Shown here in pieces: positions 1 through 64,000 of a DNA stretch of 64,000 nt. The notes beneath the pieces were generated by a model. That model had not been told where the DNA came from and did no database searches. It saw only the letters and a program-made list of their open reading frames with translations. The translations under genes and the position numbers were made by a program. Numbering within the stretch: the stretch's first letter is position 1; each line of letters begins with the position of its first letter. This DNA comes from Altererythrobacter aquiaggeris. Its GTDB lineage: Bacteria > Pseudomonadota > Alphaproteobacteria > Sphingomonadales > Sphingomonadaceae. The DNA lies in assembly GCF_037154015.1 (NCBI RefSeq), contig NZ_JBANRL010000001.1, positions 248,001 to 312,000 of the forward strand. The letters are read 5' to 3'.

Positions 1-3000
1 CCATGCCGAAATCGCCCACGCTGCTGCCGCGCTGTGCAGGACGGCCGGTCCCGTCATCGGCATCCGGCGCGGCGGAAATCGGCTCCAGTTCCACCATCGC
101 CAGATTGCAGCGTTCGTGGAACGTGCCCTTGGGATCGTACACATAAGCCACGCCGCCGCTCATGCCTGCAGCAAAATTGCGTCCCGTGCGGCCCAGCACA
201 GCCACGACGCCGCCGGTCATATATTCGCAGGCATGGTCGCCCGCGCCTTCGACGACTGCAATCGCGCCCGAATTGCGCACTGCGAAACGCTCGCCCGCGA
301 CACCGTTGAAGTAAGCCTCGCCCGCAATCGCACCATAGAGCACGGTGTTGCCCACGATGATATTTTGCGCCGGATCGCGCGTCGTGCCATCGGGCTGGCG
401 CACGATAATCCGTCCGCCCGACAGTCCCTTGCCGACATAGTCATTGGCATCGCCCACCAGATCCAGCGTGACGCCGTGCGCCAGCCATGCGGCAAAGCTC
501 TGCCCTGCAACGCCGGTCAGATTGATGCGGATCGTGTCAGCGGGCAAACCCTCGTGGCCGTAAGCGCGGGCAATCTCGCCCGAAAGCATGGCGCCCACCG
601 TCCGGTTCACATTCTTGACCGTGCGGTCCAGCACAACCGTTTCGCCGTGCGTGATCGCGGGCTGGCAGGCCTTGATCAGTTCGACATCCATCGCCGCACC
701 CAGATTGTGGTCCTGCGTTTCGGTATGATACAGCGTCTTGCCTTCGGCGGGTTTCACCTGATGCAGCATTTTGCCCAGATCCACGCCCCCGGCCTTCCAG
801 TGCCGGATGGCGCGGTTCATGTTGATGCGGTCGACGCGGCCGACCATTTCGTCAATCGTCCGAAAGCCCATATCCGCCATGATCTGGCGCAATTCTTCGG
901 CGACGAAAAAGAAGTAGTTGATGACGTGTTCTGGCGTGCCGGTGAACCGCTTGCGCAGTTCAGGGTCCTGTGTCGCGACACCTACGGGGCAGGTGTTGAG
1001 ATGGCATTTACGCATCATGATGCACCCTGCAGCAATCAACGGCGCGGTGGCAAAACCGAACTCGTCCGCGCCCAGCAATGCGCCAATCGCGACATCGCGG
1101 CCGGTGCGAAGGCCGCCATCCACCTGCACCGCGATCCGGCTGCGCAAATCGTTCAGCAGCAGCGTCTGCTGGGTTTCGGCCAGCCCGATTTCCCAGGGAG
1201 AGCCGGCATGGGTCAGCGAAGTCAGCGGCGAAGCGCCGGTGCCGCCTTCATAACCCGAGATCGTGACATGGTCGGCGCGCGCTTTCGATACGCCCGCGGC
1301 AACGGTGCCGACGCCGACTTCGGACACCAGCTTGACCGAAATCCGCGCGGCGGTGTTCACATTCTTGAGATCATGGATCAGCTGCGCGAGGTCTTCGATC
1401 GAATAGATATCATGATGCGGCGGCGGCGAGATCAGACCGACACCGGGCGTGGAATGCCGCACCGCGCCGATCCGTTTATCGACCTTGTGGCCGGGCAACT
1501 GGCCGCCTTCGCCAGGCTTTGCGCCCTGCGCCATCTTGATCTGGATATCATCGGCGTTGACCAGATATTCGGTCGTCACACCAAACCTGCCCGATGCCAC
1601 CTGCTTGATCCGGCTGCGCATCGAATCGCCATTGTCCAACGGCTTGTAACGAAACACTTCCTCGCCGCCTTCGCCGGTGTTGGAACGCCCGCCGATGCGG
1701 TTCATCGCGATGGCCATGGTGGAATGCGCTTCATGGCTGATCGAACCGAAGCTCATCGCGCCGGTGCTGAACCGTTTAACGATTTCGGCTGCGGGTTCGA
1801 CTTCGGACAATGGCAGTTTCCGGTCTGCCGGTTTCAATTCCATCAGCCCGCGGATGGTCAGCAGGCGTTCTGCCTGTTCATTCACCGACCGGGCAAATTC
1901 GTCGTAATTCTTGTGGTCGCCGCCGCGCACGGCGTGCTGCAGGCTGGCGACATTGGCGGGCGTCCAGGCATGGGTTTCGCCGCGCAGGCGGTATTGGTAG
2001 ATACCGCCAACATCCAGCATATTCTTGTACAGCGGGTTGTCGCCGTAAGCCGAACCGTGACGGCGCGCAGCTTCTTCGGCGATCGCCTTCAGCCCCACGC
2101 CTTCGATGCTGGTCGCAGTGCCTTTGAAATAATCATCGACGAACTTGCTCGACAGGCCGACCGCGTCGAAAATCTGCGCGCCGCAATAGGACTGGTAGGT
2201 CGAGATACCCATTTTGGACATCACCTTGCGGATACCCTTGCCGACCGCCTTGATATAATTCTGTTCGACCGCATCCTGTTCGAGATGGGCAAACTTGCGG
2301 CTGCGCAAATTTTCAAGCGTTTCGAACGCGAGATACGGGTTCACCGCCTCGGCACCGTATCCGGCAAGCGCGCAGAAATGATGGACTTCGCGCGCTTCGC
2401 CTGTTTCCACGACGATGCCGGTCTGCATCCGCAGGCCCTGCCGCACGAGGTGGTGATGGACCGCCGCGGTTGCGAGCAGCGCGGGCATCGGAACACGGTC
2501 AGGGCCCTGCGCCCTGTCGGACAGGATCAGAATTGTGTGATCCTGCAGCACAGCCTCGGTCGCAGCCCAGCACATTTCGCGGATCGCCAGTTCGATCCCG
2601 GCTTCATCTGCCGCAACATCCCAGGTCATATCGATGGTGGCAGTGCGGAACGCGCCGTCCAGCGCCGCTTCGACAGAGCGTATCTTGGCCACATCACGGT
2701 TGGTCAGAATAGGTTGCTGCACTTCGAGCCGTTTGTGCGTACCGGCTTCGCGGCCCAGCAAATTCGGGCGCGGGCCGATCATCGACAGCAGGCTCATCAC
2801 CAGTTCTTCGCGGATCGGATCGATCGGCGGATTGGTAACCTGCGCGAAGTTCTGCTTGAAATAATCGTACAGCAGACGCGAACGGTCCGACAGCACGGCA
2901 AGCGGTGTATCGGTGCCCATCGAACCCAGCGGATCATCGGCGTTCACCGCCATCGGTTCGAGAAAGCGGGTGATGTCTTCCTGCGTATAGCCAAAGGCTT

Positions 3001-4432
3001 GCTGGCGCTCCAGCAGGCTGGAATCGTCCATCGGCAATTCGGACAGCTCGGGCTCGATCGTGCCCAGATCCTCCAGCTTGTACTGCGCTTTTTCCAGCCA
3101 CTGCGCGTAGGGGTGCGCTTCGGACAGGGTGGCCTTGACCTCCTCGTCTTCGATGATGCGCCCTTCTTCAAGGTCGATCATCAGCATCCGGCCCGGCTGG
3201 AGCCGCCATTTGCGCGTGATGTCTTCCTCGGCAAAAGGCAGCACGCCGCTTTCCGATGAAAGGCAGACAAGGTCATCCTTGGTCACGCAGAAGCGCGCGG
3301 GGCGCAGACCGTTACGGTCCAGTGTCGCGCCGATCTGCCGGCCATCGGTGAAACAGACCGCGGCGGGGCCATCCCACGGTTCCATCAAGGCGGCGTGATA
3401 TTCGTAAAACGCGCGGCGCTGCGGATCCATCAGCTCGTTCTTGGCCCAGGCTTCGGGGATAAGCATCATCATGGCATGGGCCAGCGAATAACCGCCCGCA
3501 ACCAGCAGTTCGAGCGCATTGTCGAGACAGGCGGTGTCCGACTGGCCATGCGGAATAATCGGCCACATCTTGTCCAGATCGGGGCCGAGCAGGTCGCTTT
3601 CCATCGTCCGGCGGCGGGCATTCATCCAGTTCACATTGCCGCGCACCGTGTTGATTTCGCCATTATGCGCGATCAGGCGGAACGGGTGTGCCAGCCGCCA
3701 GCTGGGAAATGTGTTGGTGCTGAAACGCTGATGCACCAATCCCAGCGCACTGATACAGTCAGGATCGCGCAAATCGTCGTAAAAACTGCCGACCTGTGTT
3801 GCCAGCAGCAGTCCCTTGTAAACGATGGTCCGGCTGGAAAAACTGGGAATATACAGCTCGGTCAGACCGGGCATGGAATGTTTTATCGCCAGTTTGTGCA
3901 GCGGGTTCAGCGCCTGTTTGCGGATCGACAGTAATTTGCGTTCGAAAGCGTCCTGATCGGCGCAATTCCTGCCGCACGCGACAAAACACTGGCGGATGAC
4001 CGGCATCGAATCGATAACCGCTTTGCCCAACCCGTCGATGGTGACGGGAACATCGCGCCAGCCGATCAGCTCCTGCCCTTCCTTGGCGATGAATTTCTCG
4101 ATCTGCTCGGTCACGAAGCCGCGTTCCTGCTCGCCTTGCGGCAGGAAACACATCGCCACGGCATATTGCCCTTCTGCGGGAAGGGTATGTCCGTTGTCAC
4201 CGGCCCATTTCTGGAACAGGAGATGCGGAATTTGCATCAGCAACCCGGCACCGTCGCCCAGCAGCGGATCAGCGCCTACCGCGCCGCGGTGATCGAGATT
4301 GGCAAGAATTTCCAGCGATTGTTTGACGATAGAATGGCTTTTTACGCCCTTGATATGGGCAAGCATACCCACACCGCATGCATCATGCTCGTTACGCGCG
4401 TCGTAAAGCCCTTGGGGCGCTGGAAAGCCCAT
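1..4432 (-). CDS. gltB: Glutamate synthase (GOGAT) large subunit, 3' end outside the window
   Basis: This subunit transfers the amide of glutamine to 2-oxoglutarate to give two glutamates, working with the GltD flavoprotein in the cytoplasm. The reading frame stays open from 4432 to the left edge (about 1477 codons), so only a few dozen C-terminal residues are missing compared with the usual 1,500 or so. Near the N-terminus, EHDACGVG puts the amidotransferase nucleophile at Cys19, which implies removal of a short propeptide. A Cys-x5-Cys-x4-Cys motif at residues 1137, 1143 and 1148 ([12 protein letters not shown]) binds the 3Fe-4S cluster. The glycine-rich beta-helix domain follows. The start is firm because an in-frame TGA lies directly before the ATG and an AGGA sits upstream. 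gltD would be expected beyond position 1. Confidence 0.97.
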
Positions 4433-4624
4433 TCAATTCCCGTCCTGTCTGTGGCCGGACTGCCGCCATCAAGAGGGCGTCCGGCGATCAAGCGCGATTC
4501 TGCCCGCCGAAAAGCGGTAGAAACTGTCGCAGCCATTCTTCATGGCGACAGGAAAGAATTATTGCAACCGCGAAGACGCACTATTTCGAATGCGGAACGG
4601 GCAAGTTTTGTTTGTTTCAAATGA

Positions 4625-4641
4625 GACCGGATGCCCCGGTC
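4625..4641 (-). terminator. Weak hairpin at the end of the acidic membrane protein gene
   Basis: GACCGG and CCGGTC form a perfect 6-bp stem around a 5-base loop and overlap the stop codon of the upstream minus-strand gene. On the minus strand it is followed by TCATTTG, which is only slightly T-rich, so termination here is uncertain. The remaining bases up to 4432 are presumably the gltB promoter and leader; I see no clear consensus hexamers there. Confidence 0.3.
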
Positions 4642-6292
4642 AGGCCGCACCGCTCATGCGCCGTAGCGTCGATAACGCTTCGCGCAGCGCCTCTTCGGTG
4701 TCCTGGGTGGCGGAATTTTTCTGGTCACCGGCGGCCCCGAAATCCGGCAGCGCGGTCCTGATCTGCGTGGCAGCCGCAGCAAACCGGGCATCGGATGATT
4801 CCGCTTCTCCGGAGTTCTCTGCCGTAGCTTCCTTGGCATTATCGCGCGCGCGGTGTCGCACGTTCTCACTGCCGCCGGGAAAAATGACCATTGGCTGCAC
4901 CGATCCGTCCATTTCATCAGGGTCTTCGAATTCTTCGATACGGAACGGTTCTGCGCCGTCCATAAACGGATTGCGCATGGCGAGAAGCGAGCTGTAGGTG
5001 CTCTCGTCCTCGCTCTCGGCTTCATCTTCGATCTGCGGACTGTCGGCGTCTTCGACAATCGGCTCTGCAGGAAGCGGAAAGCGTGAGGGCGCTTCGGCTT
5101 CCGCCGCTGCGGCTGGCACAAACATCTGTTTTGGTTCGGCATTCGCAGCTTCCGGCGCCGCACGGTGGATGGCTGCGTCGAGCGGGATTTGCGGCATTTG
5201 CGGCATTTTCAGGCTTGCCGCCGGAATGAAATCCTCCGCGCCTTCAGGCGCATCATCACAGTCATCACAGTCATCACCGTCATCTCGGTCATGAAAATCC
5301 AGGGTGCGTAATGCATCGGGTAAGCGGGCAGGCGGCGCAGGTTCCGCCTCGCGCGGGAAAGCTTGCGCGGACTGCTGCGGCGGCGCTGCCCCGGCTTCGT
5401 GATAGTGTCTGATCGACATACCCAGCCGCTCGACCAGTTCCACGATATTCAAGTCCGCAAGAGGCTTACAGGCTAAAGGTTCATTGCCCGATGGCTCATC
5501 CTGCGGCGGCGCGGCGGACACGTCCGGCTGCGCGTCCAGAGGCGTTTCAAGCGGCAGCGCGCCGGCTGTGAACCGTTCGCCGGGTTCAACCGAGAAGTCC
5601 CCCAGTTCGAGTGGTTCGATCCCCGCCTCGGCCGTATCGTCCCAATCGTATCCGTGTTCAGGTTCCGGTTCGGGTTCGGGGCTTGCTTCAGGAGCAAATC
5701 CGGACATATCGGGTAACGCCTCTTCGGCATAATTATGTCCCGGCAGCGGCGCTACATCAAGATATTCGCTGCGGGATTCTTCATTGTTCAATGACAGCGC
5801 GCGTCGGCGGCCGGGCAGTCTGGCGGGTTCTACTACCGCCGCAGGCGGTCTGGATGCACCCCGATCTTCACCCGGTTGCTCGCCTAACTCATGGCCCAAC
5901 TCATCGCCCAACTCATCCGGCGCCGAAATCGGCCTGCGTGCGGGAGCATCGGGATGGCGATCGGTGGCGCGCACGCTTGGCGGCGACTTTACGCCAGACA
6001 GGCTGCGCTGCGATGCCGCGATTTTGCGCGCGATAAATATCCCCAGCACGATGCCAAAGCCCGATCCCACCAGCGCAATCAGCAATTTGGCTGTCACGCC
6101 CAGCGGTGGCTGTGCAGCAGCGACCATGCCCGCCAAACCGCTCGCCACAGCGACACGTTCGATCAGCGGTGTGGGCAAAACCAGACTGCCCACGCCGAAT
6201 AATGCGGCAAACCACAATGCAACGATTGCGGGAAACAGCCGGTGGCTGCTGACCGGTTTTTTGCCGGCTGGTTGACGCTCGATTGTTGCCAC
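4640..6292 (-). CDS. Acidic, repeat-rich membrane protein of unknown function
   Basis: I do not recognise a family. The first 120 residues or so carry two hydrophobic segments (around LFPAIVALWFAALFGV and LLIALVGSGFGIVLG). The remaining 430 residues are a low-complexity, strongly acidic tail rich in Pro, Ala, Glu and Asp. Short tandem repeats lie in the tail: DELG/HELG units (about 5880-5918), alternating E-P (about 5652-5683) and a D-D-C unit encoded by 9-bp repeats (about 5251-5290). I chose the GTG at 6292 (MATIERQ) with GGGG upstream. A TTG at 6340 overlaps the stop of the preceding glycosyltransferase and would add 16 residues. The overlap suggests cotranscription with that gene, so a cell-envelope role is possible, but nothing in the sequence shows a function. 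Confidence 0.75.
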   Translation of the reverse strand: MATIERQPAGKKPVSSHRLFPAIVALWFAALFGVGSLVLPTPLIERVAVASGLAGMVAAAQPPLGVTAKLLIALVGSGFGIVLGIFIARKIAASQRSLSGVKSPPSVRATDRHPDAPARRPISAPDELGDELGHELGEQPGEDRGASRPPAAVVEPARLPGRRRALSLNNEESRSEYLDVAPLPGHNYAEEALPDMSGFAPEASPEPEPEPEHGYDWDDTAEAGIEPLELGDFSVEPGERFTAGALPLETPLDAQPDVSAAPPQDEPSGNEPLACKPLADLNIVELVERLGMSIRHYHEAGAAPPQQSAQAFPREAEPAPPARLPDALRTLDFHDRDDGDDCDDCDDAPEGAEDFIPAASLKMPQMPQIPLDAAIHRAAPEAANAEPKQMFVPAAAAEAEAPSRFPLPAEPIVEDADSPQIEDEAESEDESTYSSLLAMRNPFMDGAEPFRIEEFEDPDEMDGSVQPMVIFPGGSENVRHRARDNAKEATAENSGEAESSDARFAAAATQIRTALPDFGAAGDQKNSATQDTEEALREALSTLRRMSGAA

Positions 6293-6336
6293 TGTGCTTG
6301 TACCCCGTTGTGCGGCCCTGAATGGTCCGCACACCT

Positions 6337-7569
6337 TCAAGCGGCGCGGGACAGGTCCGGTCTGGCCTCGGGCGATAACAGGGTTTGGTAAACGTCTTGA
6401 TAACGACGAATGTTGCGCGCCCAGTCATGATGCGCGGAAATATGGGCGCGGGCGCGGCTTTTCATCCCGGCCCAGTCGGTCCGGTCCGCCAGCAGCAACG
6501 CCAGTTCGCTTGCGATGCTCGCCGGATCGTCGGGCGCGAACAGGCGGCCCGTTACCCCTTGGCTCATCAATTCGCGGTGTCCGCCGACGTCGGATGCGGC
6601 CACAAGCCGGCCCTGCGCCATCGCTTCCAGCGGTTTGAGCGGGGTAACCAGATCGGTCAGCCTGCTGGCCTTGCGCGGATAAGCGAGAATGTCGATGAGC
6701 GAATAATACCGCTCGACTCCGGAATGCGGGACGCGTCCGGTAAAATGGACTGCCCCCGCCGCAGGCGATGCCGCAGCCTGCGCGCGCAAGGCGGCGTCCA
6801 TCGGCCCGCCCCCGACCAACAGCAATCGGGCATCCGGCTCGCTTGCGATCAGTTCGGGCATCGCGGCGATCAGATCGTCCAGCCCTTCATAATCGTAAAA
6901 ACTGCCGACATAGCCGATAACCTGCGCGTTGCCGGAATAGCCAAGGCTGCCAGCCAACGCATTATCGCGCGGCGGCGGGCTGCCGAACATGGCCAGATCG
7001 ACGCCGTTGGGCATAACCCCGATTTTGCCCGCAGGATGGCCGCGCGCGGCAAGATCATCGCGCAGGCCGTGACAGATCGTGAAGACGGCATCCGCAGCCG
7101 CCACCACGCGGTTTTCCAGCGCTCTGGTCAGACGGTATTTCGCCGATCCCGTCTTGCCGGTTCCGTTGCCGACCGCCGCATCTTCCCAGAAAGCGCGGAT
7201 TTCGTACACCACCGGAATGTCCAGCTTCCGCCCCGCGATTATCGCAGCGGCGCCGCATAGTGCGGGCGAATGCGCGTGCAGCACATCAGGCCGCCAGTCG
7301 GCCGCCAGGTGCACGATGGCCTGGGCAAGCGCGCCAATCTCGCGCCATTCGCGCAGCGCAGCCGGTCCGCTCGCGCAGCCGGGTGTCCGGTGGAAGGTCA
7401 GGCCATCATGTGTTTCCGCGGGCGGCCCGTCTGCCAAATGCCGTTGGCCGGTTATCCCGCGGACATCGATGCCCGATGCCTGCTGGGCCGACAGGATGGC
7501 GCGCGTGCGAAATGTATATCCGCTGTGCAGCGGCAGAGAATGGTCGAGAACGTGAAGAACGCGGGTCAT
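6337..7569 (-). CDS. Exosortase A-associated family 4 glycosyltransferase (Daro_2409 type)
   Basis: A GT-B fold glycosyltransferase of 410 residues that would add a sugar from a nucleotide-sugar donor to a lipid-linked exopolysaccharide precursor at the cytoplasmic membrane face. The N-terminus (VLHVLDHSLPLHSGYTFRTR) is diagnostic of the PEP-CTERM/exosortase A-associated subfamily as I remember it. The C-terminal half has the usual donor-binding run (VGSFYDYEGLDDLI, LLLVGGG, then VTPLKPLEAMAQGR around the conserved E-x7-E area). The gene is divergent from the O-ligase unit at 7654 and seems cotranscribed with the acidic membrane protein downstream. No exosortase, PEP-CTERM protein or chain-length regulator lies in the window, so the partner genes must be elsewhere. 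Confidence 0.88.
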   Translation of the reverse strand: MTRVLHVLDHSLPLHSGYTFRTRAILSAQQASGIDVRGITGQRHLADGPPAETHDGLTFHRTPGCASGPAALREWREIGALAQAIVHLAADWRPDVLHAHSPALCGAAAIIAGRKLDIPVVYEIRAFWEDAAVGNGTGKTGSAKYRLTRALENRVVAAADAVFTICHGLRDDLAARGHPAGKIGVMPNGVDLAMFGSPPPRDNALAGSLGYSGNAQVIGYVGSFYDYEGLDDLIAAMPELIASEPDARLLLVGGGPMDAALRAQAAASPAAGAVHFTGRVPHSGVERYYSLIDILAYPRKASRLTDLVTPLKPLEAMAQGRLVAASDVGGHRELMSQGVTGRLFAPDDPASIASELALLLADRTDWAGMKSRARAHISAHHDWARNIRRYQDVYQTLLSPEARPDLSRAA

Positions 7570-7653
7570 CCCGGTCCTTTAGCTCGATAGCCTTAACGCC
7601 GCGTCAACCGGACGGTGTTACTGCGCGCATATCGGGATGAAGGAACCGCGTGC

Positions 7654-7785
7654 TTGATCGACTATTTTGCCCTTGTGCTGACCCACGGCCTGCTTGCCCT
7701 TGCGGTTGTCAGGCTGATGACGCGCGCCGATCTGGATAGCGAAGACACGGCGAAACGTCCGCGTTGCAGCCGCCGGGACCGCTAG
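7654..7785 (+). CDS. Putative 43-residue single-pass membrane protein (short ORF)
   Basis: A TTG-initiated frame of 43 codons starts 9 bases after an AAGGA Shine-Dalgarno sequence and ends with TAG, 5 bases before the ATG of the O-ligase. The predicted protein begins MIDYFALVLTHGLLALAVVR, a hydrophobic helix of about 18 residues, and continues with a charged tail ending RPRCSRRDR. The ribosome site, the helix-plus-basic-tail layout and the tight spacing to the next gene all argue for a real, translationally coupled small protein. The TTG start and short length keep this uncertain. I know no family for it. Confidence 0.55.
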   Translation: MIDYFALVLTHGLLALAVVRLMTRADLDSEDTAKRPRCSRRDR

Positions 7786-7790
7786 GCCAG

Positions 7791-9191
7791 ATGCTCGATC
7801 TGGCGCTGTTTACCTTTGTTATTGCGTTGCTGGCTGCCGGTGTGCGCCGTCCGTTTATCTGGGTTATGGCCTATATTTATATTGATGTGCTGGTGCCGCA
7901 AAAGATCGGCTGGTCGCTTATTCAGGCAATCCCCGTTTCGCTGGTCGCCTTTGCCGCCGCCTTTGCCGGTTGGCTGATGATCGACGACAAATCGAAAAGC
8001 CGTTTCACCTACCGCCAGTTTCTGATGGTTCTGCTGCTGGGCTATTGCGCGCTGACCACATTTACCGCCGATTTCCCCGAGGCCGCGCTCGAAAAATGGG
8101 CCTGGGTGTGGAAAGCCATGGTCTTCGCCATTTTCCTGCCGCTTACGCTGACGACGCGGCTCAGGTTCGAAGCCACCATCCTCACCATGATCCTGACGCT
8201 GGGGGCGATCGTGATCGGCGGGGGTATCAAGACGATCGGATCGGGCGGCGGCGGATATGGCAAACTGCCACTGCTGGTCGATGCCGATTACGGTCTGTAT
8301 GAAACATCGACGCTGGCCTGCGTTGCGGTGGCCAGCATCCCCCTGGTCCGCTGGCTGGTAAATCACGGGACGATTTTTCCCAAAGACTGGCGGGTCCGGC
8401 TGTTTTCTGCCGGACTGATCTTTGCGTGCCTGCTGATCCCGGTCGGCACGGCTGCGCGCACGGGCCTGATCTGCATCATCGCGCTGGGGGTCATGATGCT
8501 GCGCGAGGTGAAGCGGCGTTTTACCTATCTTTTTGCGGTCGCTGCGCTGGGCATGGCCACCGTGCCGTTCCTGCCGGACAGTTTTTCGCAGCGGATGGGC
8601 ACGATCAACAACCACGAAGGCGACGAATCCGCATCAACCCGTGTGGCGGTGTGGCAATGGACGCTGGACTATGTTGCGAAAAACCCCGGCGGCGGGGGCT
8701 TCAATGTCTATCTTGGCAATAGCTTCACGTACAACACCCGGTCAGCGGAAGGCGAAGGCAATAACCGCAAGATCGTGTCCGAAGAAGTGACGGACAAAGC
8801 CCGCGCGTTCCATTCCAGCTATTTCGAAATGCTGGGCGAGCAGGGCTATTTCGGGTTCGCGCTCTGGATGCTGTTGCAGGCCAGCGGTGTCTGGCAGATG
8901 GAACGCATCCGGCGGCGCTGGAAAGCGCGCACGGGCGCTGCCGAACAATGGCAGGCACCGCTGGCCAATGCCCTGCAAATGGCGCAGCTTACCGCGCTGG
9001 TCGGGGCATTGTTTGTCGGAATTGCCTTCCAGCCGTTCATCTTGCTGATTCTGGCCATCCAGTGCGGGCTGTGGTCATATTGCCGCCGCACCGATTCGCA
9101 GCCGGCCGGGCGGGTAAGACACCGACCCGAAGCCGCGAACGCGATAAAGCCCCGCGATACCGTAACGGCAGGCTCTCCCGCGTTGCAGTAA
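7791..9191 (+). CDS. Exosortase A-associated putative O-glycosylation ligase (Wzy/WaaL-like)
   Basis: A polytopic membrane protein of 466 residues of the O-antigen ligase/polymerase superfamily, of the subtype found in exosortase A clusters. It is thought to polymerise or ligate polysaccharide on the periplasmic side of the inner membrane. Hydrophobic segments run almost without break from MLDLALFTFVIALLAAG to about residue 280. A large loop follows that contains RVAVWQWTLDYV and the FHSSYFEMLGEQGYFGF stretch typical of ligase signature regions, then two more segments. I chose the ATG at 7791; an upstream in-frame TTG at 7764 lies inside the small ORF. The gene is divergent from the matching glycosyltransferase at 7569, and the roughly 80 bases between the units should hold both promoters. 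Confidence 0.88.
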   Translation: MLDLALFTFVIALLAAGVRRPFIWVMAYIYIDVLVPQKIGWSLIQAIPVSLVAFAAAFAGWLMIDDKSKSRFTYRQFLMVLLLGYCALTTFTADFPEAALEKWAWVWKAMVFAIFLPLTLTTRLRFEATILTMILTLGAIVIGGGIKTIGSGGGGYGKLPLLVDADYGLYETSTLACVAVASIPLVRWLVNHGTIFPKDWRVRLFSAGLIFACLLIPVGTAARTGLICIIALGVMMLREVKRRFTYLFAVAALGMATVPFLPDSFSQRMGTINNHEGDESASTRVAVWQWTLDYVAKNPGGGGFNVYLGNSFTYNTRSAEGEGNNRKIVSEEVTDKARAFHSSYFEMLGEQGYFGFALWMLLQASGVWQMERIRRRWKARTGAAEQWQAPLANALQMAQLTALVGALFVGIAFQPFILLILAIQCGLWSYCRRTDSQPAGRVRHRPEAANAIKPRDTVTAGSPALQ

Positions 9192-9248
9192 GCCCGATCA
9201 TGCGCCATGTAACACCTCGACCAGCAGGTAATTATTGAGGAGAGGCGT

Positions 9249-9698
9249 ATGTCCCCGCAGGAAATCGAAGCCAAAATCGGCGAAAACATCGGCAAATCCC
9301 AATGGGCCGAAATGTCGCAGGACCGGATCAACAAATTTGCCGATGCGACCGGTGATCACCAGTTCATCCATATCGACGAGGAAAAGGCCAAGATGACGCC
9401 GTTTGGCGGCACCATCGCGCACGGCTTTCTGACGTTGTCGATGATCCCGTATCTGACCGCGAACAGCGATGTTCCCCGCGTTGACGGGATCAAGATGGCG
9501 GTGAATTACGGCGGCAACAAAACCCGCTTCATTTCGCCCGTGCGCAGCGGCAAGCGTATTCGCGGCCACTGGAAACTGACCGAAATGACCGAGAAACGTC
9601 CCGGCCAGTGGCAACAGAGCTGCGAGATTACCATCGAGATCGAAGGCGAGGAAAAGCCCGCGCTGATCACCGAATGGATAACCCAGTACTTCGTCTGA
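9249..9698 (+). CDS. MaoC family (R)-enoyl-CoA hydratase-like protein
   Basis: A single hot-dog domain of 149 residues. The family hydrates trans-2-enoyl-CoA to (R)-3-hydroxyacyl-CoA, feeding beta-oxidation or PHA synthesis. The hydratase signature is clear: FADATGDHQFIHID carries the catalytic Asp and His, followed by GGTIAHGFLTLSMI. The length and layout resemble the NodN-like branch of the family. The start follows a strong GAGGAG site. The thiolase gene begins 58 bases downstream on the same strand with its own AAGGAG site, and a terminator follows it, so the two probably form one transcription unit acting on the same acyl-CoA chain. Confidence 0.88.
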   Translation: MSPQEIEAKIGENIGKSQWAEMSQDRINKFADATGDHQFIHIDEEKAKMTPFGGTIAHGFLTLSMIPYLTANSDVPRVDGIKMAVNYGGNKTRFISPVRSGKRIRGHWKLTEMTEKRPGQWQQSCEITIEIEGEEKPALITEWITQYFV

Positions 9699-9756
9699 TC
9701 CCCGGACATTCCTTCCGCGAAACCAGACCTGATTGTAATTAACCAAGGAGTTCGCC

Positions 9757-10935
9757 ATGCGCGACGCAGTAATCGTATCAACCGCCCGCACGGCCATCGG
9801 CCGCGCATATAAGGGCGCTTTCAACAACACCGCAGGCGCAACGCTCGGCTCCTATTCACTCGCCGCCGCGGTCGAGCGGTCGGGCGTCGAAGGGGCGGAA
9901 TTTGACGATGTCGTCTGGGGCGCTGCGCTGCAGCAGGGCACCCAGGCGGGCAACATCGGCCGTCAGGTTGCCTTGCGCTCGGGCCTTCCGATCACGGTTT
10001 CGGGGATGAGCCTGGACCGCCAGTGTTCATCGGGCCTGATGACGATTGCCACAGCGGCCAAGCAGGTCATCGTTGACCGGATGGATATCGTTGCAGCGGG
10101 CGGTCAGGAATCGATCAGTCTGGTGCAAACGCCCGAAATGCGCGTCGCGCCCGACCGCGAACTGATCGCGATGCACGGCGATGTGTACATGAACATGCTG
10201 CAAACCGCCGAAACGGTTGCCAAGCGTTACGACGTCAGCCGCGAAGCGATGGACGAATATGCGCTCAGCTCGCAAATGCGCACTGCCGCCGCGCAGGAAG
10301 CGGGCAAGTTCGACGACGAGATCGTGCCCGTATCGACCACCATGAAGGTCCAGGACAAGGAAAGCGGCGAAATCAGCGATGTCGATGTGACCATCGCCAA
10401 GGACGAGGGCAATCGCCCCTCCACCACGCTGGAAGGCCTGCAGGCACTCAATCCCGTGATGGGCCCGGGCATGACGATCACTGCGGGTAACGCATCGCAG
10501 CTGTCAGACGGTTCCAGCGCCTGCGTCGTGATGGAATCCAGGGTTGCCGAAAAGCGCGGCTTGACCCCGCTCGGCCGCTATGTCGGCATGGCAGTCGCCG
10601 GAACCGAGCCTGACGAAATGGGCATCGGCCCGGTCTTCGCGATCCCCAAACTGCTCGAACGCTTCGATCTGAAAATGGACGATATCGGTCTGTGGGAACT
10701 CAACGAAGCATTTGCTGTACAGGTCATTTACTGCCGCGACCGTCTGGGCATCGATAATGATATTCTCAACGTCAATGGCGGCTCGATTTCCATCGGACAC
10801 CCCTACGGCATGACGGGCGCCCGCTGCACCGGCCACGCATTGATCGAAGGCAAGCGCCGCGGCGCGAAATATGCGGTCGTCACCATGTGCGTCGGCGGCG
10901 GTATGGGCGCTGCCGGATTGTTCGAAATCTTCTGA
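9757..10935 (+). CDS. Acetyl-CoA acyltransferase (thiolase)
   Basis: A thiolase II family enzyme of 392 residues that cleaves 3-ketoacyl-CoA with CoA or condenses two acyl-CoAs. All catalytic elements are present: the nucleophile Cys90 in LDRQCSSG, the NEAF loop, His348 in IGHPYGMTG and Cys378 in CVGGGMG. The length is normal. Together with the MaoC hydratase just upstream it forms a small acyl-CoA unit ended by the terminator at 10954. Whether it serves beta-oxidation or acetoacetyl-CoA formation for PHB cannot be told from the sequence. The PHB depolymerase 0.8 kb downstream makes a PHB link possible but does not prove it. Confidence 0.95.
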
Positions 10936-10953
10936 TTAAAGTCACAGCATCGG

Positions 10954-10989
10954 CCGCGGGAGGAAGTCGGTTTCCTCTCGCGGTTTTTT
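10954..10989 (+). terminator. Strong rho-independent terminator after the thiolase gene
   Basis: The arms CCGCGGGAGGAA and TTCCTCTCGCGG make a 12-bp stem with a single G-T pair and a 6-base loop. Six T residues follow directly. It lies 18 bases after the thiolase stop. The following bases up to 11115 show no further feature I can support. Confidence 0.9.
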
Positions 10990-11115
10990 GTCAGGCTCCT
11001 GACGGAGCCGCCTCGGACGCCGGGCGCGGGCGGAGGCGGTGCATAGCCAACCAGCCGTGAGGAAATACAGACCCGCAATCTTGCCTCGCGCAAGAATCGG
11101 GCGCATCTTGCGCTG

Positions 11116-11724
11116 ATGGGCGTCATGGAAATTATCGGGATTGCCGGAAGTATCAGCCTGTTATCGGGCTGGCGGCTGTATCTGACTGTGTTTGCCACGG
11201 GGCTGGCGATGCAATGGGGCGCCTTGCCGCTGCCCGAACATCTGGAAAGCCTGCAGGTGCTGGCCAATCCGTGGGTGATGGGTGCGGCGGGGCTTGCCGC
11301 CGTGCTCGAGTTTTTTGCTGACAAGGTCGCGTTTCTCGACACTGTCTGGGACGCCGTTCATACGTTTGTCCGGCCGGTGGGCGGCGCGATGCTGGCGCTG
11401 GCAATTGTCGATCCGTCCGATCCTGCGGTGCAGGTCATCGCCTTTGTTCTGGGCGGCGGCGGCGCGCTTCTGGCGCATGGCGGCAAGGCCGGAGCGCGCG
11501 CTGTCGTCAATACCAGCCCCGAACCCGTTTCGAACATCGTCGTCTCGACTGCGGAGGATGTCGCCACGGCAGGCCTGCTTTATGCGACCTACGAATATCC
11601 CTATGTCGCCGGCGGTATTGCGGCGGTTCTGCTGGCGCTGACGGTCTGGCTGCTGATCAAAGCGCGCAATTTCGTCAGGCGGATTTTCGGGCGCAGACCG
11701 GAAGCGGTCCGGCCCGCCGACTGA
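11116..11724 (+). CDS. DUF4126 domain membrane protein
   Basis: A 202-residue protein matching the DUF4126 family by its N-terminal pattern (GIAGSISLLSGWRLYLTVFATGL) and the central VLEFFADKVAFLDTVWDAVHTFVRPVGGA block. Several hydrophobic, glycine-rich segments suggest four or five membrane helices, with a short basic tail (ARNFVRRIFGRRPE). The family's molecular function is unknown to me. A second ATG three codons later is an equally good start. It stands alone on the plus strand and converges on the PHB depolymerase, with only 3 bases between stop codons and no visible terminator. Confidence 0.85.
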   Translation: MGVMEIIGIAGSISLLSGWRLYLTVFATGLAMQWGALPLPEHLESLQVLANPWVMGAAGLAAVLEFFADKVAFLDTVWDAVHTFVRPVGGAMLALAIVDPSDPAVQVIAFVLGGGGALLAHGGKAGARAVVNTSPEPVSNIVVSTAEDVATAGLLYATYEYPYVAGGIAAVLLALTVWLLIKARNFVRRIFGRRPEAVRPAD

Positions 11725-11727
11725 CGC

Positions 11728-12978
11728 CTAGGCTACCGCTTTCAGGTCCGCTTTCTTCGCAGCGTGCTCGCGCATGAACTGTTCGACCTGCGGGGCGATT
11801 TTTTCGCGCCATTTGCTGCCGTTGAAGATGCCGTAATGGCCGGCCCCTTCGGCGAGGTAATAACGCTTCTTTTTCTCCGGCAGTCCGGTCGCCAGTTTCA
11901 GCGCGGCCCTGGTCTGGCCGACGCCTGAAATATCGTCCCGCTCGCCTTCGATGCAAAGGATCGCGGTATCGGTGATCTTGCCCAGATCGACGATTTTGCC
12001 CTTATGTTCGAATGTGCCGTTGGGAAGCGAGTGTTTCTGGAACACTTCTTCCACTGTCTGGAGGTAGAATTCGGCAGTCATGTCGCAAACGCTGCGATAT
12101 TCTTCGTAGAAATCCTTGGTCGCATCCGCGCTGGTGGTGTCACCCGCGTTGAGATGTTTGAACATCTCGTAATGGCTTTGCATATGCGCGCCCAGGTTCA
12201 TGCTCATGAAACTGGCGAGCTGGAGGAAGCCGGGATACACTTTACGGCCGCTGCCGCGATAGGACAGCGGAACGGTGGCAATAACATTCCCGCGAAACCA
12301 TTCGATCGGGCGGTCCATCGCCATATCGTTGACCGTGGTGGGGCTCTCGCGCGTGTCGATCGGGCCGCCCATCATGGTGAGCGTGGCAGGGCGCGCAGGA
12401 TGCTTGTCGATATTCATGAGTGCGGTCGCGGCGAGTGCGGGCACGGACGGCTGGCATACGGCCATCATGTGGCTGCCGGGGCCGATGTGGTCCATGAATT
12501 CGACCAGATAATCGATATAATCGTCAAGATCGAAGCGGCCTTCCTTCACCGGCACTGCGCGCGCATCGGCCCAGTCGGTGATGTACACTTCGGCGCTTTC
12601 GATCATCCGTTCGACTGTGCCGCGCAGCAGCGTTGCGTAATGCCCGCTCATCGGCGCGACGATCAGCAGTTTGGGGGCGCTTTTGGGCAAACCCTCACGG
12701 CGAAAGCGCAGCAGATCGCCAAACGGCTTGGTCACCACGATGCTTTCGACGACGACATCATCCTTGCCGTCCACGGCGACCGTCTCGATCCCGAATTCCG
12801 GCTTACCGCGTGTAGCAGCGGCGTGGGCGAACACTTCAAGCGCAGAAGCGGCCATCGGGCCCAGACCCAGATAGCCCATCGGCATCATCGGGTTGGACAG
12901 CATCTGGGATGAAATGGACGCCCAGGCGCTGGCACCGGCCAGCCACGAACGCTGCATTTCATGCATATGATAGAGCAA
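11728..12978 (-). CDS. phaZ: Intracellular polyhydroxyalkanoate depolymerase
   Basis: An alpha/beta hydrolase that breaks down stored poly-3-hydroxybutyrate granules in the cytoplasm. The 416-residue sequence fits the intracellular PhaZ family. It has the modified nucleophile elbow VCQPSVPALAA with Cys in place of Ser, the MMGGPIDTRESPTTVN block, and a C-terminal EGAGHYGIFNGSKWR carrying the catalytic His. An in-frame GTG at 13017 would give a longer form. The TTG at 12978 is preceded at 7 bases by AGGGGA and yields the family-like N-terminus LLYHMHEMQRSW, so I prefer it. No phaC synthase or phasin lies in the window. The gene diverges from the ABC exporter at 13132. Confidence 0.92.
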   Translation of the reverse strand: MLYHMHEMQRSWLAGASAWASISSQMLSNPMMPMGYLGLGPMAASALEVFAHAAATRGKPEFGIETVAVDGKDDVVVESIVVTKPFGDLLRFRREGLPKSAPKLLIVAPMSGHYATLLRGTVERMIESAEVYITDWADARAVPVKEGRFDLDDYIDYLVEFMDHIGPGSHMMAVCQPSVPALAATALMNIDKHPARPATLTMMGGPIDTRESPTTVNDMAMDRPIEWFRGNVIATVPLSYRGSGRKVYPGFLQLASFMSMNLGAHMQSHYEMFKHLNAGDTTSADATKDFYEEYRSVCDMTAEFYLQTVEEVFQKHSLPNGTFEHKGKIVDLGKITDTAILCIEGERDDISGVGQTRAALKLATGLPEKKKRYYLAEGAGHYGIFNGSKWREKIAPQVEQFMREHAAKKADLKAVA

Positions 12979-13131
12979 ATTATAGTCCCCTGCGGTGCCT
13001 GAATGGCTATTGTGCACTGCACCCTGAACCGAACCCGCCCATGTTGCAATGCACTATATTTGCCAAATCACCCGCGCCCCGGGCCCGGTTGCCAGCTTTC
13101 ATGCAGCCAATTCATGGTCTATGGGCGCGCC

Positions 13132-14955
13132 ATGAGTTCTCCCGAAACACCGCATACGGCAAGCCAGCGGCCCCCATCCAGCGAACCCAAGCCGGCAAAG
13201 TCGCTTGGCCCGCTGACCATGATCTGGCGCGAACTGGTCAAATATCCGGACCGCGTGGGGTATGCGCTGCTGGCGTTGCTGGTCAGCGCTGCAGCCACGC
13301 TTGCGATACCGGCCGGGTTGCGGCTGGTGGTGGACCGGGGGTTTGCTGCCGGAGGCGATCCCGCGGATATCGGGCGCTGGTTCCGGTATCTGCTGCTGAT
13401 CGTCGGCGTGCTGGGCATCGCTACGGCATTCCGGTTTTATTTCGTCAGTTGGCTGGGCGAGCGGGTGGTCGCCGATCTGCGCGAGCGGGTGCATGCCAAT
13501 CTGCTGCGCCAGGCGCCGTCATTCTTCGAAGATAATTCGCCCAAGGAAATATCCTCGCGCATGACTTCGGATACGGCGATCATCGAACAGGTCGTGGGGA
13601 CCACCGTATCGGTGGCGCTGCGCAATGCGATCATGGCAGTGCTCGGCACGGTCTATCTGTTCTGGCTGGCCCCGCAGTTGGCCACCACAATGCTGATCGC
13701 CATTCCCGTAATCATAATCCCGATTGCGGTGTTCGGGCGGCGGCTGCGTAACATCAGCCGGTCGAGTCAGGACCGCGTGGCGGATGTCGGCGCGATGGTG
13801 TCCGAAGTGCTTGGCGCGATGAAAATCGTCCAGGCGTTCGGGCAGCAGGACCGCGAGGCCAAGCGGTTCGAGGGGGCGGTGGAGCGGACATTCGATACGG
13901 CCAGAAAGCGGATTACAATCCGCGCAGCCATGACCGCGATTATCATCACGCTGATTTTCGGATCCATTGTACTGGTGATGTGGCGCGGTGCGTTGCTGGT
14001 GGCAGAAGGCGATCTTTCGGGCGGGACGATTCTGGCATTCGTCGTTGCCGGGGCCATCACCGCCGGCGCATTTGGCGCATTGACCGAAGTGTACGGCGAT
14101 CTGCTGCGCGGGGCCGGCGCTGCGGGCAGGTTGAACGAATTGCTCAACGAAAAGCCGGCGATCAGCGCGCCCGAGCGTCCGACAGCCCTGCCGCAGCCCC
14201 CGCGCGGCAGCCTGTCGTTCCGCAATGTAACCTTCCGTTATCCGACCCGGCCCGAAATTGCCGCGCTCAAGGATTTCAGCCTCGAGATCGAACCGGGGGA
14301 GACGGTTGCAATTGTCGGCCCGTCAGGCGCGGGCAAATCCACCATCTTCCAATTGGCGGAGCGGTTTTACGATCCGCAGGCAGGCACGATCCGGCTGGAC
14401 GGAGTGCCGCTGACAAGCGCCGATCCTGCAGAAATCCGCAACCGGATGGCGCTGGTGCCGCAGGACGGAGTGTTGTTTGCCGCCAATGCGCGCGACAATC
14501 TGCGCTACGGCCAGTGGGCCGCCAGCGATGAAGAAATCTGGGAAGCGGCGCGCGCGGCCAATGCGGCAGAATTTCTCGAACAATTGCCGCAGGGGCTCGA
14601 CACCTTTCTGGGTGAAAGCGGGGCGCGTTTGTCGGGTGGCCAGCAGCAACGCATCGCGATTGCCCGCGCGCTGCTGCGCGATGCGCCGATCCTGTTGCTG
14701 GACGAAGCGACCAGCGCGCTTGACGCAGAAAGCGAAAAACTGGTGCAGGACGCGCTGGACCGTCTGATGGCATCGCGCACGACACTGGTCATCGCGCACC
14801 GGCTTGCCACCGTCCGTGCGGCTGACCGGATAATCGTGATGGAAGACAGCCGGATTGTCGAACAGGGGACGCACAGCGACCTGTCTGCTGCGGGCGGGCT
14901 TTATGCCCGGCTTGCCGCGCTACAATTCGACCAAGTGCATGATCGGGTCGGCTAA
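13132..14955 (+). CDS. ABC exporter, fused permease and ATPase (MsbA/ABCB type)
   Basis: A half-transporter of 607 residues that would work as a homodimer in the inner membrane. About six transmembrane helices occupy residues 30-320, followed by one ATPase domain. Walker A (GPSGAGKST) lies near residue 396, the signature LSGGQQQR near 500, Walker B with the catalytic Glu (ILLLDEATSALD) near 520, and the switch His in VIAHRLATV. The substrate is unknown; lipid, polysaccharide or drug export are all possible for this family. I placed the start at the ATG giving MSSPETP; longer in-frame starts reach back to 13003 and would overlap the phaZ leader with an unconvincing Cys-rich extension. Confidence 0.92.
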   Translation: MSSPETPHTASQRPPSSEPKPAKSLGPLTMIWRELVKYPDRVGYALLALLVSAAATLAIPAGLRLVVDRGFAAGGDPADIGRWFRYLLLIVGVLGIATAFRFYFVSWLGERVVADLRERVHANLLRQAPSFFEDNSPKEISSRMTSDTAIIEQVVGTTVSVALRNAIMAVLGTVYLFWLAPQLATTMLIAIPVIIIPIAVFGRRLRNISRSSQDRVADVGAMVSEVLGAMKIVQAFGQQDREAKRFEGAVERTFDTARKRITIRAAMTAIIITLIFGSIVLVMWRGALLVAEGDLSGGTILAFVVAGAITAGAFGALTEVYGDLLRGAGAAGRLNELLNEKPAISAPERPTALPQPPRGSLSFRNVTFRYPTRPEIAALKDFSLEIEPGETVAIVGPSGAGKSTIFQLAERFYDPQAGTIRLDGVPLTSADPAEIRNRMALVPQDGVLFAANARDNLRYGQWAASDEEIWEAARAANAAEFLEQLPQGLDTFLGESGARLSGGQQQRIAIARALLRDAPILLLDEATSALDAESEKLVQDALDRLMASRTTLVIAHRLATVRAADRIIVMEDSRIVEQGTHSDLSAAGGLYARLAALQFDQVHDRVG

Positions 14956-15003
14956 GGTCGTTCGGGCCCTTAACCAGCGGCCTGATTTCGTGTAGCCGGT
15001 ATT

Positions 15004-15029
15004 AATTCTCGAAAGAATTGTCTCAATTC
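15004..15029. promoter_or_regulatory. Overlapping inverted repeats upstream of the M13 peptidase gene
   Basis: AATTCT-CGAA-AGAATT is a perfect 6-bp inverted repeat. Its right arm is reused in GAATT-GTCTC-AATTC, giving three AATTC-type half-sites in 26 bases, 22 bases before the start codon. It could be a leader hairpin or an operator. It has no T-run and is therefore not a terminator. Confidence 0.35.
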
Positions 15030-15050
15030 AAACCCGTGGAGCCTAACTGA

Positions 15051-17165
15051 ATGATCAAGAGCACCCTTTTTGCCGGGGCATCTGCTGCCGCGCTTGCATT
15101 AACCGTACCCGCCATGGCGCAAGACGCCGACAGCACAGCGCCTGAAATGGTTTACGGCACCTGGGGGGTCGATCCTTCCACGATCGATCAGTCTGTCGAT
15201 CCGGGCGATGATTTCTTCGAATTCGTCAATGGTAAATGGATTGCTGAAAACACCATTCCTGCCGACAAGGCCCGCTTCGGCGCGTTTGACGCGCTGGGCG
15301 AGGCATCGCGCGACGATGTGAAGACGCTGGTTGACGAACTGGTTGCTGCCAACCCTGCGCCCGGCACTGGCGAGCGCCGGATTGTCGATGCCTATAATGC
15401 CTTTCTCGATGTCGAAGCGATCGATGCCAGCGGCCTGACACCTGCCTATCCCTATCTTTCCGAGATTTATTCGGCCGCCACGCTCGACCAGCTGGCTGTC
15501 CTGTTTTCCAAGCCCGGCTATTCCGGCATGATTGCCGCCGGCGTTTCGGTCGATAGCAAGGATCCCAACAGCTACATCGTGTCGGTCGGGTTCGACGGTA
15601 TGGGCCTGCCCGACCGCGATTATTACCTCGTCGATAACGAGCGTAACGAAGATATCCGCGCTTCCTATATCGAATATCTGACATTGCTGCTCGATAAGGC
15701 GGGTTATGATGATGCGGCTGGCACCGCACTGGCGGTGTACGCCTTTGAAAAACAGGTGGCGGAACTGGAATGGGACCGGACTGCGATCCGCAACAGCGAT
15801 CTGACCTATAACAAGCTGACGCGCGACGAGTTTATGAAGCTGGCCGGCGATTTCCCGCTGGCAACAGTGCTGGAGGCGGGCGGTTTTGGCGATCAGGATA
15901 CATTCCTTGCGCCGCAAATTCCGCCAAGTGCAGCAGAAGCCGCACAGCTGGGCCTGTCGGAAAAAATACTGGCCGGAATCGGCGGCGGCACGCCCGCAAT
16001 GATGAAGCTGCTTACCCAAACGCAGCTGCCCTTGCTGCAGGCTTACATGGCCAAGAGCTTCCTTTCGAACAACGCTGCAGTGCTCTCCAGCGAGCTGGAT
16101 GCGGCGAATTTTGCCTTTTACGGCACCAAGCTGAGCGGACAGGAACAGCAGCAACCACGCTGGAAGCGCGCGATTGCCGCAACGCAAGGCCAGCTCGGCG
16201 AAGTGCTGGGCAAAAGCTATGTCGAGCGGTTTTTCCCCGCCGAAAGCAAACTTGCGATGGACGAGCTGGTTGCAAATCTGCGCACCGCGATGGCGCAGGG
16301 CATTGCCGAAAACGACTGGATGACGCCCGAGACAAAAACCGCGGCCAAGGCCAAGCTGGATGCATTCAATCCGAAAATCGGCCATCCCGATACGTTCGAA
16401 ACTTATGACGGGCTGACTGTCGCTGGCAATGATCCGCTGGGCAACCGGATGTCGGCAGGCGAATGGAACCGTCTCGACAATCTGTCGAAGCTGGGCAAGC
16501 CGGTCGATAAAACCGAATGGGGTATGCTGCCGCAGACGGTAAATGCCTATTTTAATCCGGTGTTCAATGAAATCGTATTCCCGGCTGCCATCCTGCAACG
16601 TCCGTTTTTCAGTGCCAGCAATGATCCGGCGGTGAATTACGGCGCGATTGGCGGCGTGATCGGGCATGAAATCGGCCACGGTTTTGACGATCAGGGATCG
16701 AAATATGACGGCACCGGCACTTTGCGCAACTGGTGGGGCAAGGAAGACCTCGAACGGTTTACCAAACTGGGCGACCGGCTGGCGGCGCAATATGACGCCT
16801 ACTGCCCGTATGATGGCGGCGAAACCTGCGTCAACGGGCGCTTTACTCTGGGCGAAAACATCGGCGATGTCGGCGGCCTTTCGATGGCGTATCGCGCTTA
16901 CCGCCTGTCGCTGAACGGCAAAGAAGCCCCGGTTATCGACGGGTTGACCGGCGATCAGCGTTTCTTCCTGTCCTGGGGCCAGGTGTGGCGTTCGATGCAG
17001 CGCGAGGCCATGGGCCGCCAGCGTCTGCAAACCGACCCGCATTCACCCGAGGAATTCCGCGTGAATGGCGCGGTGCGCAATCTTGATGCGTGGTATGATG
17101 CCTTCAACGTGACGGCTGACGATGACCTGTATCTGGCACCCGAAGAGCGTGTGCGTATCTGGTGA
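15051..17165 (+). CDS. M13 family zinc metallopeptidase (neprilysin-like), exported
   Basis: A 704-residue periplasmic or surface endopeptidase. The N-terminus (KSTLFAGASAAALALTVPAMAQ) is a classic signal peptide with an AMA cleavage site. The zinc motif HEIGH puts ligands at His539 and His543 with Glu540 catalytic; the third ligand lies in GENIGDVGG downstream. The family substrate-binding NAYF (VNAYFNPVFNEIVFPA) and C-terminal CxxW-like regions are in place, and the length is normal. It stands as a single gene with its own leader and a hairpin after the stop. Physiological substrates of bacterial M13 enzymes are mostly unknown. Confidence 0.95.
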   Translation: MIKSTLFAGASAAALALTVPAMAQDADSTAPEMVYGTWGVDPSTIDQSVDPGDDFFEFVNGKWIAENTIPADKARFGAFDALGEASRDDVKTLVDELVAANPAPGTGERRIVDAYNAFLDVEAIDASGLTPAYPYLSEIYSAATLDQLAVLFSKPGYSGMIAAGVSVDSKDPNSYIVSVGFDGMGLPDRDYYLVDNERNEDIRASYIEYLTLLLDKAGYDDAAGTALAVYAFEKQVAELEWDRTAIRNSDLTYNKLTRDEFMKLAGDFPLATVLEAGGFGDQDTFLAPQIPPSAAEAAQLGLSEKILAGIGGGTPAMMKLLTQTQLPLLQAYMAKSFLSNNAAVLSSELDAANFAFYGTKLSGQEQQQPRWKRAIAATQGQLGEVLGKSYVERFFPAESKLAMDELVANLRTAMAQGIAENDWMTPETKTAAKAKLDAFNPKIGHPDTFETYDGLTVAGNDPLGNRMSAGEWNRLDNLSKLGKPVDKTEWGMLPQTVNAYFNPVFNEIVFPAAILQRPFFSASNDPAVNYGAIGGVIGHEIGHGFDDQGSKYDGTGTLRNWWGKEDLERFTKLGDRLAAQYDAYCPYDGGETCVNGRFTLGENIGDVGGLSMAYRAYRLSLNGKEAPVIDGLTGDQRFFLSWGQVWRSMQREAMGRQRLQTDPHSPEEFRVNGAVRNLDAWYDAFNVTADDDLYLAPEERVRIW

Positions 17166-17205
17166 TGCGGCCGGCTGCCTGTGCAGCGCCGAATACATGA
17201 GTAAC

Positions 17206-17238
17206 AGAGCGGCGGGACCGATATGGCCTCGCCGCTCT
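17206..17238 (+). terminator. Hairpin after the M13 peptidase gene
   Basis: AGAGCGGCG and CGCCGCTCT form a perfect 9-bp stem, 40 bases after the stop codon. It is followed by GGTTTCG, so the T-run is weak. It probably ends the peptidase transcript or protects its 3' end. The rest of the gap up to uppP carries no other clear element. Confidence 0.55.
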
Positions 17239-17287
17239 GGTTTCGCCGCTCTTGCTTCATTGAACACCTTCCTTCATTGGCTCCGCC

Positions 17288-18100
17288 ATGAATCTCACAC
17301 TCACCGCAATTCTGCTCGGCATCGTCGAGGGCCTGACCGAATTTGTCCCTGTCTCCTCGACCGGGCATCTGATCCTCGCATCCGAACTGTTCGGCTATGA
17401 TGCGGCGCAATGGGCGCTGTTCAATGTCGTGATCCAGCTGGGTGCGATTCTGGCTGTGGTTTATCAGTATTGGGGCACCTTCTGGAAAGCCGGAATGGGT
17501 GTCCTGCGGCTGGAACGCGAAGGCCTGAATTTTCTGCGCAATCTGCTGGTGGCGTTGCTGCCTTCGGTCATTCTTGGCCTCGCGTTCAAGGACCAGATCG
17601 ATATCATGCTGGGCAGCCCGATGCTGGTGGCATGGGCGCTGGTTATCGGCGGGATCGCGATACTGGCTATCGAACAGGTCGCCAAACCGGGCAATTACAC
17701 CGAGGTTGGCGATATGCCGCTTAAAACCGCGATTTTTATCGGTCTGGCCCAATGTCTGGCCATGGTGCCCGGGGTTAGCCGTTCGGGTGCGACAATCATG
17801 GGCGCATTGGCGATGGGTGTGAACCGCAAAACGGCTGCCGAATTTTCATTTTTCCTGGCGGTGCCGACGATGATCGGTGCCTCCACGCTCGAACTGGCGA
17901 CCAAGGGTGATCAGTTGATGGCTGGCACCAGCACGGTCGGATGGTCGGAAATTGCGGTCGGGTTCGCGGTCAGCTTTGTCGTCGCACTGGCAGTTATCAG
18001 GATGTTTGTCGCCTATGTCGGCCGCGCGGGATTTGCCCCGTTTGCCTGGTACCGGATCGTGATCGGCATAGTAGCGATAGCCTGGCTCACCATGCGCTGA
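17288..18100 (+). CDS. uppP: Undecaprenyl-diphosphate phosphatase
   Basis: An inner-membrane phosphatase that recycles undecaprenyl pyrophosphate to the monophosphate carrier used for peptidoglycan and polysaccharide synthesis. The 270 residues show both signature blocks: EGLTEFVPVSSTGH near residue 14 and PGVSRSGATIMGAL near residue 160. Seven or eight hydrophobic helices follow the family pattern, and the length matches the E. coli protein. It stands with the small membrane protein 93 bases downstream. It also supports the polysaccharide genes at 6.3-9.2 kb functionally, though it is not linked to them. Confidence 0.97.
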   Translation: MNLTLTAILLGIVEGLTEFVPVSSTGHLILASELFGYDAAQWALFNVVIQLGAILAVVYQYWGTFWKAGMGVLRLEREGLNFLRNLLVALLPSVILGLAFKDQIDIMLGSPMLVAWALVIGGIAILAIEQVAKPGNYTEVGDMPLKTAIFIGLAQCLAMVPGVSRSGATIMGALAMGVNRKTAAEFSFFLAVPTMIGASTLELATKGDQLMAGTSTVGWSEIAVGFAVSFVVALAVIRMFVAYVGRAGFAPFAWYRIVIGIVAIAWLTMR

Positions 18101-18192
18101 TCCGCGAACCAAAAGGTTAACGGCGGCTTATCCATTTGAGGAACCATCGTCCGCTTCGTGTCTTTTAGTCATGAAAGGATCGATTTGTTGTA

Positions 18193-18447
18193 ATGGGTTT
18201 GTTTATTGTCCTCGTTATCGGCGCGACCCAGGGGTGGCTCGCATCAATACTTACCCAAATCGAAGGGCGGCAGAACGTTGTGGTCAACGTGACCGCGGGC
18301 GCTATTGGCGCTGCCGCAGTCGCTGTGCTTCTGGCAGGGCCTTCGGTGCTTCAGGGCATTGCGCTGGAAACGCTGTTCTTTGCCATTGGCGGATCGCTGG
18401 TCTCGCTGGGTATCGCCAACTTCACCCAGCGCACTGCCGCGAATTGA
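18193..18447 (+). CDS. GlsB/YeaQ/YmgE-like small membrane protein
   Basis: An 84-residue, almost entirely hydrophobic protein with three likely helices (VLVIGATQGWLASILT, then VTAGAIGAAAVAVLLAG, then FFAIGGSLVSLGIANF). The glycine pattern and the GWLAS element after the first helix fit the transglycosylase-associated/GlsB family, often induced by stress, whose biochemical role is not established. An AAAGGA lies about 20 bases upstream of the ATG, so the ribosome site is not ideal. It converges on phhA with 19 bases between stops. Confidence 0.7.
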   Translation: MGLFIVLVIGATQGWLASILTQIEGRQNVVVNVTAGAIGAAAVAVLLAGPSVLQGIALETLFFAIGGSLVSLGIANFTQRTAAN

Positions 18448-18466
18448 GGCTCTTCGGCGACGCTGG

Positions 18467-19405
18467 CTAAACAGCCTTCGCGCCGCTACCCCGTCCGCCC
18501 CGCAGCAGATATTCCTGCGTACCGCGATGCACGACATTATCGACATCGATCACCGCCGAGTTTGCATAGGTAAAGGCGGGCGGTAAGTTGTTGTAAAGCC
18601 GGTCAAAATCTCGCTCTACCGTCTGCCGGTACAAATCTTCGAAACTTTCGATCACGAAATAGGTCGGCTGAAGATCGCTGATGACGTAATCGGTCCGCAT
18701 GACGCGGTCCACGTTGAGCATGATGCGGTTGGGGGATTGCGCCTCGACCGCGAATTGCGCTTCCATCGGGCCGGACAGGATCCCGGCGCCATAGGCACGC
18801 ACGCCGTCCGGTTCCGCTATCAAACCGAATTCGACGGTGTACCAGTAGAGCGCGCCAAGCGCCTTTAACCGGTTGTAACGCATAGCCTTCCAGCCGGCCT
18901 TGCCATATTCCTGCATATAGTCGGCATAGACCGGATCGGTCAGCATCGGGACATGGCCGAACACATCGTGGAAGACGTCAGGTTCCTGGATATAGTCGAA
19001 AGTGTCGCGCGTGCGGATGAAATTGCCCGCCGGGAAGCGGCGGTTGGCAAGATGCCAGAAAAACACGTGATCGGGGATCAGCATCGGTACAGGCACCACG
19101 CTCCACCCGGTCATCGCGCCCAGTTCGGTGCTCAGCCGGTCAAAGCTGGGAACCCCGCCATTGCCGAGATGGAGCTTGTCCAGCCCGCGCAGGAAACTGG
19201 TCGCCGCGCGTCCGGGCAGAATATCCATTTGCCGCGCGAACAGATCGTTCCAGATTGCATCATCGTCCGACGAATATACGTTCTGCTCGGGCTCCAGCCA
19301 GTCATCACCCAGATGTCCGGGCTTTTTGAGCGGCGCGGTAAACACATCATCCGGCATTTCGGGCAGGCGCGTGTAGTCGCTGTGTGGTTCAACCGATGTA
19401 GCCAT
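18467..19405 (-). CDS. phhA: Phenylalanine 4-monooxygenase
   Basis: Converts phenylalanine to tyrosine using tetrahydropterin and O2, the first step of phenylalanine catabolism. The 312 residues fit the bacterial monomeric form without a regulatory ACT domain. The iron ligands are the HDVFGH pair (His146, His151) and Glu192 in YWYTVEFGL. The pterin-binding LIPDHVFFWHLA segment is also present. No phhB dehydratase or homogentisate genes lie nearby. The gene is divergent from ppk2, with 68 bases between start codons holding both promoters. Confidence 0.96.
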   Translation of the reverse strand: MATSVEPHSDYTRLPEMPDDVFTAPLKKPGHLGDDWLEPEQNVYSSDDDAIWNDLFARQMDILPGRAATSFLRGLDKLHLGNGGVPSFDRLSTELGAMTGWSVVPVPMLIPDHVFFWHLANRRFPAGNFIRTRDTFDYIQEPDVFHDVFGHVPMLTDPVYADYMQEYGKAGWKAMRYNRLKALGALYWYTVEFGLIAEPDGVRAYGAGILSGPMEAQFAVEAQSPNRIMLNVDRVMRTDYVISDLQPTYFVIESFEDLYRQTVERDFDRLYNNLPPAFTYANSAVIDVDNVVHRGTQEYLLRGGRGSGAKAV

Positions 19406-19473
19406 AATCTGGAGCAGACCCTATCACCAGCCTTGTGGTTAGACAAACGGGTTCAGGCCGGACAGGAGGGTTT

Positions 19474-20241
19474 ATGAAACAGAAAGATTACGAAAATGTG
19501 CTGGCGCCGCTCGAACAGGAGCTGGTGGCAATGGCCCGCTGGGCGCGGGTTACCGGCGCCCGCATCGTGGTTGTTTTCGAAGGGCGCGATACGGCGGGCA
19601 AGGGAGGCGCGATTTCGGCATTGAGCAATCCGATCAATCCGCGCCAATGCACCACCGCCGCGCTGCCCAAGCCCAGCGAAGAGGAAAGCACGCAGTGGTA
19701 TTTCCAGCGTTATGTGAAGCATCTGCCATCGGCGGGGCAGATCGTCCTGTTCGACCGCAGCTGGTACAACCGCGCCGGCGTCGAAAGCGTGATGGGCTTT
19801 GCAACCGAAGAACAGGTCGCGCTGTTCCTCCAGCAAGCGCCGGTTTTCGAGAAAATGCTGACGGACGACGGTATTCTGCTGTTCAAATACTGGCTGACGA
19901 CCGATCAGGCCCGGCAGGAAGAACGGCTAGCGGAACGGTTGGACGATCCGCTCAAACGCTGGAAACTGTCACCCGTCGATCTGGCGGCGCGGCAGCAATA
20001 TGCTGCCTATACCAGCGCGCGGGCACGGATGCTCGAAGCGACGCATACCGGCCATGCACCCTGGACGCTGGTGGATTTCAACGACCAGAAACAGGGGCGT
20101 TTGACACTGATCCGCAATCTGCTCGACCGGCTGCCCGATACGCATTGCGAGCCGCAGGAACTGGAATTTCCGCCGCTCGGGCATGAACCGCTGGAGGAAA
20201 GCTATAGCGTGCTGAAGCCGATCCCCGATTTCACACCATGA
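19474..20241 (+). CDS. ppk2: Polyphosphate kinase 2, class I
   Basis: A cytoplasmic kinase that uses polyphosphate to phosphorylate a nucleoside diphosphate. The 255-residue single-domain form fits class I PPK2. Walker A (GRDTAGKGG) lies at residues 37-45 and the Walker B-like DRSWYNRAGVE starts at Asp94. The lid-region WYFQRYVKHLP and the DDPLKRWKLSPVDL block match the family closely. The start is fixed by AGGAGG seven bases before the ATG; an upstream in-frame start at 19435 is less likely. Nucleotide preference cannot be read from the sequence. Confidence 0.93.
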   Translation: MKQKDYENVLAPLEQELVAMARWARVTGARIVVVFEGRDTAGKGGAISALSNPINPRQCTTAALPKPSEEESTQWYFQRYVKHLPSAGQIVLFDRSWYNRAGVESVMGFATEEQVALFLQQAPVFEKMLTDDGILLFKYWLTTDQARQEERLAERLDDPLKRWKLSPVDLAARQQYAAYTSARARMLEATHTGHAPWTLVDFNDQKQGRLTLIRNLLDRLPDTHCEPQELEFPPLGHEPLEESYSVLKPIPDFTP

Positions 20242-20251
20242 TGTGAAGGGC

Positions 20252-21121
20252 CTATTGCCGCAAGGCCGCCGCGGCCTGCATCACTTGCCGGCCGTCAGCC
20301 GCAAATGCGCCCAGTTCGATATTCTCGCCAGCACCGCGCATGGCCAGGATCAGCTCTTCGCCTGCAATTGCCGGGCTGGTTCCGCGAAAGCTGAAACGCG
20401 CCAGGGCATTGCCGCCCAATTGCTGTGCGGCATGGTCCAGCAGCAATGTTGCAGTTAGCGGCCCGTGAACCACCAGCCCGCGATAACGCTCGATGTCACT
20501 GGCATAGGGCGCATCATAGTGGATCCGGTGGCTGTTGAAAGTCAGCGCCGAATAACGGAACAGCAACGCCGGATCGGGCATCACCATGCGGGTCGCCTGC
20601 CATTGCGAAGCATCGAAAGCGGTGTCAGCCAGCGGTGGCGGCGACAAGGTGCTACCGGGTGAAGCGGCGCCGCGGAAAACCAGAGTTTGATCTTCGCGCA
20701 CAGCCAGCCGGCCACTGGCAACGGTTTCATGCTCCAGAGTAACAAAGACCAGCGGTCCGCTGCCGCCCTGCTTTTGCGAGATTGCCTTGATCGTGGTCGT
20801 ACGTTCGATTTTCGAACCCGGGGTAATCGGTGCGAGAAATTCAATCTCGCTGCTGGCCCACATCCGGCGGGGCAGGGTCAGCGGCGGAAGGAAACTGGCG
20901 GGTGATGTGTCACGCCGGGGGTGCCCGTCTTCGCCCAGCGCGCGGGTCGGTGCTTCGGGTGTGCAAAGGCACCAGTGGATCCCTTGCGGCATGGCGCTGT
21001 CGGCAGGGTGCTGAAGGTCGAATGTCGCCAGCCAGCGGCGCGATCTGGCGGCGCTCAGCCGGTCCTCCGATTGCAATGTCCGGCCGATCCAACCGGCAAA
21101 ATCATAGCCTTGGTCAGTCAT
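20252..21121 (-). CDS. MaoC/FAS1-like acyl-CoA dehydratase (mesaconyl-C4-CoA hydratase type)
   Basis: A double hot-dog protein of 289 residues related to HTD2 and the mesaconyl-C4-CoA hydratase family. It would add water to an enoyl-CoA. The N-terminal half carries the substrate-binding block (LPRRMWASSEIEFLAPITPGS). The C-terminal half has the hydratase signature FNSHRIHYDAPYASDIERYRG followed by VVHGPLTATLLLD. It is the last gene of the acyl-CoA operon: its ATG overlaps the thiolase stop as ATGA, which fixes the start at 21121. It is the natural hydration step between the dehydrogenase and thiolase encoded upstream. Confidence 0.85.
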   Translation of the reverse strand: MTDQGYDFAGWIGRTLQSEDRLSAARSRRWLATFDLQHPADSAMPQGIHWCLCTPEAPTRALGEDGHPRRDTSPASFLPPLTLPRRMWASSEIEFLAPITPGSKIERTTTIKAISQKQGGSGPLVFVTLEHETVASGRLAVREDQTLVFRGAASPGSTLSPPPLADTAFDASQWQATRMVMPDPALLFRYSALTFNSHRIHYDAPYASDIERYRGLVVHGPLTATLLLDHAAQQLGGNALARFSFRGTSPAIAGEELILAMRGAGENIELGAFAADGRQVMQAAAALRQ

Positions 21122-22344
21122 GCGCGTTCGAAGATGGCCGCGATGCCCTGACCGCCCCCGATGCACATTGTCTCAAGCCCGAAGCGTACCTCGCGGCGGT
21201 GCATTTCATGCGCCATATCGGCCAGAATACGTCCGCCGGTCGCGCCGATAGGATGACCAAGCGAAATACCCGAACCGTTCACATTCACCAGATCGCGGCG
21301 GCTGTCATCGTCGCTCCAGCCCCAGCCTTTCATGACTGCAAGAGCTTGCGGCGCAAAGGCTTCGTTGAGTTCGATCAGGCCGATATCATCCCAGCCCATG
21401 CCGGTCCGCCCGAACAGACGATCGACCGCAGGAACCGGGCCAATACCCATCCGCGCAGGATCGCAGCCCGCTGCAGCCCAACCGGTAAACCACAGCAGCG
21501 GTTCAAGACCAAGCTCATCAACCATATCTTCCGCCACCACCAGACACGCCGCGGCAGCATCATTTTGCTGGCTGGCATTGCCTGCGGTTACGACAGCAGC
21601 AGGATTGGTCTTGCCTTCGATTGCGCGCAACGCGCCAAGCGTTTCCATACTGGCATCAGCGCGGAAACCTTCGTCCCTGGCAAACCTGACCGGATCGCCG
21701 CGCTGCTGGGGGACATCGACGGGAACCAGTTGCGCGCCGAATTTGCCCGCCTCCCACGCCGCAGCGGCGTTCTGGTGGCTGCGCACGGCAAAGGCATCGG
21801 ATGCCTCGCGGCCAATGTCATAATCGGCGGCAAGATTTTCGGCGGTTTCGATCATGCCGCTGATCACTCCGAAACGTTCGATCGGCTGCGACATCAGCCG
21901 TCCGCGTGTCAGCCTGTCGTGCATGGTCAGATCGCCGAAGCGAACGCCCTGACGGATGCCTGTCGTATAATGTTCGACATTGGACATGCTTTCGACACCG
22001 CCGGCAACGACCATATCGGCAGCGCCTGTCTGGATCATCATTGCCGCATTGACGACCGCCTGCAGGCCCGACCCGCAGCGTCTGTCCAGCTGATAGCCAG
22101 GCACCGAAATCGGCAGACCGGCGGCAAGCCAGCTCCAGCGCCCGATAGCCGGGGCCTCAGCACTGCCGTAACCCTGGCTGAAAATGACATCATCGACCCG
22201 CTCGGGATCGACGCCGCTGCGCTCGACCAGTGCCTTCAGGATCACCGCACCCAGCGGCCCTGCTTCAAGCGGAGCAAGCGAACCCAGAAATTTGCCGACC
22301 GGCGTGCGAAGCGGGCTGACGATTGCGGCGCGGCGTAAAGTCAT
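21118..22344 (-). CDS. Thiolase family acyl-CoA acetyltransferase
   Basis: A 408-residue thiolase with nucleophile Cys90 in QLDRRCGSG, the NEAF loop, His in SLGHPIGATG and the second Cys in CIGGGQG. It performs thiolytic cleavage at the end of a beta-oxidation-like cycle. Its start (ATG at 22344, MTLRRAA) overlaps the CoA-transferase stop as ATGA, and its own stop overlaps the dehydratase start in the same way, so the three are translationally coupled. Sequence identity to the thiolase at 9757 is low apart from the signatures, so they are paralogues with different substrates rather than a recent duplicate. Confidence 0.94.
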   Translation of the reverse strand: MTLRRAAIVSPLRTPVGKFLGSLAPLEAGPLGAVILKALVERSGVDPERVDDVIFSQGYGSAEAPAIGRWSWLAAGLPISVPGYQLDRRCGSGLQAVVNAAMMIQTGAADMVVAGGVESMSNVEHYTTGIRQGVRFGDLTMHDRLTRGRLMSQPIERFGVISGMIETAENLAADYDIGREASDAFAVRSHQNAAAAWEAGKFGAQLVPVDVPQQRGDPVRFARDEGFRADASMETLGALRAIEGKTNPAAVVTAGNASQQNDAAAACLVVAEDMVDELGLEPLLWFTGWAAAGCDPARMGIGPVPAVDRLFGRTGMGWDDIGLIELNEAFAPQALAVMKGWGWSDDDSRRDLVNVNGSGISLGHPIGATGGRILADMAHEMHRREVRFGLETMCIGGGQGIAAIFERA

Positions 22345-23594
22345 GACGATTTCCTGTGGTCCGGTGCGTCGCTGCACGCGACGATTGCGCTGTCGATCAA
22401 CTTTGCAATGGCGCCTGATGAAAGTCCCAGACGCTCGGCCAGAACTTCTTCGCTATGCTGGCCAAGAAACGGCGCCGGGCGGGGATTGCCGCGAGTTTCG
22501 CCGGGAATATTCGCAATCGATCCGGCCGCGGGATATTCGAATCCGCTGGGGTTGCCGGGCGAAGGGCCGAACAGCGGGTTATTGGTGACCAGATCGGGAT
22601 CGGTCGCCGCTTCGTGCATTGTCCGGTAACGCTCGAACGTCGCGCCTGCGTTGCCCAGCCGGCTGGCGAGGGCCGCCCAGTCCAGCTTGCCGATGACCTG
22701 CTGGAACAACGCAAACAATTCGGCCCGGTGGGTGAAGCGGTTATGGTCGCTGCGCGCAAAGGACAGGCCATGCCTGGCCTCGATCGCGGCGATCTGCGCG
22801 GACAGACCCAGCGCCTCGACCAGCGCGGACCATTGCTTGTCGGTCAGCGCCGCCAGCATCATGCGTTGGCCGTCTGCGGTCATGAAATCGCGCCCGAATG
22901 CACCCCAGATCGCGTTGCCAAGCCGTTCGCGGTCACCGCCGCGGTAAAGCATTTCGGCCATCGCGCCGCTGTTGGCAACAGTGCCGATGGCGACATCGCC
23001 CAGCGGAATACGGATTTCGCCGCCGGCACCCGTCCGGTCCCTGTGCCGAAGCGCAGCCATCAGCGTGAACGCGGTATAGGCGCCCGTGATAAAGTCCCAT
23101 GCGGGAAGCAACTGGTTGACGGGCGGGGCGCCTTGCGGATCGCCTTCGCCCAGTTCGACCGGGCCGGACATCATCGGATAGCCGCTGGCGGCATTGACGG
23201 TAAAATCCATCGCCTGACGCCCGTCATGCCAGCCCATGATCCGCACGGTGATCATGTCAGCGCGGCCCGCCGATACCAGCTCGTGGCTCAGGAAGCTATG
23301 TTCGGGAACATTGGTAATCAACTGCCCCGTGGCCCGCGCCAGTTCGGCGGCCAGTTCGCGCCCCTCGGCGCGGCGCATATCCAGAGCGACACTCTTCTTC
23401 GCGCGGTTCAGGTTTTCCCACGACAGTGAACGGCCGTCCCGGGTCAGCTGGTAACGGTCATAATCCAGTCCGCCGCCAATCTGGTCCACGCGGATGACTT
23501 CGGCGCCCATTTGCGCGCAATAAAGGCCGGCCGTGGGCGACGCGACAAAGCTGGAAACCTCTACAATAGAGAGGCCTTTCAGCAGATCATACAT
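22341..23594 (-). CDS. CaiB/BaiF family III CoA-transferase
   Basis: A 417-residue enzyme that moves CoA from an acyl-CoA donor to a carboxylic acid. The N-terminus (LKGLSIVEVSSFVASPTAGLYCAQMGAEVIRV) is the family's typical CoA-binding opening. LPAWDFITGAYTAF contains the probable catalytic Asp. The start codon follows the dehydrogenase stop with no spacer (TAAATG). In the operon it would activate the organic acid substrate. Family III members act on carnitine, oxalate, bile acids and many others, so the substrate cannot be named. Confidence 0.92.
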   Translation of the reverse strand: MYDLLKGLSIVEVSSFVASPTAGLYCAQMGAEVIRVDQIGGGLDYDRYQLTRDGRSLSWENLNRAKKSVALDMRRAEGRELAAELARATGQLITNVPEHSFLSHELVSAGRADMITVRIMGWHDGRQAMDFTVNAASGYPMMSGPVELGEGDPQGAPPVNQLLPAWDFITGAYTAFTLMAALRHRDRTGAGGEIRIPLGDVAIGTVANSGAMAEMLYRGGDRERLGNAIWGAFGRDFMTADGQRMMLAALTDKQWSALVEALGLSAQIAAIEARHGLSFARSDHNRFTHRAELFALFQQVIGKLDWAALASRLGNAGATFERYRTMHEAATDPDLVTNNPLFGPSPGNPSGFEYPAAGSIANIPGETRGNPRPAPFLGQHSEEVLAERLGLSSGAIAKLIDSAIVACSDAPDHRKSS

Positions 23595-24782
23595 TTACGC
23601 TGCCGCTCCGGCTGCAAATTCGCGCAGCATATTCTTGGCGATGACCAGTTGCAGGATTTGCGTCGTGCCTTCGTAAATGCGGTAAATGCGGCTGTCACGG
23701 TAGAACCGTTCTGCCTCGTATTCGGCCAGATAACCTGCGCCGCCGTGCACCTGTACGCAGCGGTCGGCCACGCGGCCGCACATTTCGGATGCAAACATCT
23801 TGGCGGAAGCCGCCTCGATAATCGCGCGTCCCTGATTGGCTTTGGCGGCAGCATCGCGGATCATGCATTCGGCCGCGTAAATCTCGGCCTTGCTGTCGGC
23901 CAGCATCGCCTGAATCAGTTGAAACTGCGCAATCGGTTCGCCAAAAGCCTTGCGTTCGGTCGCATAACGTACCGCAGTATCCAATATCCGCTGCGCGTAG
24001 CCGGCACTGGCGGCGGCAACCGACAGCCGCCCGTTGTCGAGGCTTTGCATCGCGGTTGCAAACCCGCGACCTTCCTCGCCCCCGAGCAATGCGTTGCCGG
24101 GAATATGCACATCATCAAAAATGATGTCGCTGATATGGCTGCCGGCCTGACCCATCTTCTTGTCCGACTTGCCGCGCGTGATGCCGGGTGTGTCCATATC
24201 GACGAGGAATGCGCTGACATGCGCGTTCTTGGGTTGGTTTTCGCGCTGGGTTCGCGCCATGATCAGACCGATCCTGGCAAATGGCGCGTTGGTTATGTAA
24301 CGCTTCGTACCGTTCAGGACATAGCCGTTGCCATCGCGCGCCGCAGTGGTCTGCATGGCTGCCGAATCCGAACCGCTGCCCGGCTCGGTCAAGCCGAAAC
24401 ACGCAATCTCGCCCGCCGCCAGACGGGGCAGAAATTCCTGCCGTTGTTCTTCTGTCCCGCCGTTCTTCACCGCCGAACATACCATTCCCAGATTGATCGA
24501 GGTGATCGAACGATAGGCCGGCAATGCATAGCTCAGCACGCGGATCGTTTCGACATATTGCGGGATATTCATACCGGCGCCGCCATATTTTTCGGGCATG
24601 GTCAGCCCGAACAACCCCATTTCGCGCATTTCGTCCAAAATCTCGTCGGGGATCATATCCTGTGCGATCACCTGTTCTTCCGCGGGAATAAGCCGGTCAC
24701 GGACATAGCGTTTGAGCTGGTCGAGGAACTGGTCGAATATTTCGCCATCCATTCCGCCGGTCGATGTGATCAGTTCATTCAT
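23595..24782 (-). CDS. Acyl-CoA dehydrogenase
   Basis: A FAD enzyme of 395 residues that introduces the alpha-beta double bond into an acyl-CoA. The family motifs are present: FGLTEPGSGSD near the flavin, the FDDVHIPGNALLG segment, and IYRIYEGTTQI, whose Glu is the likely catalytic base in the medium/short-chain position. The ATG at 24782 (MNELITS) has AAGG 9 bases upstream. The ATG three codons earlier sits directly on that site and is too close. It is the first gene of the four-gene acyl-CoA operon, whose promoter should lie in the 64 bases before it. Confidence 0.94.
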   Translation of the reverse strand: MNELITSTGGMDGEIFDQFLDQLKRYVRDRLIPAEEQVIAQDMIPDEILDEMREMGLFGLTMPEKYGGAGMNIPQYVETIRVLSYALPAYRSITSINLGMVCSAVKNGGTEEQRQEFLPRLAAGEIACFGLTEPGSGSDSAAMQTTAARDGNGYVLNGTKRYITNAPFARIGLIMARTQRENQPKNAHVSAFLVDMDTPGITRGKSDKKMGQAGSHISDIIFDDVHIPGNALLGGEEGRGFATAMQSLDNGRLSVAAASAGYAQRILDTAVRYATERKAFGEPIAQFQLIQAMLADSKAEIYAAECMIRDAAAKANQGRAIIEAASAKMFASEMCGRVADRCVQVHGGAGYLAEYEAERFYRDSRIYRIYEGTTQILQLVIAKNMLREFAAGAAA

Positions 24783-24846
24783 GGGCGGCATCCTTTTGAC
24801 GGGTTAATCGTTCGCTTAAATCTTATGCAACAGCCCCGTGCGCTAA

Positions 24847-25095
24847 TCAATCGGCCGGGCGCATGACACTTGGTTCTTCCGCAGCGCTGTCTTTCTCTGG
24901 CGCCGTCTTGTCGCGCGTCAACAGCCCGGGCTGCGGGCGCCGCGCCTCGATCATTTCGGCAGCATCATCCAACGCTTTCGCCTCGCCCACGCTTACACCG
25001 CCCGGGCCGCTTTCGTTGTCCGCAGGCCCGCACCCGGCAATCAACAAGCACAGGATGGCGGCATGATTGCGGGCGGTAGGGAAATGTTTTTTCAT
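24847..25095 (-). CDS. Small predicted lipoprotein
   Basis: An 82-residue protein of unknown function. After a basic start (MKKHFPTARN) a hydrophobic stretch ends in the lipobox LIAGC, giving a 60-residue mature lipoprotein that is hydrophilic and probably disordered, with no known domain. It follows the tandem T-tract repeats at 25130-25188 on the same strand. It therefore either has its own promoter in the roughly 30 bases after them or depends on read-through of the terminator before it. Confidence 0.65.
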   Translation of the reverse strand: MKKHFPTARNHAAILCLLIAGCGPADNESGPGGVSVGEAKALDDAAEMIEARRPQPGLLTRDKTAPEKDSAAEEPSVMRPAD

Positions 25096-25129
25096 GATTT
25101 CACTCTAGCTGTGCCAGCCCAAAAGAAAA

Positions 25130-25188
25130 CGGGCCAAAAAAAACGGGCCAAAAAAACGGGCCAAAAAAACGGGCCAAAAAAACGGGCG
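25130..25188. repeat. Five tandem copies of a 13-bp unit next to a terminator
   Basis: The core CGGGC(C/G) occurs at 25130, 25144, 25157, 25170 and 25183, separated by runs of seven or eight A. On the minus strand the unit reads GGCCCG followed by a T-run. The last copy, CGGGCG at 25183, is the distal arm of the terminator hairpin at 25176-25212. The array thus looks like that arm and its T-tract duplicated in tandem. A degenerate further unit lies at about 25117-25129. GGCC is self-complementary, so adjacent copies can also pair. Confidence 0.9.
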
Positions 25189-25212
25189 CGGGGCAATCTG
25201 CCACGCGCCCGT
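25176..25212 (-). terminator. Rho-independent terminator of the alanine-rich lipoprotein gene
   Basis: On the minus strand ACGGGCGCG pairs with CGCGCCCGT (9 bp), with further pairing inside the loop, followed by seven T residues. It lies 42 bases after the stop codon of the lipoprotein gene at 25255. The tandem T-tracts continue beyond it. Confidence 0.88.
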
Positions 25213-25254
25213 CCTGTATCCGATCCCGCTGTCATCACAACGCGGGCACAGTGC

Positions 25255-25605
25255 CTAGTTAGCAGCGTCCGCCGCGGCATTGGCAGCCTTGGATGCATTT
25301 TCGGCGGCAGCTTCGGCTTTTCTGATGGCTGCATTGACGTCTGCAGCCGCCGCTTCAGCAGCTTCTGCCGCGTTTTCGGCCTTCGTCTGCTGCGTTTCAG
25401 TGACGGTTTCATCAGTATCTGCAGCAGCGTCGCTTACCGCGTCGGCACCGGCATCTGCAGCAGGCTCTTCGGTCACGTTGGTCATGGCCGCATCTGCAGG
25501 CATCTCGACCGTGTCTGCGGTGGCATCTTCCGATGCATCATCGGCGCTTCCGCACGCGGCAAGCGCAAATGCTGCAGTACAGGCAAAGATAGCGGATTTC
25601 TTCAT
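25255..25605 (-). CDS. Alanine-rich predicted lipoprotein
   Basis: A 116-residue protein of unknown function. The signal MKKSAIFACTAAFALAACG ends in the lipobox LAAC. The mature part is acidic and Ala-rich, and the last 45 residues (from QQTKAENAAEAAEAAAAD on) should form one long amphipathic helix or coiled coil. This resembles small periplasmic spacer lipoproteins in composition only. The start at 25605 has GGAG upstream; an in-frame start nine codons earlier lacks one. The gene is divergent from recQ with 68 bases between, and a strong terminator follows it. Confidence 0.75.
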   Translation of the reverse strand: MKKSAIFACTAAFALAACGSADDASEDATADTVEMPADAAMTNVTEEPAADAGADAVSDAAADTDETVTETQQTKAENAAEAAEAAAADVNAAIRKAEAAAENASKAANAAADAAN

Positions 25606-25673
25606 TTCATATTCTCCAAAAACTCTGTGCAAGGTTCACGGCCCCGCGAACAGCATTGTAGCGCCCGACTTAG

Positions 25674-27536
25674 ATGGGTGCAAACAAGCTCTCCGTATTT
25701 GCAACGGCAAATCGCTCTGGCAGGGACGCGGCAATGGAACATGGTGCCCCGAATGTGTCGATTGCCCAAGAAAGTCCGCTGGGGGTTTTGCGGGAAACCT
25801 TTGGATTTGAAGGATTTCGCGGGGTTCAGCTGGACATTATCGAGCGCGTGCTTGGCGGTGGCTCCGCAATGGCGGTGATGCCAACCGGTGCCGGAAAATC
25901 GCTTACTTACCAATTGCCCGCGATCCTGATGCGCGGAACCTGCGTGGTTGTCTCCCCGCTCATCGCGTTGATGCATGACCAGATCGATTCGGCGCGGGCC
26001 AACGGCATTCGCGCAGCCAGCTTGACAAGCGCGGACAGTGATCGTTCGCAAACCATCGAGGCGCTGCTCGGCGGCGAGCTTGATCTGCTTTATATCGCCC
26101 CGGAGCGGGCGAGCCGCCCTGATTTCCGCAATCTGCTGTCCCGCGCAGACATCAGTCTGTTTGCGATCGACGAAGCGCACTGTGTGTCGGAGTGGGGGCA
26201 CGATTTCCGGCCTGATTATCGTCAGTTGCGACCGTTGATGGATGAATATCCTGCGGTTCCGCGGCTGGCGCTGACGGCAACCGCCGATGCCGCCACGCGG
26301 GACGATATCCTTGCCCAACTGGGAATTCCCGCTGATGGTCTGGTGGTTGCGGGGTTTGACCGGCCCAACATCCGCTACGCGATCCGGCACCGCGACAATC
26401 CCGTGCGCCAATTGACCGAACTTATCGGGCAGCACCCCGGCCCCGGCATCATTTACGCGCCGACGCGCAAGAAGGTCGAGGATCTGGCCGCAAGGCTCGG
26501 CTCCGCGACCGGGCGCGACATATTGCCCTATCATGCCGGACTTCCGCCAGAACAGCGGGTGGCCAACCAGCGGGCATTTGTGGCCAGCGAAGATACCGTG
26601 ATTGTCGCGACCGTCGCATTCGGCATGGGGATCGATAAGCCCGATGTCCGGTTTGTCGCCCATGCGGGCATCCCCAAATCGATCGAAGCCTATTATCAGG
26701 AAACCGGCCGGGCGGGGCGCGATGGTGATCCCGCGCAGGCCGTCCTGCTGTGGGGTGCAGGGGATTTCGCCCTGGCCCGCCAGCGTGTGGGCGAAGTCGA
26801 ACAAGCGCGCCAGCAGGCCGAGCGGACACGGCTTGATGCATTGGCGATGCTGGTCGAAACACACACTTGCCGCCGCGCCATCCTGTTGCGGCATTTTGGC
26901 GAGGATCCGCCGGCAAAATGCGGCAATTGCGACAATTGCCTTGAAACGCCCGGCGTTACCGATGCGACGCAAGTGGCGCGCAAATTGCTCAGTGCGGTTT
27001 ACCGTACCGGCCAGTCTTTCGGGTTTGGCCATTTGCAAAAAGTGCTGACCGGCCATGCCGATGACCGGATCACGCAGCGCGGACATGATATGCTGTCGGT
27101 TTTCGGCATCGTCGATGGCGAAGAAGCGGGACTGCTGCGGCCGGTGGCGCGCGCATTGCAGGCGCGCGGTGCGCTGATATCCACGCAGCATGGCGGCCTG
27201 GCGCTGGGCGGTGATGCACCGCAAATACTCAAAGGGCAAAAGGCGGTTGAAATCGTGCTTCCGCCCAGACGCGAGCGCACGCGCGGGAAGCGCGGCGGCG
27301 GGGCCGGGCTCAACCCGGTGGGCGATCCGCTGTTCGATGCCTTGCGCGAGCTGAGGCGCGAACTGGCCACCGATGCCGGCGTACCGCCCTATGTCATTTT
27401 TCACGACAGCACTTTGCGCGACATGGCGGCGCGGCGGCCGCGCTCGATGAACGATCTGGCCGGTGTATCGGGCATCGGCGTGAAAAAGCAGGAGGCTTAT
27501 GGCGAGGCATTTTTGACGGTGATCCGCCAGCACTGA
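25674..27536 (+). CDS. recQ: ATP-dependent DNA helicase RecQ
   Basis: A 3'-5' superfamily 2 helicase acting in recombination repair and fork restart. In order: Walker A MPTGAGKS, the DEAH box [18 protein letters not shown], motif [12 protein letters not shown], a zinc cluster ([12 protein letters not shown] then CGNCDNCL), the winged helix, and a C-terminal HRDC domain ([20 protein letters not shown] onwards). The 620 residues match the full-length E. coli type. An internal ATG at 25734 (MEHGAPN) is a possible alternative start. It is divergent from the alanine-rich lipoprotein gene. Confidence 0.97.
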
Positions 27537-27564
27537 TACGGTTCTGCTTGCATTCTCTCAAATT

Positions 27565-27585
27565 TGATATAAATATGATATCATA
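27565..27585. promoter_or_regulatory. Palindrome and direct repeat in the SPFH operon promoter region
   Basis: TATGATATCATA (27574-27585) is a perfect 12-bp palindrome. TGATAT occurs at 27565-27570 and again at 27576-27581, an 11-base period, about one helical turn. The region is strikingly AT-rich for this genome and lies 28 bases before the SPFH start. It is a good candidate operator, perhaps for the ribbon-helix-helix protein encoded two genes downstream. Confidence 0.5.
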
Positions 27586-27612
27586 ATTTAGGTTGGATAG
27601 GGAGTGTGCGAT

Positions 27613-28527
27613 ATGGCCAACGAACCGGGTAAAATGAATGTCAGCCGCGAACGGCCGGCAAATGGCAAGAATGGCTATGTGATGCTGTTGGTTTTGCTGG
27701 CGGTCACGATTATCGGTTTCCTGATTGTCAGCAGCGGCTTCCCTGCGGATGGCGCGGCCAAAGGTGCCAAAATCCTGTTTGCGCTGAGCTTGATCGGATC
27801 GATCACTGTACTTCTGCTGGTGTCCGCCGGCTTTTACATGATCCAGCCCAATCAGGCCGCTGTTATCACTCTGTTCGGGGCCTATGCCGGAACTGACCGG
27901 ACGGAGGGGCTGCGCTGGGTCTGGCCGTGGATGATGCGCAAGAAAGTGTCTGCGCGGGTCAACAACATCATTTCCGAACGGCTGAAAGTTAACGATCTGC
28001 GCGGCAATCCGATAGAAATCGCCAGCAACGTTGTCTGGCGCGTGGACGATACGGCGCAGGCCACTTTCGATGTCGATGATTACAAGGAATTCATCCACGT
28101 CCAGATCGAGGCTGCAATCCGCGCGGTCGGCGCGCGTTACGCTTATGATGACATTGAAGATGATGAAATCACGCTGCGCGCACACCCTGAAGTGGTGAAC
28201 AAGGAGCTGCGCGAGGAATTGAACGACAGGCTGGATGTCGCAGGTATCGAAGTCGATGAGGTAGGCCTGACGCACCTCGCTTATGCGCCGGAAATCGCGG
28301 GTGCGATGCTTCGCCGCCAGCAGGCCGAAGCGGTAATTGCCGCGCGGACCAAGCTCGTTATGGGCGCGGTCAGTATGGTGGAAATGGCACTGGTCAAACT
28401 GGGCGAGGATGGCATCGTGGAACTGGATGACGAACGCAAGGCGGCGATGGTTTCGAACCTGATGGTCGTGCTGTGCGGCGACAAGGAAGCGCATCCGGTG
28501 GTCAATGCCGGCACACTGTATCAGTAG
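27613..28527 (+). CDS. SPFH/band 7 domain membrane protein
   Basis: A 304-residue inner-membrane protein with two N-terminal helices ([16 protein letters not shown] and [15 protein letters not shown]), then an SPFH domain starting near [13 protein letters not shown] and ending in a helical region ([23 protein letters not shown]). SPFH proteins form large membrane-bound rings that organise proteases or lipid domains. No NfeD partner gene is adjacent, unlike many stomatin operons. I chose the ATG at 27613 with GGGAG 8 bases upstream. The next gene, 17 bases on, encodes an RHH protein, a pairing I believe recurs in other proteobacteria. Confidence 0.88.
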
Positions 28528-28544
28528 GTCAGGCTGGAAGATCG

Positions 28545-28760
28545 ATGCCCAAGTCTCCGCCAGCAACAACAGGCAAAAAGGCCTTTGCGCTGCGGCTCGA
28601 TCCGGCGGTTCACGCCGCGGTCGAGCGACTGGCGGCTGCGGAACTGCGTTCCTCCAATGCGCAGATCGAAATGTTGCTGCGCGAGGCGTTGGCGAAGCGC
28701 GGGATCCGGCCCGCAAAATCAAAGCCGCCAAAACGCGGGCGTCCGGCGCTCGAAAGTTGA
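28545..28760 (+). CDS. Ribbon-helix-helix (Arc/HicB-type) protein
   Basis: A 71-residue basic protein. KAFALRLDPAVHAAVERLAAAE fits the RHH beta-strand and first helix, and SSNAQIEMLLREALAKRG the second helix. A basic tail (KSKPPKRGRP) follows. It could bind DNA as a dimer and may regulate its own operon through the palindrome at 27574. Short HicB-type antitoxins look similar, but no toxin gene is adjacent. It lies 17 bases after the SPFH gene and 11 bases before the hydrolase gene, clearly inside one operon. Confidence 0.82.
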   Translation: MPKSPPATTGKKAFALRLDPAVHAAVERLAAAELRSSNAQIEMLLREALAKRGIRPAKSKPPKRGRPALES

Positions 28761-28771
28761 GGAGAAACCAG

Positions 28772-29773
28772 ATGTATGGATTGAAAACCGGTATTTGTGC
28801 AGCAGCGCTGCTCGTCGGCGGCTGCGCGACAATGCAGGCGCAGGACCGGCCCGTCCTGCCCGCAAAGGCTGTATCGGGGCCGATCACCGCAATCGGTCCG
28901 CAGGGCGGTCTTGCAGGCACGCTTGTAGCGGCAGAGCCTGGCCAGCCGGTGGTGTTGATCATACCCGGTTCCGGCCCGACCGACCGTGATGGCAACAATC
29001 CGCTTGGCGTGGCCGCATCGTCTTACCGGCTGCTGGCCGAGGGTCTGGCGGCCCGCGGTATCGGCAGCGTGAGAATCGACAAACGCGGAATGTTCGGCAG
29101 CGCGGCGGCCGTACCCGACGCCAATGACGTAACGATCGGCGATTATGCGACCGATGTCGCAACCTGGAAGACTGCAATTCGCAGCGTCACCGGCGCCGAA
29201 TGCGTCTGGCTGGCCGGGCATAGCGAGGGCGGTCTGGTTGCGCTGGCAGCGGCGCAGCAGCCCGGCAATATCTGCGGTGTCATTCTGCTGGCATCGATGG
29301 GCCGGCCCTTGGGTACCATCCTGCGCGAGCAGTTGAGTGCGAACCCGGCCAACGGCCCGCTTCTGCCAGACGCGATGGCGGCGATAACATCGCTAGAGAA
29401 TGGCGAGCGGGTGGATGTATCGGCGATGCATCCTGCGCTGGCCGGCCTGTTCGCGCCGCCGATCCAGGGGTTCCTGATCGATGCAATGTCACGCGACCCT
29501 GCCGCTCTTGCTGCGGCGAGTGACCTTCCATTGCTGATCATCCACGGCGAAGCGGATATTCAGGTGGCGCTTGCCGATGCTCGGGCGCTGCATTCTGCCC
29601 GGCCCGACAGCAAGCTCGTAATACTCCCCGGGGTGAACCATCTGCTGAAAACCTTTGAAGGGGAAACGCCCGCTGCAAATCTGGCAAGTTACAGCAATCC
29701 CGACCTTCCGATTTCGCCAGCTGTCGTGGGTGCGGTTGCAGACTTTATATTCTCCGTTCGGGCAGGCGACTGA
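28772..29773 (+). CDS. Alpha/beta hydrolase lipoprotein
   Basis: A 333-residue predicted lipoprotein (lipobox LLVGGC after a short hydrophobic stretch) with an alpha/beta hydrolase fold. The oxyanion-region IIPGSGPTDRDGNNP comes first, then the nucleophile elbow AGHSEGG, an IIHGEADIQV strand with the probable catalytic Asp, and GVNHLLK with the His. It is likely a periplasmic or outer-membrane esterase or peptidase of unknown substrate. GAGGAG lies upstream of the ATG. The preceding bases are open in the same frame but encode an overlap with the RHH gene. Its stop overlaps the next start (TGATG). Confidence 0.88.
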   Translation: MYGLKTGICAAALLVGGCATMQAQDRPVLPAKAVSGPITAIGPQGGLAGTLVAAEPGQPVVLIIPGSGPTDRDGNNPLGVAASSYRLLAEGLAARGIGSVRIDKRGMFGSAAAVPDANDVTIGDYATDVATWKTAIRSVTGAECVWLAGHSEGGLVALAAAQQPGNICGVILLASMGRPLGTILREQLSANPANGPLLPDAMAAITSLENGERVDVSAMHPALAGLFAPPIQGFLIDAMSRDPAALAAASDLPLLIIHGEADIQVALADARALHSARPDSKLVILPGVNHLLKTFEGETPAANLASYSNPDLPISPAVVGAVADFIFSVRAGD

Positions 29774-30042
29774 TGCTGCATAAGTTCTTCGAAGAAGGGT
29801 ATTGGTTCGCGCCCAAGCGCATTGGTTACGGATCAGGTCTGCCGATTGCCTGGCAGGGTTGGGCATTGATCGGCCTGTTTATCCTTTTGGCAGTCGGCTG
29901 CGGTTTGCTGGCGGAATGGGAGCCTGAATATGGCCCATGGATCGCGGGCGCAGTGATGATACCGGCCACGATCGGGTTTCTGTTGGTCGCCAGGGCGCGC
30001 ACGCGCGGCGGTTGGCGGTGGCACTCCGGCGACAGGGATTGA
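29773..30042 (+). CDS. Small two-helix membrane protein of unknown function
   Basis: An 89-residue protein with a short amphipathic start (MLHKFFEEGYWFAPK) and two membrane helices (WALIGLFILLAVGCGLLA and IAGAVMIPATIGFLLVA), ending in a basic tail. The start overlaps the hydrolase stop, so the two are translationally coupled and probably function together. I recognise no family. It is the last gene of the SPFH unit; a 54-base gap follows. Confidence 0.78.
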   Translation: MLHKFFEEGYWFAPKRIGYGSGLPIAWQGWALIGLFILLAVGCGLLAEWEPEYGPWIAGAVMIPATIGFLLVARARTRGGWRWHSGDRD

Positions 30043-30096
30043 CCGGCGAAGAGCAGTTTTAGCTGGCCATTAACCCTTTGCTCCTATGCGGATGGG

Positions 30097-31104
30097 ATGG
30101 ACAAACCTGCCTATCCCGTCACCTCCGCCGGACAGCCACCGGCGCGCAAAAACCCGCTTTGGCACATGGTGCTTGGCTTTGCTGCCATTGCCGCAATTCC
30201 CGCAATTCCCGCCGGGGCATCGCTCGCCCAGTCGGGGGCGAGTTACACAGTGGTGGAGACCGGACAAACCTTTGCCCGGCTCCAGCAGGCGGTCGATGCA
30301 ATCGGATCAGGCACGGGTTCGATTTCCATCGGTTCAGGCGTCCACCGCGATTGTGCGGTGCAGACCGGCGGAACCGTCTCGTATCTGGCATCGCAGCCGG
30401 GCAAGGCTGTGTTCGATAGCGTGACCTGCGAAGGCAAGGCCGCGCTTGTGCTGCGGGGCAGCGATGCGACCATATCGGGCGTGATTTTCCAGAATATGGC
30501 CGTGCCAGACGGCAATGGATCGGGCATCCGGCTGGAAAAAGGTAATCTCACGGTTGTCCAGAGCTGGTTCAAGGACAGCCAGCAGGGCATTCTGACCGCG
30601 CATGATGGCGGCGCGCGGCTGGTGGTGGACAAAAGCACCTTTACGCGGCTTGGTACGTGCGAATTTTCGGGTGGCTGCGCACATTCGATCTATGCTGGCG
30701 AGATTGCCCATGTGCGCGTCACACGCAGCCGCTTCGAAGAAGGGCGTGGCGGACATTATCTGAAAAGCCGCGCCGGACGGATCGATGTGGCATCTTCCAG
30801 CTTTGACGATACGGGTGGCCGTGAAACCAATTACATGATCGACCTGCCCGATGGCGCAACAGGGCAAATCACGAATAACTGGTTTGTGCAGGGGCAAAGC
30901 AAGGAAAACTATTCCGCATTCATATCGGTTGCCCCGGAAGACCGGGCCAACAGTTCGAACGGTTTGCTGATCGCGGGTAATGACGCACGGCTTGCACCAG
31001 GCGTACAGCGCAGCACGATATTTGTCGCCGATTGGTCGGGCGACAGTCTTGCCATCGACGATAACAGGCTTGGCAGCGGGTTGGAGCGGTTCGAAAAACG
31101 CTAA
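30097..31104 (+). CDS. Secreted right-handed parallel beta-helix protein
   Basis: A 335-residue protein with an N-terminal export signal after a 20-residue basic extension (VLGFAAIAAIPAIPAGASLAQ). The rest shows the short, regular asparagine- and serine-rich turns of a pectate-lyase-like beta helix, for example ISGVIFQNMAVPDG, VVQSWFKDSQQGI and VDKSTFTRLG. Such folds are used by polysaccharide lyases, epimerases and adhesins. I see no family-specific catalytic signature, so I give no reaction. It precedes the DksA-type gene by 49 bases and could be cotranscribed with it. Confidence 0.78.
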   Translation: MDKPAYPVTSAGQPPARKNPLWHMVLGFAAIAAIPAIPAGASLAQSGASYTVVETGQTFARLQQAVDAIGSGTGSISIGSGVHRDCAVQTGGTVSYLASQPGKAVFDSVTCEGKAALVLRGSDATISGVIFQNMAVPDGNGSGIRLEKGNLTVVQSWFKDSQQGILTAHDGGARLVVDKSTFTRLGTCEFSGGCAHSIYAGEIAHVRVTRSRFEEGRGGHYLKSRAGRIDVASSSFDDTGGRETNYMIDLPDGATGQITNNWFVQGQSKENYSAFISVAPEDRANSSNGLLIAGNDARLAPGVQRSTIFVADWSGDSLAIDDNRLGSGLERFEKR

Positions 31105-31153
31105 GCCGGAACGAGCGGCTTTCCTGCCCGTTAAACCGGCAAAGGAAGCATTC

Positions 31154-31429
31154 ATGGCAGGCGGATGGGCGCGCGACGGCGCCGTTCAGGATCAGATAGA
31201 CGACACTGTAAACGACGCGGTCAAAGCTGCGCGTTCCCGATTGCCCGCCCCGACACCCGGCGGCGAGAGTGCGCAATTTTGCGGCGATTGCGGCGATGAC
31301 ATTCCTGAAAAACGGCGTATTGCCTTGCCCGGTGTGACCACTTGCGTGGCGTGCCAGTCGGACCGCGATCAAACAGTCCGTCACAGCGCGTTCAACCGCC
31401 GCGGAAGCAAGGACAGCCAGCTGCGCTGA
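31154..31429 (+). CDS. DksA/TraR family C4 zinc-finger protein (YbiI-like)
   Basis: A 91-residue cytoplasmic protein. A helical, acidic N-terminal part (DQIDDTVNDAVKAARSRLP) is followed by a C4 zinc finger (CGDCGDDIPEKRR, then TTCVACQSDRD). It is much shorter than DksA and lacks the coiled coil that inserts in the RNA polymerase channel, so it belongs with the YbiI-type small proteins of uncertain role. AAAGGA lies 8 bases before the ATG. The next gene, psd, begins close behind or even overlaps. Confidence 0.85.
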   Translation: MAGGWARDGAVQDQIDDTVNDAVKAARSRLPAPTPGGESAQFCGDCGDDIPEKRRIALPGVTTCVACQSDRDQTVRHSAFNRRGSKDSQLR

Positions 31430-31461
31430 TGCGCCGAACCGAAAAAGGCAATAATCACGCT

Positions 31462-32307
31462 ATGTCGATCAATCCGTTTATATGGTTGCAGCACGCGGTG
31501 CCGCAACATCTGCTTTCACGCGGTGCGGGCACGCTCGCCAGCAGCGAATTGCCGTGGCTGAAGGATTTGTTGATCCGGCGCTTTATCGAATTTTACAAAG
31601 TCCCGATGGACGAGGCGCAGCGCCCTGCATCCCACTATCGTTCCTTCAACGATTTCTTCACCCGCGCTTTGAAACCGGGCGTGCGACCGCTTGGCGATGC
31701 GGCAGAGCACATTGTCTGCCCTGCGGATGGCGCGGTCAGCCAGCTTGGGGAAATTCGCGGCGGACGAATTGTTCAGGCGAAGGGACAGGATTTCAGCGCC
31801 GCTGAACTGCTTGGAGGCGATAAGGATCTGGCCGGGCAATTCGAGGGTGGTTCGTTCATCACCATCTATCTTTCGCCAAGCGATTATCACCGTGTCCATA
31901 TGCCCGTCGCGGGCGCGCTTGAGCGATCGATTTATATCCCCGGAGACCTGTTTTCGGTCAACACCGCCACCGCCGAGGGCGTGGATCGCCTGTTTTCACG
32001 CAACGAGCGCATGGCGGCTATCTTCGGCACCGGATCGGGGCGGGTTGCCAGCATAATGGTCGGCGCGATGATCGTCGCCAGCGTGGAGACTGTCTGGTCG
32101 GGGTTGATCCAGCCGCACGGCAAAAAAATCATCCATTCCGCATTTGCAGAAGGTGAGCACCAGTTTGCCGCCGGCGATGAAATGGGCCGCTTTCTGCTTG
32201 GTTCGACTGTCATATTGCTGTTCGAGGCGGGCAAAATCGCCTGGCGTGATGATCTTGGGCCGCTAGATACGGTGCGGATGGGCGAAGCCATCGCGCGCAA
32301 GCTCTAG
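31462..32307 (+). CDS. psd: Phosphatidylserine decarboxylase
   Basis: A pyruvoyl enzyme that converts phosphatidylserine to phosphatidylethanolamine in the inner membrane. The self-cleavage site LGST lies in RFLLGSTVILLFE near the C-terminus, with the conserved SDYHRVHMP and PADG segments before it. The 281 residues from MSINPFIW match the family N-terminus. An ATG at 31429 overlapping the previous stop would add 11 residues. pssA is not in the window. The stop overlaps the converging GNAT gene by the 4-base palindrome CTAG. Confidence 0.95.
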   Translation: MSINPFIWLQHAVPQHLLSRGAGTLASSELPWLKDLLIRRFIEFYKVPMDEAQRPASHYRSFNDFFTRALKPGVRPLGDAAEHIVCPADGAVSQLGEIRGGRIVQAKGQDFSAAELLGGDKDLAGQFEGGSFITIYLSPSDYHRVHMPVAGALERSIYIPGDLFSVNTATAEGVDRLFSRNERMAAIFGTGSGRVASIMVGAMIVASVETVWSGLIQPHGKKIIHSAFAEGEHQFAAGDEMGRFLLGSTVILLFEAGKIAWRDDLGPLDTVRMGEAIARKL

Positions 32308-32804
32308 CCAAACGCAGGCGCGAAAGAAGCGACACCGCGCGGTTCTGAACCTGCTAGCACAAGCCGCTGGAAATATTCTGCCGGCGGTCCGGGATATTGC
32401 AGTTTCGGATCATGTTCGAAGCCGAACCGTGAATAATACAGCGGGCTGCCCAACAGGATAATCCCCCGCGCGCCAAACGCCCGCAGATCGGCAATCCCGC
32501 GCTCGATCAGCGCCGACCCGGTTCCCTGCCGTTGCAGTTCCGGCGTGACTGAAACCGGACCCAGTCCGTACCAGCCGCGCGATCCGTCGCTGATGGTCAC
32601 GGGGGAAAAGGCGATGTGACCCACTATCCCATCGGCATCCAAAGCGACCAGAGACAGCGTCAGATCGCCATCATCGCGCAACTGGCCAACCAGTGCAGGC
32701 TCGTCACCATCGCTGAACTCCATCTTCGCAAATGCCGCTTTGGTGAGATCGTGGATCACGTTCTCATCGCCAGCCTGTTCTGGCCTTATCGTGATGGCGG
32801 TCAT
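32304..32804 (-). CDS. GNAT family N-acetyltransferase
   Basis: A 166-residue acetyl-CoA-dependent acyltransferase. The acetyl-CoA loop VTPELQRQGTGSALIERG is typical, preceded by the LGPVSV beta strand, and GSPLYYSRFGFEH ends the fold. This subtype is the YhbS-like branch with unknown substrate. Its ATG overlaps the ribA stop (ATGA), so it is translated with ribA. Confidence 0.9.
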   Translation of the reverse strand: MTAITIRPEQAGDENVIHDLTKAAFAKMEFSDGDEPALVGQLRDDGDLTLSLVALDADGIVGHIAFSPVTISDGSRGWYGLGPVSVTPELQRQGTGSALIERGIADLRAFGARGIILLGSPLYYSRFGFEHDPKLQYPGPPAEYFQRLVLAGSEPRGVASFAPAFG

Positions 32805-33928
32805 TTCAGCAAGTGTCCCGACCGGTCACGCTTGGTTGCAAGATAGCGGACATTATGCGGATTGGCGGGCAGTTCGTGCGCGACCCGCCGGCTGATGGTG
32901 ACGCCCGCCTGTTCGAGCGCGGCAACCTTGCGCGGATTGTTGGTCATCAACTGCACCTCGCGCACACCCAGTAACTCCAGCATTTTTGCGGCCGTGGCAA
33001 AATCGCGAGATTCGTCGGGCAGCCCCAGACGCTGGTTGGCATCGACTGTGTCGAAGCCCTGGTCCTGCAAGCGATAGGCGCGCAATTTGTTTACGAGGCC
33101 GATGCCGCGGCCTTCCTGGCGCATATATAGCAGCACACCCCAGCCGCCCTTGGCCGCCTCGTCCGCCATCGCTGCGAGCGCCGCATCAAGCTGCGGCCCG
33201 CAGTCGCATTTGAGGCTGCCGAGGATGTCGCCGGTCAGGCATTCGGAATGCAGCCGGACCAGAGGTACCTTATCCGAATTTTGCGCGCCGATGATCAGCG
33301 CCACATGCTCGCGGGTGTCGTCGGCGCTGCGGAATGCGACGATTTGCGCGTCGTCGCTGGCTGCCACCGGCAATTTTGCGCGTGTCGCAATCGTGAGGTT
33401 ATGACTGTCGGCCCATGCAGCCAGATCGGAAACGCAAACCGGCTGCGGTTCGCCCGGATTATCGGGATCAACCATGAATGCCGGCAATATCCCGGCCACA
33501 CGGGCCAGTTCCAAAGCGGTTTCGGCCTGTTCGCGCCAGTCCAGCGTCTCTGCCAGAAAGGGTCCTTTGAGCGGAGCGGTCAAATCCATCGCGGGATCGG
33601 CGATAGCGCGGGCCGCAGCCAGAGTGAATTTCTCCGGCCCGCAAATCAGCACGGGCGAATGCGGCTGCGCGGCCTCGCGCTGGTTTGCCAGTTTCAGCGT
33701 GATGGCTCTGGCGCAGGAAATCAGCAAAGCGCCAGAACGCGCATCCCCCGCGATACCGGTTTCAACCGGCAGCAGAACAGGCCCGCCATCAACCATTATC
33801 GGCCAGCCATGCCGCAGCGCGTCGATTGCCTGCGCAACCCGCCGTGACGGAGAGGGGCCGCGCCCCGTCAGAGATCGAACTCGGTGATGAGCGGGACATG
33901 GTCGGACGGCTTTTCCCAGTCGCGGCAA
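32801..33928 (-). CDS. ribA: GTP cyclohydrolase II (riboflavin synthesis), start uncertain
   Basis: Opens GTP to the first pyrimidine intermediate of riboflavin and releases formate. The C-terminal 200 residues are a complete cyclohydrolase domain: VRLHSECLTGDILGSLKCDCG supplies three zinc cysteines, and YMRQEGRGIGLVNKLRAY and TNNPRKVAALEQAGV follow. The N-terminal 150 residues look like a degenerate RibB-like region. The start is unclear. Conserved sequence seems to begin near SPSRRVAQAID, but the nearest standard starts are TTG at 33928 (used here) and GTG at 33982, both deep inside xth and without a ribosome site. A CTG at 33871 overlaps the xth stop as CTGA. Confidence 0.88.
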   Translation of the reverse strand: MPRLGKAVRPCPAHHRVRSLTGRGPSPSRRVAQAIDALRHGWPIMVDGGPVLLPVETGIAGDARSGALLISCARAITLKLANQREAAQPHSPVLICGPEKFTLAAARAIADPAMDLTAPLKGPFLAETLDWREQAETALELARVAGILPAFMVDPDNPGEPQPVCVSDLAAWADSHNLTIATRAKLPVAASDDAQIVAFRSADDTREHVALIIGAQNSDKVPLVRLHSECLTGDILGSLKCDCGPQLDAALAAMADEAAKGGWGVLLYMRQEGRGIGLVNKLRAYRLQDQGFDTVDANQRLGLPDESRDFATAAKMLELLGVREVQLMTNNPRKVAALEQAGVTISRRVAHELPANPHNVRYLATKRDRSGHLLK

Positions 33929-34662
33929 TCTTCGCGCACGCGGTGGCCGGTCGCCTTCGCCGCCAGATCCGGACTGGCCCACATATGATCGAGCCTGCGG
34001 CCACGGTCATTCACGCGCCAATCCTTCGAACGGTATGACCACCAGCTGAAATACCGTTCCGGATCGCGAATGTGCTCGCGGCCGATATCGACCCAGCCAT
34101 GTGCGTCTTTGAACCGCTGCAAGGTTTCAACCTCCAACGGCGTGTGGCTGACCACCTTGAGCAGTTCCTTATGGCCCCAGACATCGCTGGGAAGCGGTGC
34201 GATATTGAAATCGCCCACGATCAGCGTCGGTTTGTCGATCACACCTGCCCAGTCGGTCATGCGCTGGAGAAAATCGAGCTTTTGGCCGAATTTCGCATTT
34301 TGGTCACGATCGGGAATATCGCCGCCTGCAGGCACATAGACGTTTTCGATCACGGTGCCTTTGCCGGGCCCGGTCAGTTCCACCCCGACATGGCGCGCCT
34401 CGCCATTGTCCTGCCAGTCATGACGCGAATATTCTTTCAGCGGAATGCGGCTGACGGTGGCGACGCCGTGATAACCTTTTTGCCCGTGCACAGCGTGATA
34501 GGTATAACCCAGATCATTGAATGCATCGAACGGGAAGGTTTCCTCGACTGTCTTTATTTCCTGCAAACACAGCACATCGGGCGCCTCCTGAGCAAGGAAA
34601 CGCGCCACAATCGGCATACGCAGGCGGACCGAATTGATATTCCAGGATGCAACTGAGATCAT
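33868..34662 (-). CDS. xth: Exodeoxyribonuclease III (AP endonuclease)
   Basis: A Mg-dependent AP endonuclease and 3'-5' exonuclease of base excision repair. The 264 residues from MISVASWNINSVR show every family block: LCLQEIK with the metal-binding Glu, GYHGVATVSR, the catalytic VGDFNIAP, and SDHVPL near the end with the catalytic Asp-His. A longer in-frame start at 34716 would run into the terminator of the upstream unit and is rejected. Downstream it overlaps ribA. Confidence 0.96.
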   Translation of the reverse strand: MISVASWNINSVRLRMPIVARFLAQEAPDVLCLQEIKTVEETFPFDAFNDLGYTYHAVHGQKGYHGVATVSRIPLKEYSRHDWQDNGEARHVGVELTGPGKGTVIENVYVPAGGDIPDRDQNAKFGQKLDFLQRMTDWAGVIDKPTLIVGDFNIAPLPSDVWGHKELLKVVSHTPLEVETLQRFKDAHGWVDIGREHIRDPERYFSWWSYRSKDWRVNDRGRRLDHMWASPDLAAKATGHRVREDCRDWEKPSDHVPLITEFDL

Positions 34663-34691
34663 ACTGCCAGCTTTAGGTGCGTTGCGCGCAC

Positions 34692-34812
34692 AAAAAAACC
34701 CCTGTCCCGGGGGCATTGGGACAGGAGTTCCTTCTAGCGTTCGTCACGCTGTCACAAGGTGGGTATCATTGAGAGGGTAACAGGGGGGAACCCGACTCAA
34801 CCCGCCTTGTGA
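34692..34812 (-). ncRNA. Putative structured small RNA with its own terminator
   Basis: Between lolA and xth the minus strand can fold into three hairpins in a row. The first is a 13-bp stem with one mismatch (34800-34812 with 34752-34764), extended inward by GGGT/ACCC around a C-rich loop. The second is AGCGT-loop-ACGCT (34736-34750). The third is an 11-bp terminator stem (34718-34728 with 34698-34708) followed by seven T (34692-34698). A TATTAT hexamer at 34817-34822 would place a start near 34811, exactly at the first stem; no good -35 is visible. It has no plausible ORF. I do not recognise a known RNA family. It could also be a processed lolA 3' UTR. Confidence 0.6.
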
Positions 34813-34901
34813 GATAATAATATTCGATGCGGTCTTTCGGGGGAATGAACAGCTTCGGTATTCTGCCCCGCGCGGCAAACGGTGTATCGCTTGCCCGTTC
34901 G

Positions 34902-35564
34902 TCAGTTGCGACGAGACGACGTGCGCGGGTCAGTAAAGGTGAATGCCCGGTCCGAAACCGACATCCCGTAACGATGGTTGCGCAAACGGACCGTGGTGCG
35001 CTGGTTCTGCGAATCGAGCGCGACCCAGCTTACCAGTTCCAGACCGCCGGGCGCCTTTGCCTTTTTAACGAACAGCAGCGTGATGACGCCGAATTCAGGT
35101 TTCTTGGGATCTTTCACCTCGACACTGATGACATCGGGGTTGCCCGTCGCCTTGAGCTTGCCGTATTTTTTTACATCGCGATTGGGGTCAAGCAGGGCGC
35201 CCAGCGGCGAGTTTTGGATCGGCCAGCGCTGGACCTGCTTCACTTCATAATCGACCAGCGTCAGCGATTTTCCGTTCGACACGACGAGCAGGGGTATACC
35301 CTTGTCATACTGGAAGCGAATCCTGCCCGGGCGCTTGAGCGTCAACACGCCGCCGATGGTTTGTCCGCGGCGGTCGGTCTGCGTAAAATCGGCCTGCAAT
35401 GTAGAGATACCCCGCAAGGCGGTAACCGCTTTGTCGAGGTCACCGGCCGCGTATGCGGAAACCGGTTGTGCCGGGATCAGCAGGGCTGCGGGCGCGGCAA
35501 TTGCCGTCATGCCGAACATGGCGGCATAAAGCGGCTTCGAAAAAATTCTGGTCAAACTGTTCAT
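34902..35564 (-). CDS. lolA: Outer-membrane lipoprotein carrier protein LolA
   Basis: A periplasmic chaperone that carries lipoproteins from the LolCDE complex to the outer membrane. The 220 residues include a signal peptide (hydrophobic MFGMTAIAAPAALLIPA ending near VSAYA) and the LolA half-barrel pattern: STLQADFTQTDRRG, GVLTLKRPGRIRFQYD, then SLTLVDYEVKQVQRWPI. The start MNSLTRIF at 35564 is preferred to a longer one at 35600. It is consistent with the several predicted lipoproteins in this window, which it would serve. Confidence 0.93.
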   Translation of the reverse strand: MNSLTRIFSKPLYAAMFGMTAIAAPAALLIPAQPVSAYAAGDLDKAVTALRGISTLQADFTQTDRRGQTIGGVLTLKRPGRIRFQYDKGIPLLVVSNGKSLTLVDYEVKQVQRWPIQNSPLGALLDPNRDVKKYGKLKATGNPDVISVEVKDPKKPEFGVITLLFVKKAKAPGGLELVSWVALDSQNQRTTVRLRNHRYGMSVSDRAFTFTDPRTSSRRN

Positions 35565-35632
35565 GCTCCGTGATTTAGGGTCGAAGCCTTGAACTGTCAC
35601 TGAACCGGGTGCGTTCCCGCCGTTCAGGAGAA

Positions 35633-35800
35633 TTACTTGATTTTCGCTTCTTTGAATTCGACATGCTTGCGCACGACGGGATCATATTTGCGAAAGGACA
35701 TCTTTTCGGTGATGTTCCGCGGGTTTTTATACGTGGTGTAATAAAACCCGGTATCAGCGGTGCTGACGAGCTTGATCTTAATGGTTGCGGACTTCGCCAT
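35633..35800 (-). CDS. rpmG: 50S ribosomal protein L33
   Basis: A 55-residue ribosomal protein, complete at the usual length: it starts [20 protein letters not shown] and ends VEFKEAKIK. It lacks the paired cysteines of the zinc-binding L33 form, so it is the C-minus (zinc-independent) type. The 139 bases upstream contain a TTGACT hexamer on the minus strand (35906-35911) that could be a -35; no convincing -10 follows at 17 bases. Confidence 0.97.
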
Positions 35801-35921
35801 CGCGGTTTCCTAAATTTATGCTGGCCCACATGGGGCGAAAAATAAATCGGGCGGCGCGCGCAGCACCGCCCAAGACCGCGCGCAAATGGCGTAAGCGCGG
35901 CGACAAGTCAAGCATTGAGAA

Positions 35922-35939
35922 CAGGCGGGAAAGCGCCTG
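35922..35939 (-). terminator. Short hairpin right after arfB
   Basis: CAGGCG and CGCCTG make a 6-bp stem with a 6-base loop immediately after the arfB stop codon on the minus strand. It is followed by TTCTC, so as a terminator it is weak. Confidence 0.3.
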
Positions 35940-36344
35940 CTACCAATCGACCTTGCCGCGGCCAGCCTTGATTGCGCCGCGGTTCTTCTTTGCTTTTATA
36001 CGCTTTTCCTTGCCAATCCGGTTGACCCGGCTCTTTTTGCGCTTGGCCGGATGATCCTGTGCCTGCGCCAGCAGGGCTAGCATCCGTTCGCGTGCATCCG
36101 TCCGATTCGCTTCCTGCGTGCGGTGCGAGCGTGCCGTAATCAGCACTTCACCCTTTGAATTCATCCGGCTTCCGGCCAGTTCTTTCAGCCGGTTGAAGGT
36201 GGGCGGGTCCAGCCGCAAACCAAACACATCCAGCCGCAATTGCACCGCTGTCGCCACCTTGTTCACATTCTGCCCGCCGGGACCGCTGGAGGCGATGAAG
36301 CTTTCCTGCATGTGTTCCAGCGCGCGGTCGGCGATCTCACCCAT
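35940..36344 (-). CDS. arfB: Alternative ribosome-rescue factor ArfB (peptidyl-tRNA hydrolase)
   Basis: Releases peptides from ribosomes stalled on truncated mRNA. The release-factor GGQ motif lies at residues 23-25 in SSGPGGQNVNK, and the C-terminal tail is strongly basic (RKKSRVNRIGKEKRIKAKKNRG), as needed to enter the empty mRNA channel. The 134 residues match the family. The start overlaps the rluA stop by 8 bases, so it is the third gene of the pabBC-rluA-arfB unit. Confidence 0.95.
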   Translation of the reverse strand: MGEIADRALEHMQESFIASSGPGGQNVNKVATAVQLRLDVFGLRLDPPTFNRLKELAGSRMNSKGEVLITARSHRTQEANRTDARERMLALLAQAQDHPAKRKKSRVNRIGKEKRIKAKKNRGAIKAGRGKVDW

Positions 36345-36993
36345 CGGCAAAACCGAGTGCACGAAAATCGTCCGGCATCGGCGATGTCGCGGCAATCGGC
36401 GGCTTGTTGTCGCGCGTCATCGTGATGCTGGAGCCATGAAGCATCGTGCGCGGTGCAGTGCCGCCGTCGCCATAAACGGGATCGCCCAGCAGCGGGCTGC
36501 CAAGCCCGGCCAGCGCATGGATCCGGATCTGGTGCGTGCGGCCGGTTTCCGGCCGGAATTCGACCAGCGTATTACCGCCGCTTTCCGACAATTTGCGCCA
36601 ATGCGTGACCGAGGGTTTGCCAGCCAAGTCAGCAATCATCCGCCAGCCTTCTTCTTTTGTGCTGACTTTGCTCAGAGCCAGGTCGATAGTGCCTGCTTCT
36701 TCCGCCAGCGTTCCCGCAACAATCCCGACATACCGTTTTTCGACCAGACGGTTCTGGAAGGCCTGTGCAAACCGTTTCACTGCCTTGGGATTGCGGGCCA
36801 ACAAAAGGCATCCCGACGTATCCTGATCAAGCCGGTGCACGATCCACGGCGGGCGGTGAAAATTGAGTTTCAGATCTTCGAGATGGTCTTCAAGCGAAGT
36901 GCCGCCGCGCTTGGGCCGATCAACCGGCATCCCTGCAGGCTTGTCGATGACCAGCGCTTCGCCGTCCTCGAACAGGATGGGAAAGCGGCTCAT
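36337..36993 (-). CDS. RluA family pseudouridine synthase
   Basis: Isomerises uridine to pseudouridine in rRNA or tRNA. The 218 residues have the catalytic HRLDQDTSGCLLLARN with the essential Asp, the MPVDRPKRGG opening and the ETGRTHQIRIH block. The length without an S4 domain fits the short RluA/TruC-like forms; the exact target uridine cannot be told. The ATG overlaps the pabBC stop (ATGA). Confidence 0.92.
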   Translation of the reverse strand: MSRFPILFEDGEALVIDKPAGMPVDRPKRGGTSLEDHLEDLKLNFHRPPWIVHRLDQDTSGCLLLARNPKAVKRFAQAFQNRLVEKRYVGIVAGTLAEEAGTIDLALSKVSTKEEGWRMIADLAGKPSVTHWRKLSESGGNTLVEFRPETGRTHQIRIHALAGLGSPLLGDPVYGDGGTAPRTMLHGSSITMTRDNKPPIAATSPMPDDFRALGFADG

Positions 36994-38792
36994 GTCAGCA
37001 GCCGGGCAGGCAGCAAGCCGCGCAGGGCATTGCCGATGAAAAATCCGTCTTCAAGGTCGCTAATGGTCAATTCCGATTCTCTGGCTTTGCCGCTGTCGAT
37101 CAATGAACGGCGCAGGACACCGGGCAAAAGGCCCAGCGACAGGGGAGGGGTAAGCAGGACGCCGGCTCGCTCGACAAAGATTGACGTATAACTGCCCTCG
37201 GTCAGCAATCCGTCGTCGCGCATCAACAGCGCCTCGTCCGCCCCGGCGCCGCGCGCGGCGGCCAACGCATCGTCGTAGAACCAGCGGTCGGTTGTCTTGT
37301 GCCTCAGCCGCAGATCGCCTTCATCAATCGGCAACGGCAGGACCGCGCATTTCATGGCGCCTTCGATTGTGCATGGCACGGGGGACACTTCCAGTGCCGT
37401 CGCCCCGCTCCGCGCCAAAGCCAGCCGCAGTTTCGCGGCATCCGACAGATCGAAACACAGCGCCTGGATCTGGTTGCGCATCGCATGACGGTCGAACGCG
37501 AAGCCAAGCTCGGCAGCGCTCGCTTTAAGACGCTCGAGATGAAGTTCGAGCAGGGCAATGCCTGTTTCAGGATCGAAATGCATCGTTTCGAACAGGTCGA
37601 ACCCGGCAGCGTCACCCTTTTGCACGAACCCTCCTTTCAACAGACATTCCCGCCATTCGGGCAGGCACTGCGAATCTGCGACAATGGCGGAACCAACACC
37701 CATTACCGCGCGCCCGCTGCCATTTTCGTCAGGCGTAAGGTGCACTGTGCGGATTGCAACATTGAAGGCGGCATCGCCCGATCCGTCAATCCTGCCGATC
37801 GCGCCGCAATAGGGCCCGCGCGGATCGCTTTCGGTATCATTTATCAATTCCATCGCACGGATTTTCGGCGCGCCGGTTATCGATCCGCACGGGAACAATG
37901 CGCGGATCATGTCGGCTGCCGTGCGGCCTTCAGCCAACCGCGCCTTCACCGTCGTGACCATCTGATGCACGGTGGGGTAGGTTTCGACCGAAAAAGCATC
38001 TTCCACCGTCACTGTGCCGGTGCGGGCAACGCGCGACAGATCGTTGCGCAGCAGATCGACAATCATCAGATTTTCGGCGCGATCTTTCACCGATACGGCG
38101 AGCTCGCCGGCATAGGCTGAATCTTCCGCTGCAGTCTGCCCGCGCGGACGCGTGCCTTTCATCGGCTTGGCCTTGGCTTCCCCGTCCCGCAGCGACACGA
38201 ACAGTTCTGGCGACAGGCTGAGCAGCCAGTGCGATCCGTCAAACACGATCCCGCCATAGCCGGCGGCTGCGTGGGGGCGGATGGCGGCATATAAATCCAG
38301 CGGGTCGCCGCGATAGGTTCCGCCCAGCGGAAATGTCAGATTGGCCTGATAGATATCGCCCGAACAAATCGCGTCCTGCATCCGGTCGAATGCGCGGGCA
38401 TAATCGCCGCAGGAAATGCCCGGTTTCAGCGGGCCGATATGCGCCGGTTTCCCGCTGCCATGCGCGGCCAGCCATTCAGGCACTGCGGCGGGAGCAAATT
38501 TTTCGCAGCTTTCAAACAGGCCCAGCCAGACCAGCGGACCGTTCGCGCCGGTTCTGGCCGCCGCTAGCGGCGCCAGCTTTGCCTCCAGCGCAAGTCCCGC
38601 CTCATAAGCGATATAGCCCGCCAGCGTATGCCCGGTTTGAGAGCGGACCTGCTCTGCCTCTGCCAGAACTGGGGCCACCTCGTGAGCGCGGTATGCGACG
38701 AACATCTGCACCGGCGAGCGAAACAATTGCGCTTCCGCGGCATCTTGGGTGCGCGCATCATCGAGCAACACGAAGGGTTCGCTTATCGCCAT
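36990..38792 (-). CDS. pabB: Fused aminodeoxychorismate synthase component I and lyase (PabB-PabC)
   Basis: Makes 4-aminobenzoate for folate from chorismate, both steps in one 600-residue protein. Residues 1-390 or so are PabB, with SGDIYQANLTFPL, the active-site AKPMKGTRPRG and FPCGSITGAPK blocks. From about 400 on a PabC-type PLP lyase follows: GFDLFETMHFDPETG, the probable Schiff-base Lys in RLRHKTTDRWFYDD and LLTEGSYTSIF. The amidotransferase subunit PabA is not in the window. The ATG at 38792 has a GGGGGGA site; the much longer open frame upstream of it is not coding. The gene is divergent from the HerA-like gene by 98 bases. Confidence 0.94.
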   Translation of the reverse strand: MAISEPFVLLDDARTQDAAEAQLFRSPVQMFVAYRAHEVAPVLAEAEQVRSQTGHTLAGYIAYEAGLALEAKLAPLAAARTGANGPLVWLGLFESCEKFAPAAVPEWLAAHGSGKPAHIGPLKPGISCGDYARAFDRMQDAICSGDIYQANLTFPLGGTYRGDPLDLYAAIRPHAAAGYGGIVFDGSHWLLSLSPELFVSLRDGEAKAKPMKGTRPRGQTAAEDSAYAGELAVSVKDRAENLMIVDLLRNDLSRVARTGTVTVEDAFSVETYPTVHQMVTTVKARLAEGRTAADMIRALFPCGSITGAPKIRAMELINDTESDPRGPYCGAIGRIDGSGDAAFNVAIRTVHLTPDENGSGRAVMGVGSAIVADSQCLPEWRECLLKGGFVQKGDAAGFDLFETMHFDPETGIALLELHLERLKASAAELGFAFDRHAMRNQIQALCFDLSDAAKLRLALARSGATALEVSPVPCTIEGAMKCAVLPLPIDEGDLRLRHKTTDRWFYDDALAAARGAGADEALLMRDDGLLTEGSYTSIFVERAGVLLTPPLSLGLLPGVLRRSLIDSGKARESELTISDLEDGFFIGNALRGLLPARLLT

Positions 38793-38890
38793 CGCTTCCC
38801 CCCATAACCAGTGCTGCGGCCAAGTCGAGGCCTTGACCGTTTGGGCGCTGGCAAGCAGTGACTGTCGGGCGATTTGCGGAGACTGAACTG

Positions 38891-40465
38891 ATGAGCGATA
38901 TTTTCCTTGGGCTGGCAGCAAATGGCGAACGCCAGTCACTCGCCATGTCGCGTGCCAACCGGCACGGACTGGTTGCCGGGGCAACCGGCACGGGCAAGAC
39001 GGTAACCTTGCAGGGGATGGCCGAAAGTTTCTCCGCGCAGGGCGTTCCGGTATTTGTCGCAGACGTAAAAGGCGATTTGTCGGGTGTGGCCATGCCCGGC
39101 TCACCAACCTTCAAACACGCGGACAAACTGGAAGCGCGCGCGAAAGAACTGGGCATGGCCGACTATACCTATTCCGATAATCCGGTGATTTTCTGGGATC
39201 TGTTTGGCGAACAGGGGCATCCTGTCCGCACGACTGTCAGCGAGATGGGTCCACTGCTGCTGTCACGCCTGCTTGATCTCAATGAAACGCAGGAGGGCGT
39301 TCTCCAAATCGTCTTCCGCTATGCGGACGAGAACGGATTGCTGCTGCTGGACTTCGCCGATCTGCAATCCATGCTGGCTTACGCGGCCCAGAACGCGGGC
39401 GAATTATCGTCGCAATACGGCAATGTCAGCAAACAAAGCGTCGGGGCGATCCAGCGCCAGTTGCTCAGCTTCGAAAGCCAGGGCGCGGACAGGTTTTTTG
39501 GCGAACCGGCGCTGGAAATAAACGATTTTATCCAGACTGATGATCAGGGCCGCGGGATGATAAACATTCTGGCGGCGGACAAGCTGATGCGCAGCCCAAA
39601 GCTTTATGCCACTTTCCTGCTGTGGCTGCTGGCCGAACTGTTCGAGACGCTGCCCGAAGTTGGCGACCCGGAAAAGCCCAAGCTGGTGTTCTTTTTCGAC
39701 GAGGCACATCTGCTGTTCGATGATGCGCCCAAAGCGTTGGAAGACAAAATCGAGCAAGTTGTCCGTCTGATCCGGTCCAAAGGCGTCGGTGTGTACTTTG
39801 TCACGCAAAACCCGATCGATATTCCCGAAGAAATTGCCGGACAGTTGGGTAACCGCGTCCAGCACGCCTTGCGCGCGTTTACACCCAAGGACCAGAAAGC
39901 CATCCGCGCGGCGGCGGACACATTCCGGATCAATCCCGATCTGGACGTCGCAGAGGCAATTACCGAATTGCGCGTCGGTGAAGCGCTTGTCTCGACGCTG
40001 ATGGAAGACGGGGCGCCTTCGGTCGTCCAGCGCACCCTGATCAAACCGCCGCGCTCGCGGCTCGGGCCGCTGACCCCGAAAGAACGCGCGATTATCCAGT
40101 CAATTTCGCCGGTCGAAGGCAAGTATGACACGTCGGTGGACCGCGAAAGCGCCGCCGAAGTGCTGACCCAAAAGGCTGCCGATGCGGCCGAAACCGCCAA
40201 AGAAGTCGCGGCGCAGGGCGAAGCGGAAGTCGCCAAGCGCGAGCGTAAATCGACCAGCATCTGGGACAAGGCGATGGGCCGCGCCACGGGCGCAGTTGCG
40301 GGATCGGTCGCGACAGTGCTGGCGGCCAAACTCACCGGCAGGCAGTCGCGCTCCAGCCCGGTGCGCAATGCGGCGACCTCGGGCGCAGGCTCGATCGCGA
40401 CGGACCTGGCCGGTCCGATGGCCGGGCGCTTTGTCCGCAATCTGATCGGCGGACTGATGCGCTAG
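38891..40465 (+). CDS. HerA-like ATPase, DUF853 family
   Basis: A 524-residue P-loop ATPase of the HerA/FtsK superfamily. Walker A is GATGTGKT near residue 33, Walker [12 protein letters not shown] near 272, and a sensor-like [14 protein letters not shown] follows. The C-terminus is Ala-rich and helical (about 430-524), with a glycine-rich end, and may mediate self-assembly. The DUF853 branch is widespread and of unknown role. No NurA nuclease or defence gene is adjacent, so a DNA-end-resection or defence role is not supported here. GGAG lies 9 bases before the ATG. Confidence 0.88.
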
Positions 40466-40490
40466 GCTTTGTTGGCCGGGCCCAGGATGC

Positions 40491-43202
40491 TTACAGATCC
40501 TGCCGCGCCAGCCAGTCGCCCACTTCCCCGCGAATGCGCGGTGCAGCCGAAAAACGCTGGCTCAGTACAGTGATCGCGCGGTCGAGCGGGCGGCGCTGGT
40601 CAGCGGGCAGCTTCTCGGCGTACGCTTCAAGCCGTGCCAGCATTTCTATGCTTTCCGCCCCGTAGAACAGTCTCGCGACGAATTGCGATTTGCCCGATTC
40701 GTCAACCAGCGCGTCCACTTTTTCCTGATTTGCCAGATAGAAGTCGAACGCCATTTGCGAATGCAACTGCGACACCGCGGCGATCATTCCCGCGCTGTTT
40801 GTTTTTCCCGGTACATCGGTCAGCGCCATGTCGAGCGCGGCCTGCGCGAGCGCCGTATCCGTTGTCTGACCAAGCAGGCGGTAATAGGTCTGCTTTTCGA
40901 CGGTGCTTTTGGATGTTGCAGCCAGTTCGGCAATCCGGTCCCATTCCGACTTGGTGGCATTGCCCGCGACAATGCCCAGCCAGGTTGTCTTGAGCGGGCC
41001 GTCCATTGCCCTTTCATCACTGCCCAGCGCGGTGAACAGGCGGCGCGCCTCTGCAGTCACAGCAGCATTGCCCATCCCGCCCAGCACGCTGATCAGCTGC
41101 GAGCGCAGGTTGGAATCTGCCAGTGTTTCCTCGTCACGCGGCACAAATCCGAGCTCGCCCAGTCGCGCACCCCAGCTGTTTTCTGCCCATTTCGCCAATG
41201 CGGCTTTTGGTGCATCGTCCACCAGAACGCCGTAATAGCCGCCAAGCTGTCCGATCGCGGATGAAGCCACCACCGGATTGGCATCGACCGGAATGGCCGC
41301 CATCAGGTCCAGCGCGGGCGCCATCGGTTGATAGCCGGCTTCCGACATCTCGAGCTGGTCGCGCATCAGGCCAAGCTGGTCGATATCGGCAAATTCGCTC
41401 ATTCCACCCTTCAGCGCCTCGAGATTGGCGGGCGTGTAGCGGGTCCGGTAATAGCCGAGCTGTCCCGCGTTGGCATTTACCGGGCCGCAGCCGGGCAGCG
41501 TAAGCGAGGCTGTGCCTTCAAGCACGTGGCGGGTGGCGGGGCCGCCCGATACGGACAGCAGGACAGGTACCCGCCAGCTTTGCGGGCTTTCCATTACTTC
41601 CTGCATCCGGTCGCGGCTGAATTCGCTTTGGCGGATTTTCAAGGTCGTATTGTTGCCAGTACAAGCGATGTCGCCCACTTCGACCATGGGCACACCGGGC
41701 TGCGTGGTGAAATCACGCGCGATTTCGCTCAATCGCGGCGCGCCGGCACTTTCAACTGCCGACCACAGATCATTGCCGACCGTATTATCGTAAGAGTGCG
41801 CTTGCATATACGCGCGGATACCGCTGCGCCAAATGTCTTCTCCGGCATAGGCTTCCAGCATGGAAATAACCGCTTCGCCCTTGGAATAGGTGATAGCGCT
41901 GAAGGCCTGATTGATTTCCTCCACCGAACGAATTTCCTGAACGATCGGATGGGTTGTCGCGAAAGCGTCCAGCGCCATCGCGCTTTCACGCCCGCCGACA
42001 CGGCCGAGTTCGGGATACCATTCGGGATGGAAGTGCGCGGTGGTCTTGGTTTCCATCCAGCTGGCAAACCCTTCATTCAGCCACAGATCGTCCCACCAGG
42101 CCATGGTCACGATATTGCCGAACCACTGGTGGGCGACTTCATGCGCCTGGGTGGCCGAAAGGCCTTGTTTCGCTCGCGCGCTGGTAATTGCCGGATCGAC
42201 CAGCAGAATGCGCTCGAACGTGAAAATCGCGCCCCAGTTTTCCATCGCGCCAAAAAATTGCGAGCTGCCCGGCCCGGCGATATTATCAAGTTTGGGCAGC
42301 GGGTAATCGACCCCGAAATAATCGTTCATATAGCCCATCAGCGGGGCCAATTCCGCCAGTGCGTAATCTTTCTGCGCACCGCTACCGACAGGTGCAACGA
42401 TGCCCACTTCGGTGCCGCCCGAAGCCATCTTGGCCGCGCGTTCGAAATCGCCCAATCCGAAGAATAGCAGATAGGACGACATTTTCGGACTGGTCGCAAA
42501 TGTAACCTGCTTGGTCCCGTCACCCAGATCGGTTTCACTTGCCACGGGCATATTGCTGACCGCCATCTGGTTTGCGGGCACGACCGCTGTCAGATCGAAA
42601 GTCGCCTTGTAACTGGGTTCATCGAACATCGGCGCGAACCGGCGCGCGTCGGGCGCTTCGAACTGGGTAAACAGCCCGCGGCTCTCGCTGCCATCGATCT
42701 TGCTGGGGTAATCCAGCGCGAACAGACCGTTCGCCTGCGTGTTTATCTGGCCCAGATAGGCGGTGTCGATCCGGTACTTACCCGGTTGCAAGGTGCGTGC
42801 GGCGGTCAGCGTGGCGGTTTGGCGCTGCGGATCGTAAGAAACCGTCAGCGCATCGCCGCTGCCCGTCGCCAGATCGATCAGGCTGGCTGACTTGATGTCC
42901 AGCGATACGGCGTGCAGCGTCACACTGTCGGAGGGTTCGAACAGGTCGATATTAACCGAAGACGAGCCCGAAAACACCAGATTGGCCGCATCGGGCACAA
43001 TCTTGATCGCATAATGCGACGGGCGGGCGATGCGCGGCAAATCGGTGTTCGTCGATGCCGGCAATGGCTGCGGGGCCGCGGCCGCAATTGCAGCCGACTG
43101 TCCGTCCTGCAGCGGTACAGCGGTGGCGGATTTTGCGACAGGAACGGTGGCACAGCCGGCAAGCAGGCTGGCTGACAAAGCGGCGACAAAGGCAGAACGC
43201 AT
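40491..43202 (-). CDS. M1 family metallo-aminopeptidase, predicted lipoprotein
   Basis: A 903-residue zinc aminopeptidase exported as a lipoprotein (SAFVAALSASLLAGC lipobox). The M1 domains are in order: the N-terminal beta saddle, the substrate-anchoring GAMENWG, the zinc motif HEVAHQWFG (His354, Glu355, His358) with the third ligand in NEGFASW, then the ERAP1-like helical C-terminal domain. It probably trims peptides in the periplasm or at the outer surface. It converges on the HerA-like gene with 25 bases between. The 100-base upstream gap separates it from the histidine kinase gene. Confidence 0.95.
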   Translation of the reverse strand: MRSAFVAALSASLLAGCATVPVAKSATAVPLQDGQSAAIAAAAPQPLPASTNTDLPRIARPSHYAIKIVPDAANLVFSGSSSVNIDLFEPSDSVTLHAVSLDIKSASLIDLATGSGDALTVSYDPQRQTATLTAARTLQPGKYRIDTAYLGQINTQANGLFALDYPSKIDGSESRGLFTQFEAPDARRFAPMFDEPSYKATFDLTAVVPANQMAVSNMPVASETDLGDGTKQVTFATSPKMSSYLLFFGLGDFERAAKMASGGTEVGIVAPVGSGAQKDYALAELAPLMGYMNDYFGVDYPLPKLDNIAGPGSSQFFGAMENWGAIFTFERILLVDPAITSARAKQGLSATQAHEVAHQWFGNIVTMAWWDDLWLNEGFASWMETKTTAHFHPEWYPELGRVGGRESAMALDAFATTHPIVQEIRSVEEINQAFSAITYSKGEAVISMLEAYAGEDIWRSGIRAYMQAHSYDNTVGNDLWSAVESAGAPRLSEIARDFTTQPGVPMVEVGDIACTGNNTTLKIRQSEFSRDRMQEVMESPQSWRVPVLLSVSGGPATRHVLEGTASLTLPGCGPVNANAGQLGYYRTRYTPANLEALKGGMSEFADIDQLGLMRDQLEMSEAGYQPMAPALDLMAAIPVDANPVVASSAIGQLGGYYGVLVDDAPKAALAKWAENSWGARLGELGFVPRDEETLADSNLRSQLISVLGGMGNAAVTAEARRLFTALGSDERAMDGPLKTTWLGIVAGNATKSEWDRIAELAATSKSTVEKQTYYRLLGQTTDTALAQAALDMALTDVPGKTNSAGMIAAVSQLHSQMAFDFYLANQEKVDALVDESGKSQFVARLFYGAESIEMLARLEAYAEKLPADQRRPLDRAITVLSQRFSAAPRIRGEVGDWLARQDL

Positions 43203-43302
43203 GGGGTTATTCTCCGAAATTCCGGCGCGGACTAGCAGGGTAACAATCTGTTAGCGAAGGTTTTCTGCCAGGGGAGCGTACACACCGCCAAAGTGGCCAT
43301 TT

Positions 43303-44727
43303 TCAGTCCAGCGGCATGGTGATTGCCGCGTCCAGTCCTGCAGTGCGGCCCGCTGCATCGGCGCGGTTGGTCAGGGTAAGCTGACCGCCATGCTGTTCGG
43401 CGATGGCGCGCGCCAGCGTAAGGCCGAGCCCGGCCCCGCCGGTCAATCGATTTCGTGATGGTTCGCCCCGCGTAAAAGGCTCCTGCATACGTTCAAGATC
43501 GGCAGGCGGAATGCCGGGGCCATCGTCTGCCACCAGCATGATGACACCCCCCGGTTGCCGCATGATCGATACGCGCGCCGTGCCGCCATAGCGCAGCGCA
43601 TTGGAAATGAGATTGCGCAACGCACGCCGGACCCAATTGGCGCGCATTCTGCCGACCATGCGCTCGCTCGCGACGAGCGTAACAGGCTCGCCAAGATCTT
43701 CGTACTCTTCGACGATCGACGCGGCGAGTGAACCGAGTTCGACCGATTCGAGCGGATCTGTCGGCCGGCCAACGCGCGCCAGCGATAATATGTCGTCGAG
43801 TGAATCGGCAATTCCGTCGATAGTTTCGGCCATTTTGGCCCGCTCCGCCTCGTTGGCGACCGTTTCAATCCGCACACGCAGCGCGGCGAGCGGGGTTTTG
43901 AGATCATGCCCGATCGCGCCGAGCATGACGTCTTTTTCATCAAGCAAACCGGCAATCTTGGTTTCCAGACTGTTATGCGCGGTAATAAGCCTGCTGACAT
44001 CCGCCGGGCCGCTGGGCTCCAGCTGGTCTGCGGCGTCGCGCGTGCGGGCGAATTGCTCGCTGCGGGCGGTCAGCGCGGCGAGCGGGCGCGTGATGCGCCG
44101 CAGGATCACGGCCAATGCGCCAAACAGGATCAGGAAAAGCAGCAGCGTCTGGATGATGATTGCACTGATCCCGCGGAACGTCTGTTCACGGATGCCGGCG
44201 ACTTGCACCACGCGCCACCTGCTACCGTTGTCTGCCTGCACCCCGACTATGAAAAACTGTCTTGGCATTGCCCGGTTTGGCAGACCGGCGCGGGCCGCGC
44301 GGCGCAGCATCCTTTGCCTCGCCTCGGGCTCGTCATCGAACCTGCGTCTCACGGCGACGATGTGTGCCGGAACAACGCCTTGCCGCAGCAAAATCTCGGC
44401 CAGTTGTTCCTCGATACCTGTTTGCCGCCGCTCCCCCGCCCGCTGCGGCGAAACATCCATCCACCGCGGCCTGAATGCGCGCGCGCCGCCGATATCGCCG
44501 CGCAAGCCGTCGTCGTTTCCGCGTCTGCGCGCTGCGCGGCGATCGTCGCTTCCGGGCCTCTCGGGCGCCAGCAATCTGAAGGCCGCGCTGTTGGCAACGG
44601 TCATCTCCTGCCGGACCTGCTGCCCGCGGTGCAGGACAACCAGATTGACGCCCTGCGCAATGAGCAGGGCAACGGCTATTGCGGCGAGGACTTGCCCGCG
44701 CAGCGAACGAGGCCACAAGCGCGTCAC
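43303..44727 (-). CDS. Two-component sensor histidine kinase
   Basis: A 474-residue inner-membrane kinase. TM1 (about 12-32) and TM2 (about 187-209) enclose a 150-residue periplasmic segment that is unusually Arg/Asp-rich (DDRRAARRRGNDDG and similar). A HAMP domain, a HisKA site with His274 in GAIGHDLKTPL and an HATPase domain (RNLISNALRYG, DDGPGIP, GAGLGLTLA) follow. It is the EnvZ-like class. Its GTG start overlaps the regulator stop (GTGA). The charged sensor segment could sense cations or interact with the EF-hand protein encoded first in the operon; that is inference. Confidence 0.94.
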   Translation of the reverse strand: MTRLWPRSLRGQVLAAIAVALLIAQGVNLVVLHRGQQVRQEMTVANSAAFRLLAPERPGSDDRRAARRRGNDDGLRGDIGGARAFRPRWMDVSPQRAGERRQTGIEEQLAEILLRQGVVPAHIVAVRRRFDDEPEARQRMLRRAARAGLPNRAMPRQFFIVGVQADNGSRWRVVQVAGIREQTFRGISAIIIQTLLLFLILFGALAVILRRITRPLAALTARSEQFARTRDAADQLEPSGPADVSRLITAHNSLETKIAGLLDEKDVMLGAIGHDLKTPLAALRVRIETVANEAERAKMAETIDGIADSLDDILSLARVGRPTDPLESVELGSLAASIVEEYEDLGEPVTLVASERMVGRMRANWVRRALRNLISNALRYGGTARVSIMRQPGGVIMLVADDGPGIPPADLERMQEPFTRGEPSRNRLTGGAGLGLTLARAIAEQHGGQLTLTNRADAAGRTAGLDAAITMPLD

Positions 44728-45464
44728 TGTTCGCGCAATTCAATCCGGCGCACGTCCGCAGCAAACCGGTAGCCGCCGCCGCGCACGGTCTGGATCAATT
44801 GCGGATCGCTGCGATCAAGTTCGATCTTGCCGCGCAATCTGCTCACCTGGTTATCCACCGCACGGTCGAACGCATGGGCCTCGCGGCCCTGAACCAGATC
44901 GAGCAGCCGGTCACGGTCCAGAACCTGGCGCGGGTGCTGGAGAAATGCCGACAGCAGCCGGTACTCAGCCGACGAGATCGGCACCAGAGCGCCTTCGGCA
45001 TCGGTCAGCCTCTGTTTGAGAGTGTCGAGTTTCCACCCCTCGAATTCATAGCCAAGTTCGCCATCGGGGTTGGAATGCGTGGTTCCACGTGTGCCGCGGC
45101 GCAGCACAGAACGGATGCGCGCGACCAGCTCGCGCGGCTCGAACGGCTTGACGACATAATCATCAGCACCGATCTCCAGCCCGACGATCCGGTCGGTCGC
45201 CTCGCCCTTTGCCGTGAGGAGTATGACGGGAATGCCGATGGATTCGGTAATGTGACGGCACAGCGACAGGCCGTCTTCACCCGGCATCATGATGTCGAGC
45301 AGGACAAGGTCGGGCTTGTGGTCTCGCAGAATGCTGCGCGCAGCGGCCGCGCTCTCGGCCATAACGACAGAAAACCCCTGGCCGAAAAGATATTCGGCCA
45401 GAGGTTCCCTTAAGGATGCTTCGTCATCGACGAGCAGAATTCGGGTAGGCGATGTTTCGGCCAT
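44724..45464 (-). CDS. OmpR/PhoB family response regulator
   Basis: A 246-residue DNA-binding regulator: a receiver domain with phosphoacceptor Asp57 (VLLDIMMPGEDG), the conserved Thr and Lys (LLTAKGE, YVVKPFEPRE), and a C-terminal winged helix (DRAVDNQVSRLRGKIE, then TVRGGGYRF). It is coupled to the kinase downstream. The EF-hand gene ends 54 bases upstream on the same strand, so the three genes likely share transcripts. OmpR-type regulators bind direct repeats of about 10-11 bp, like those upstream of the EF-hand gene. Confidence 0.95.
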   Translation of the reverse strand: MAETSPTRILLVDDEASLREPLAEYLFGQGFSVVMAESAAAARSILRDHKPDLVLLDIMMPGEDGLSLCRHITESIGIPVILLTAKGEATDRIVGLEIGADDYVVKPFEPRELVARIRSVLRRGTRGTTHSNPDGELGYEFEGWKLDTLKQRLTDAEGALVPISSAEYRLLSAFLQHPRQVLDRDRLLDLVQGREAHAFDRAVDNQVSRLRGKIELDRSDPQLIQTVRGGGYRFAADVRRIELREQ

Positions 45465-45517
45465 AAGATTTCGCAGCGCCTACCAGCGTGCCCTCGGTTC
45501 AATCAACCCGAGCTTAA

Positions 45518-46249
45518 TTATCCGGCGCGATTGGTGCGGCGCAATTCGCGCATTTTTTCGCGCGCTGCCTTGCGTTCCTCGCCGGTAATCTGCCCGTCAT
45601 TATTGGCATCGGCCATTTCGAAATGGCTGGTGACAACTTTATCGAATTCGGCCCGCGAGATGGTCTTGTCACCGTCGGCATCGGCCATGCGCATCATCAT
45701 GCGTGCCTGACCCCCGCCGCCCTTTCCGCCGCCCTTTCCGCCGCGATGGCCGCGCATACCGCGCTTGCCTTCGCCGCGTTCGCCGCGGCGTTCCGTGCGC
45801 GCTTCATGGCCGGCTTCCATTTCAGCCGCCGTCAAGCCGCCGCTGCCATCGGTATCGAGGCGGGCAAAGCGTTCTGCCCCGCGCTGGCCGCGATTTTCAC
45901 TGCGTTCAGCTTGGCGTTCAGTCCGGCGTTCAGCTTGCCGTTCCTGACGCTGGGCGCGGTGGGCCTGCATTTCGGCCTGTGTGACTTCACCGTTATTATC
46001 GGCATCCATTGCGGCGAAACGTTGGGCCTTTTTTGCTTCACGATCGGCGGGATTGATAATGCCATTGCCATCGGCGTCCATGCGGGCGAACATTGCCGCA
46101 CCAGCGGTTCTGGCCTCGGCAAGGGTTACGACACCGTCATTGTTGGCGTCAGCTCTGTTGTTCTTGCCACCGTCCTGGGCAGCAATCGCGGCACCGCCAG
46201 CGGTCAGCGCGAGTGCGGCAGCGGATAATGCGAGAGTAAACTTCTTCAT
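45518..46249 (-). CDS. Exported EF-hand calcium-binding protein with six loops
   Basis: A 243-residue protein with a signal peptide (MKKFTLALSAAALALTAGGA). Six canonical EF-hand loops begin at residues 34, 58, 82, 132, 190 and 214 (for example DANNDGVVTLAE, DADNNGEVTQAE, DTDGSGGLTAAE). The second ends in Asp instead of Glu. Between loops 3 and 4 lies an Arg/Glu tandem (ERQAERRTERQAER) encoded by 12-bp repeats, and between loops 4 and 5 a Gly/Lys/Arg-rich linker. It probably binds Ca2+ in the periplasm. AGGAG precedes the ATG. It heads the operon with the two-component genes. Confidence 0.92.
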   Translation of the reverse strand: MKKFTLALSAAALALTAGGAAIAAQDGGKNNRADANNDGVVTLAEARTAGAAMFARMDADGNGIINPADREAKKAQRFAAMDADNNGEVTQAEMQAHRAQRQERQAERRTERQAERSENRGQRGAERFARLDTDGSGGLTAAEMEAGHEARTERRGERGEGKRGMRGHRGGKGGGKGGGGQARMMMRMADADGDKTISRAEFDKVVTSHFEMADANNDGQITGEERKAAREKMRELRRTNRAG

Positions 46250-46276
46250 GGAAAACTCCTGAAATTACGAAAAGGC

Positions 46277-46331
46277 GGGCTGCGGCGATACGTGCAGAAG
46301 GGGGAGAAACTTTTCGGTATCGCCGCAGCCC
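46277..46331. repeat. 15-bp perfect inverted repeat in the leader of the EF-hand gene
   Basis: GGGCTGCGGCGATAC (46277-46291) and its exact complement (46317-46331) flank a 25-base loop, 27 bases before the EF-hand start codon. On the minus strand GCC and then TTTT follow the stem, so it could be an imperfect terminator, an attenuator in the leader, or an operator. Confidence 0.7.
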
Positions 46332-46371
46332 TTGATCCCGGTTCTAGAGGCCGACTGTCGCAGCAATATCC

Positions 46372-46406
46372 CGCAAAACCGCAAATTTGTCGCAAATTGT
46401 CGCAAA
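46372..46406. promoter_or_regulatory. Four CGCAAA direct repeats upstream of the EF-hand gene
   Basis: CGCAAA occurs at 46372, 46380, 46391 and 46401, the last three 11 and 10 bases apart. The last two copies are extended to TGTCGCAAA, and TGTCGCA occurs once more at 46356. The spacing of one helical turn is what OmpR/PhoB family dimers bind in tandem. The EF-hand, regulator and kinase genes lie directly downstream on the minus strand. Confidence 0.5.
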
Positions 46407-46411
46407 ACGAA

Positions 46412-46431
46412 GCTGGCGTTAATTTGCCAGC
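46412..46431 (-). terminator. Hairpin after the cupin gene
   Basis: GCTGGC and GCCAGC form a 6-bp stem with an AT-rich 8-base loop, 7 bases after the cupin stop on the minus strand, followed by TTCGTTTTG. It is a moderate candidate terminator for the VOC-cupin unit. Confidence 0.4.
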
Positions 46432-46438
46432 AAGCGTG

Positions 46439-46837
46439 CTATCGCGGACGGTGCTGCGTGCCTTCGCCAGCGGTTATGAACATCGCCTCAGCCGATCCGG
46501 ATATGTCGGCTGTATGCCAGACGCCCGGCGGATTGATCGCATATTGACCGGGGGCCAGAGCGGTCCGGATATGCTCGCCATCACTGCCTTGCTGGATCAA
46601 ATCCATTGATCCCGAAACGCAAACGACGACTTCGGTTCCGGACGGATGCATTTCCCAGACATCCCACGGTGCATCGAAACGGTACATACTGACCAGCCGC
46701 CCTTCCGCACCATCGCTACCGTGCCGCTGCTCGTAACCTCCATACCACTCCATCCCGTCAAATGGCGGCTGCGTGACCGAGGTTGCCCCCGGTCCCAGAT
46801 GAATGAACTGTTTGCGGAGATCGGGCGCGTCAGCCAT
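46439..46837 (-). CDS. Cupin domain protein
   Basis: A 132-residue single beta-barrel protein of the cupin superfamily. The two motifs are recognisable: VWEMHPSGTEVVVCVSG, with its conserved histidine and glutamate, and PGQYAINPPGVWHTADIS. Function is open; such small cupins are often metal-dependent enzymes or sensors. It starts 3 bases after the VOC stop and is surely cotranscribed with it. Confidence 0.86.
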   Translation of the reverse strand: MADAPDLRKQFIHLGPGATSVTQPPFDGMEWYGGYEQRHGSDGAEGRLVSMYRFDAPWDVWEMHPSGTEVVVCVSGSMDLIQQGSDGEHIRTALAPGQYAINPPGVWHTADISGSAEAMFITAGEGTQHRPR

Positions 46838-46840
46838 GGC

Positions 46841-47218
46841 TCAACCCTCTTTCGCCATACAGAAAGCGTTGAGCTTATTTCCGTCCAGATCGCGGAAATA
46901 GGCCGCATAAAAGCCGCCGCCACGATCGCCTGGCGCACCTTCATCAGTGCCGCCCTGGGCAATGGCAATATCGTAGATCCGTTTTACCTGATCCGCATCT
47001 TCAGCCTCGAACGCGACCATCGTGCCGTTCCCGGCTGTCGGTTCTTGTCCGTCGAACGGCCGGGTAATCGCGACCCCGGCGGGACCGCCCGGTTCCCCCC
47101 AGGCGATGAATGTGTCTTCATCCATCATCCGGCCAACACCCATCTCCCTGGCAATGGCATCGTAAAATTTCGCGTGTTCTTTGAGGTTTTTCGTGCCGAG
47201 CGTGACATAACCAATCAT
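46841..47218 (-). CDS. VOC family (glyoxalase/dioxygenase-like) protein
   Basis: A 125-residue vicinal-oxygen-chelate fold protein: MIGYVTLGTKNLKEHAKFYD opens the first beta-alpha-beta-beta-beta module, and GFYAAYFRDLDGNKLNAFC closes the second. The usual metal-binding His near the start is absent (GYVTLGT instead of a His), so catalysis by the glyoxalase mechanism is doubtful. GGGAG precedes the ATG. It forms a two-gene unit with the cupin. Confidence 0.86.
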   Translation of the reverse strand: MIGYVTLGTKNLKEHAKFYDAIAREMGVGRMMDEDTFIAWGEPGGPAGVAITRPFDGQEPTAGNGTMVAFEAEDADQVKRIYDIAIAQGGTDEGAPGDRGGGFYAAYFRDLDGNKLNAFCMAKEG

Positions 47219-47275
47219 CTTTTTTCTCCCTGACGACTCGCGACCTCCTAGAACATTACGGGAACAAGGGTTCTG

Positions 47276-49093
47276 CTACAAGGGCGTGCACGCATCCTTC
47301 AGAAATGCCAGTGCTTCGCCGTCCATTTGCGGCGCGAGCACTGCGTCGACTTTGGCATGATAATCATTCCACCACGCCTTTTCGGCCTGCGACAACATCG
47401 ACACATCGACCATGTTGCGGGCAATCGGGGCAAGTGTGAGCGTTTCGAAGCCGAGATAATCGCCGTCCGAACCGGCTATGTCGCGCGGTTCGATCAGCAC
47501 CAGATTTTCGATCCGGATGCCGTATTCGCCAGCCTTGTAATAGCCCGGCTCGTTCGAGCAGATCATGCCGGCGCGCAGCGGTTCATTGGTGCCTGCCTGC
47601 CCGCCTGCAGGTTTCGCGATCCGCTGCGGCCCCTCGTGAACCATCATGTAAGCGCCGACCCCGTGGCCCGTACCATGCGCGTAATCAACACCGTCCATCC
47701 ACAGGAATTGCCGTGCGAGCGCATCCAGCTGACCGCCGGTGGTGCCATCGGGAAATATCTGGCGGTCAAGCGCGATATGGCCCTGCAATACGCGGGTAAA
47801 CCGGTCGCGAACTTCGGCTGGTGGGGCAGCTTTATCGCCTTCGCCGGCAATCCAGACGGTGCGGGTGATATCGGTTGTTCCGGCAGGATATTGCCCGCCT
47901 GAATCGCACAGAAATACGCTGCCGGGAACAAGCGGAGCGTTGGTTTCTTCATTCACGCTGTAATGCGGGCTGGCCCCGTTGGCGCCAGCGCCAGAGATCG
48001 TGTTGAACGAACGTCCGCGCAAATCGCCGCATTCGCTGCGGAATTTGAACAGCCGGGCTGCGGCGGACAGTTCGTCGAGCTCGCCCTTGGGACCTTCGAC
48101 AGACAGCCAGTGAAGAAATTTGGTGATCGCTACGCCGTCCAGCGCCTGGGCATCGCGGTGGCCCTGTTGTTCGGCCGGATTTTTCTGCGCGCGCGGCAAC
48201 ACGGTGGGGTCGCGGGTGGTGACGATAGTGGCGTCCGCTTCGCCAAGCGCGGCAAAAATTGCCGCGACCGAGCGTTCTGCATCGACTGCAACACGCTTGC
48301 CCTTCAGGCCTTTGAGCGCAGGCACAAAATCATCGCGGCTGCGAACCCTGACGGCGTTACCCAGATGCGCGGTCAGTTCAGGAGTTACCTTTTCAGGTGC
48401 GATGAACATGTCCGCCGTACCGTCGGCATGAGCGATTACAAAGGACAGCGCCACAGGCGTATTATCGACATCGGCACCGCGAATATTGAGCAGCCATGCG
48501 ACCGAGTCGAGCGCGGATACAACAGTCGCATCGAGATTTTCAGCCTTGAGCCACTCGCCGATCTCGCCGCGCTTTGCGGCGGAGGATTTTCCCGCCAGTT
48601 CATCCGAATATGGCACCGCAACGGCAGACGATGCCTCCGGCTGGTCCTGCCACACCGCGTCGAGCGGATTTCCGTCAGTGGCCACAAGCTCGCCGCCCTT
48701 AGCGTTCAAAACCGTCTCGACCGAATTTGCCCAGTCGCGGCCATGCAGCCATGCATCATAGCCCAGCCTGGTGCCTTCAGGCGCATTGGCCTTCAGCCAT
48801 TTCGGGATACTGGTCGCCGGGACATTCTCATATTCCCAGAACTGGCCGTCCACCTGCTCGCGCACTTGCAGCGTGTATCGCCCATCGACGAACATCACAG
48901 CGCGGTCTTTCATCACCAGCCCGGTGCCCGCCGAACCCCCAAAACCCGACAGCCAGCCGAGCCGCTGGGCATAGGCCCCGACATATTCGGACATATGTTC
49001 ATCGGAGATGGGAATGACGAAGCCGTCGAGTCCCCGGCGATCAAGCTCCTTGCGGAGGGCGTCGAGGCGGGCTTCGTGTGTGTGCATAAGCAT
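47276..49093 (-). CDS. Xaa-Pro aminopeptidase (M24B family)
   Basis: A dinuclear-metal aminopeptidase that removes an N-terminal residue preceding proline. The 605 residues comprise two creatinase-type N-terminal domains and a C-terminal pita-bread domain, with metal ligands in FLCDSGGQYPAGTTDITRT (two Asp), GTGHGVGAYMMVHEGP (His) and ENLVLIE (Glu). No signal peptide is seen, so it is cytoplasmic. The ATG at 49093 has AAGGA 10 bases upstream. It is divergent from the S9 peptidase, with only 38 bases between starts, so the promoters must overlap. Confidence 0.94.
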   Translation of the reverse strand: MLMHTHEARLDALRKELDRRGLDGFVIPISDEHMSEYVGAYAQRLGWLSGFGGSAGTGLVMKDRAVMFVDGRYTLQVREQVDGQFWEYENVPATSIPKWLKANAPEGTRLGYDAWLHGRDWANSVETVLNAKGGELVATDGNPLDAVWQDQPEASSAVAVPYSDELAGKSSAAKRGEIGEWLKAENLDATVVSALDSVAWLLNIRGADVDNTPVALSFVIAHADGTADMFIAPEKVTPELTAHLGNAVRVRSRDDFVPALKGLKGKRVAVDAERSVAAIFAALGEADATIVTTRDPTVLPRAQKNPAEQQGHRDAQALDGVAITKFLHWLSVEGPKGELDELSAAARLFKFRSECGDLRGRSFNTISGAGANGASPHYSVNEETNAPLVPGSVFLCDSGGQYPAGTTDITRTVWIAGEGDKAAPPAEVRDRFTRVLQGHIALDRQIFPDGTTGGQLDALARQFLWMDGVDYAHGTGHGVGAYMMVHEGPQRIAKPAGGQAGTNEPLRAGMICSNEPGYYKAGEYGIRIENLVLIEPRDIAGSDGDYLGFETLTLAPIARNMVDVSMLSQAEKAWWNDYHAKVDAVLAPQMDGEALAFLKDACTPL

Positions 49094-49131
49094 GGCTTGC
49101 GGTCCTTTCGTGCGCACAATAGACGCGCTGG

Positions 49132-51195
49132 ATGACCATTTCCACTCCAGTGTCGCCGCCCGTCGCGGCAAAACGCCCTTTTACCTCCACTCATCACGGG
49201 ATTGAACTGTCGGATGATTATGCGTGGCTGCGCGATCCCGCCTATCCAAAGGTGGAGGATAAGGAGATTCTCGCGCATCTCGAGGCTGAAAATGCCTGGT
49301 TCAAGGCGCGCATGGGCGACCGGCAGGACCGGATCGATGCGCTGTTTGCCGAAATGCGTGCCCGTATCAAGGAAGCCGATAAATCGGTCCCGCAGAAGGA
49401 CGGCGATTACCTTTACTGGACCGAATTCGAAGACGGCGCGGAATACCGCAAATGGTGGCGCAAACCTGTTTCCGGCGGGGCTGACCAGCTGATCCTTGAC
49501 GAAGTTGCACTGGCCGATGGCAAGGAATATTTCCGCCTCGGTGCGCTGTCGGTCAGCAAGGATGGCAGGCTGCTCGCCTATTCGGTGGACGATAATGGAT
49601 CTGAACGCTTCACCATGCGGATCAAGGACCTGGCGACCGGCGACCATTTGCCGGACGAAATTCCCGGTACATTGTCCGCACTGGTGTGGTGCGCGGATGA
49701 CAAGGCACTGGTTTACTCGCTCGCGAATAAACAATGGCGCACGGATAATGCGCGGCTTCACTGGCTGGGCCAGCCGATCGAAGACGATGTCGAGCTGTAT
49801 CACGAGGATGACGACGGTTTTCGTGTGGGCAGTTCAATCTCGGCGCAGGATGACTGGCTGGTGATCGGCACTTCGGATCATCAAACGAGCGAAATCCGGA
49901 TCGTCCCCGCTGCCAATCCCGAGGCCGAGCCGGTGCTTGTGAAACAGCGGGTGGACGGTGTCGAATTCGACATCGACATCCGAGATGAAACCGTCTTCGT
50001 CCACACCAATGACACGCATGAGAATTTCCGGCTGGCCACCGCGCCGGTATCCGCGCCCGGCGAATGGACCACACTGATCGAAGGATCGGACGATTTCTAT
50101 CTGACCGGCTTCGATATTTTCAAAGATTTTTATGTCACCGAAGGGCGTTTGCGCGGTCTGGATCAGGTCCAGCTGCGGTATTACGATGATCCATCGCGGG
50201 TTGAAACCGTAGCATGGCCAGAAGCCAGTTTCAGCGCGGGCACGGCGGGCAATCCCGAATATGACAGTCGGGTGCTGCGGATGACGTATAATTCGATGGT
50301 CACGCCCAACACGGTGTTCGATTATCACGTAGCCGAAAAACGCCTCGAACAGCTGAAGGTGCAGGAAATCCCGTCGGGCTATGATGCCTCGCTTTACACC
50401 ACCGAGCGGCTGGAGTTCGCAGCGCGTGACGGAACGATGATCCCCGCCAGCATCATCTATCGCAAAGACAGAGAGGGCTCAGGCCCGCTGCATCTTTACG
50501 GATATGGCGCTTACGGGATCGCGATCGAACCGGGTTTTTCAACCACGCGGTTCAGCCTTGTGGATCGGGGTTTTGCCTATGTTATCGCGCATATTCGCGG
50601 CGGCGATGATCTGGGCCGCGCCTGGTACAAGGCGGGCAAGCTGGAACGCCGCACCAACGCCTTCAACGATTTCGTCGATGTCGCCAAAGGGCTGATCGAT
50701 CGCGGATACACCGCTGCAGGCAAGATCAGCATTTCGGGCGGGTCGGCCGGCGGCGAACTGATGGGCGCGGTGATCAATTCCGATCCCGACCTGTTCGGCG
50801 CGGTGGTGGCGCATGTGCCGTTTGTCGATGTGCTCAACACGATGCTGGATGCCAGCCTGCCGCTGACGCCGGGTGAGTGGCCCGAATGGGGCAATCCGAT
50901 CGAGGACAAGGCCGCTTACGAACTGATTGCCAGCTACAGCCCCTATGACCAGACCCGCGCGCAGGATTATCCGCCGATGCTGGTGACCGCTGGCCTGAAC
51001 GATCCGCGCGTGACCTATTGGGAGCCCGCCAAATGGGTCGCTAAATTGCGCGAAGTGAAAACAGACGACAATATCCTGTTGCTCAAAACCAATATGGGCG
51101 CAGGGCACGGCGGCAAATCGGGGCGTTTCGAAAGCCTGAAAGAAACCGCCGAAGAGTATGCCTTCATCCTGTGGCAAATGGGCGCGGACGAATAG
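49132..51195 (+). CDS. Oligopeptidase B-like S9A prolyl oligopeptidase
   Basis: A 687-residue serine peptidase for short peptides: an N-terminal seven-bladed propeller (about 75-400) and a C-terminal alpha/beta hydrolase. The catalytic triad is Ser538 in GGSAGG, Asp in TAGLNDPRVTYWEP and His in GAGHGG. The EDGAEYRKWWRK region and overall length favour oligopeptidase B (PtrB) over true prolyl oligopeptidase. The downstream thioesterase start overlaps its stop (TAGTG), giving a three-gene operon with the flavin oxidoreductase. Confidence 0.94.
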   Translation: MTISTPVSPPVAAKRPFTSTHHGIELSDDYAWLRDPAYPKVEDKEILAHLEAENAWFKARMGDRQDRIDALFAEMRARIKEADKSVPQKDGDYLYWTEFEDGAEYRKWWRKPVSGGADQLILDEVALADGKEYFRLGALSVSKDGRLLAYSVDDNGSERFTMRIKDLATGDHLPDEIPGTLSALVWCADDKALVYSLANKQWRTDNARLHWLGQPIEDDVELYHEDDDGFRVGSSISAQDDWLVIGTSDHQTSEIRIVPAANPEAEPVLVKQRVDGVEFDIDIRDETVFVHTNDTHENFRLATAPVSAPGEWTTLIEGSDDFYLTGFDIFKDFYVTEGRLRGLDQVQLRYYDDPSRVETVAWPEASFSAGTAGNPEYDSRVLRMTYNSMVTPNTVFDYHVAEKRLEQLKVQEIPSGYDASLYTTERLEFAARDGTMIPASIIYRKDREGSGPLHLYGYGAYGIAIEPGFSTTRFSLVDRGFAYVIAHIRGGDDLGRAWYKAGKLERRTNAFNDFVDVAKGLIDRGYTAAGKISISGGSAGGELMGAVINSDPDLFGAVVAHVPFVDVLNTMLDASLPLTPGEWPEWGNPIEDKAAYELIASYSPYDQTRAQDYPPMLVTAGLNDPRVTYWEPAKWVAKLREVKTDDNILLLKTNMGAGHGGKSGRFESLKETAEEYAFILWQMGADE

Positions 51196-51596
51196 TGCTG
51201 CGTTTCACCCGCACTTTCACCGCTGCGCCCGAACACATCGATGTGATGGGCCATGTGAACAATGCCGTCTGGGTGCAATGGGTGCAGGATATGGCGACGC
51301 AGCATTGGGATGCAGCGGCGCGGCCGCAAGATCAGGCGGCTTTCATCTGGCTGGTGATCCGGCACGAGATCGACTATCGCGGCAATATCGGGGCGGGCGA
51401 AACCGTGACCGGTGAAACATGGATTCCCGGCGCGGCGACGGGGGCGAAATCCGTGCGGCGGGTCGATTTTCGCAATGCAGCGGGCAAAGTGATTGTCAGT
51501 GCCAACACCACATGGGCAATGCTGGATAAGGAGAGCGGACGACTGGCCCGCGTCCGGCCCGAAGTGCTCGCACCATTTATCGAGGAATCCGAATGA
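51195..51596 (+). CDS. Acyl-CoA thioesterase (hot-dog, 4HBT type)
   Basis: A 133-residue hot-dog protein that would hydrolyse an acyl-CoA. The catalytic-Asp region AAPEHIDVMGHVNNAVWVQWVQ is diagnostic of the YbgC/FadM branch. The start is GTG at 51195, sharing a base with the S9 stop; an ATG 24 bases earlier is also in frame but has no better ribosome site. Its stop overlaps the next gene as ATGA. Confidence 0.88.
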   Translation: MLRFTRTFTAAPEHIDVMGHVNNAVWVQWVQDMATQHWDAAARPQDQAAFIWLVIRHEIDYRGNIGAGETVTGETWIPGAATGAKSVRRVDFRNAAGKVIVSANTTWAMLDKESGRLARVRPEVLAPFIEESE

Positions 51597-52864
51597 CCCG
51601 GTCGCTGCTGTTTACCCCGCTAACGCTGCCCAATGGTGCAATCGTACCGAACCGCATTTGCAAGGCGGCGATGGAAGAAAACCTTGCCGATGCAGGGCAG
51701 CTTCCGGGCGAACGCCTGTATACATTGTATGAACGCTGGGCGCGCGGCGGGGCGGGCATGATTTTGACCGGCAATGTCATGGTCGCACCTGACGCGCTGA
51801 CGGGTCCGGGCGGGGTGGTGCTGCAAAAGGAAACGCCGGTTGAACGGTTTGCGCGCTGGGCTGACGCGGGAAAATCGGGCGGCGCGCAGTTCTGGATGCA
51901 GATCAACCATCCGGGCCGCCAAGTGTATAAAGCGATGGGCGAACAGGCCGTCTCGCCGTCGGATATTCCAGTCGATCTGGGCAAGTTTTCGGGCATGATG
52001 GGCCAGCCGCGCGCGCTGACCGGGCCGGAGATAGAGGCGATCGTCACGCGCTTTGCCGATACCGCAGAGCAGGCCGAGAAGGCCGGCTTCGACGGTGTCC
52101 AGATCCATGCAGCGCATGGCTATCTCGTCAGCCAGTTTCTTTCGCCCAATGCCAATAAGCGAACCGATAGGTGGGGCGGTAGTCTGGAGAACCGCGCACG
52201 CTTCCTGCTGGCGATCGTCGATGCTGTGCGTGCACGCGTAAAGCCCGGCTTCGGCGTCGGCGTAAAACTCAATTCTGCCGACTTTCAAAAGGGCGGCTTC
52301 TCGTTCGAGGAAGCACGGCAGGTTGTCGAATGGCTGAACGACAAGGCGCTCGACTGTGTCGAATTATCGGGCGGCTCTTACGAAAGTCCCGCAATGCAAG
52401 GCAATACTGCGGAAGACAGCCCGGAGCAAACCAGTACTGATAAACGCGAGGCCTATTTCGTGAAATTCGCGCGCGACATCGCCCATGTCGCCAAAATGCC
52501 GATCATGGTTACCGGCGGTATCGTCCGGCTGGACGTTGCCGAGGATGCGCTGGAGAAAGACCCGCAGGGATTTGGCGTCGCGATGCTCGGGATAGCACGC
52601 GCGCTCGCGTTCGATCCCGACTTGCCCGAAAACTGGCTGGCAGGCGAGCAAACCGAAGTCCTCTGGCCCGACATTACCTGGAAATCGGGCGCGCTGAAGG
52701 GGCTGGCGACCATGTCCGTGACAAAGGCCCAGCTGGAACGGATTTCTGTTGGCAAGGCTGTGAAACCGGACGTCTCGCCGGTTTGGGCGTTGCTTTCCGA
52801 TCAATTCAGGACAGCCCGGCGCACCAGGCGTTACAAGCAATGGCGCGCGGGCGGCACGGTCTAG
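51593..52864 (+). CDS. Old yellow enzyme-like NADH:flavin oxidoreductase
   Basis: A 423-residue FMN beta/alpha-barrel enzyme of the OYE family, usually reducing activated C=C bonds with NAD(P)H. The active-site helix GFDGVQIHAAHGYLVSQFLS with the donor His, the conserved NKRTDRWGGSLENRARF and the MVTGGIVR phosphate-binding strand are present. A 40-residue C-terminal extension ends in a basic stretch. No iron-sulfur domain is present, so it is not the 2,4-dienoyl-CoA reductase type. The stop shares CTAG with the converging cyclase gene. Confidence 0.92.
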   Translation: MTRSLLFTPLTLPNGAIVPNRICKAAMEENLADAGQLPGERLYTLYERWARGGAGMILTGNVMVAPDALTGPGGVVLQKETPVERFARWADAGKSGGAQFWMQINHPGRQVYKAMGEQAVSPSDIPVDLGKFSGMMGQPRALTGPEIEAIVTRFADTAEQAEKAGFDGVQIHAAHGYLVSQFLSPNANKRTDRWGGSLENRARFLLAIVDAVRARVKPGFGVGVKLNSADFQKGGFSFEEARQVVEWLNDKALDCVELSGGSYESPAMQGNTAEDSPEQTSTDKREAYFVKFARDIAHVAKMPIMVTGGIVRLDVAEDALEKDPQGFGVAMLGIARALAFDPDLPENWLAGEQTEVLWPDITWKSGALKGLATMSVTKAQLERISVGKAVKPDVSPVWALLSDQFRTARRTRRYKQWRAGGTV

Positions 52865-54582
52865 GCAACCCGCCGGTCGTCCTTGCGCCGATCGGTACGC
52901 GCACCAAAATCGGTCAGCTTTTCATAGGCAGTGCGATTGCGGCCGGATTTCTTTGCCTGATAAAGTAGCCTGTCGGCAATCTCGAATGTCGGCCCAAACC
53001 CCATGTCGCGGAATTCTCCGCAGGGCATTTCCACAATGCCCATACTGGCGGTGATGGGCGAATCGAGGCCCGGCACCATTGCCGCGACGCGCGAAGTGAT
53101 GGCCAGTCGCAGCCGTTCGGCACGTTGGCGCGTGTCGGTTCCGCGTAACAGCAGGATAAATTCTTCGCCGCCCAGACGGATAGCCAGAGTTTCGTGATCA
53201 CCGCTGAGCGCACTGGCAGTGGCGCGGAGCACCTCGTCGCCCAGCTTATGGCCATGCACATCGTTAATCCGTTTGAAACGGTCCAGATCGAGTACTGCCA
53301 TCGTGTCGAACCCGCTTTCGCGCAGCCGTTTGAAACGCGGTTCAATCGCTCTGCGGTTCATCAATCCGGTCAGCGGATCACGCTGCGACAGTTCTCCCAA
53401 CACCTGCGCTTCGGTCAGCGCGCTATCGCGCTCGCGCCGGAGCGACAGGAAACGCTCAGCCACGCCCAGTGTGATTATCAGAACTTCGAAGCCGAGGCCG
53501 AGAAACAGCAGCTGATCAAGCGTCGATGGCCCAGAATAGGCGCCGATACCGCGTAACAGCCGGTCAATCGCAGCCAGGACAATCGGCACCCATGCTGCGG
53601 CAAGGAACCGCGCCGACCGGCTACCGCGCAAGAGCGCCTGCACTATGCCCGCGATGTAAATGGCTATGACGGGGATAAAGGCCAAGAAGTACAGCGCGTT
53701 GTCAAAACTTTGGGTCGCATCCAGTTGCAGCGCGCAAAACCCGATGACGATCAATGTCCACCAGCCCGAAGCGCGGATCAACTTGCGCATCGCCGGGGTG
53801 AGCGCGCTGTTTTCCAGAAATTCGAGCGAGAAGAACGCCGAGACGGCGACGCCGATTGCCCACAGCAGCGGGCCGCTGATCGCAAGCAAAGTTACGGGTA
53901 AAATGAGGAAAACGTTGATTAAACCTCCCGCAATCAACAGATAGCCGATCATCGAGATGATCATGACCGCGTGAAGCAGGACAAACCGTTCGCGCAGAAC
54001 AATGTAGAAGTTTACATCGAACAATAACGGGGCAATCAGCAATCCGCCGATAAACGCCATCAAGGCGATTTCCTGCATTCCCCAAGCGGCATTCCCGATG
54101 TCCGGCGTCAATCTGGCGTCGGCAAACACAGTCACGCTGTGGGGCTTGGTTATTTTGACGATCACCGCGCTGGTGTCGGCGTTGATCTGCGGCACATCGG
54201 CTGCAAACATCGGGCCCGCAGGGATGGCTTCGACTTCGCTGGCGTTCAGGGTGGAGGCCCTGATCGACCCGTCTTTATCGATTGCCGCGATGGTGATGTC
54301 GGCAAACCGGGTGATCCGCGAGAAGAATGTTTCGGGCGCTGCCTGGCCGGTCCAACCGCTGGCATCGAACAACAGCCATCCTGCCTGCGCGTTACCTTTG
54401 AAATCCGTCGTATCACAATCCCACAATGCCCGGTTTGCAGCCATGGTTTCGATCGGGATATCTGCCGCGCCATGCGCATGACATTGGGCCTTGATTTCCG
54501 CCGGATCACCGTTTGCCAACGCAGGGACGCCTGCCGCGAGCGCGGCAACCATAATCCAGAAACGCAGAAAAACCTGTCCCAT
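52861..54582 (-). CDS. Membrane diguanylate cyclase with periplasmic sensor domain
   Basis: A 573-residue GGDEF protein that would make cyclic di-GMP. A signal peptide (to about residue 23) and a roughly 140-residue periplasmic domain come first, then seven hydrophobic helices (about 168-380) in the 7TM-DISM style, a short coiled coil and the GGDEF domain. The active site is GGEEF near residue 470. No I-site RxxD is seen five residues upstream (there it reads HETLA), so product inhibition may be absent. The very basic tail (RTDRRKDDRRVA) is unusual. Confidence 0.92.
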   Translation of the reverse strand: MGQVFLRFWIMVAALAAGVPALANGDPAEIKAQCHAHGAADIPIETMAANRALWDCDTTDFKGNAQAGWLLFDASGWTGQAAPETFFSRITRFADITIAAIDKDGSIRASTLNASEVEAIPAGPMFAADVPQINADTSAVIVKITKPHSVTVFADARLTPDIGNAAWGMQEIALMAFIGGLLIAPLLFDVNFYIVLRERFVLLHAVMIISMIGYLLIAGGLINVFLILPVTLLAISGPLLWAIGVAVSAFFSLEFLENSALTPAMRKLIRASGWWTLIVIGFCALQLDATQSFDNALYFLAFIPVIAIYIAGIVQALLRGSRSARFLAAAWVPIVLAAIDRLLRGIGAYSGPSTLDQLLFLGLGFEVLIITLGVAERFLSLRRERDSALTEAQVLGELSQRDPLTGLMNRRAIEPRFKRLRESGFDTMAVLDLDRFKRINDVHGHKLGDEVLRATASALSGDHETLAIRLGGEEFILLLRGTDTRQRAERLRLAITSRVAAMVPGLDSPITASMGIVEMPCGEFRDMGFGPTFEIADRLLYQAKKSGRNRTAYEKLTDFGARTDRRKDDRRVA

Positions 54583-54666
54583 GAGCAGTTTAATATGGAA
54601 CAGTTATTTACATACTGCTTACAATTGGCGCTTTATTAGACCTGAAAAATGGCAGTTTAATTAAGG

Positions 54667-55785
54667 TTAACGGTCAAGCGCGTCCGAAACCGGCAAATGC
54701 TCGTAATCAAGTTCCTGGGCAACAGCGGCGTAGGTTACCTTGCCTGCATGGACATTCAGACCTTCCGCAAGATGCGGGTTGGCGCGCAAGGCGTCCTTCC
54801 AGCCCAGTCGCGCAATCCGCAAGGCGTGGGGCAGTGTGACGTTGTTCAGCGCATAAGTGCTGGTGCGCGCGACTGCGCCAGGCATATTGGCGACGCAGTA
54901 ATGCACAATGTCATCAACGACATAGGTCGGATCGGCATGGGTTGTCGCCTTGCTGGTTTCAAAACAGCCGCCCTGGTCGATCGCTACATCGACAAGCACC
55001 GAACCGGGCCGCATCATGCCGAGCATTTCGCGGGTAATCAGCTTGGGCGCGGCGGCACCGGGGATCAGCACGGCGCCGATGACCAAATCCGCCTCGCGCA
55101 CTGCTTCTTCAAGATTGGCCTTGTTTGAAAATCGGGTTGCCGCGCGATTTTCGAAATGCGTGCCGACCGCTTCCAGCACTTCGGGGTTGCGGTCGAGGAT
55201 GGTCACGCGGCCGCCAAGACCAACCGCCATCTGGGCTGCGTTGAACCCGACCACGCCGCCGCCGATCACCACGACGTTGGCGGGCATTACGCCCGGCACG
55301 CCGCCGATCAGCACGCCGCGGCCATTGTGCTCCTTTTGCAGCGCTGTCGCGCCAGCCTGTATGCTCATGCGCCCGGCCACCTGGCTCATCGGTTTGAGCA
55401 GCGGCAAACTGCCACCGGGGCCGGTCACCGTCTCGTAAGCAATTGCGGTGACACCGCTTTCAACCAGTTCGCGGGTCTGTTCCGGGTCGGGTGCAAGATG
55501 CAGATAGGTATAGAGGATCTGCCCCTCGCGCAGCATGGCGCGCTCACCCGCTTGCGGTTCCTTGACCTTGACCACCATTTCGCAGCCATCGAAAATTGTC
55601 CTGGCGTCGGGTTTGATGGTACCGCCCGCGCTTTCATACTCCGCATCGGTGCAGCCGATCCCGAGACCGGCGCCGGTTTCCACCCAGGCTTCGTTGCCTT
55701 GCGATACCAGTTCGCGGACGCTTTCCGGCGTCAAACCGACACGGTATTCGTGGTTCTTGATTTCGCGAGGTGTACCGACGATCAT
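54667..55785 (-). CDS. ald: Alanine dehydrogenase
   Basis: NAD-dependent conversion between alanine and pyruvate plus ammonia, in the cytoplasm. The 372 residues match the hexameric family: catalytic Lys75 in VVKVKEPQ and His96 in TYLHLAP, the GAGLGIGCTDAEY segment and the nucleotide-binding VVVIGGGVVGFNAAQ. GGGAG precedes the ATG. It is a single gene, 84 bases downstream of the cyclase start on the same strand and 76 bases from yggS. Confidence 0.97.
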   Translation of the reverse strand: MIVGTPREIKNHEYRVGLTPESVRELVSQGNEAWVETGAGLGIGCTDAEYESAGGTIKPDARTIFDGCEMVVKVKEPQAGERAMLREGQILYTYLHLAPDPEQTRELVESGVTAIAYETVTGPGGSLPLLKPMSQVAGRMSIQAGATALQKEHNGRGVLIGGVPGVMPANVVVIGGGVVGFNAAQMAVGLGGRVTILDRNPEVLEAVGTHFENRAATRFSNKANLEEAVREADLVIGAVLIPGAAAPKLITREMLGMMRPGSVLVDVAIDQGGCFETSKATTHADPTYVVDDIVHYCVANMPGAVARTSTYALNNVTLPHALRIARLGWKDALRANPHLAEGLNVHAGKVTYAAVAQELDYEHLPVSDALDR

Positions 55786-55861
55786 GGAAAAATCTCCCTA
55801 GGCCGCTGCTTTTATAGACGAAACGATTGCGCGGCAACGCAAGTTTGTTGCGTAAATCGCG

Positions 55862-56530
55862 CTAGTGCCGACCGCGTGCCCCGAACAGCGCGGTTCCTAC
55901 GCGGATATGCGTGGCGCCCATCATGATCGCGGCCCTGAAGTCACTGCTCATTCCCATACTGCGGCCGGGCAGGTCGTGGTCGGTAGCCAGCTTGTCCAGC
56001 AGTGCGAAGAACGGGGCAGGCTCGATTGCCAGCGGCGGAATGCACATCAGGCCGATTACCGGGATACCGGCGTCATTTGCGCGGCTGAGCAGGTCCGGCA
56101 AAGCACTGATCGCGCAGCCGCCCTTTTGATCTTCCTCGCCCACATCCACCTGGATAAAACACGGTATGCGGCGTCCGGCCTTGTTCATGGCTTTGCCCAA
56201 CGCCGTGACCAGACCGGGGCGGTCAAGCGAATGGATGCAGTCGAATACAGTCACCGCATCATCGGCCTTGTTCGACTGGAGCCGGCCGATCAGATGCACC
56301 TCCGCGTCAGGATATTTCTCACGCATCCGCGGCCATTTGGCCTGCGCCTCCTGAACACGGTTTTCGCCAAATACGCGGTGGCCCTGCTCCAGCAACGGGA
56401 GGATGCTTTCCTCCGGGTGCGTTTTGCTGACTGCGATTAGCGTAATATCGTCACTCTCCCGCTGTGCGATTTTGGCGGCCGCGGCAATCTGGCGGTTGAT
56501 TTCCTCAAGCGGTGTGGCTGCGTTTTCCAT
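55862..56530 (-). CDS. YggS family PLP homeostasis protein
   Basis: A 222-residue PLP-binding single-domain barrel that buffers pyridoxal phosphate; no enzyme activity is known. The PLP Lys lies in ITLIAVSKTHPEE, with GENRVQEAQAKW, the HLIGRLQSNKAD block and SMGMSSDFRAAI (the phosphate-binding end) following in order. The ATG forms the CATG shared with a potential divergent start. No ribosome site lies upstream. A palindromic -10-like element 9 bases before the ATG suggests a leaderless transcript. Confidence 0.94.
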   Translation of the reverse strand: MENAATPLEEINRQIAAAAKIAQRESDDITLIAVSKTHPEESILPLLEQGHRVFGENRVQEAQAKWPRMREKYPDAEVHLIGRLQSNKADDAVTVFDCIHSLDRPGLVTALGKAMNKAGRRIPCFIQVDVGEEDQKGGCAISALPDLLSRANDAGIPVIGLMCIPPLAIEPAPFFALLDKLATDHDLPGRSMGMSSDFRAAIMMGATHIRVGTALFGARGRH

Positions 56531-56537
56531 GATGCCG

Positions 56538-56547
56538 CGCTATAGCG
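56538..56547. promoter_or_regulatory. Palindromic -10-like element between yggS and the ThiE-like gene
   Basis: CGCTATAGCG is a perfect palindrome that reads TATAGC on both strands. On the plus strand the hexamer ends 6 bases before the ATG at 56553, and on the minus strand it ends 8 bases before the yggS ATG at 56530. Neither gene has a ribosome site. The -35 positions would fall in the opposite coding regions and show no consensus. Confidence 0.4.
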
Positions 56548-56552
56548 TGCAA

Positions 56553-57095
56553 ATGGATCAAAACCAGCCCGACTTACCGCGCATCTGGCTGCTCAGCGAT
56601 GCACGCAACGATGCAGTGCTGGAACGTGTGCTGGCTTTGCTGCCACCGCGTTCGGGGTTTATCTATCGCCATTATCATCTTGGTCCGCGCCAGCGCCGCA
56701 GCCGCTACGCGGCGCTTGCGACGATTGCCCGCTCGCATGATCATCTGCTGTTGCTTTCGGATGGGCCGGCAACCGCTCAGAATTGGTCTGCCGATGGAGT
56801 GTACGGATCGCCGACTTCGATCGGTCTGGGCGGCGGATTGGTGAGGCTGGCGACTGTTCATGATCGCCGCGAGTTGGACGCGGCCAATTTGGTCCGCGCC
56901 GATGCGGTGGTAATCTCGCCCGTTTACGAAACGAAGTCTCATGAAAATGCGCAGCTGCTGGGAGAGGATGGCTTTCGCAAACTGGCGCAGCTGGCAGAGA
57001 TGCCGGCAATCGCGCTGGGCGGAATGGACGCAAACCGCGCTGCGCGGCTGGGTTGCGAGCGATGGGCAGCGATTGACGGACTGTCGAGCTGCTAG
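56553..57095 (+). CDS. Thiamine-phosphate synthase-like protein (ThiE/TenI family)
   Basis: A 180-residue TIM-barrel protein of the ThiE/TenI group. LPRIWLLSDARND opens the barrel, VISPVYETKSHENAQLLGEDG has the conserved family loop, and AIALGGMDANRAARL is the phosphate-binding end. The pyrimidine-binding residues of true ThiE (an early DSRQ-type and an RDK-type segment) are poorly conserved, so it may be TenI-like. The start at 56553 (MDQNQPD) fits a leaderless message; in-frame ATGs at 56529 and 56532 are alternatives. It is divergent from yggS. Confidence 0.78.
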   Translation: MDQNQPDLPRIWLLSDARNDAVLERVLALLPPRSGFIYRHYHLGPRQRRSRYAALATIARSHDHLLLLSDGPATAQNWSADGVYGSPTSIGLGGGLVRLATVHDRRELDAANLVRADAVVISPVYETKSHENAQLLGEDGFRKLAQLAEMPAIALGGMDANRAARLGCERWAAIDGLSSC

Positions 57096-57187
57096 AACCC
57101 CGGCAATCGCAGACGCTCGCAAAACCGAAGGATTCTTGACGGGGACTCGCCTCCCGGCGCATGGTAGTGTCAGGGAGCTTGAGGATT

Positions 57188-59533
57188 ATGGCATCACGCG
57201 CGGCAAAGGCGCAGACAGACTGGCGCGCTGCGTTTCGCCGCAGCGCCCGCCGCGCTGCCCAGATGACGGGCGCGGCAACGCTATTTGCGGCCATGGTGTT
57301 CCTCGGTCTGGCGCTGGCAAGCTACACGCAAACCGATCCGAGCATTTCAACCGCCGCTGCGACCGGAAATATCGGCAACTGGATGGGCCTGCCCGGCGCG
57401 TGGGCAGCCGAACGCGCGCTGTTGCTGTTTGGCTGGACAGCGACATTGCTGCTGCCGCTGCTTTATATCTCGGCGCGCAATTTATGGCGTGCGATCGAAC
57501 AGGACGACAAGCCTGAAGACACGCATTGGTGGCGCCCGCTGGGGATGCTGCTGCTCGCCATGGTCCTGCTTGGCACCGCCTTGGCGCTGATTATCGATCC
57601 GGAGCGCGGCACGATGCCTGCCTCGATGGGGGGCATTTCCGGGTTGCTGGGCGCTGGCGCAATCAGGGCGATTGCCGCCCGTTTGCCCGAAGCTGCGCAA
57701 TTCTGGACGATCCTGCTACTGGGGCTGGGATCACTGGCGGGCGGTGCGGTGCTGGTCGGGCGTGTCTTCACCATCGATTGGGCCGCTCTGCTCACGCTAC
57801 CCGATTTTCTCAAGCGTTCGCGCGGCGATGACGAATTCGACGATGGTGCCGGTGCGAGGCCATCGCGCCGCAGTGCAGGCGAGAAGAAACCGCGCGAGAG
57901 CAAAAGCACCCCGATCATCGACGAAACACCGCGGCGGAGCCCTGAAATCGCCGATCCTTCAACCGCACCAAAACGCGCGAAACCGCAGCCGAAAAAACAG
58001 CAAAAGGACATGTTCGCCGAATACGAACTGCCCAGCCTCGACCTGCTTGAAGACCCGCCCGTCCACGCTGCGCCAAAGCTGGACAAGATGGGGCTGGAAC
58101 GCAACGCCCGGCTGCTCGAAAATGTGCTCGACGATTTCAATGTGAAGGGCGAGATTACCGCAGTTCGAACCGGACCGGTGGTTACGATGTACGAACTGGA
58201 GCCTGCGCCGGGTATCAAGGCCAGCCGCGTGGTCGGGCTGGCTGAAGATATCGCGCGCAACATGTCGGCCATCAGCGCGCGCGTTTCGCCCATTCCAGGC
58301 AAGACCGTGATGGGCATAGAATTGCCAAATGCCGACCGCCAGATGGTGGTGCTCAAAGAACTCGCAGCGTGTGAAGATTTCGCCGAAGCCAAGGGCGCAT
58401 TGCCGATCATTCTGGGCAAGGATATCGCGGGTGATCCTGTCGTCGCCGACCTTGCGGCCATGCCTCATTTGCTGGTTGCGGGTACCACCGGATCGGGAAA
58501 ATCGGTGGGCCTCAACTGTATTCTCCTGTCGCTGCTTTACCGCTTCACACCCGCCGAATGCCGCCTGATCCTGATCGATCCCAAGGTGCTCGAGCTCAAG
58601 AGCTATGACGACATCCCGCATTTGCTCTCGCCAGTGGTGACAGAGCCGCACAAGTCGGTGCGCGCACTGAAATGGGCGGTCGAGGAAATGGAGCGCCGCT
58701 ACCGCATGATGTCGAGCATCAACTCGCGCAACATCAGCGGCTTTAACGAAAAGCTTAAGGCCGCAGCGGCCAAGGGTAAACCGCTTGGCCGCCGGGTGCA
58801 GATCGGGTTCGATCCGGATTCGGGCGAGGAACTGTTCGAGGAAGAACAGCTCGATTATGAAGTGCTGCCCCAGATTGTCCTGATTGTTGACGAGCTGGCC
58901 GATTTGATGGTCACCGTGGGCAAGGAGATCGAGGTTCTGATCCAGCGACTGAGCCAGAAATCGCGCGCAGCAGGAATCCATCTCATCATGGCGACGCAGC
59001 GTCCGTCGGTCGATGTGATCACCGGCGTGATCAAGGCCAACCTGCCAACCCGCATCAGCTTTAAAGTCACCAGCCGGATCGACAGCCGCACAATTCTGGG
59101 CGAGCAGGGCAGCGAACAGCTGCTGGGCAAGGGCGATATGCTATACAAGCCCAACACGGGCGCGATGGTCCGCGTACACGGCCCGTTCGTATCGGACGAA
59201 GAAGTCGAAGCGGTTGCCGACCACTGGCGCGCGCAGGGCAAGCCAGACTATGTCGACGCGGTGACCGAGGAACCCGAAGATGGCGGCGGCCTCAATTTCG
59301 AAGACGATCTGACCGCTTCCGACAATCCGGACGAGCGCAAATATCGTCAGGCCTGCCAGGTGGTGATCGAAAACCAGAAGGCATCGGGAAGCTGGCTGCA
59401 GCGGCAGATGAGCGTAGGTTACAACACTGCTGCGAAATGGATCGAGCGGATGGAAGGCGAAGGTCTGGTTGGCCCGGCAAACCATGTCGGACGCCGCGAA
59501 ATCTACCGCGACCGCGATGGCAATCCGTTGTAA
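57188..59533 (+). CDS. ftsK: DNA translocase FtsK
   Basis: A septum-anchored hexameric motor that segregates chromosome termini and activates XerCD. The 781 residues have four N-terminal helices (within about 20-190), a short Pro/Lys-rich linker (about 215-290), the motor with Walker A GTTGSGKSVGLN near 433 and Walker B IVLIVDELADLM, and the C-terminal gamma winged helix (LQRQMSVGYNTAAKWIERME) that reads KOPS sites. The linker is much shorter than in E. coli, as usual in alphaproteobacteria. A GGGAG lies 11 bases before the chosen ATG; another in-frame start at 57161 is possible. Confidence 0.97.
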   Translation: MASRAAKAQTDWRAAFRRSARRAAQMTGAATLFAAMVFLGLALASYTQTDPSISTAAATGNIGNWMGLPGAWAAERALLLFGWTATLLLPLLYISARNLWRAIEQDDKPEDTHWWRPLGMLLLAMVLLGTALALIIDPERGTMPASMGGISGLLGAGAIRAIAARLPEAAQFWTILLLGLGSLAGGAVLVGRVFTIDWAALLTLPDFLKRSRGDDEFDDGAGARPSRRSAGEKKPRESKSTPIIDETPRRSPEIADPSTAPKRAKPQPKKQQKDMFAEYELPSLDLLEDPPVHAAPKLDKMGLERNARLLENVLDDFNVKGEITAVRTGPVVTMYELEPAPGIKASRVVGLAEDIARNMSAISARVSPIPGKTVMGIELPNADRQMVVLKELAACEDFAEAKGALPIILGKDIAGDPVVADLAAMPHLLVAGTTGSGKSVGLNCILLSLLYRFTPAECRLILIDPKVLELKSYDDIPHLLSPVVTEPHKSVRALKWAVEEMERRYRMMSSINSRNISGFNEKLKAAAAKGKPLGRRVQIGFDPDSGEELFEEEQLDYEVLPQIVLIVDELADLMVTVGKEIEVLIQRLSQKSRAAGIHLIMATQRPSVDVITGVIKANLPTRISFKVTSRIDSRTILGEQGSEQLLGKGDMLYKPNTGAMVRVHGPFVSDEEVEAVADHWRAQGKPDYVDAVTEEPEDGGGLNFEDDLTASDNPDERKYRQACQVVIENQKASGSWLQRQMSVGYNTAAKWIERMEGEGLVGPANHVGRREIYRDRDGNPL

Positions 59534-59542
59534 TCGGTAAAT

Positions 59543-62302
59543 TCAGGCAGCAGCTTCCTCGGCAGCCAACTCGTCGCTTCCCGCCGCGACCAATGCAGCC
59601 TTGATTCTGCCGAGCCGGTCCATCGCCTCGATCTTGTGACCCAGCAGATCCGTGACGTAGAATACGTCGGTCGCGCGCTCGCCATAGTTGGTTATATGGG
59701 CCGACTGGATCAAAAGCTGTTGATCGAACAAGGCGCGCGCCAGCCGGCTGAGCAGCGCCGGCCTGTCGCGCGCCGTCACTTCGAACACGGTAAAGCGGTT
59801 GGAAGCCGAATTGTCGAACACCGCGCGCGGGCGGACTTCGAAACTGTCAGCGCGGGTCCGCGGCAGGGGCCGCCGCGCCAGTTGCGGAACCATCTCGATC
59901 CGGTTCGCCAGCGCATCTTCGATCGAAGTCTTCAGTCTTTCCAGCTGTGCCTGTTCTTCGAACGGGCGGCCAAAGGGGTCCTGAACCAGAAAATTATCGA
60001 CCGCGATACCGTCGCGCGTGGTGTGGACACGGGCATCGATGATGTTTCCGCCAGCCAGGTGGATTCCGCCGGCAATCCGGTAAAACAGGCCGGGATGATC
60101 GGACGCTATGATGCTGACCAGCGTGGCGCCGCGCGATGCGTAAACCTCGCAATGGATCGATAATCGCCGCGCGAGCCCCTGCGCCGCGTCATGCTGGACC
60201 AGATTAAGCGCAATGATGTCGGCAGGTTCGGCAATCCAGTAAGAATCGTGAAACCGTTCGCCCAGCCTGTCAACAAGGTCCCCGCGCGGGCCAAGGATGG
60301 CGCGGACATCTTCCTTGCACGCCAGAACCCGCTCGGCCCGTCCGCGCGATTTGTGCCCCAGACGCAATTGTTCCTTCGCCAGATCATACAGTTCGGCGAG
60401 AAGCTGCCGCTTCCAGCTGTTCCAGACGCCGGGGCCGACCGCGCGAATATCGACGATGGTGAGGATCGACAGCTGACGCAATCGTTCCATCGTTTGCACT
60501 TCCGCAACGAAGTCGGTGATTGTCTTGGGGTCCGAAAGATCACGTTTGAACGCCGTCGCGCTCATCATCAGATGGCGCCTTACCAGCCAGGCGACCAGAT
60601 CCGTTTCCGCTGGCTTCAGCCCCAGACGCGGGCAAAGGCGTTCGGCGATTTCTTCGCCGAGGACCGAATGGTCGCCGCCGCGCCCCTTGGCAATATCATG
60701 CAGCAACACAGCCACATACGCCACGCGCCGCGACACGAGCTTGGGCAGGATTCCGGTTGCCAGAGGGTGATCGGCTGCCAATTCGCCGCGCTCGATCCGC
60801 GACAGTAGCCCAATCGCGCGGATAGTATGTTCGTCAACCGTATAGTGATGATACATGTCGAATTGCATTTGTGCATTCACGCGGCCGAAGTCCGGCACGA
60901 AGCGTCCGAACACGCCCGCTTCGTTCATCCAGCGCAGCGCCGTCTCCGGGTCGTTGCGGCCGGTGAGCACATCGAGGAACAGCGCGTTGGCGCGTTTGTC
61001 CTTCCGCACACTTTTCGTAATCAGCTTCGTGTCGCGGCTGGCCTGCCGCATGGTTTGCGGGTGGATTTCCAGCTGTTCGCTTTCGGCCAGGGCAAACAGT
61101 TCGATCAGCCGAACGGGATCCTTTTCAAACCAGTCGTCGCCCGGCGCTTCGATCTTGCCGCCGAACACCCGGTAGCCTTTCAATATGCGCGGCTTCGCCC
61201 TGAAAGTTGCCAACAGCCCCCGGTGCGACTGTTTTTTCGCAAATTGTTCGTTGATGTGTTCAAGGAAAACACCGGTCAGACTGCCCACCCGCTGCGCTTG
61301 CAGGAAATACATCTGCATGAACCGTTCGACAGCGCTTTTTCCGGTCCGGTCGGCAAACCGCATCCGTGCCGCAATCTCGCGCTGCAAATCAAAGGTCAGA
61401 CGGTCTTCTGCGCGCCCGGTTACGATGTGGAGATGGCACCGGACCGCGAGCAGAAAAGTCTCCGCGCGGCGGAATGCCCGGTATTCTGCCTTTGTAAACA
61501 GATTGGCCCCGACCAGTTCGGATGCGCTGCGGACCTTGTGGATATATTTGCCGATCCAATAGAGCGTCTGCAGATCGCGAAGGCCGCCCTTGCCCTCTTT
61601 TACATTGGGTTCCACGACATAGCGGCTGTCGCCCACTTTCTTGTGGCGCAGGTTCCTTTCGGCCAGCTTTTCGGTCACGAATTGCCGTTCTGTCCCGTGC
61701 ACAACCTCCGTGTTGAAACGCGCAGCAGCCTCATCGTACAGGTCGCGGTCGCCCCAGACGTAGCGGCCTTCCAGCATGGCTGTCCGGATCGTCAGATCTT
61801 CGCGGGACATCTTGACCATTTCATTCAGGCTGCGGCTGGAATGCCCGACCTTGAGGCCCATGTCCCACATGAAATAGAGGATCGCTTCGATCACCTGTTC
61901 GCACCAGGGGGTGCGCCGGTCCGGCGTCAGAAATGCTATATCCACATCGGAATGCGGGGCCATTTCTGCGCGCCCGTATCCCCCGACTGCCATGACGGAC
62001 AGGCGTTCGCCGGTCGTGCGATTGTCAGCCGGATAGACATTGGCAATGACATGATCATGGACCAGGCGAACGAGCTGATCGACGAGGAATGATTGCCCGC
62101 TGGTGCATTCATGCCCGGCTGACGGTTTATCCTGCAGCCGCGCCGCAATTTCAGCGCGGCCAGCCTCCAGCGCGCCTTTCAGCAAAGCGACTATCTGCGG
62201 GCGTGCATCGCTCCCCGCCGCGGCGATTATCGCTTCGATCCGGCCCGCCAGTTCGCGGCGGTCGATGATCGCGCGTTGCCGGGCGATCTTGATCCCGCTC
62301 AC
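59543..62302 (-). CDS. glnD: [Protein-PII] uridylyltransferase/uridylyl-removing enzyme
   Basis: The primary nitrogen sensor: it uridylylates PII when glutamine is low and removes UMP when it is high. The 919 residues contain the nucleotidyltransferase (VGGYGRAEMAPHSDVDIAF at about 106-124), the HD hydrolase (VLLHDIAKGRGGDHS) and two C-terminal ACT domains (from VSIIASDHPGLFYRIAG and VFEVTARDRPALLSRLA). All active-site residues are in place. Its GTG start overlaps the acyl-CoA synthetase stop (GTGA). It converges on ftsK with 9 bases between stops. Confidence 0.97.
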   Translation of the reverse strand: MSGIKIARQRAIIDRRELAGRIEAIIAAAGSDARPQIVALLKGALEAGRAEIAARLQDKPSAGHECTSGQSFLVDQLVRLVHDHVIANVYPADNRTTGERLSVMAVGGYGRAEMAPHSDVDIAFLTPDRRTPWCEQVIEAILYFMWDMGLKVGHSSRSLNEMVKMSREDLTIRTAMLEGRYVWGDRDLYDEAAARFNTEVVHGTERQFVTEKLAERNLRHKKVGDSRYVVEPNVKEGKGGLRDLQTLYWIGKYIHKVRSASELVGANLFTKAEYRAFRRAETFLLAVRCHLHIVTGRAEDRLTFDLQREIAARMRFADRTGKSAVERFMQMYFLQAQRVGSLTGVFLEHINEQFAKKQSHRGLLATFRAKPRILKGYRVFGGKIEAPGDDWFEKDPVRLIELFALAESEQLEIHPQTMRQASRDTKLITKSVRKDKRANALFLDVLTGRNDPETALRWMNEAGVFGRFVPDFGRVNAQMQFDMYHHYTVDEHTIRAIGLLSRIERGELAADHPLATGILPKLVSRRVAYVAVLLHDIAKGRGGDHSVLGEEIAERLCPRLGLKPAETDLVAWLVRRHLMMSATAFKRDLSDPKTITDFVAEVQTMERLRQLSILTIVDIRAVGPGVWNSWKRQLLAELYDLAKEQLRLGHKSRGRAERVLACKEDVRAILGPRGDLVDRLGERFHDSYWIAEPADIIALNLVQHDAAQGLARRLSIHCEVYASRGATLVSIIASDHPGLFYRIAGGIHLAGGNIIDARVHTTRDGIAVDNFLVQDPFGRPFEEQAQLERLKTSIEDALANRIEMVPQLARRPLPRTRADSFEVRPRAVFDNSASNRFTVFEVTARDRPALLSRLARALFDQQLLIQSAHITNYGERATDVFYVTDLLGHKIEAMDRLGRIKAALVAAGSDELAAEEAAA

Positions 62303-63996
62303 GCGTTTGCCGAACCCGCCGTAAACTGGTCACGGACTGTGCGCTTGTCGATCTTCTGCGTGCCAAGTCGGGGCAGCGGCTCTTTCGCTTCCCACATTAT
62401 TTCGGGAATTTTGAACTTCGCCAGATGCTCCGCGAGATAGGCGCGCAGGGCATCTTCGGTCAGTCCGCTGCCGGGTTTGGCATACCAGACAGCGCCGGGC
62501 ACTTCGCCCAGCCGTTCGTCGGGCAAACCGAATACGGAGCATTCGACGATATCTTGATGGCCGTAGATCCCCTGTTCGACTTCGATGCAGGTGATATTCT
62601 CTCCGCCGCGAATGATGATGTCCTTCTTGCGATCAACGATGAACAGATATCCGTCTTCGTCCAGATAACCCAGATCGCCGGTCAGGAAATAGCCGTCAGG
62701 CAGGATAGCTTCTGCGGTGGCTTCGGGGTTTTCCCAATATCCGCCGAAATTGGCGATGGTCCTGATAGCGACTTCGCCGACCTTGCCCTGCGGCACCGGT
62801 TTGCCGTCATCACTCAGAATCGCCATGTCCACCAGCGGCTGGCTGGGTTTGCCAGTGCTTTCGGGTTTGGCGAGATAGTTTTCGTTAAAATTGCCGCAGC
62901 CCGCAGCATTGGTTTCGGTGAGGCCGTATCCCAGGAGCGGGAAACCGCCCGGAAATGCTTCCTTGATCCGGGTCACGTGTTCGACCGGACGCGGCGCACC
63001 GCCCGCGGCAAAGCTCATGCAGGCGGACATGTCGTATTTGGCGCGGTCGGGGTGAGTGGCGATCTCATAGCTCATCAGCGGCACACCGACAAAATAGGTG
63101 ACCTCTTCCGCCTCCATCATCCGCATGGCTTCGACAGCGTCCCATTTGGGAATAATCACCAGCTTGCGGCCGATCGCAAAGCTTTGCAGCAGCAGCGGAA
63201 TTTCGCCGGTTACATGGAATAGCGGCACCGCCACGAGCGCGCATGGCTGGCGCGTAGGCGCTTCGCCCTTTGCCGTCAGATAATGCAGGCTCATGACGGT
63301 TTGCGCGACGTAGTTGAACACCCCTTGCACCACCCCGCGGTGGTCGGACCAGGCACCTTTGGACTGGCCGGTCGAACCCGATGTGTAGAGAATTGTTGCC
63401 AGATCGTCCGGCCCCAGATCGGGCAAGGCGGTGGTTTGATCGCCGCCTTTCGACAGCAGAACCGCCAGACCCGTTTCAGGCGGTCCGTCGTGCGAGAATA
63501 CTACTATTTCGGCGCCATGATCGCAGCCATCGAGACGCGCGGCGCGGTCGGCATCGGCCAGGACGATGCTGCATCCGGCCAGTTTGATACCGCCGGTCAG
63601 TTCTTCACCGGTCCACCAGCCGTTGAGCAGCGTCGAACAGCCGCCCGCCATCATGATGGCCATATGCGTGATTATCCAGTTGGCTGAATTGCGCGCCGCA
63701 ATACCGATGCGGTCACCGCGCTTTACACCGTAGCCGGCAACCAGACCGCCAGCGACCTTGCGCGCCGCGGCATAGGTTTCGGCAAAGGTCAGGCGGATGT
63801 CGCCATCGACGATAAATGTCTTGTCGCCATGTTCGGCGCAATAATGGGCAAAATAATGTGCCATGCTTGGCGGGGCGTTCTTGAACGCAGGCAAATCACG
63901 GCCAAACCGCTGCACCGGTTCGGTTTCGAACATAGCCCCCGGCGCAGTCAACGCTGCCATGATATTCGTAAGAGCGGTGTCGAGCTCGGTCGCCAT
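62299..63996 (-). CDS. AMP-forming acyl-CoA synthetase
   Basis: A 565-residue adenylate-forming ligase that activates a carboxylic acid to its CoA ester with ATP. The phosphate loop is ILYTSGSTGQSKGA, and the adenine-binding GYGLTETNAAG, the TGDLGYLDEDGYLFIVDRKK hinge and the C-terminal catalytic Lys in RLGTQKIDKRTVR are intact. The acid substrate is probably a fatty or related acid but cannot be specified. It starts at the right edge with its ATG 4 bases before the window end, and is coupled to glnD downstream. Confidence 0.93.
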   Translation of the reverse strand: MATELDTALTNIMAALTAPGAMFETEPVQRFGRDLPAFKNAPPSMAHYFAHYCAEHGDKTFIVDGDIRLTFAETYAAARKVAGGLVAGYGVKRGDRIGIAARNSANWIITHMAIMMAGGCSTLLNGWWTGEELTGGIKLAGCSIVLADADRAARLDGCDHGAEIVVFSHDGPPETGLAVLLSKGGDQTTALPDLGPDDLATILYTSGSTGQSKGAWSDHRGVVQGVFNYVAQTVMSLHYLTAKGEAPTRQPCALVAVPLFHVTGEIPLLLQSFAIGRKLVIIPKWDAVEAMRMMEAEEVTYFVGVPLMSYEIATHPDRAKYDMSACMSFAAGGAPRPVEHVTRIKEAFPGGFPLLGYGLTETNAAGCGNFNENYLAKPESTGKPSQPLVDMAILSDDGKPVPQGKVGEVAIRTIANFGGYWENPEATAEAILPDGYFLTGDLGYLDEDGYLFIVDRKKDIIIRGGENITCIEVEQGIYGHQDIVECSVFGLPDERLGEVPGAVWYAKPGSGLTEDALRAYLAEHLAKFKIPEIMWEAKEPLPRLGTQKIDKRTVRDQFTAGSANA

Positions 63997-64000
63997 AGTG

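Follow-up and report, generated by a model that had tools for sequence, protein, structure and literature searches.

We analyzed a 64,000-nucleotide stretch of the Altererythrobacter aquiaggeris genome (hereafter the window), in which lolA and xth lie on the same strand with a short gap between them. The gap carries a predicted small RNA (sRNA) of three hairpins, preceded by a promoter-like box and a putative -10 element (Table 1). A first-pass annotation had proposed a small RNA here from the letters of the window, describing a 13-bp stem, a 5-bp hairpin, and a terminator, with C-rich loops that might act on ribosome-binding sites.

Table 1. Features of the sRNA locus, in window coordinates
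Feature	Coordinates	Strand	Basis
Predicted sRNA transcript, ~119 nt	34692..34810	-	Fold z -5.85, homologues, covariation
Hairpin 1	34752..34812	-	Fold; two-sided changes in 8/8 lower-stem pairs (66 sequences)
Exposed C-rich loop CCCCCCTGTT, proposed pairing seed	34779..34788	-	Loop conservation; unpaired in 150/153
Hairpin 2, AGCGTGACGAACGCT, stem and loop nearly invariant	34736..34750	-	GCGTGACGAACGC in 19/20 low-scoring matches
Intrinsic terminator, loop AATGCCCCC and 7 T	34692..34734	-	Fold; two-sided changes in 8/13 pairs
Promoter box, upstream half, TTCAT	34845..34849	-	TTCA, with GMMAK-type half-site 11 bases and TA 27 bases farther along, in 151/164 loci
Promoter box, downstream half, GAAAG	34834..34838	-	160 sites: GACAG 57, GAAAG 53, GCAAG 36, other 14
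Putative -10 element TATTAT	34817..34822	-	T 156/160, A 157/160 at constant distance
lolA, constant upstream neighbor	34902..35600	-	Longest frame, start codon uncertain; Pfam LolA E 4e-24 (34902-35561)
xth (exodeoxyribonuclease III), usual downstream neighbor	33868..34662	-	NCBIfam TIGR00633, 160.2 bits vs cut-off 99.05

Read on the minus strand from 34812 to 34692, the segment folds at -58.4 kcal/mol, against a mean of -36.5 (standard deviation, 3.7; z = -5.85) for 200 dinucleotide shuffles, none of which was as stable as the real sequence. The plus strand of the same segment is also stable (z = -3.90), but it has no T run at its end. Hairpin 1 is made up of eight pairs, a C.A mismatch, four more pairs, and an inner helix that closes the C-rich loop. 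The stem and loop of the first-pass annotation are thus present, but the stem is not the continuous 13 bp described, since the mismatch divides it into 8 + 4 pairs. The second hairpin, AGCGUGACGAACGCU, has five pairs in the window fold. This hairpin, the C-rich loops, and the terminator stem with seven T all appear in the minus-strand fold as annotated, and terminator prediction places a minus-strand terminator at 34714-34698.

The RNA is widespread in the window's family. A blastn search with 166 bases found matches in 104 of 199 sampled family genomes and 52 of 96 genera, at one copy per matching genome with a single exception. In genome G009, two equal-scoring copies lie on the same contig (G009:C2:14701-14824 and 2573860-2573983), one 15 kb from the contig start and the other ~84 kb from its end, through either duplication or assembly overlap. 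An alignment of 30 blastn homologues (A1) yielded a covariance model, R1, that matched 216 of the 296 genomes sampled from the order (E <= 0.01), 212 of them in the window's family; the E-values of the four outside it are weak (4.8e-6 to 0.006). Among the 20 listed of the 80 genomes with no R1 match, at least one (G005) is from the window's family. Searched across the class, R1 matched 16 of 385 genomes, five from the window's family and 11 others (12 loci). We rejected these 12 loci as homologues: all lack C4TGTT at the match position, GCGTGACGAACGC occurs in none of them, and the eleven that were inspected resemble terminators or other G+C-rich repeats. A tmRNA search, used as a positive control, succeeded in 10 of 10.

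A pattern scan of named genomes found at least 119 matching stretches. Among the 80 matches listed, 78 bear names that we take to be sphingomonad (Sphingomonas, Sphingopyxis, Novosphingobium, Erythrobacter, Blastomonas, etc.), and two are titled only "Proteobacteria bacterium" and "uncultured bacterium." Viral contigs yielded no copies and plasmids one, on a 270-kb replicon of Qipengyuania citrea (L474, NZ_CP098495.1). That replicon, although filed as a plasmid, holds pabB, arfB, rpmG, lolA, the sRNA, xth, and ribA, a neighborhood that looks as if a chromosomal piece had moved there.

Stem conservation and compensatory changes were two of the three points on which the first-pass annotation could have been refuted, and both came out in its favor. 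By both blastn and the covariance model, the stems are kept far beyond close relatives, and compensatory changes are many. In A1, two-sided changes occur in 10 of 29 pairs, filling 45 cells where shuffled sequences gave 8.2 and slid partners at most 10. A second alignment, A2, of 66 diverse sequences aligned to model R2, shows them in 23 of 32 pairs (396 cells versus 126 shuffled and at most 100 slid) with 91.7% of cells paired, although an alignment made in this way leans toward the structure. The clearest covariation is in the lower stem of hairpin 1, where it extends to every pair in A2. RNAalifold inner pairs that used the C-tract were discarded and replaced by GGG/CCC closing pairs. Structure, conservation, and covariation are in this sense read directly from the sequences.

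To describe individual loci, we started from 205, of which 182 have the element and 164 are distinct (165 by a looser rule). The folding set comprises 153 of the 164; four with no regex promoter and seven with no regex terminator were left out. The minimum-energy fold has exactly three hairpin loops in 148 of the 153. Three stretches are nearly unchanging: the C5-6UGUU loop, the hairpin GCGUGACGAACGC, and the terminator loop GCCCC(C). Loci L087-L205 were picked by a pattern containing C5TGTTRCC and GCGTGACGAACGC, and the filter that defines the 164 loci again requires C4TGTT and GCGTGACGAACGC; we therefore take loop-letter conservation from 20 low-scoring model matches, which were not selected for loop letters, although the covariance model rewards them. 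C5TGTT is present in all 20 and the hairpin 2 motif in all but one, while the promoter regex is found in only 14. A divergent copy before xth in genome G053 (L226) keeps the CCCCCTGTTGCCC stretch and has CGCGGAACCTCCGCG in the place of the second hairpin, not GCGTGACGAACGC.

The C-tract of loop 1 has a mean unpaired probability of 0.89 (at least 0.5 in 150 of 153 homologues), and the C-loop of the terminator is free of pairing in 143 of 152. In the single minimum-energy fold, however, loop 1 is often interrupted by a lone pair, and just 64 of 153 homologues have C5TGTT within one continuous hairpin loop. Compared with shuffles, the 5' hairpin alone has a median z of -2.36, with values of -2 or lower in 100 and -1 or lower in 147 of 153. 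Hairpin 2 keeps its letters in both stem and loop, which sets it apart from hairpin 1 and from the greater part of the terminator stem. Because the letters of hairpin 2 and the C loops are conserved, the functional parts would appear to be the loops, two of them C-rich and one GACGA. A conserved peptide in the sRNA is unlikely, since a closed frame of at least 20 codons occurs in just 35 of 153 folded homologues.

What might these loops do? One answer is that hairpin 2 and the loops bind a protein rather than mRNAs, so that the RNA acts as a sponge. The conservation of hairpin 2 in stem and loop, with three of its five pairs unchanged in 66/66 sequences of A2, would suit a protein site, but it would suit an antisense seed equally. 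The other most conserved loop is the C-tract, which is reported as the pairing element of the Caulobacter sRNA GsrN; other alphaproteobacterial sRNAs are reported to pair through a CU-rich form of it. We regard a sponge as quite unlikely and favor an RNA that pairs with mRNAs.

The neighborhood of the RNA is also conserved, although not evenly on both sides. The first-pass annotation placed the RNA between lolA and xth, which is true in the window, but across the 164 loci lolA is the constant partner and xth the less constant one. lolA lies directly upstream in 159 loci, on the strand of the RNA in every one of them and often 75-150 bases from the C-tract; four more loci do not have enough flank, and one shows no lolA. 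xth follows the RNA on its strand in 135 loci, at 1.1-1.9 kb in 17 of these and within ~0.5 kb in the others; it is not found within the flank covered in 27, and the flank is too short in two. In Q. citrea, the gene that separates the RNA from xth encodes an alkaline phosphatase on the opposite strand. Six-frame translation of nine loci with displaced xth showed, in seven, an opposite-strand frame that by eye looks like this protein.

This pattern bears on whether the RNA could be a leader or attenuator of xth, a conditional terminator with loops that sense something. In 118 of 164 loci, xth shares the strand of the RNA and starts within ~0.5 kb of the terminator, as a leader would require. 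However, the RNA is kept in the 17 loci where xth is distant and in Q. citrea, where an opposite-strand alkaline phosphatase gene stands between the two; for these reasons it is not simply a leader of xth. It tracks lolA instead, and we consider the leader explanation very improbable. In the window, a mechanical start codon within the terminator lengthens the xth frame by 18 codons (34716-34663, minus strand), so annotators could call xth too long there.

The constant presence of lolA brings up a different origin, in which a lolA read-through transcript is cut and the three-hairpin piece is either an sRNA derived from the 3' untranslated region or merely a stable 3' end. The position and distance of lolA given above fit this. 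A simple sigma-70 scan of 34500-35000 found no minus-strand promoter, only two plus-strand matches. Comparison of homologues upstream of the sRNA shows a box that differs from the simple sigma-70 pattern, TTCA-N7-GMMAK-N11-TA, present in 151 of 164 distinct loci. Box sites were located in 160 of the 164 upstream regions by TTCA and a GMMAG-like half-site; TA was not required. The box occupies the place expected of a -35 element, as in PhoB/OmpR-type promoters. The TATTAT hexamer was correctly placed in the first-pass annotation, and it puts the predicted start, itself derived from the conserved -10 position, at ~34810, near the foot of hairpin 1.

An evenly spaced box with TA between lolA and the RNA in so many loci argues against processing from lolA mRNA, as do the recurrence of the same box before other genes, a fold that begins at about the predicted promoter start, and loop letters conserved beyond the needs of a plain 3' end. 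We therefore judge an origin from the lolA 3' untranslated region to be rather unlikely. The preferred reading, a stand-alone sRNA, has the anatomy of a trans-acting sRNA as far as sequence can tell: a putative promoter of its own, an exposed seed, and an intrinsic terminator with a U tail. Altogether, family-wide conservation, covariation, the upstream promoter-like box, and the terminator back the three-hairpin small RNA of the first-pass annotation, and its identity as a small RNA is strongly supported on sequence grounds. That it is transcribed, and by which kind of activator, we infer.

We also looked for the promoter box elsewhere. In 0.98 Mb of sequence (119 loci and the window), the strict box occurs 72 times at the sRNA and nowhere else, and versions with other spacers occur once or twice. 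A looser box in 30 relatives has 19 sites, versus 8 control hits: 6 at the sRNA, 3 before lolC/E-like permeases, 2 before a signal-peptide cyclophilin, and 8 elsewhere (13 of the 19 were read, five more were assigned to the sRNA by position, and one is unread). A stricter box in 119 family genomes has 28 sites, versus 0 hits for control patterns; the 27 that were read comprise 20 at the sRNA (18 by regex and 2 by eye), 2 at the cyclophilin, and 5 others.

We scored the regions upstream of cyclophilin orthologues (in 31 of 40 genomes; 30 loci) and lolC orthologues (in 39 of 40; 30 loci) with a matrix built from the sRNA promoters. Cyclophilin regions reach 16.5 or more in 15 of 30 loci, comprising the 14 best matches (L261-L274, with L272 from the window's genome) and one weaker match with no TA. 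lolC regions reach 15 or more in 6 of 30 (L291, L292, L296, L298, L300, and L303). Random 260-base windows have a 95th percentile below 1 and a 99th of 18.7 for the cyclophilin loci and 6.2 for the lolC loci, but they were drawn from the same loci with the sites included, which makes the p values too large. In the window's genus (L293, L294, and L295), the region before lolC reads TTCAT-N6-TTCAC-N11-TA, which scores low with TTCAC in place of GMMAG; TTCAT-N6-TTCAC looks like a direct repeat and may reveal which half-site the activator really recognizes.

The linkage to lolA and the common box are properties of the genomes themselves, and a box common to the sRNA, the cyclophilin, and, in some genera, lolC points to a small regulon. 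Two candidate regulators were considered and set aside by eye: neither the published CenR motif (TGA-N8-TGA) nor the published ChvI motifs (TTGC-N3-GCAA and GCC-N8-GCC) match the box. One report describes CenKR as not found in Sphingomonadales, a clade reported to have sphingolipids instead of LPS (PMC9275681).

We think it probable, with reasonable though not high confidence, that this is a stand-alone trans-acting sRNA of ~119 nt that has its own promoter, depends on an envelope-linked activator, and acts by pairing through its C-loop. The sRNA would be transcribed from its promoter in the gap behind lolA and end at its own terminator. An activator, most likely of the OmpR/PhoB type, would turn the sRNA on by binding TTCAT-N6-GMMAG, immediately before the -10 element. 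It would also switch on a few genes of envelope biogenesis, namely that of the periplasmic cyclophilin and, in some members of the family, lolC. A role in envelope biogenesis is suggested because the box is common to lolC and the cyclophilin and because lolA is the neighbor; it is thus probably an envelope-linked regulatory RNA. The sRNA would expose two C-rich loops, the first of which, C5-6UGUU, would pair with G-rich stretches at or near the translation starts of its targets and so alter the translation or stability of those mRNAs, while hairpin 2, with its nearly fixed letters, probably provides either another pairing site or a place for a protein to bind. How the pairing works, and in which direction regulation goes, we infer.

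The first-pass annotation had suggested that the C-rich loops pair with ribosome-binding sites, as anti-Shine-Dalgarno sRNAs do. The loops are indeed C-rich, with the C-tract largely unpaired, but the ribosome-like CCUCC is absent from the hairpin loops of all 153 homologues, and we rejected a strict anti-Shine-Dalgarno mode. Because CCCCCC cannot pair perfectly with GGAGG, a general role of this kind is less likely than action on selected G-tract targets. It is tempting to look for such targets directly, and we searched 11 family genomes for AACAGGGG-N2-13-ATG sites, taking 80 from eight genomes (about nine in ten of the sites listed for these), of which 54 have an open frame of at least 45 codons. 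Among these frames, six protein pairs recur, of which four are confined to a single genus and two span genera, a count made without a proper control; the two cross-genus proteins are presumably Sel1-like and DUF1206-like. Every one of the 40 genomes searched, 16 of them from other families, has many such sites (7 to 59 per genome). With the pattern equally common in other families, these sites establish no target of the sRNA.

A broader and more tentative idea, to which we would give somewhat less than even weight, is that the RNA acts post-transcriptionally within an as yet undescribed sphingomonad envelope-biogenesis regulon, in which the TTCAT-N6-GMMAG activator would drive lipoprotein transport, periplasmic folding, and the sRNA together. 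If this is true, the sRNA tunes envelope mRNAs through its C-loop, the job done by sigma-E and Cpx sRNAs in enterobacteria.

The RNA appears to be new. The first-pass annotation had recommended a search of Rfam, and no Rfam 15 family matches the window at its cut-off. Among the open-access papers listed by our literature searches, we found no description of this RNA. In the available text of two Zymomonas sRNA papers (PMC7064620 and PMC6970203), the words exodeoxyribonuclease and CCCCC are absent, as is lolA in PMC6970203. We call it a new RNA family, putatively of the bacterial trans-acting sRNA class, undescribed in the searched literature despite its presence in 216 of the 296 genomes sampled across the order. 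The near-invariant loops and the common box offer testable handles on envelope control in sphingomonads, and the covariance model with its 66 aligned sequences would let annotators name the RNA.

How does the RNA compare with known alphaproteobacterial sRNAs? Low-threshold Rfam scans of the window segment and 19 homologue loci gave nothing above the 35.2 bits of alpha-r14, and a match to RF02883 on the window (14.5 bits) was dismissed as noise. Alpha-r14/NfeR1 (RF02344) is alike in its ~120 nt, three hairpins, and pyrimidine-rich loops. NfeR1 is reported to carry CCUCCUCCC in all three loops, which are used at the ntrB translation start (PMC10746234). The RNA described here has no CCUCCUCCC loops (none of the 153 homologues has CCTCC within a hairpin loop), and its hairpin 2 loop is GACGA. 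Membership in alpha-r14 was rejected: there is no match on the window, the best score is 35.2 bits (L016) against a gathering threshold of 58.8, and 0 of 59 genomes exceed the cut-off. Loci elsewhere in genomes of the family and order (L031-L040) give weak alpha-r14 scores of up to 32.8 bits and may represent separate C-rich or CU-rich sRNAs.

Alpha-r8 and its relatives SisA-D and MmgR are reported to have a common UUUCCUCCCU core (PMC12559287). This core is one base off the UUUCCCCCCU found here. However, it is single-stranded behind a weak hairpin, whereas UUUCCCCCCU or a close variant lies in the strong hairpin 1 loop of our RNA, which also has two further hairpins. ChvR of Caulobacter crescentus, compared by description only, resembles our proposal in being envelope-linked: it is reported to be regulated by an envelope two-component system and to use two stem-loops to repress a TonB-dependent receptor mRNA (PMC6237742). 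It is described there as specific to C. crescentus and is 84 nt long beside recF, versus ~119 nt behind lolA here.

GsrN of C. crescentus is reported to have a 5' loop with six tandem C, through which it pairs with G-rich parts of mRNAs (PMC5869019). The same source describes gsrN as driven by the general stress sigma factor, with predicted homologues typically near ecfG/phyR (C. crescentus excepted), and reports no apparent gsrN-like gene in Erythrobacter litoralis (PMC5869019). Our RNA likewise has a 5' hairpin that exposes about six C. It differs in its lolA/xth neighbors and its TTCA-N7-GMMAK-N11-TA box, in contrast to the EcfG promoter and ecfG/phyR site of GsrN. The EcfG consensus is GGAAC. 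Judged by analogy, pairing between C-tract and G-tract in the manner of GsrN fits better than anti-Shine-Dalgarno action.
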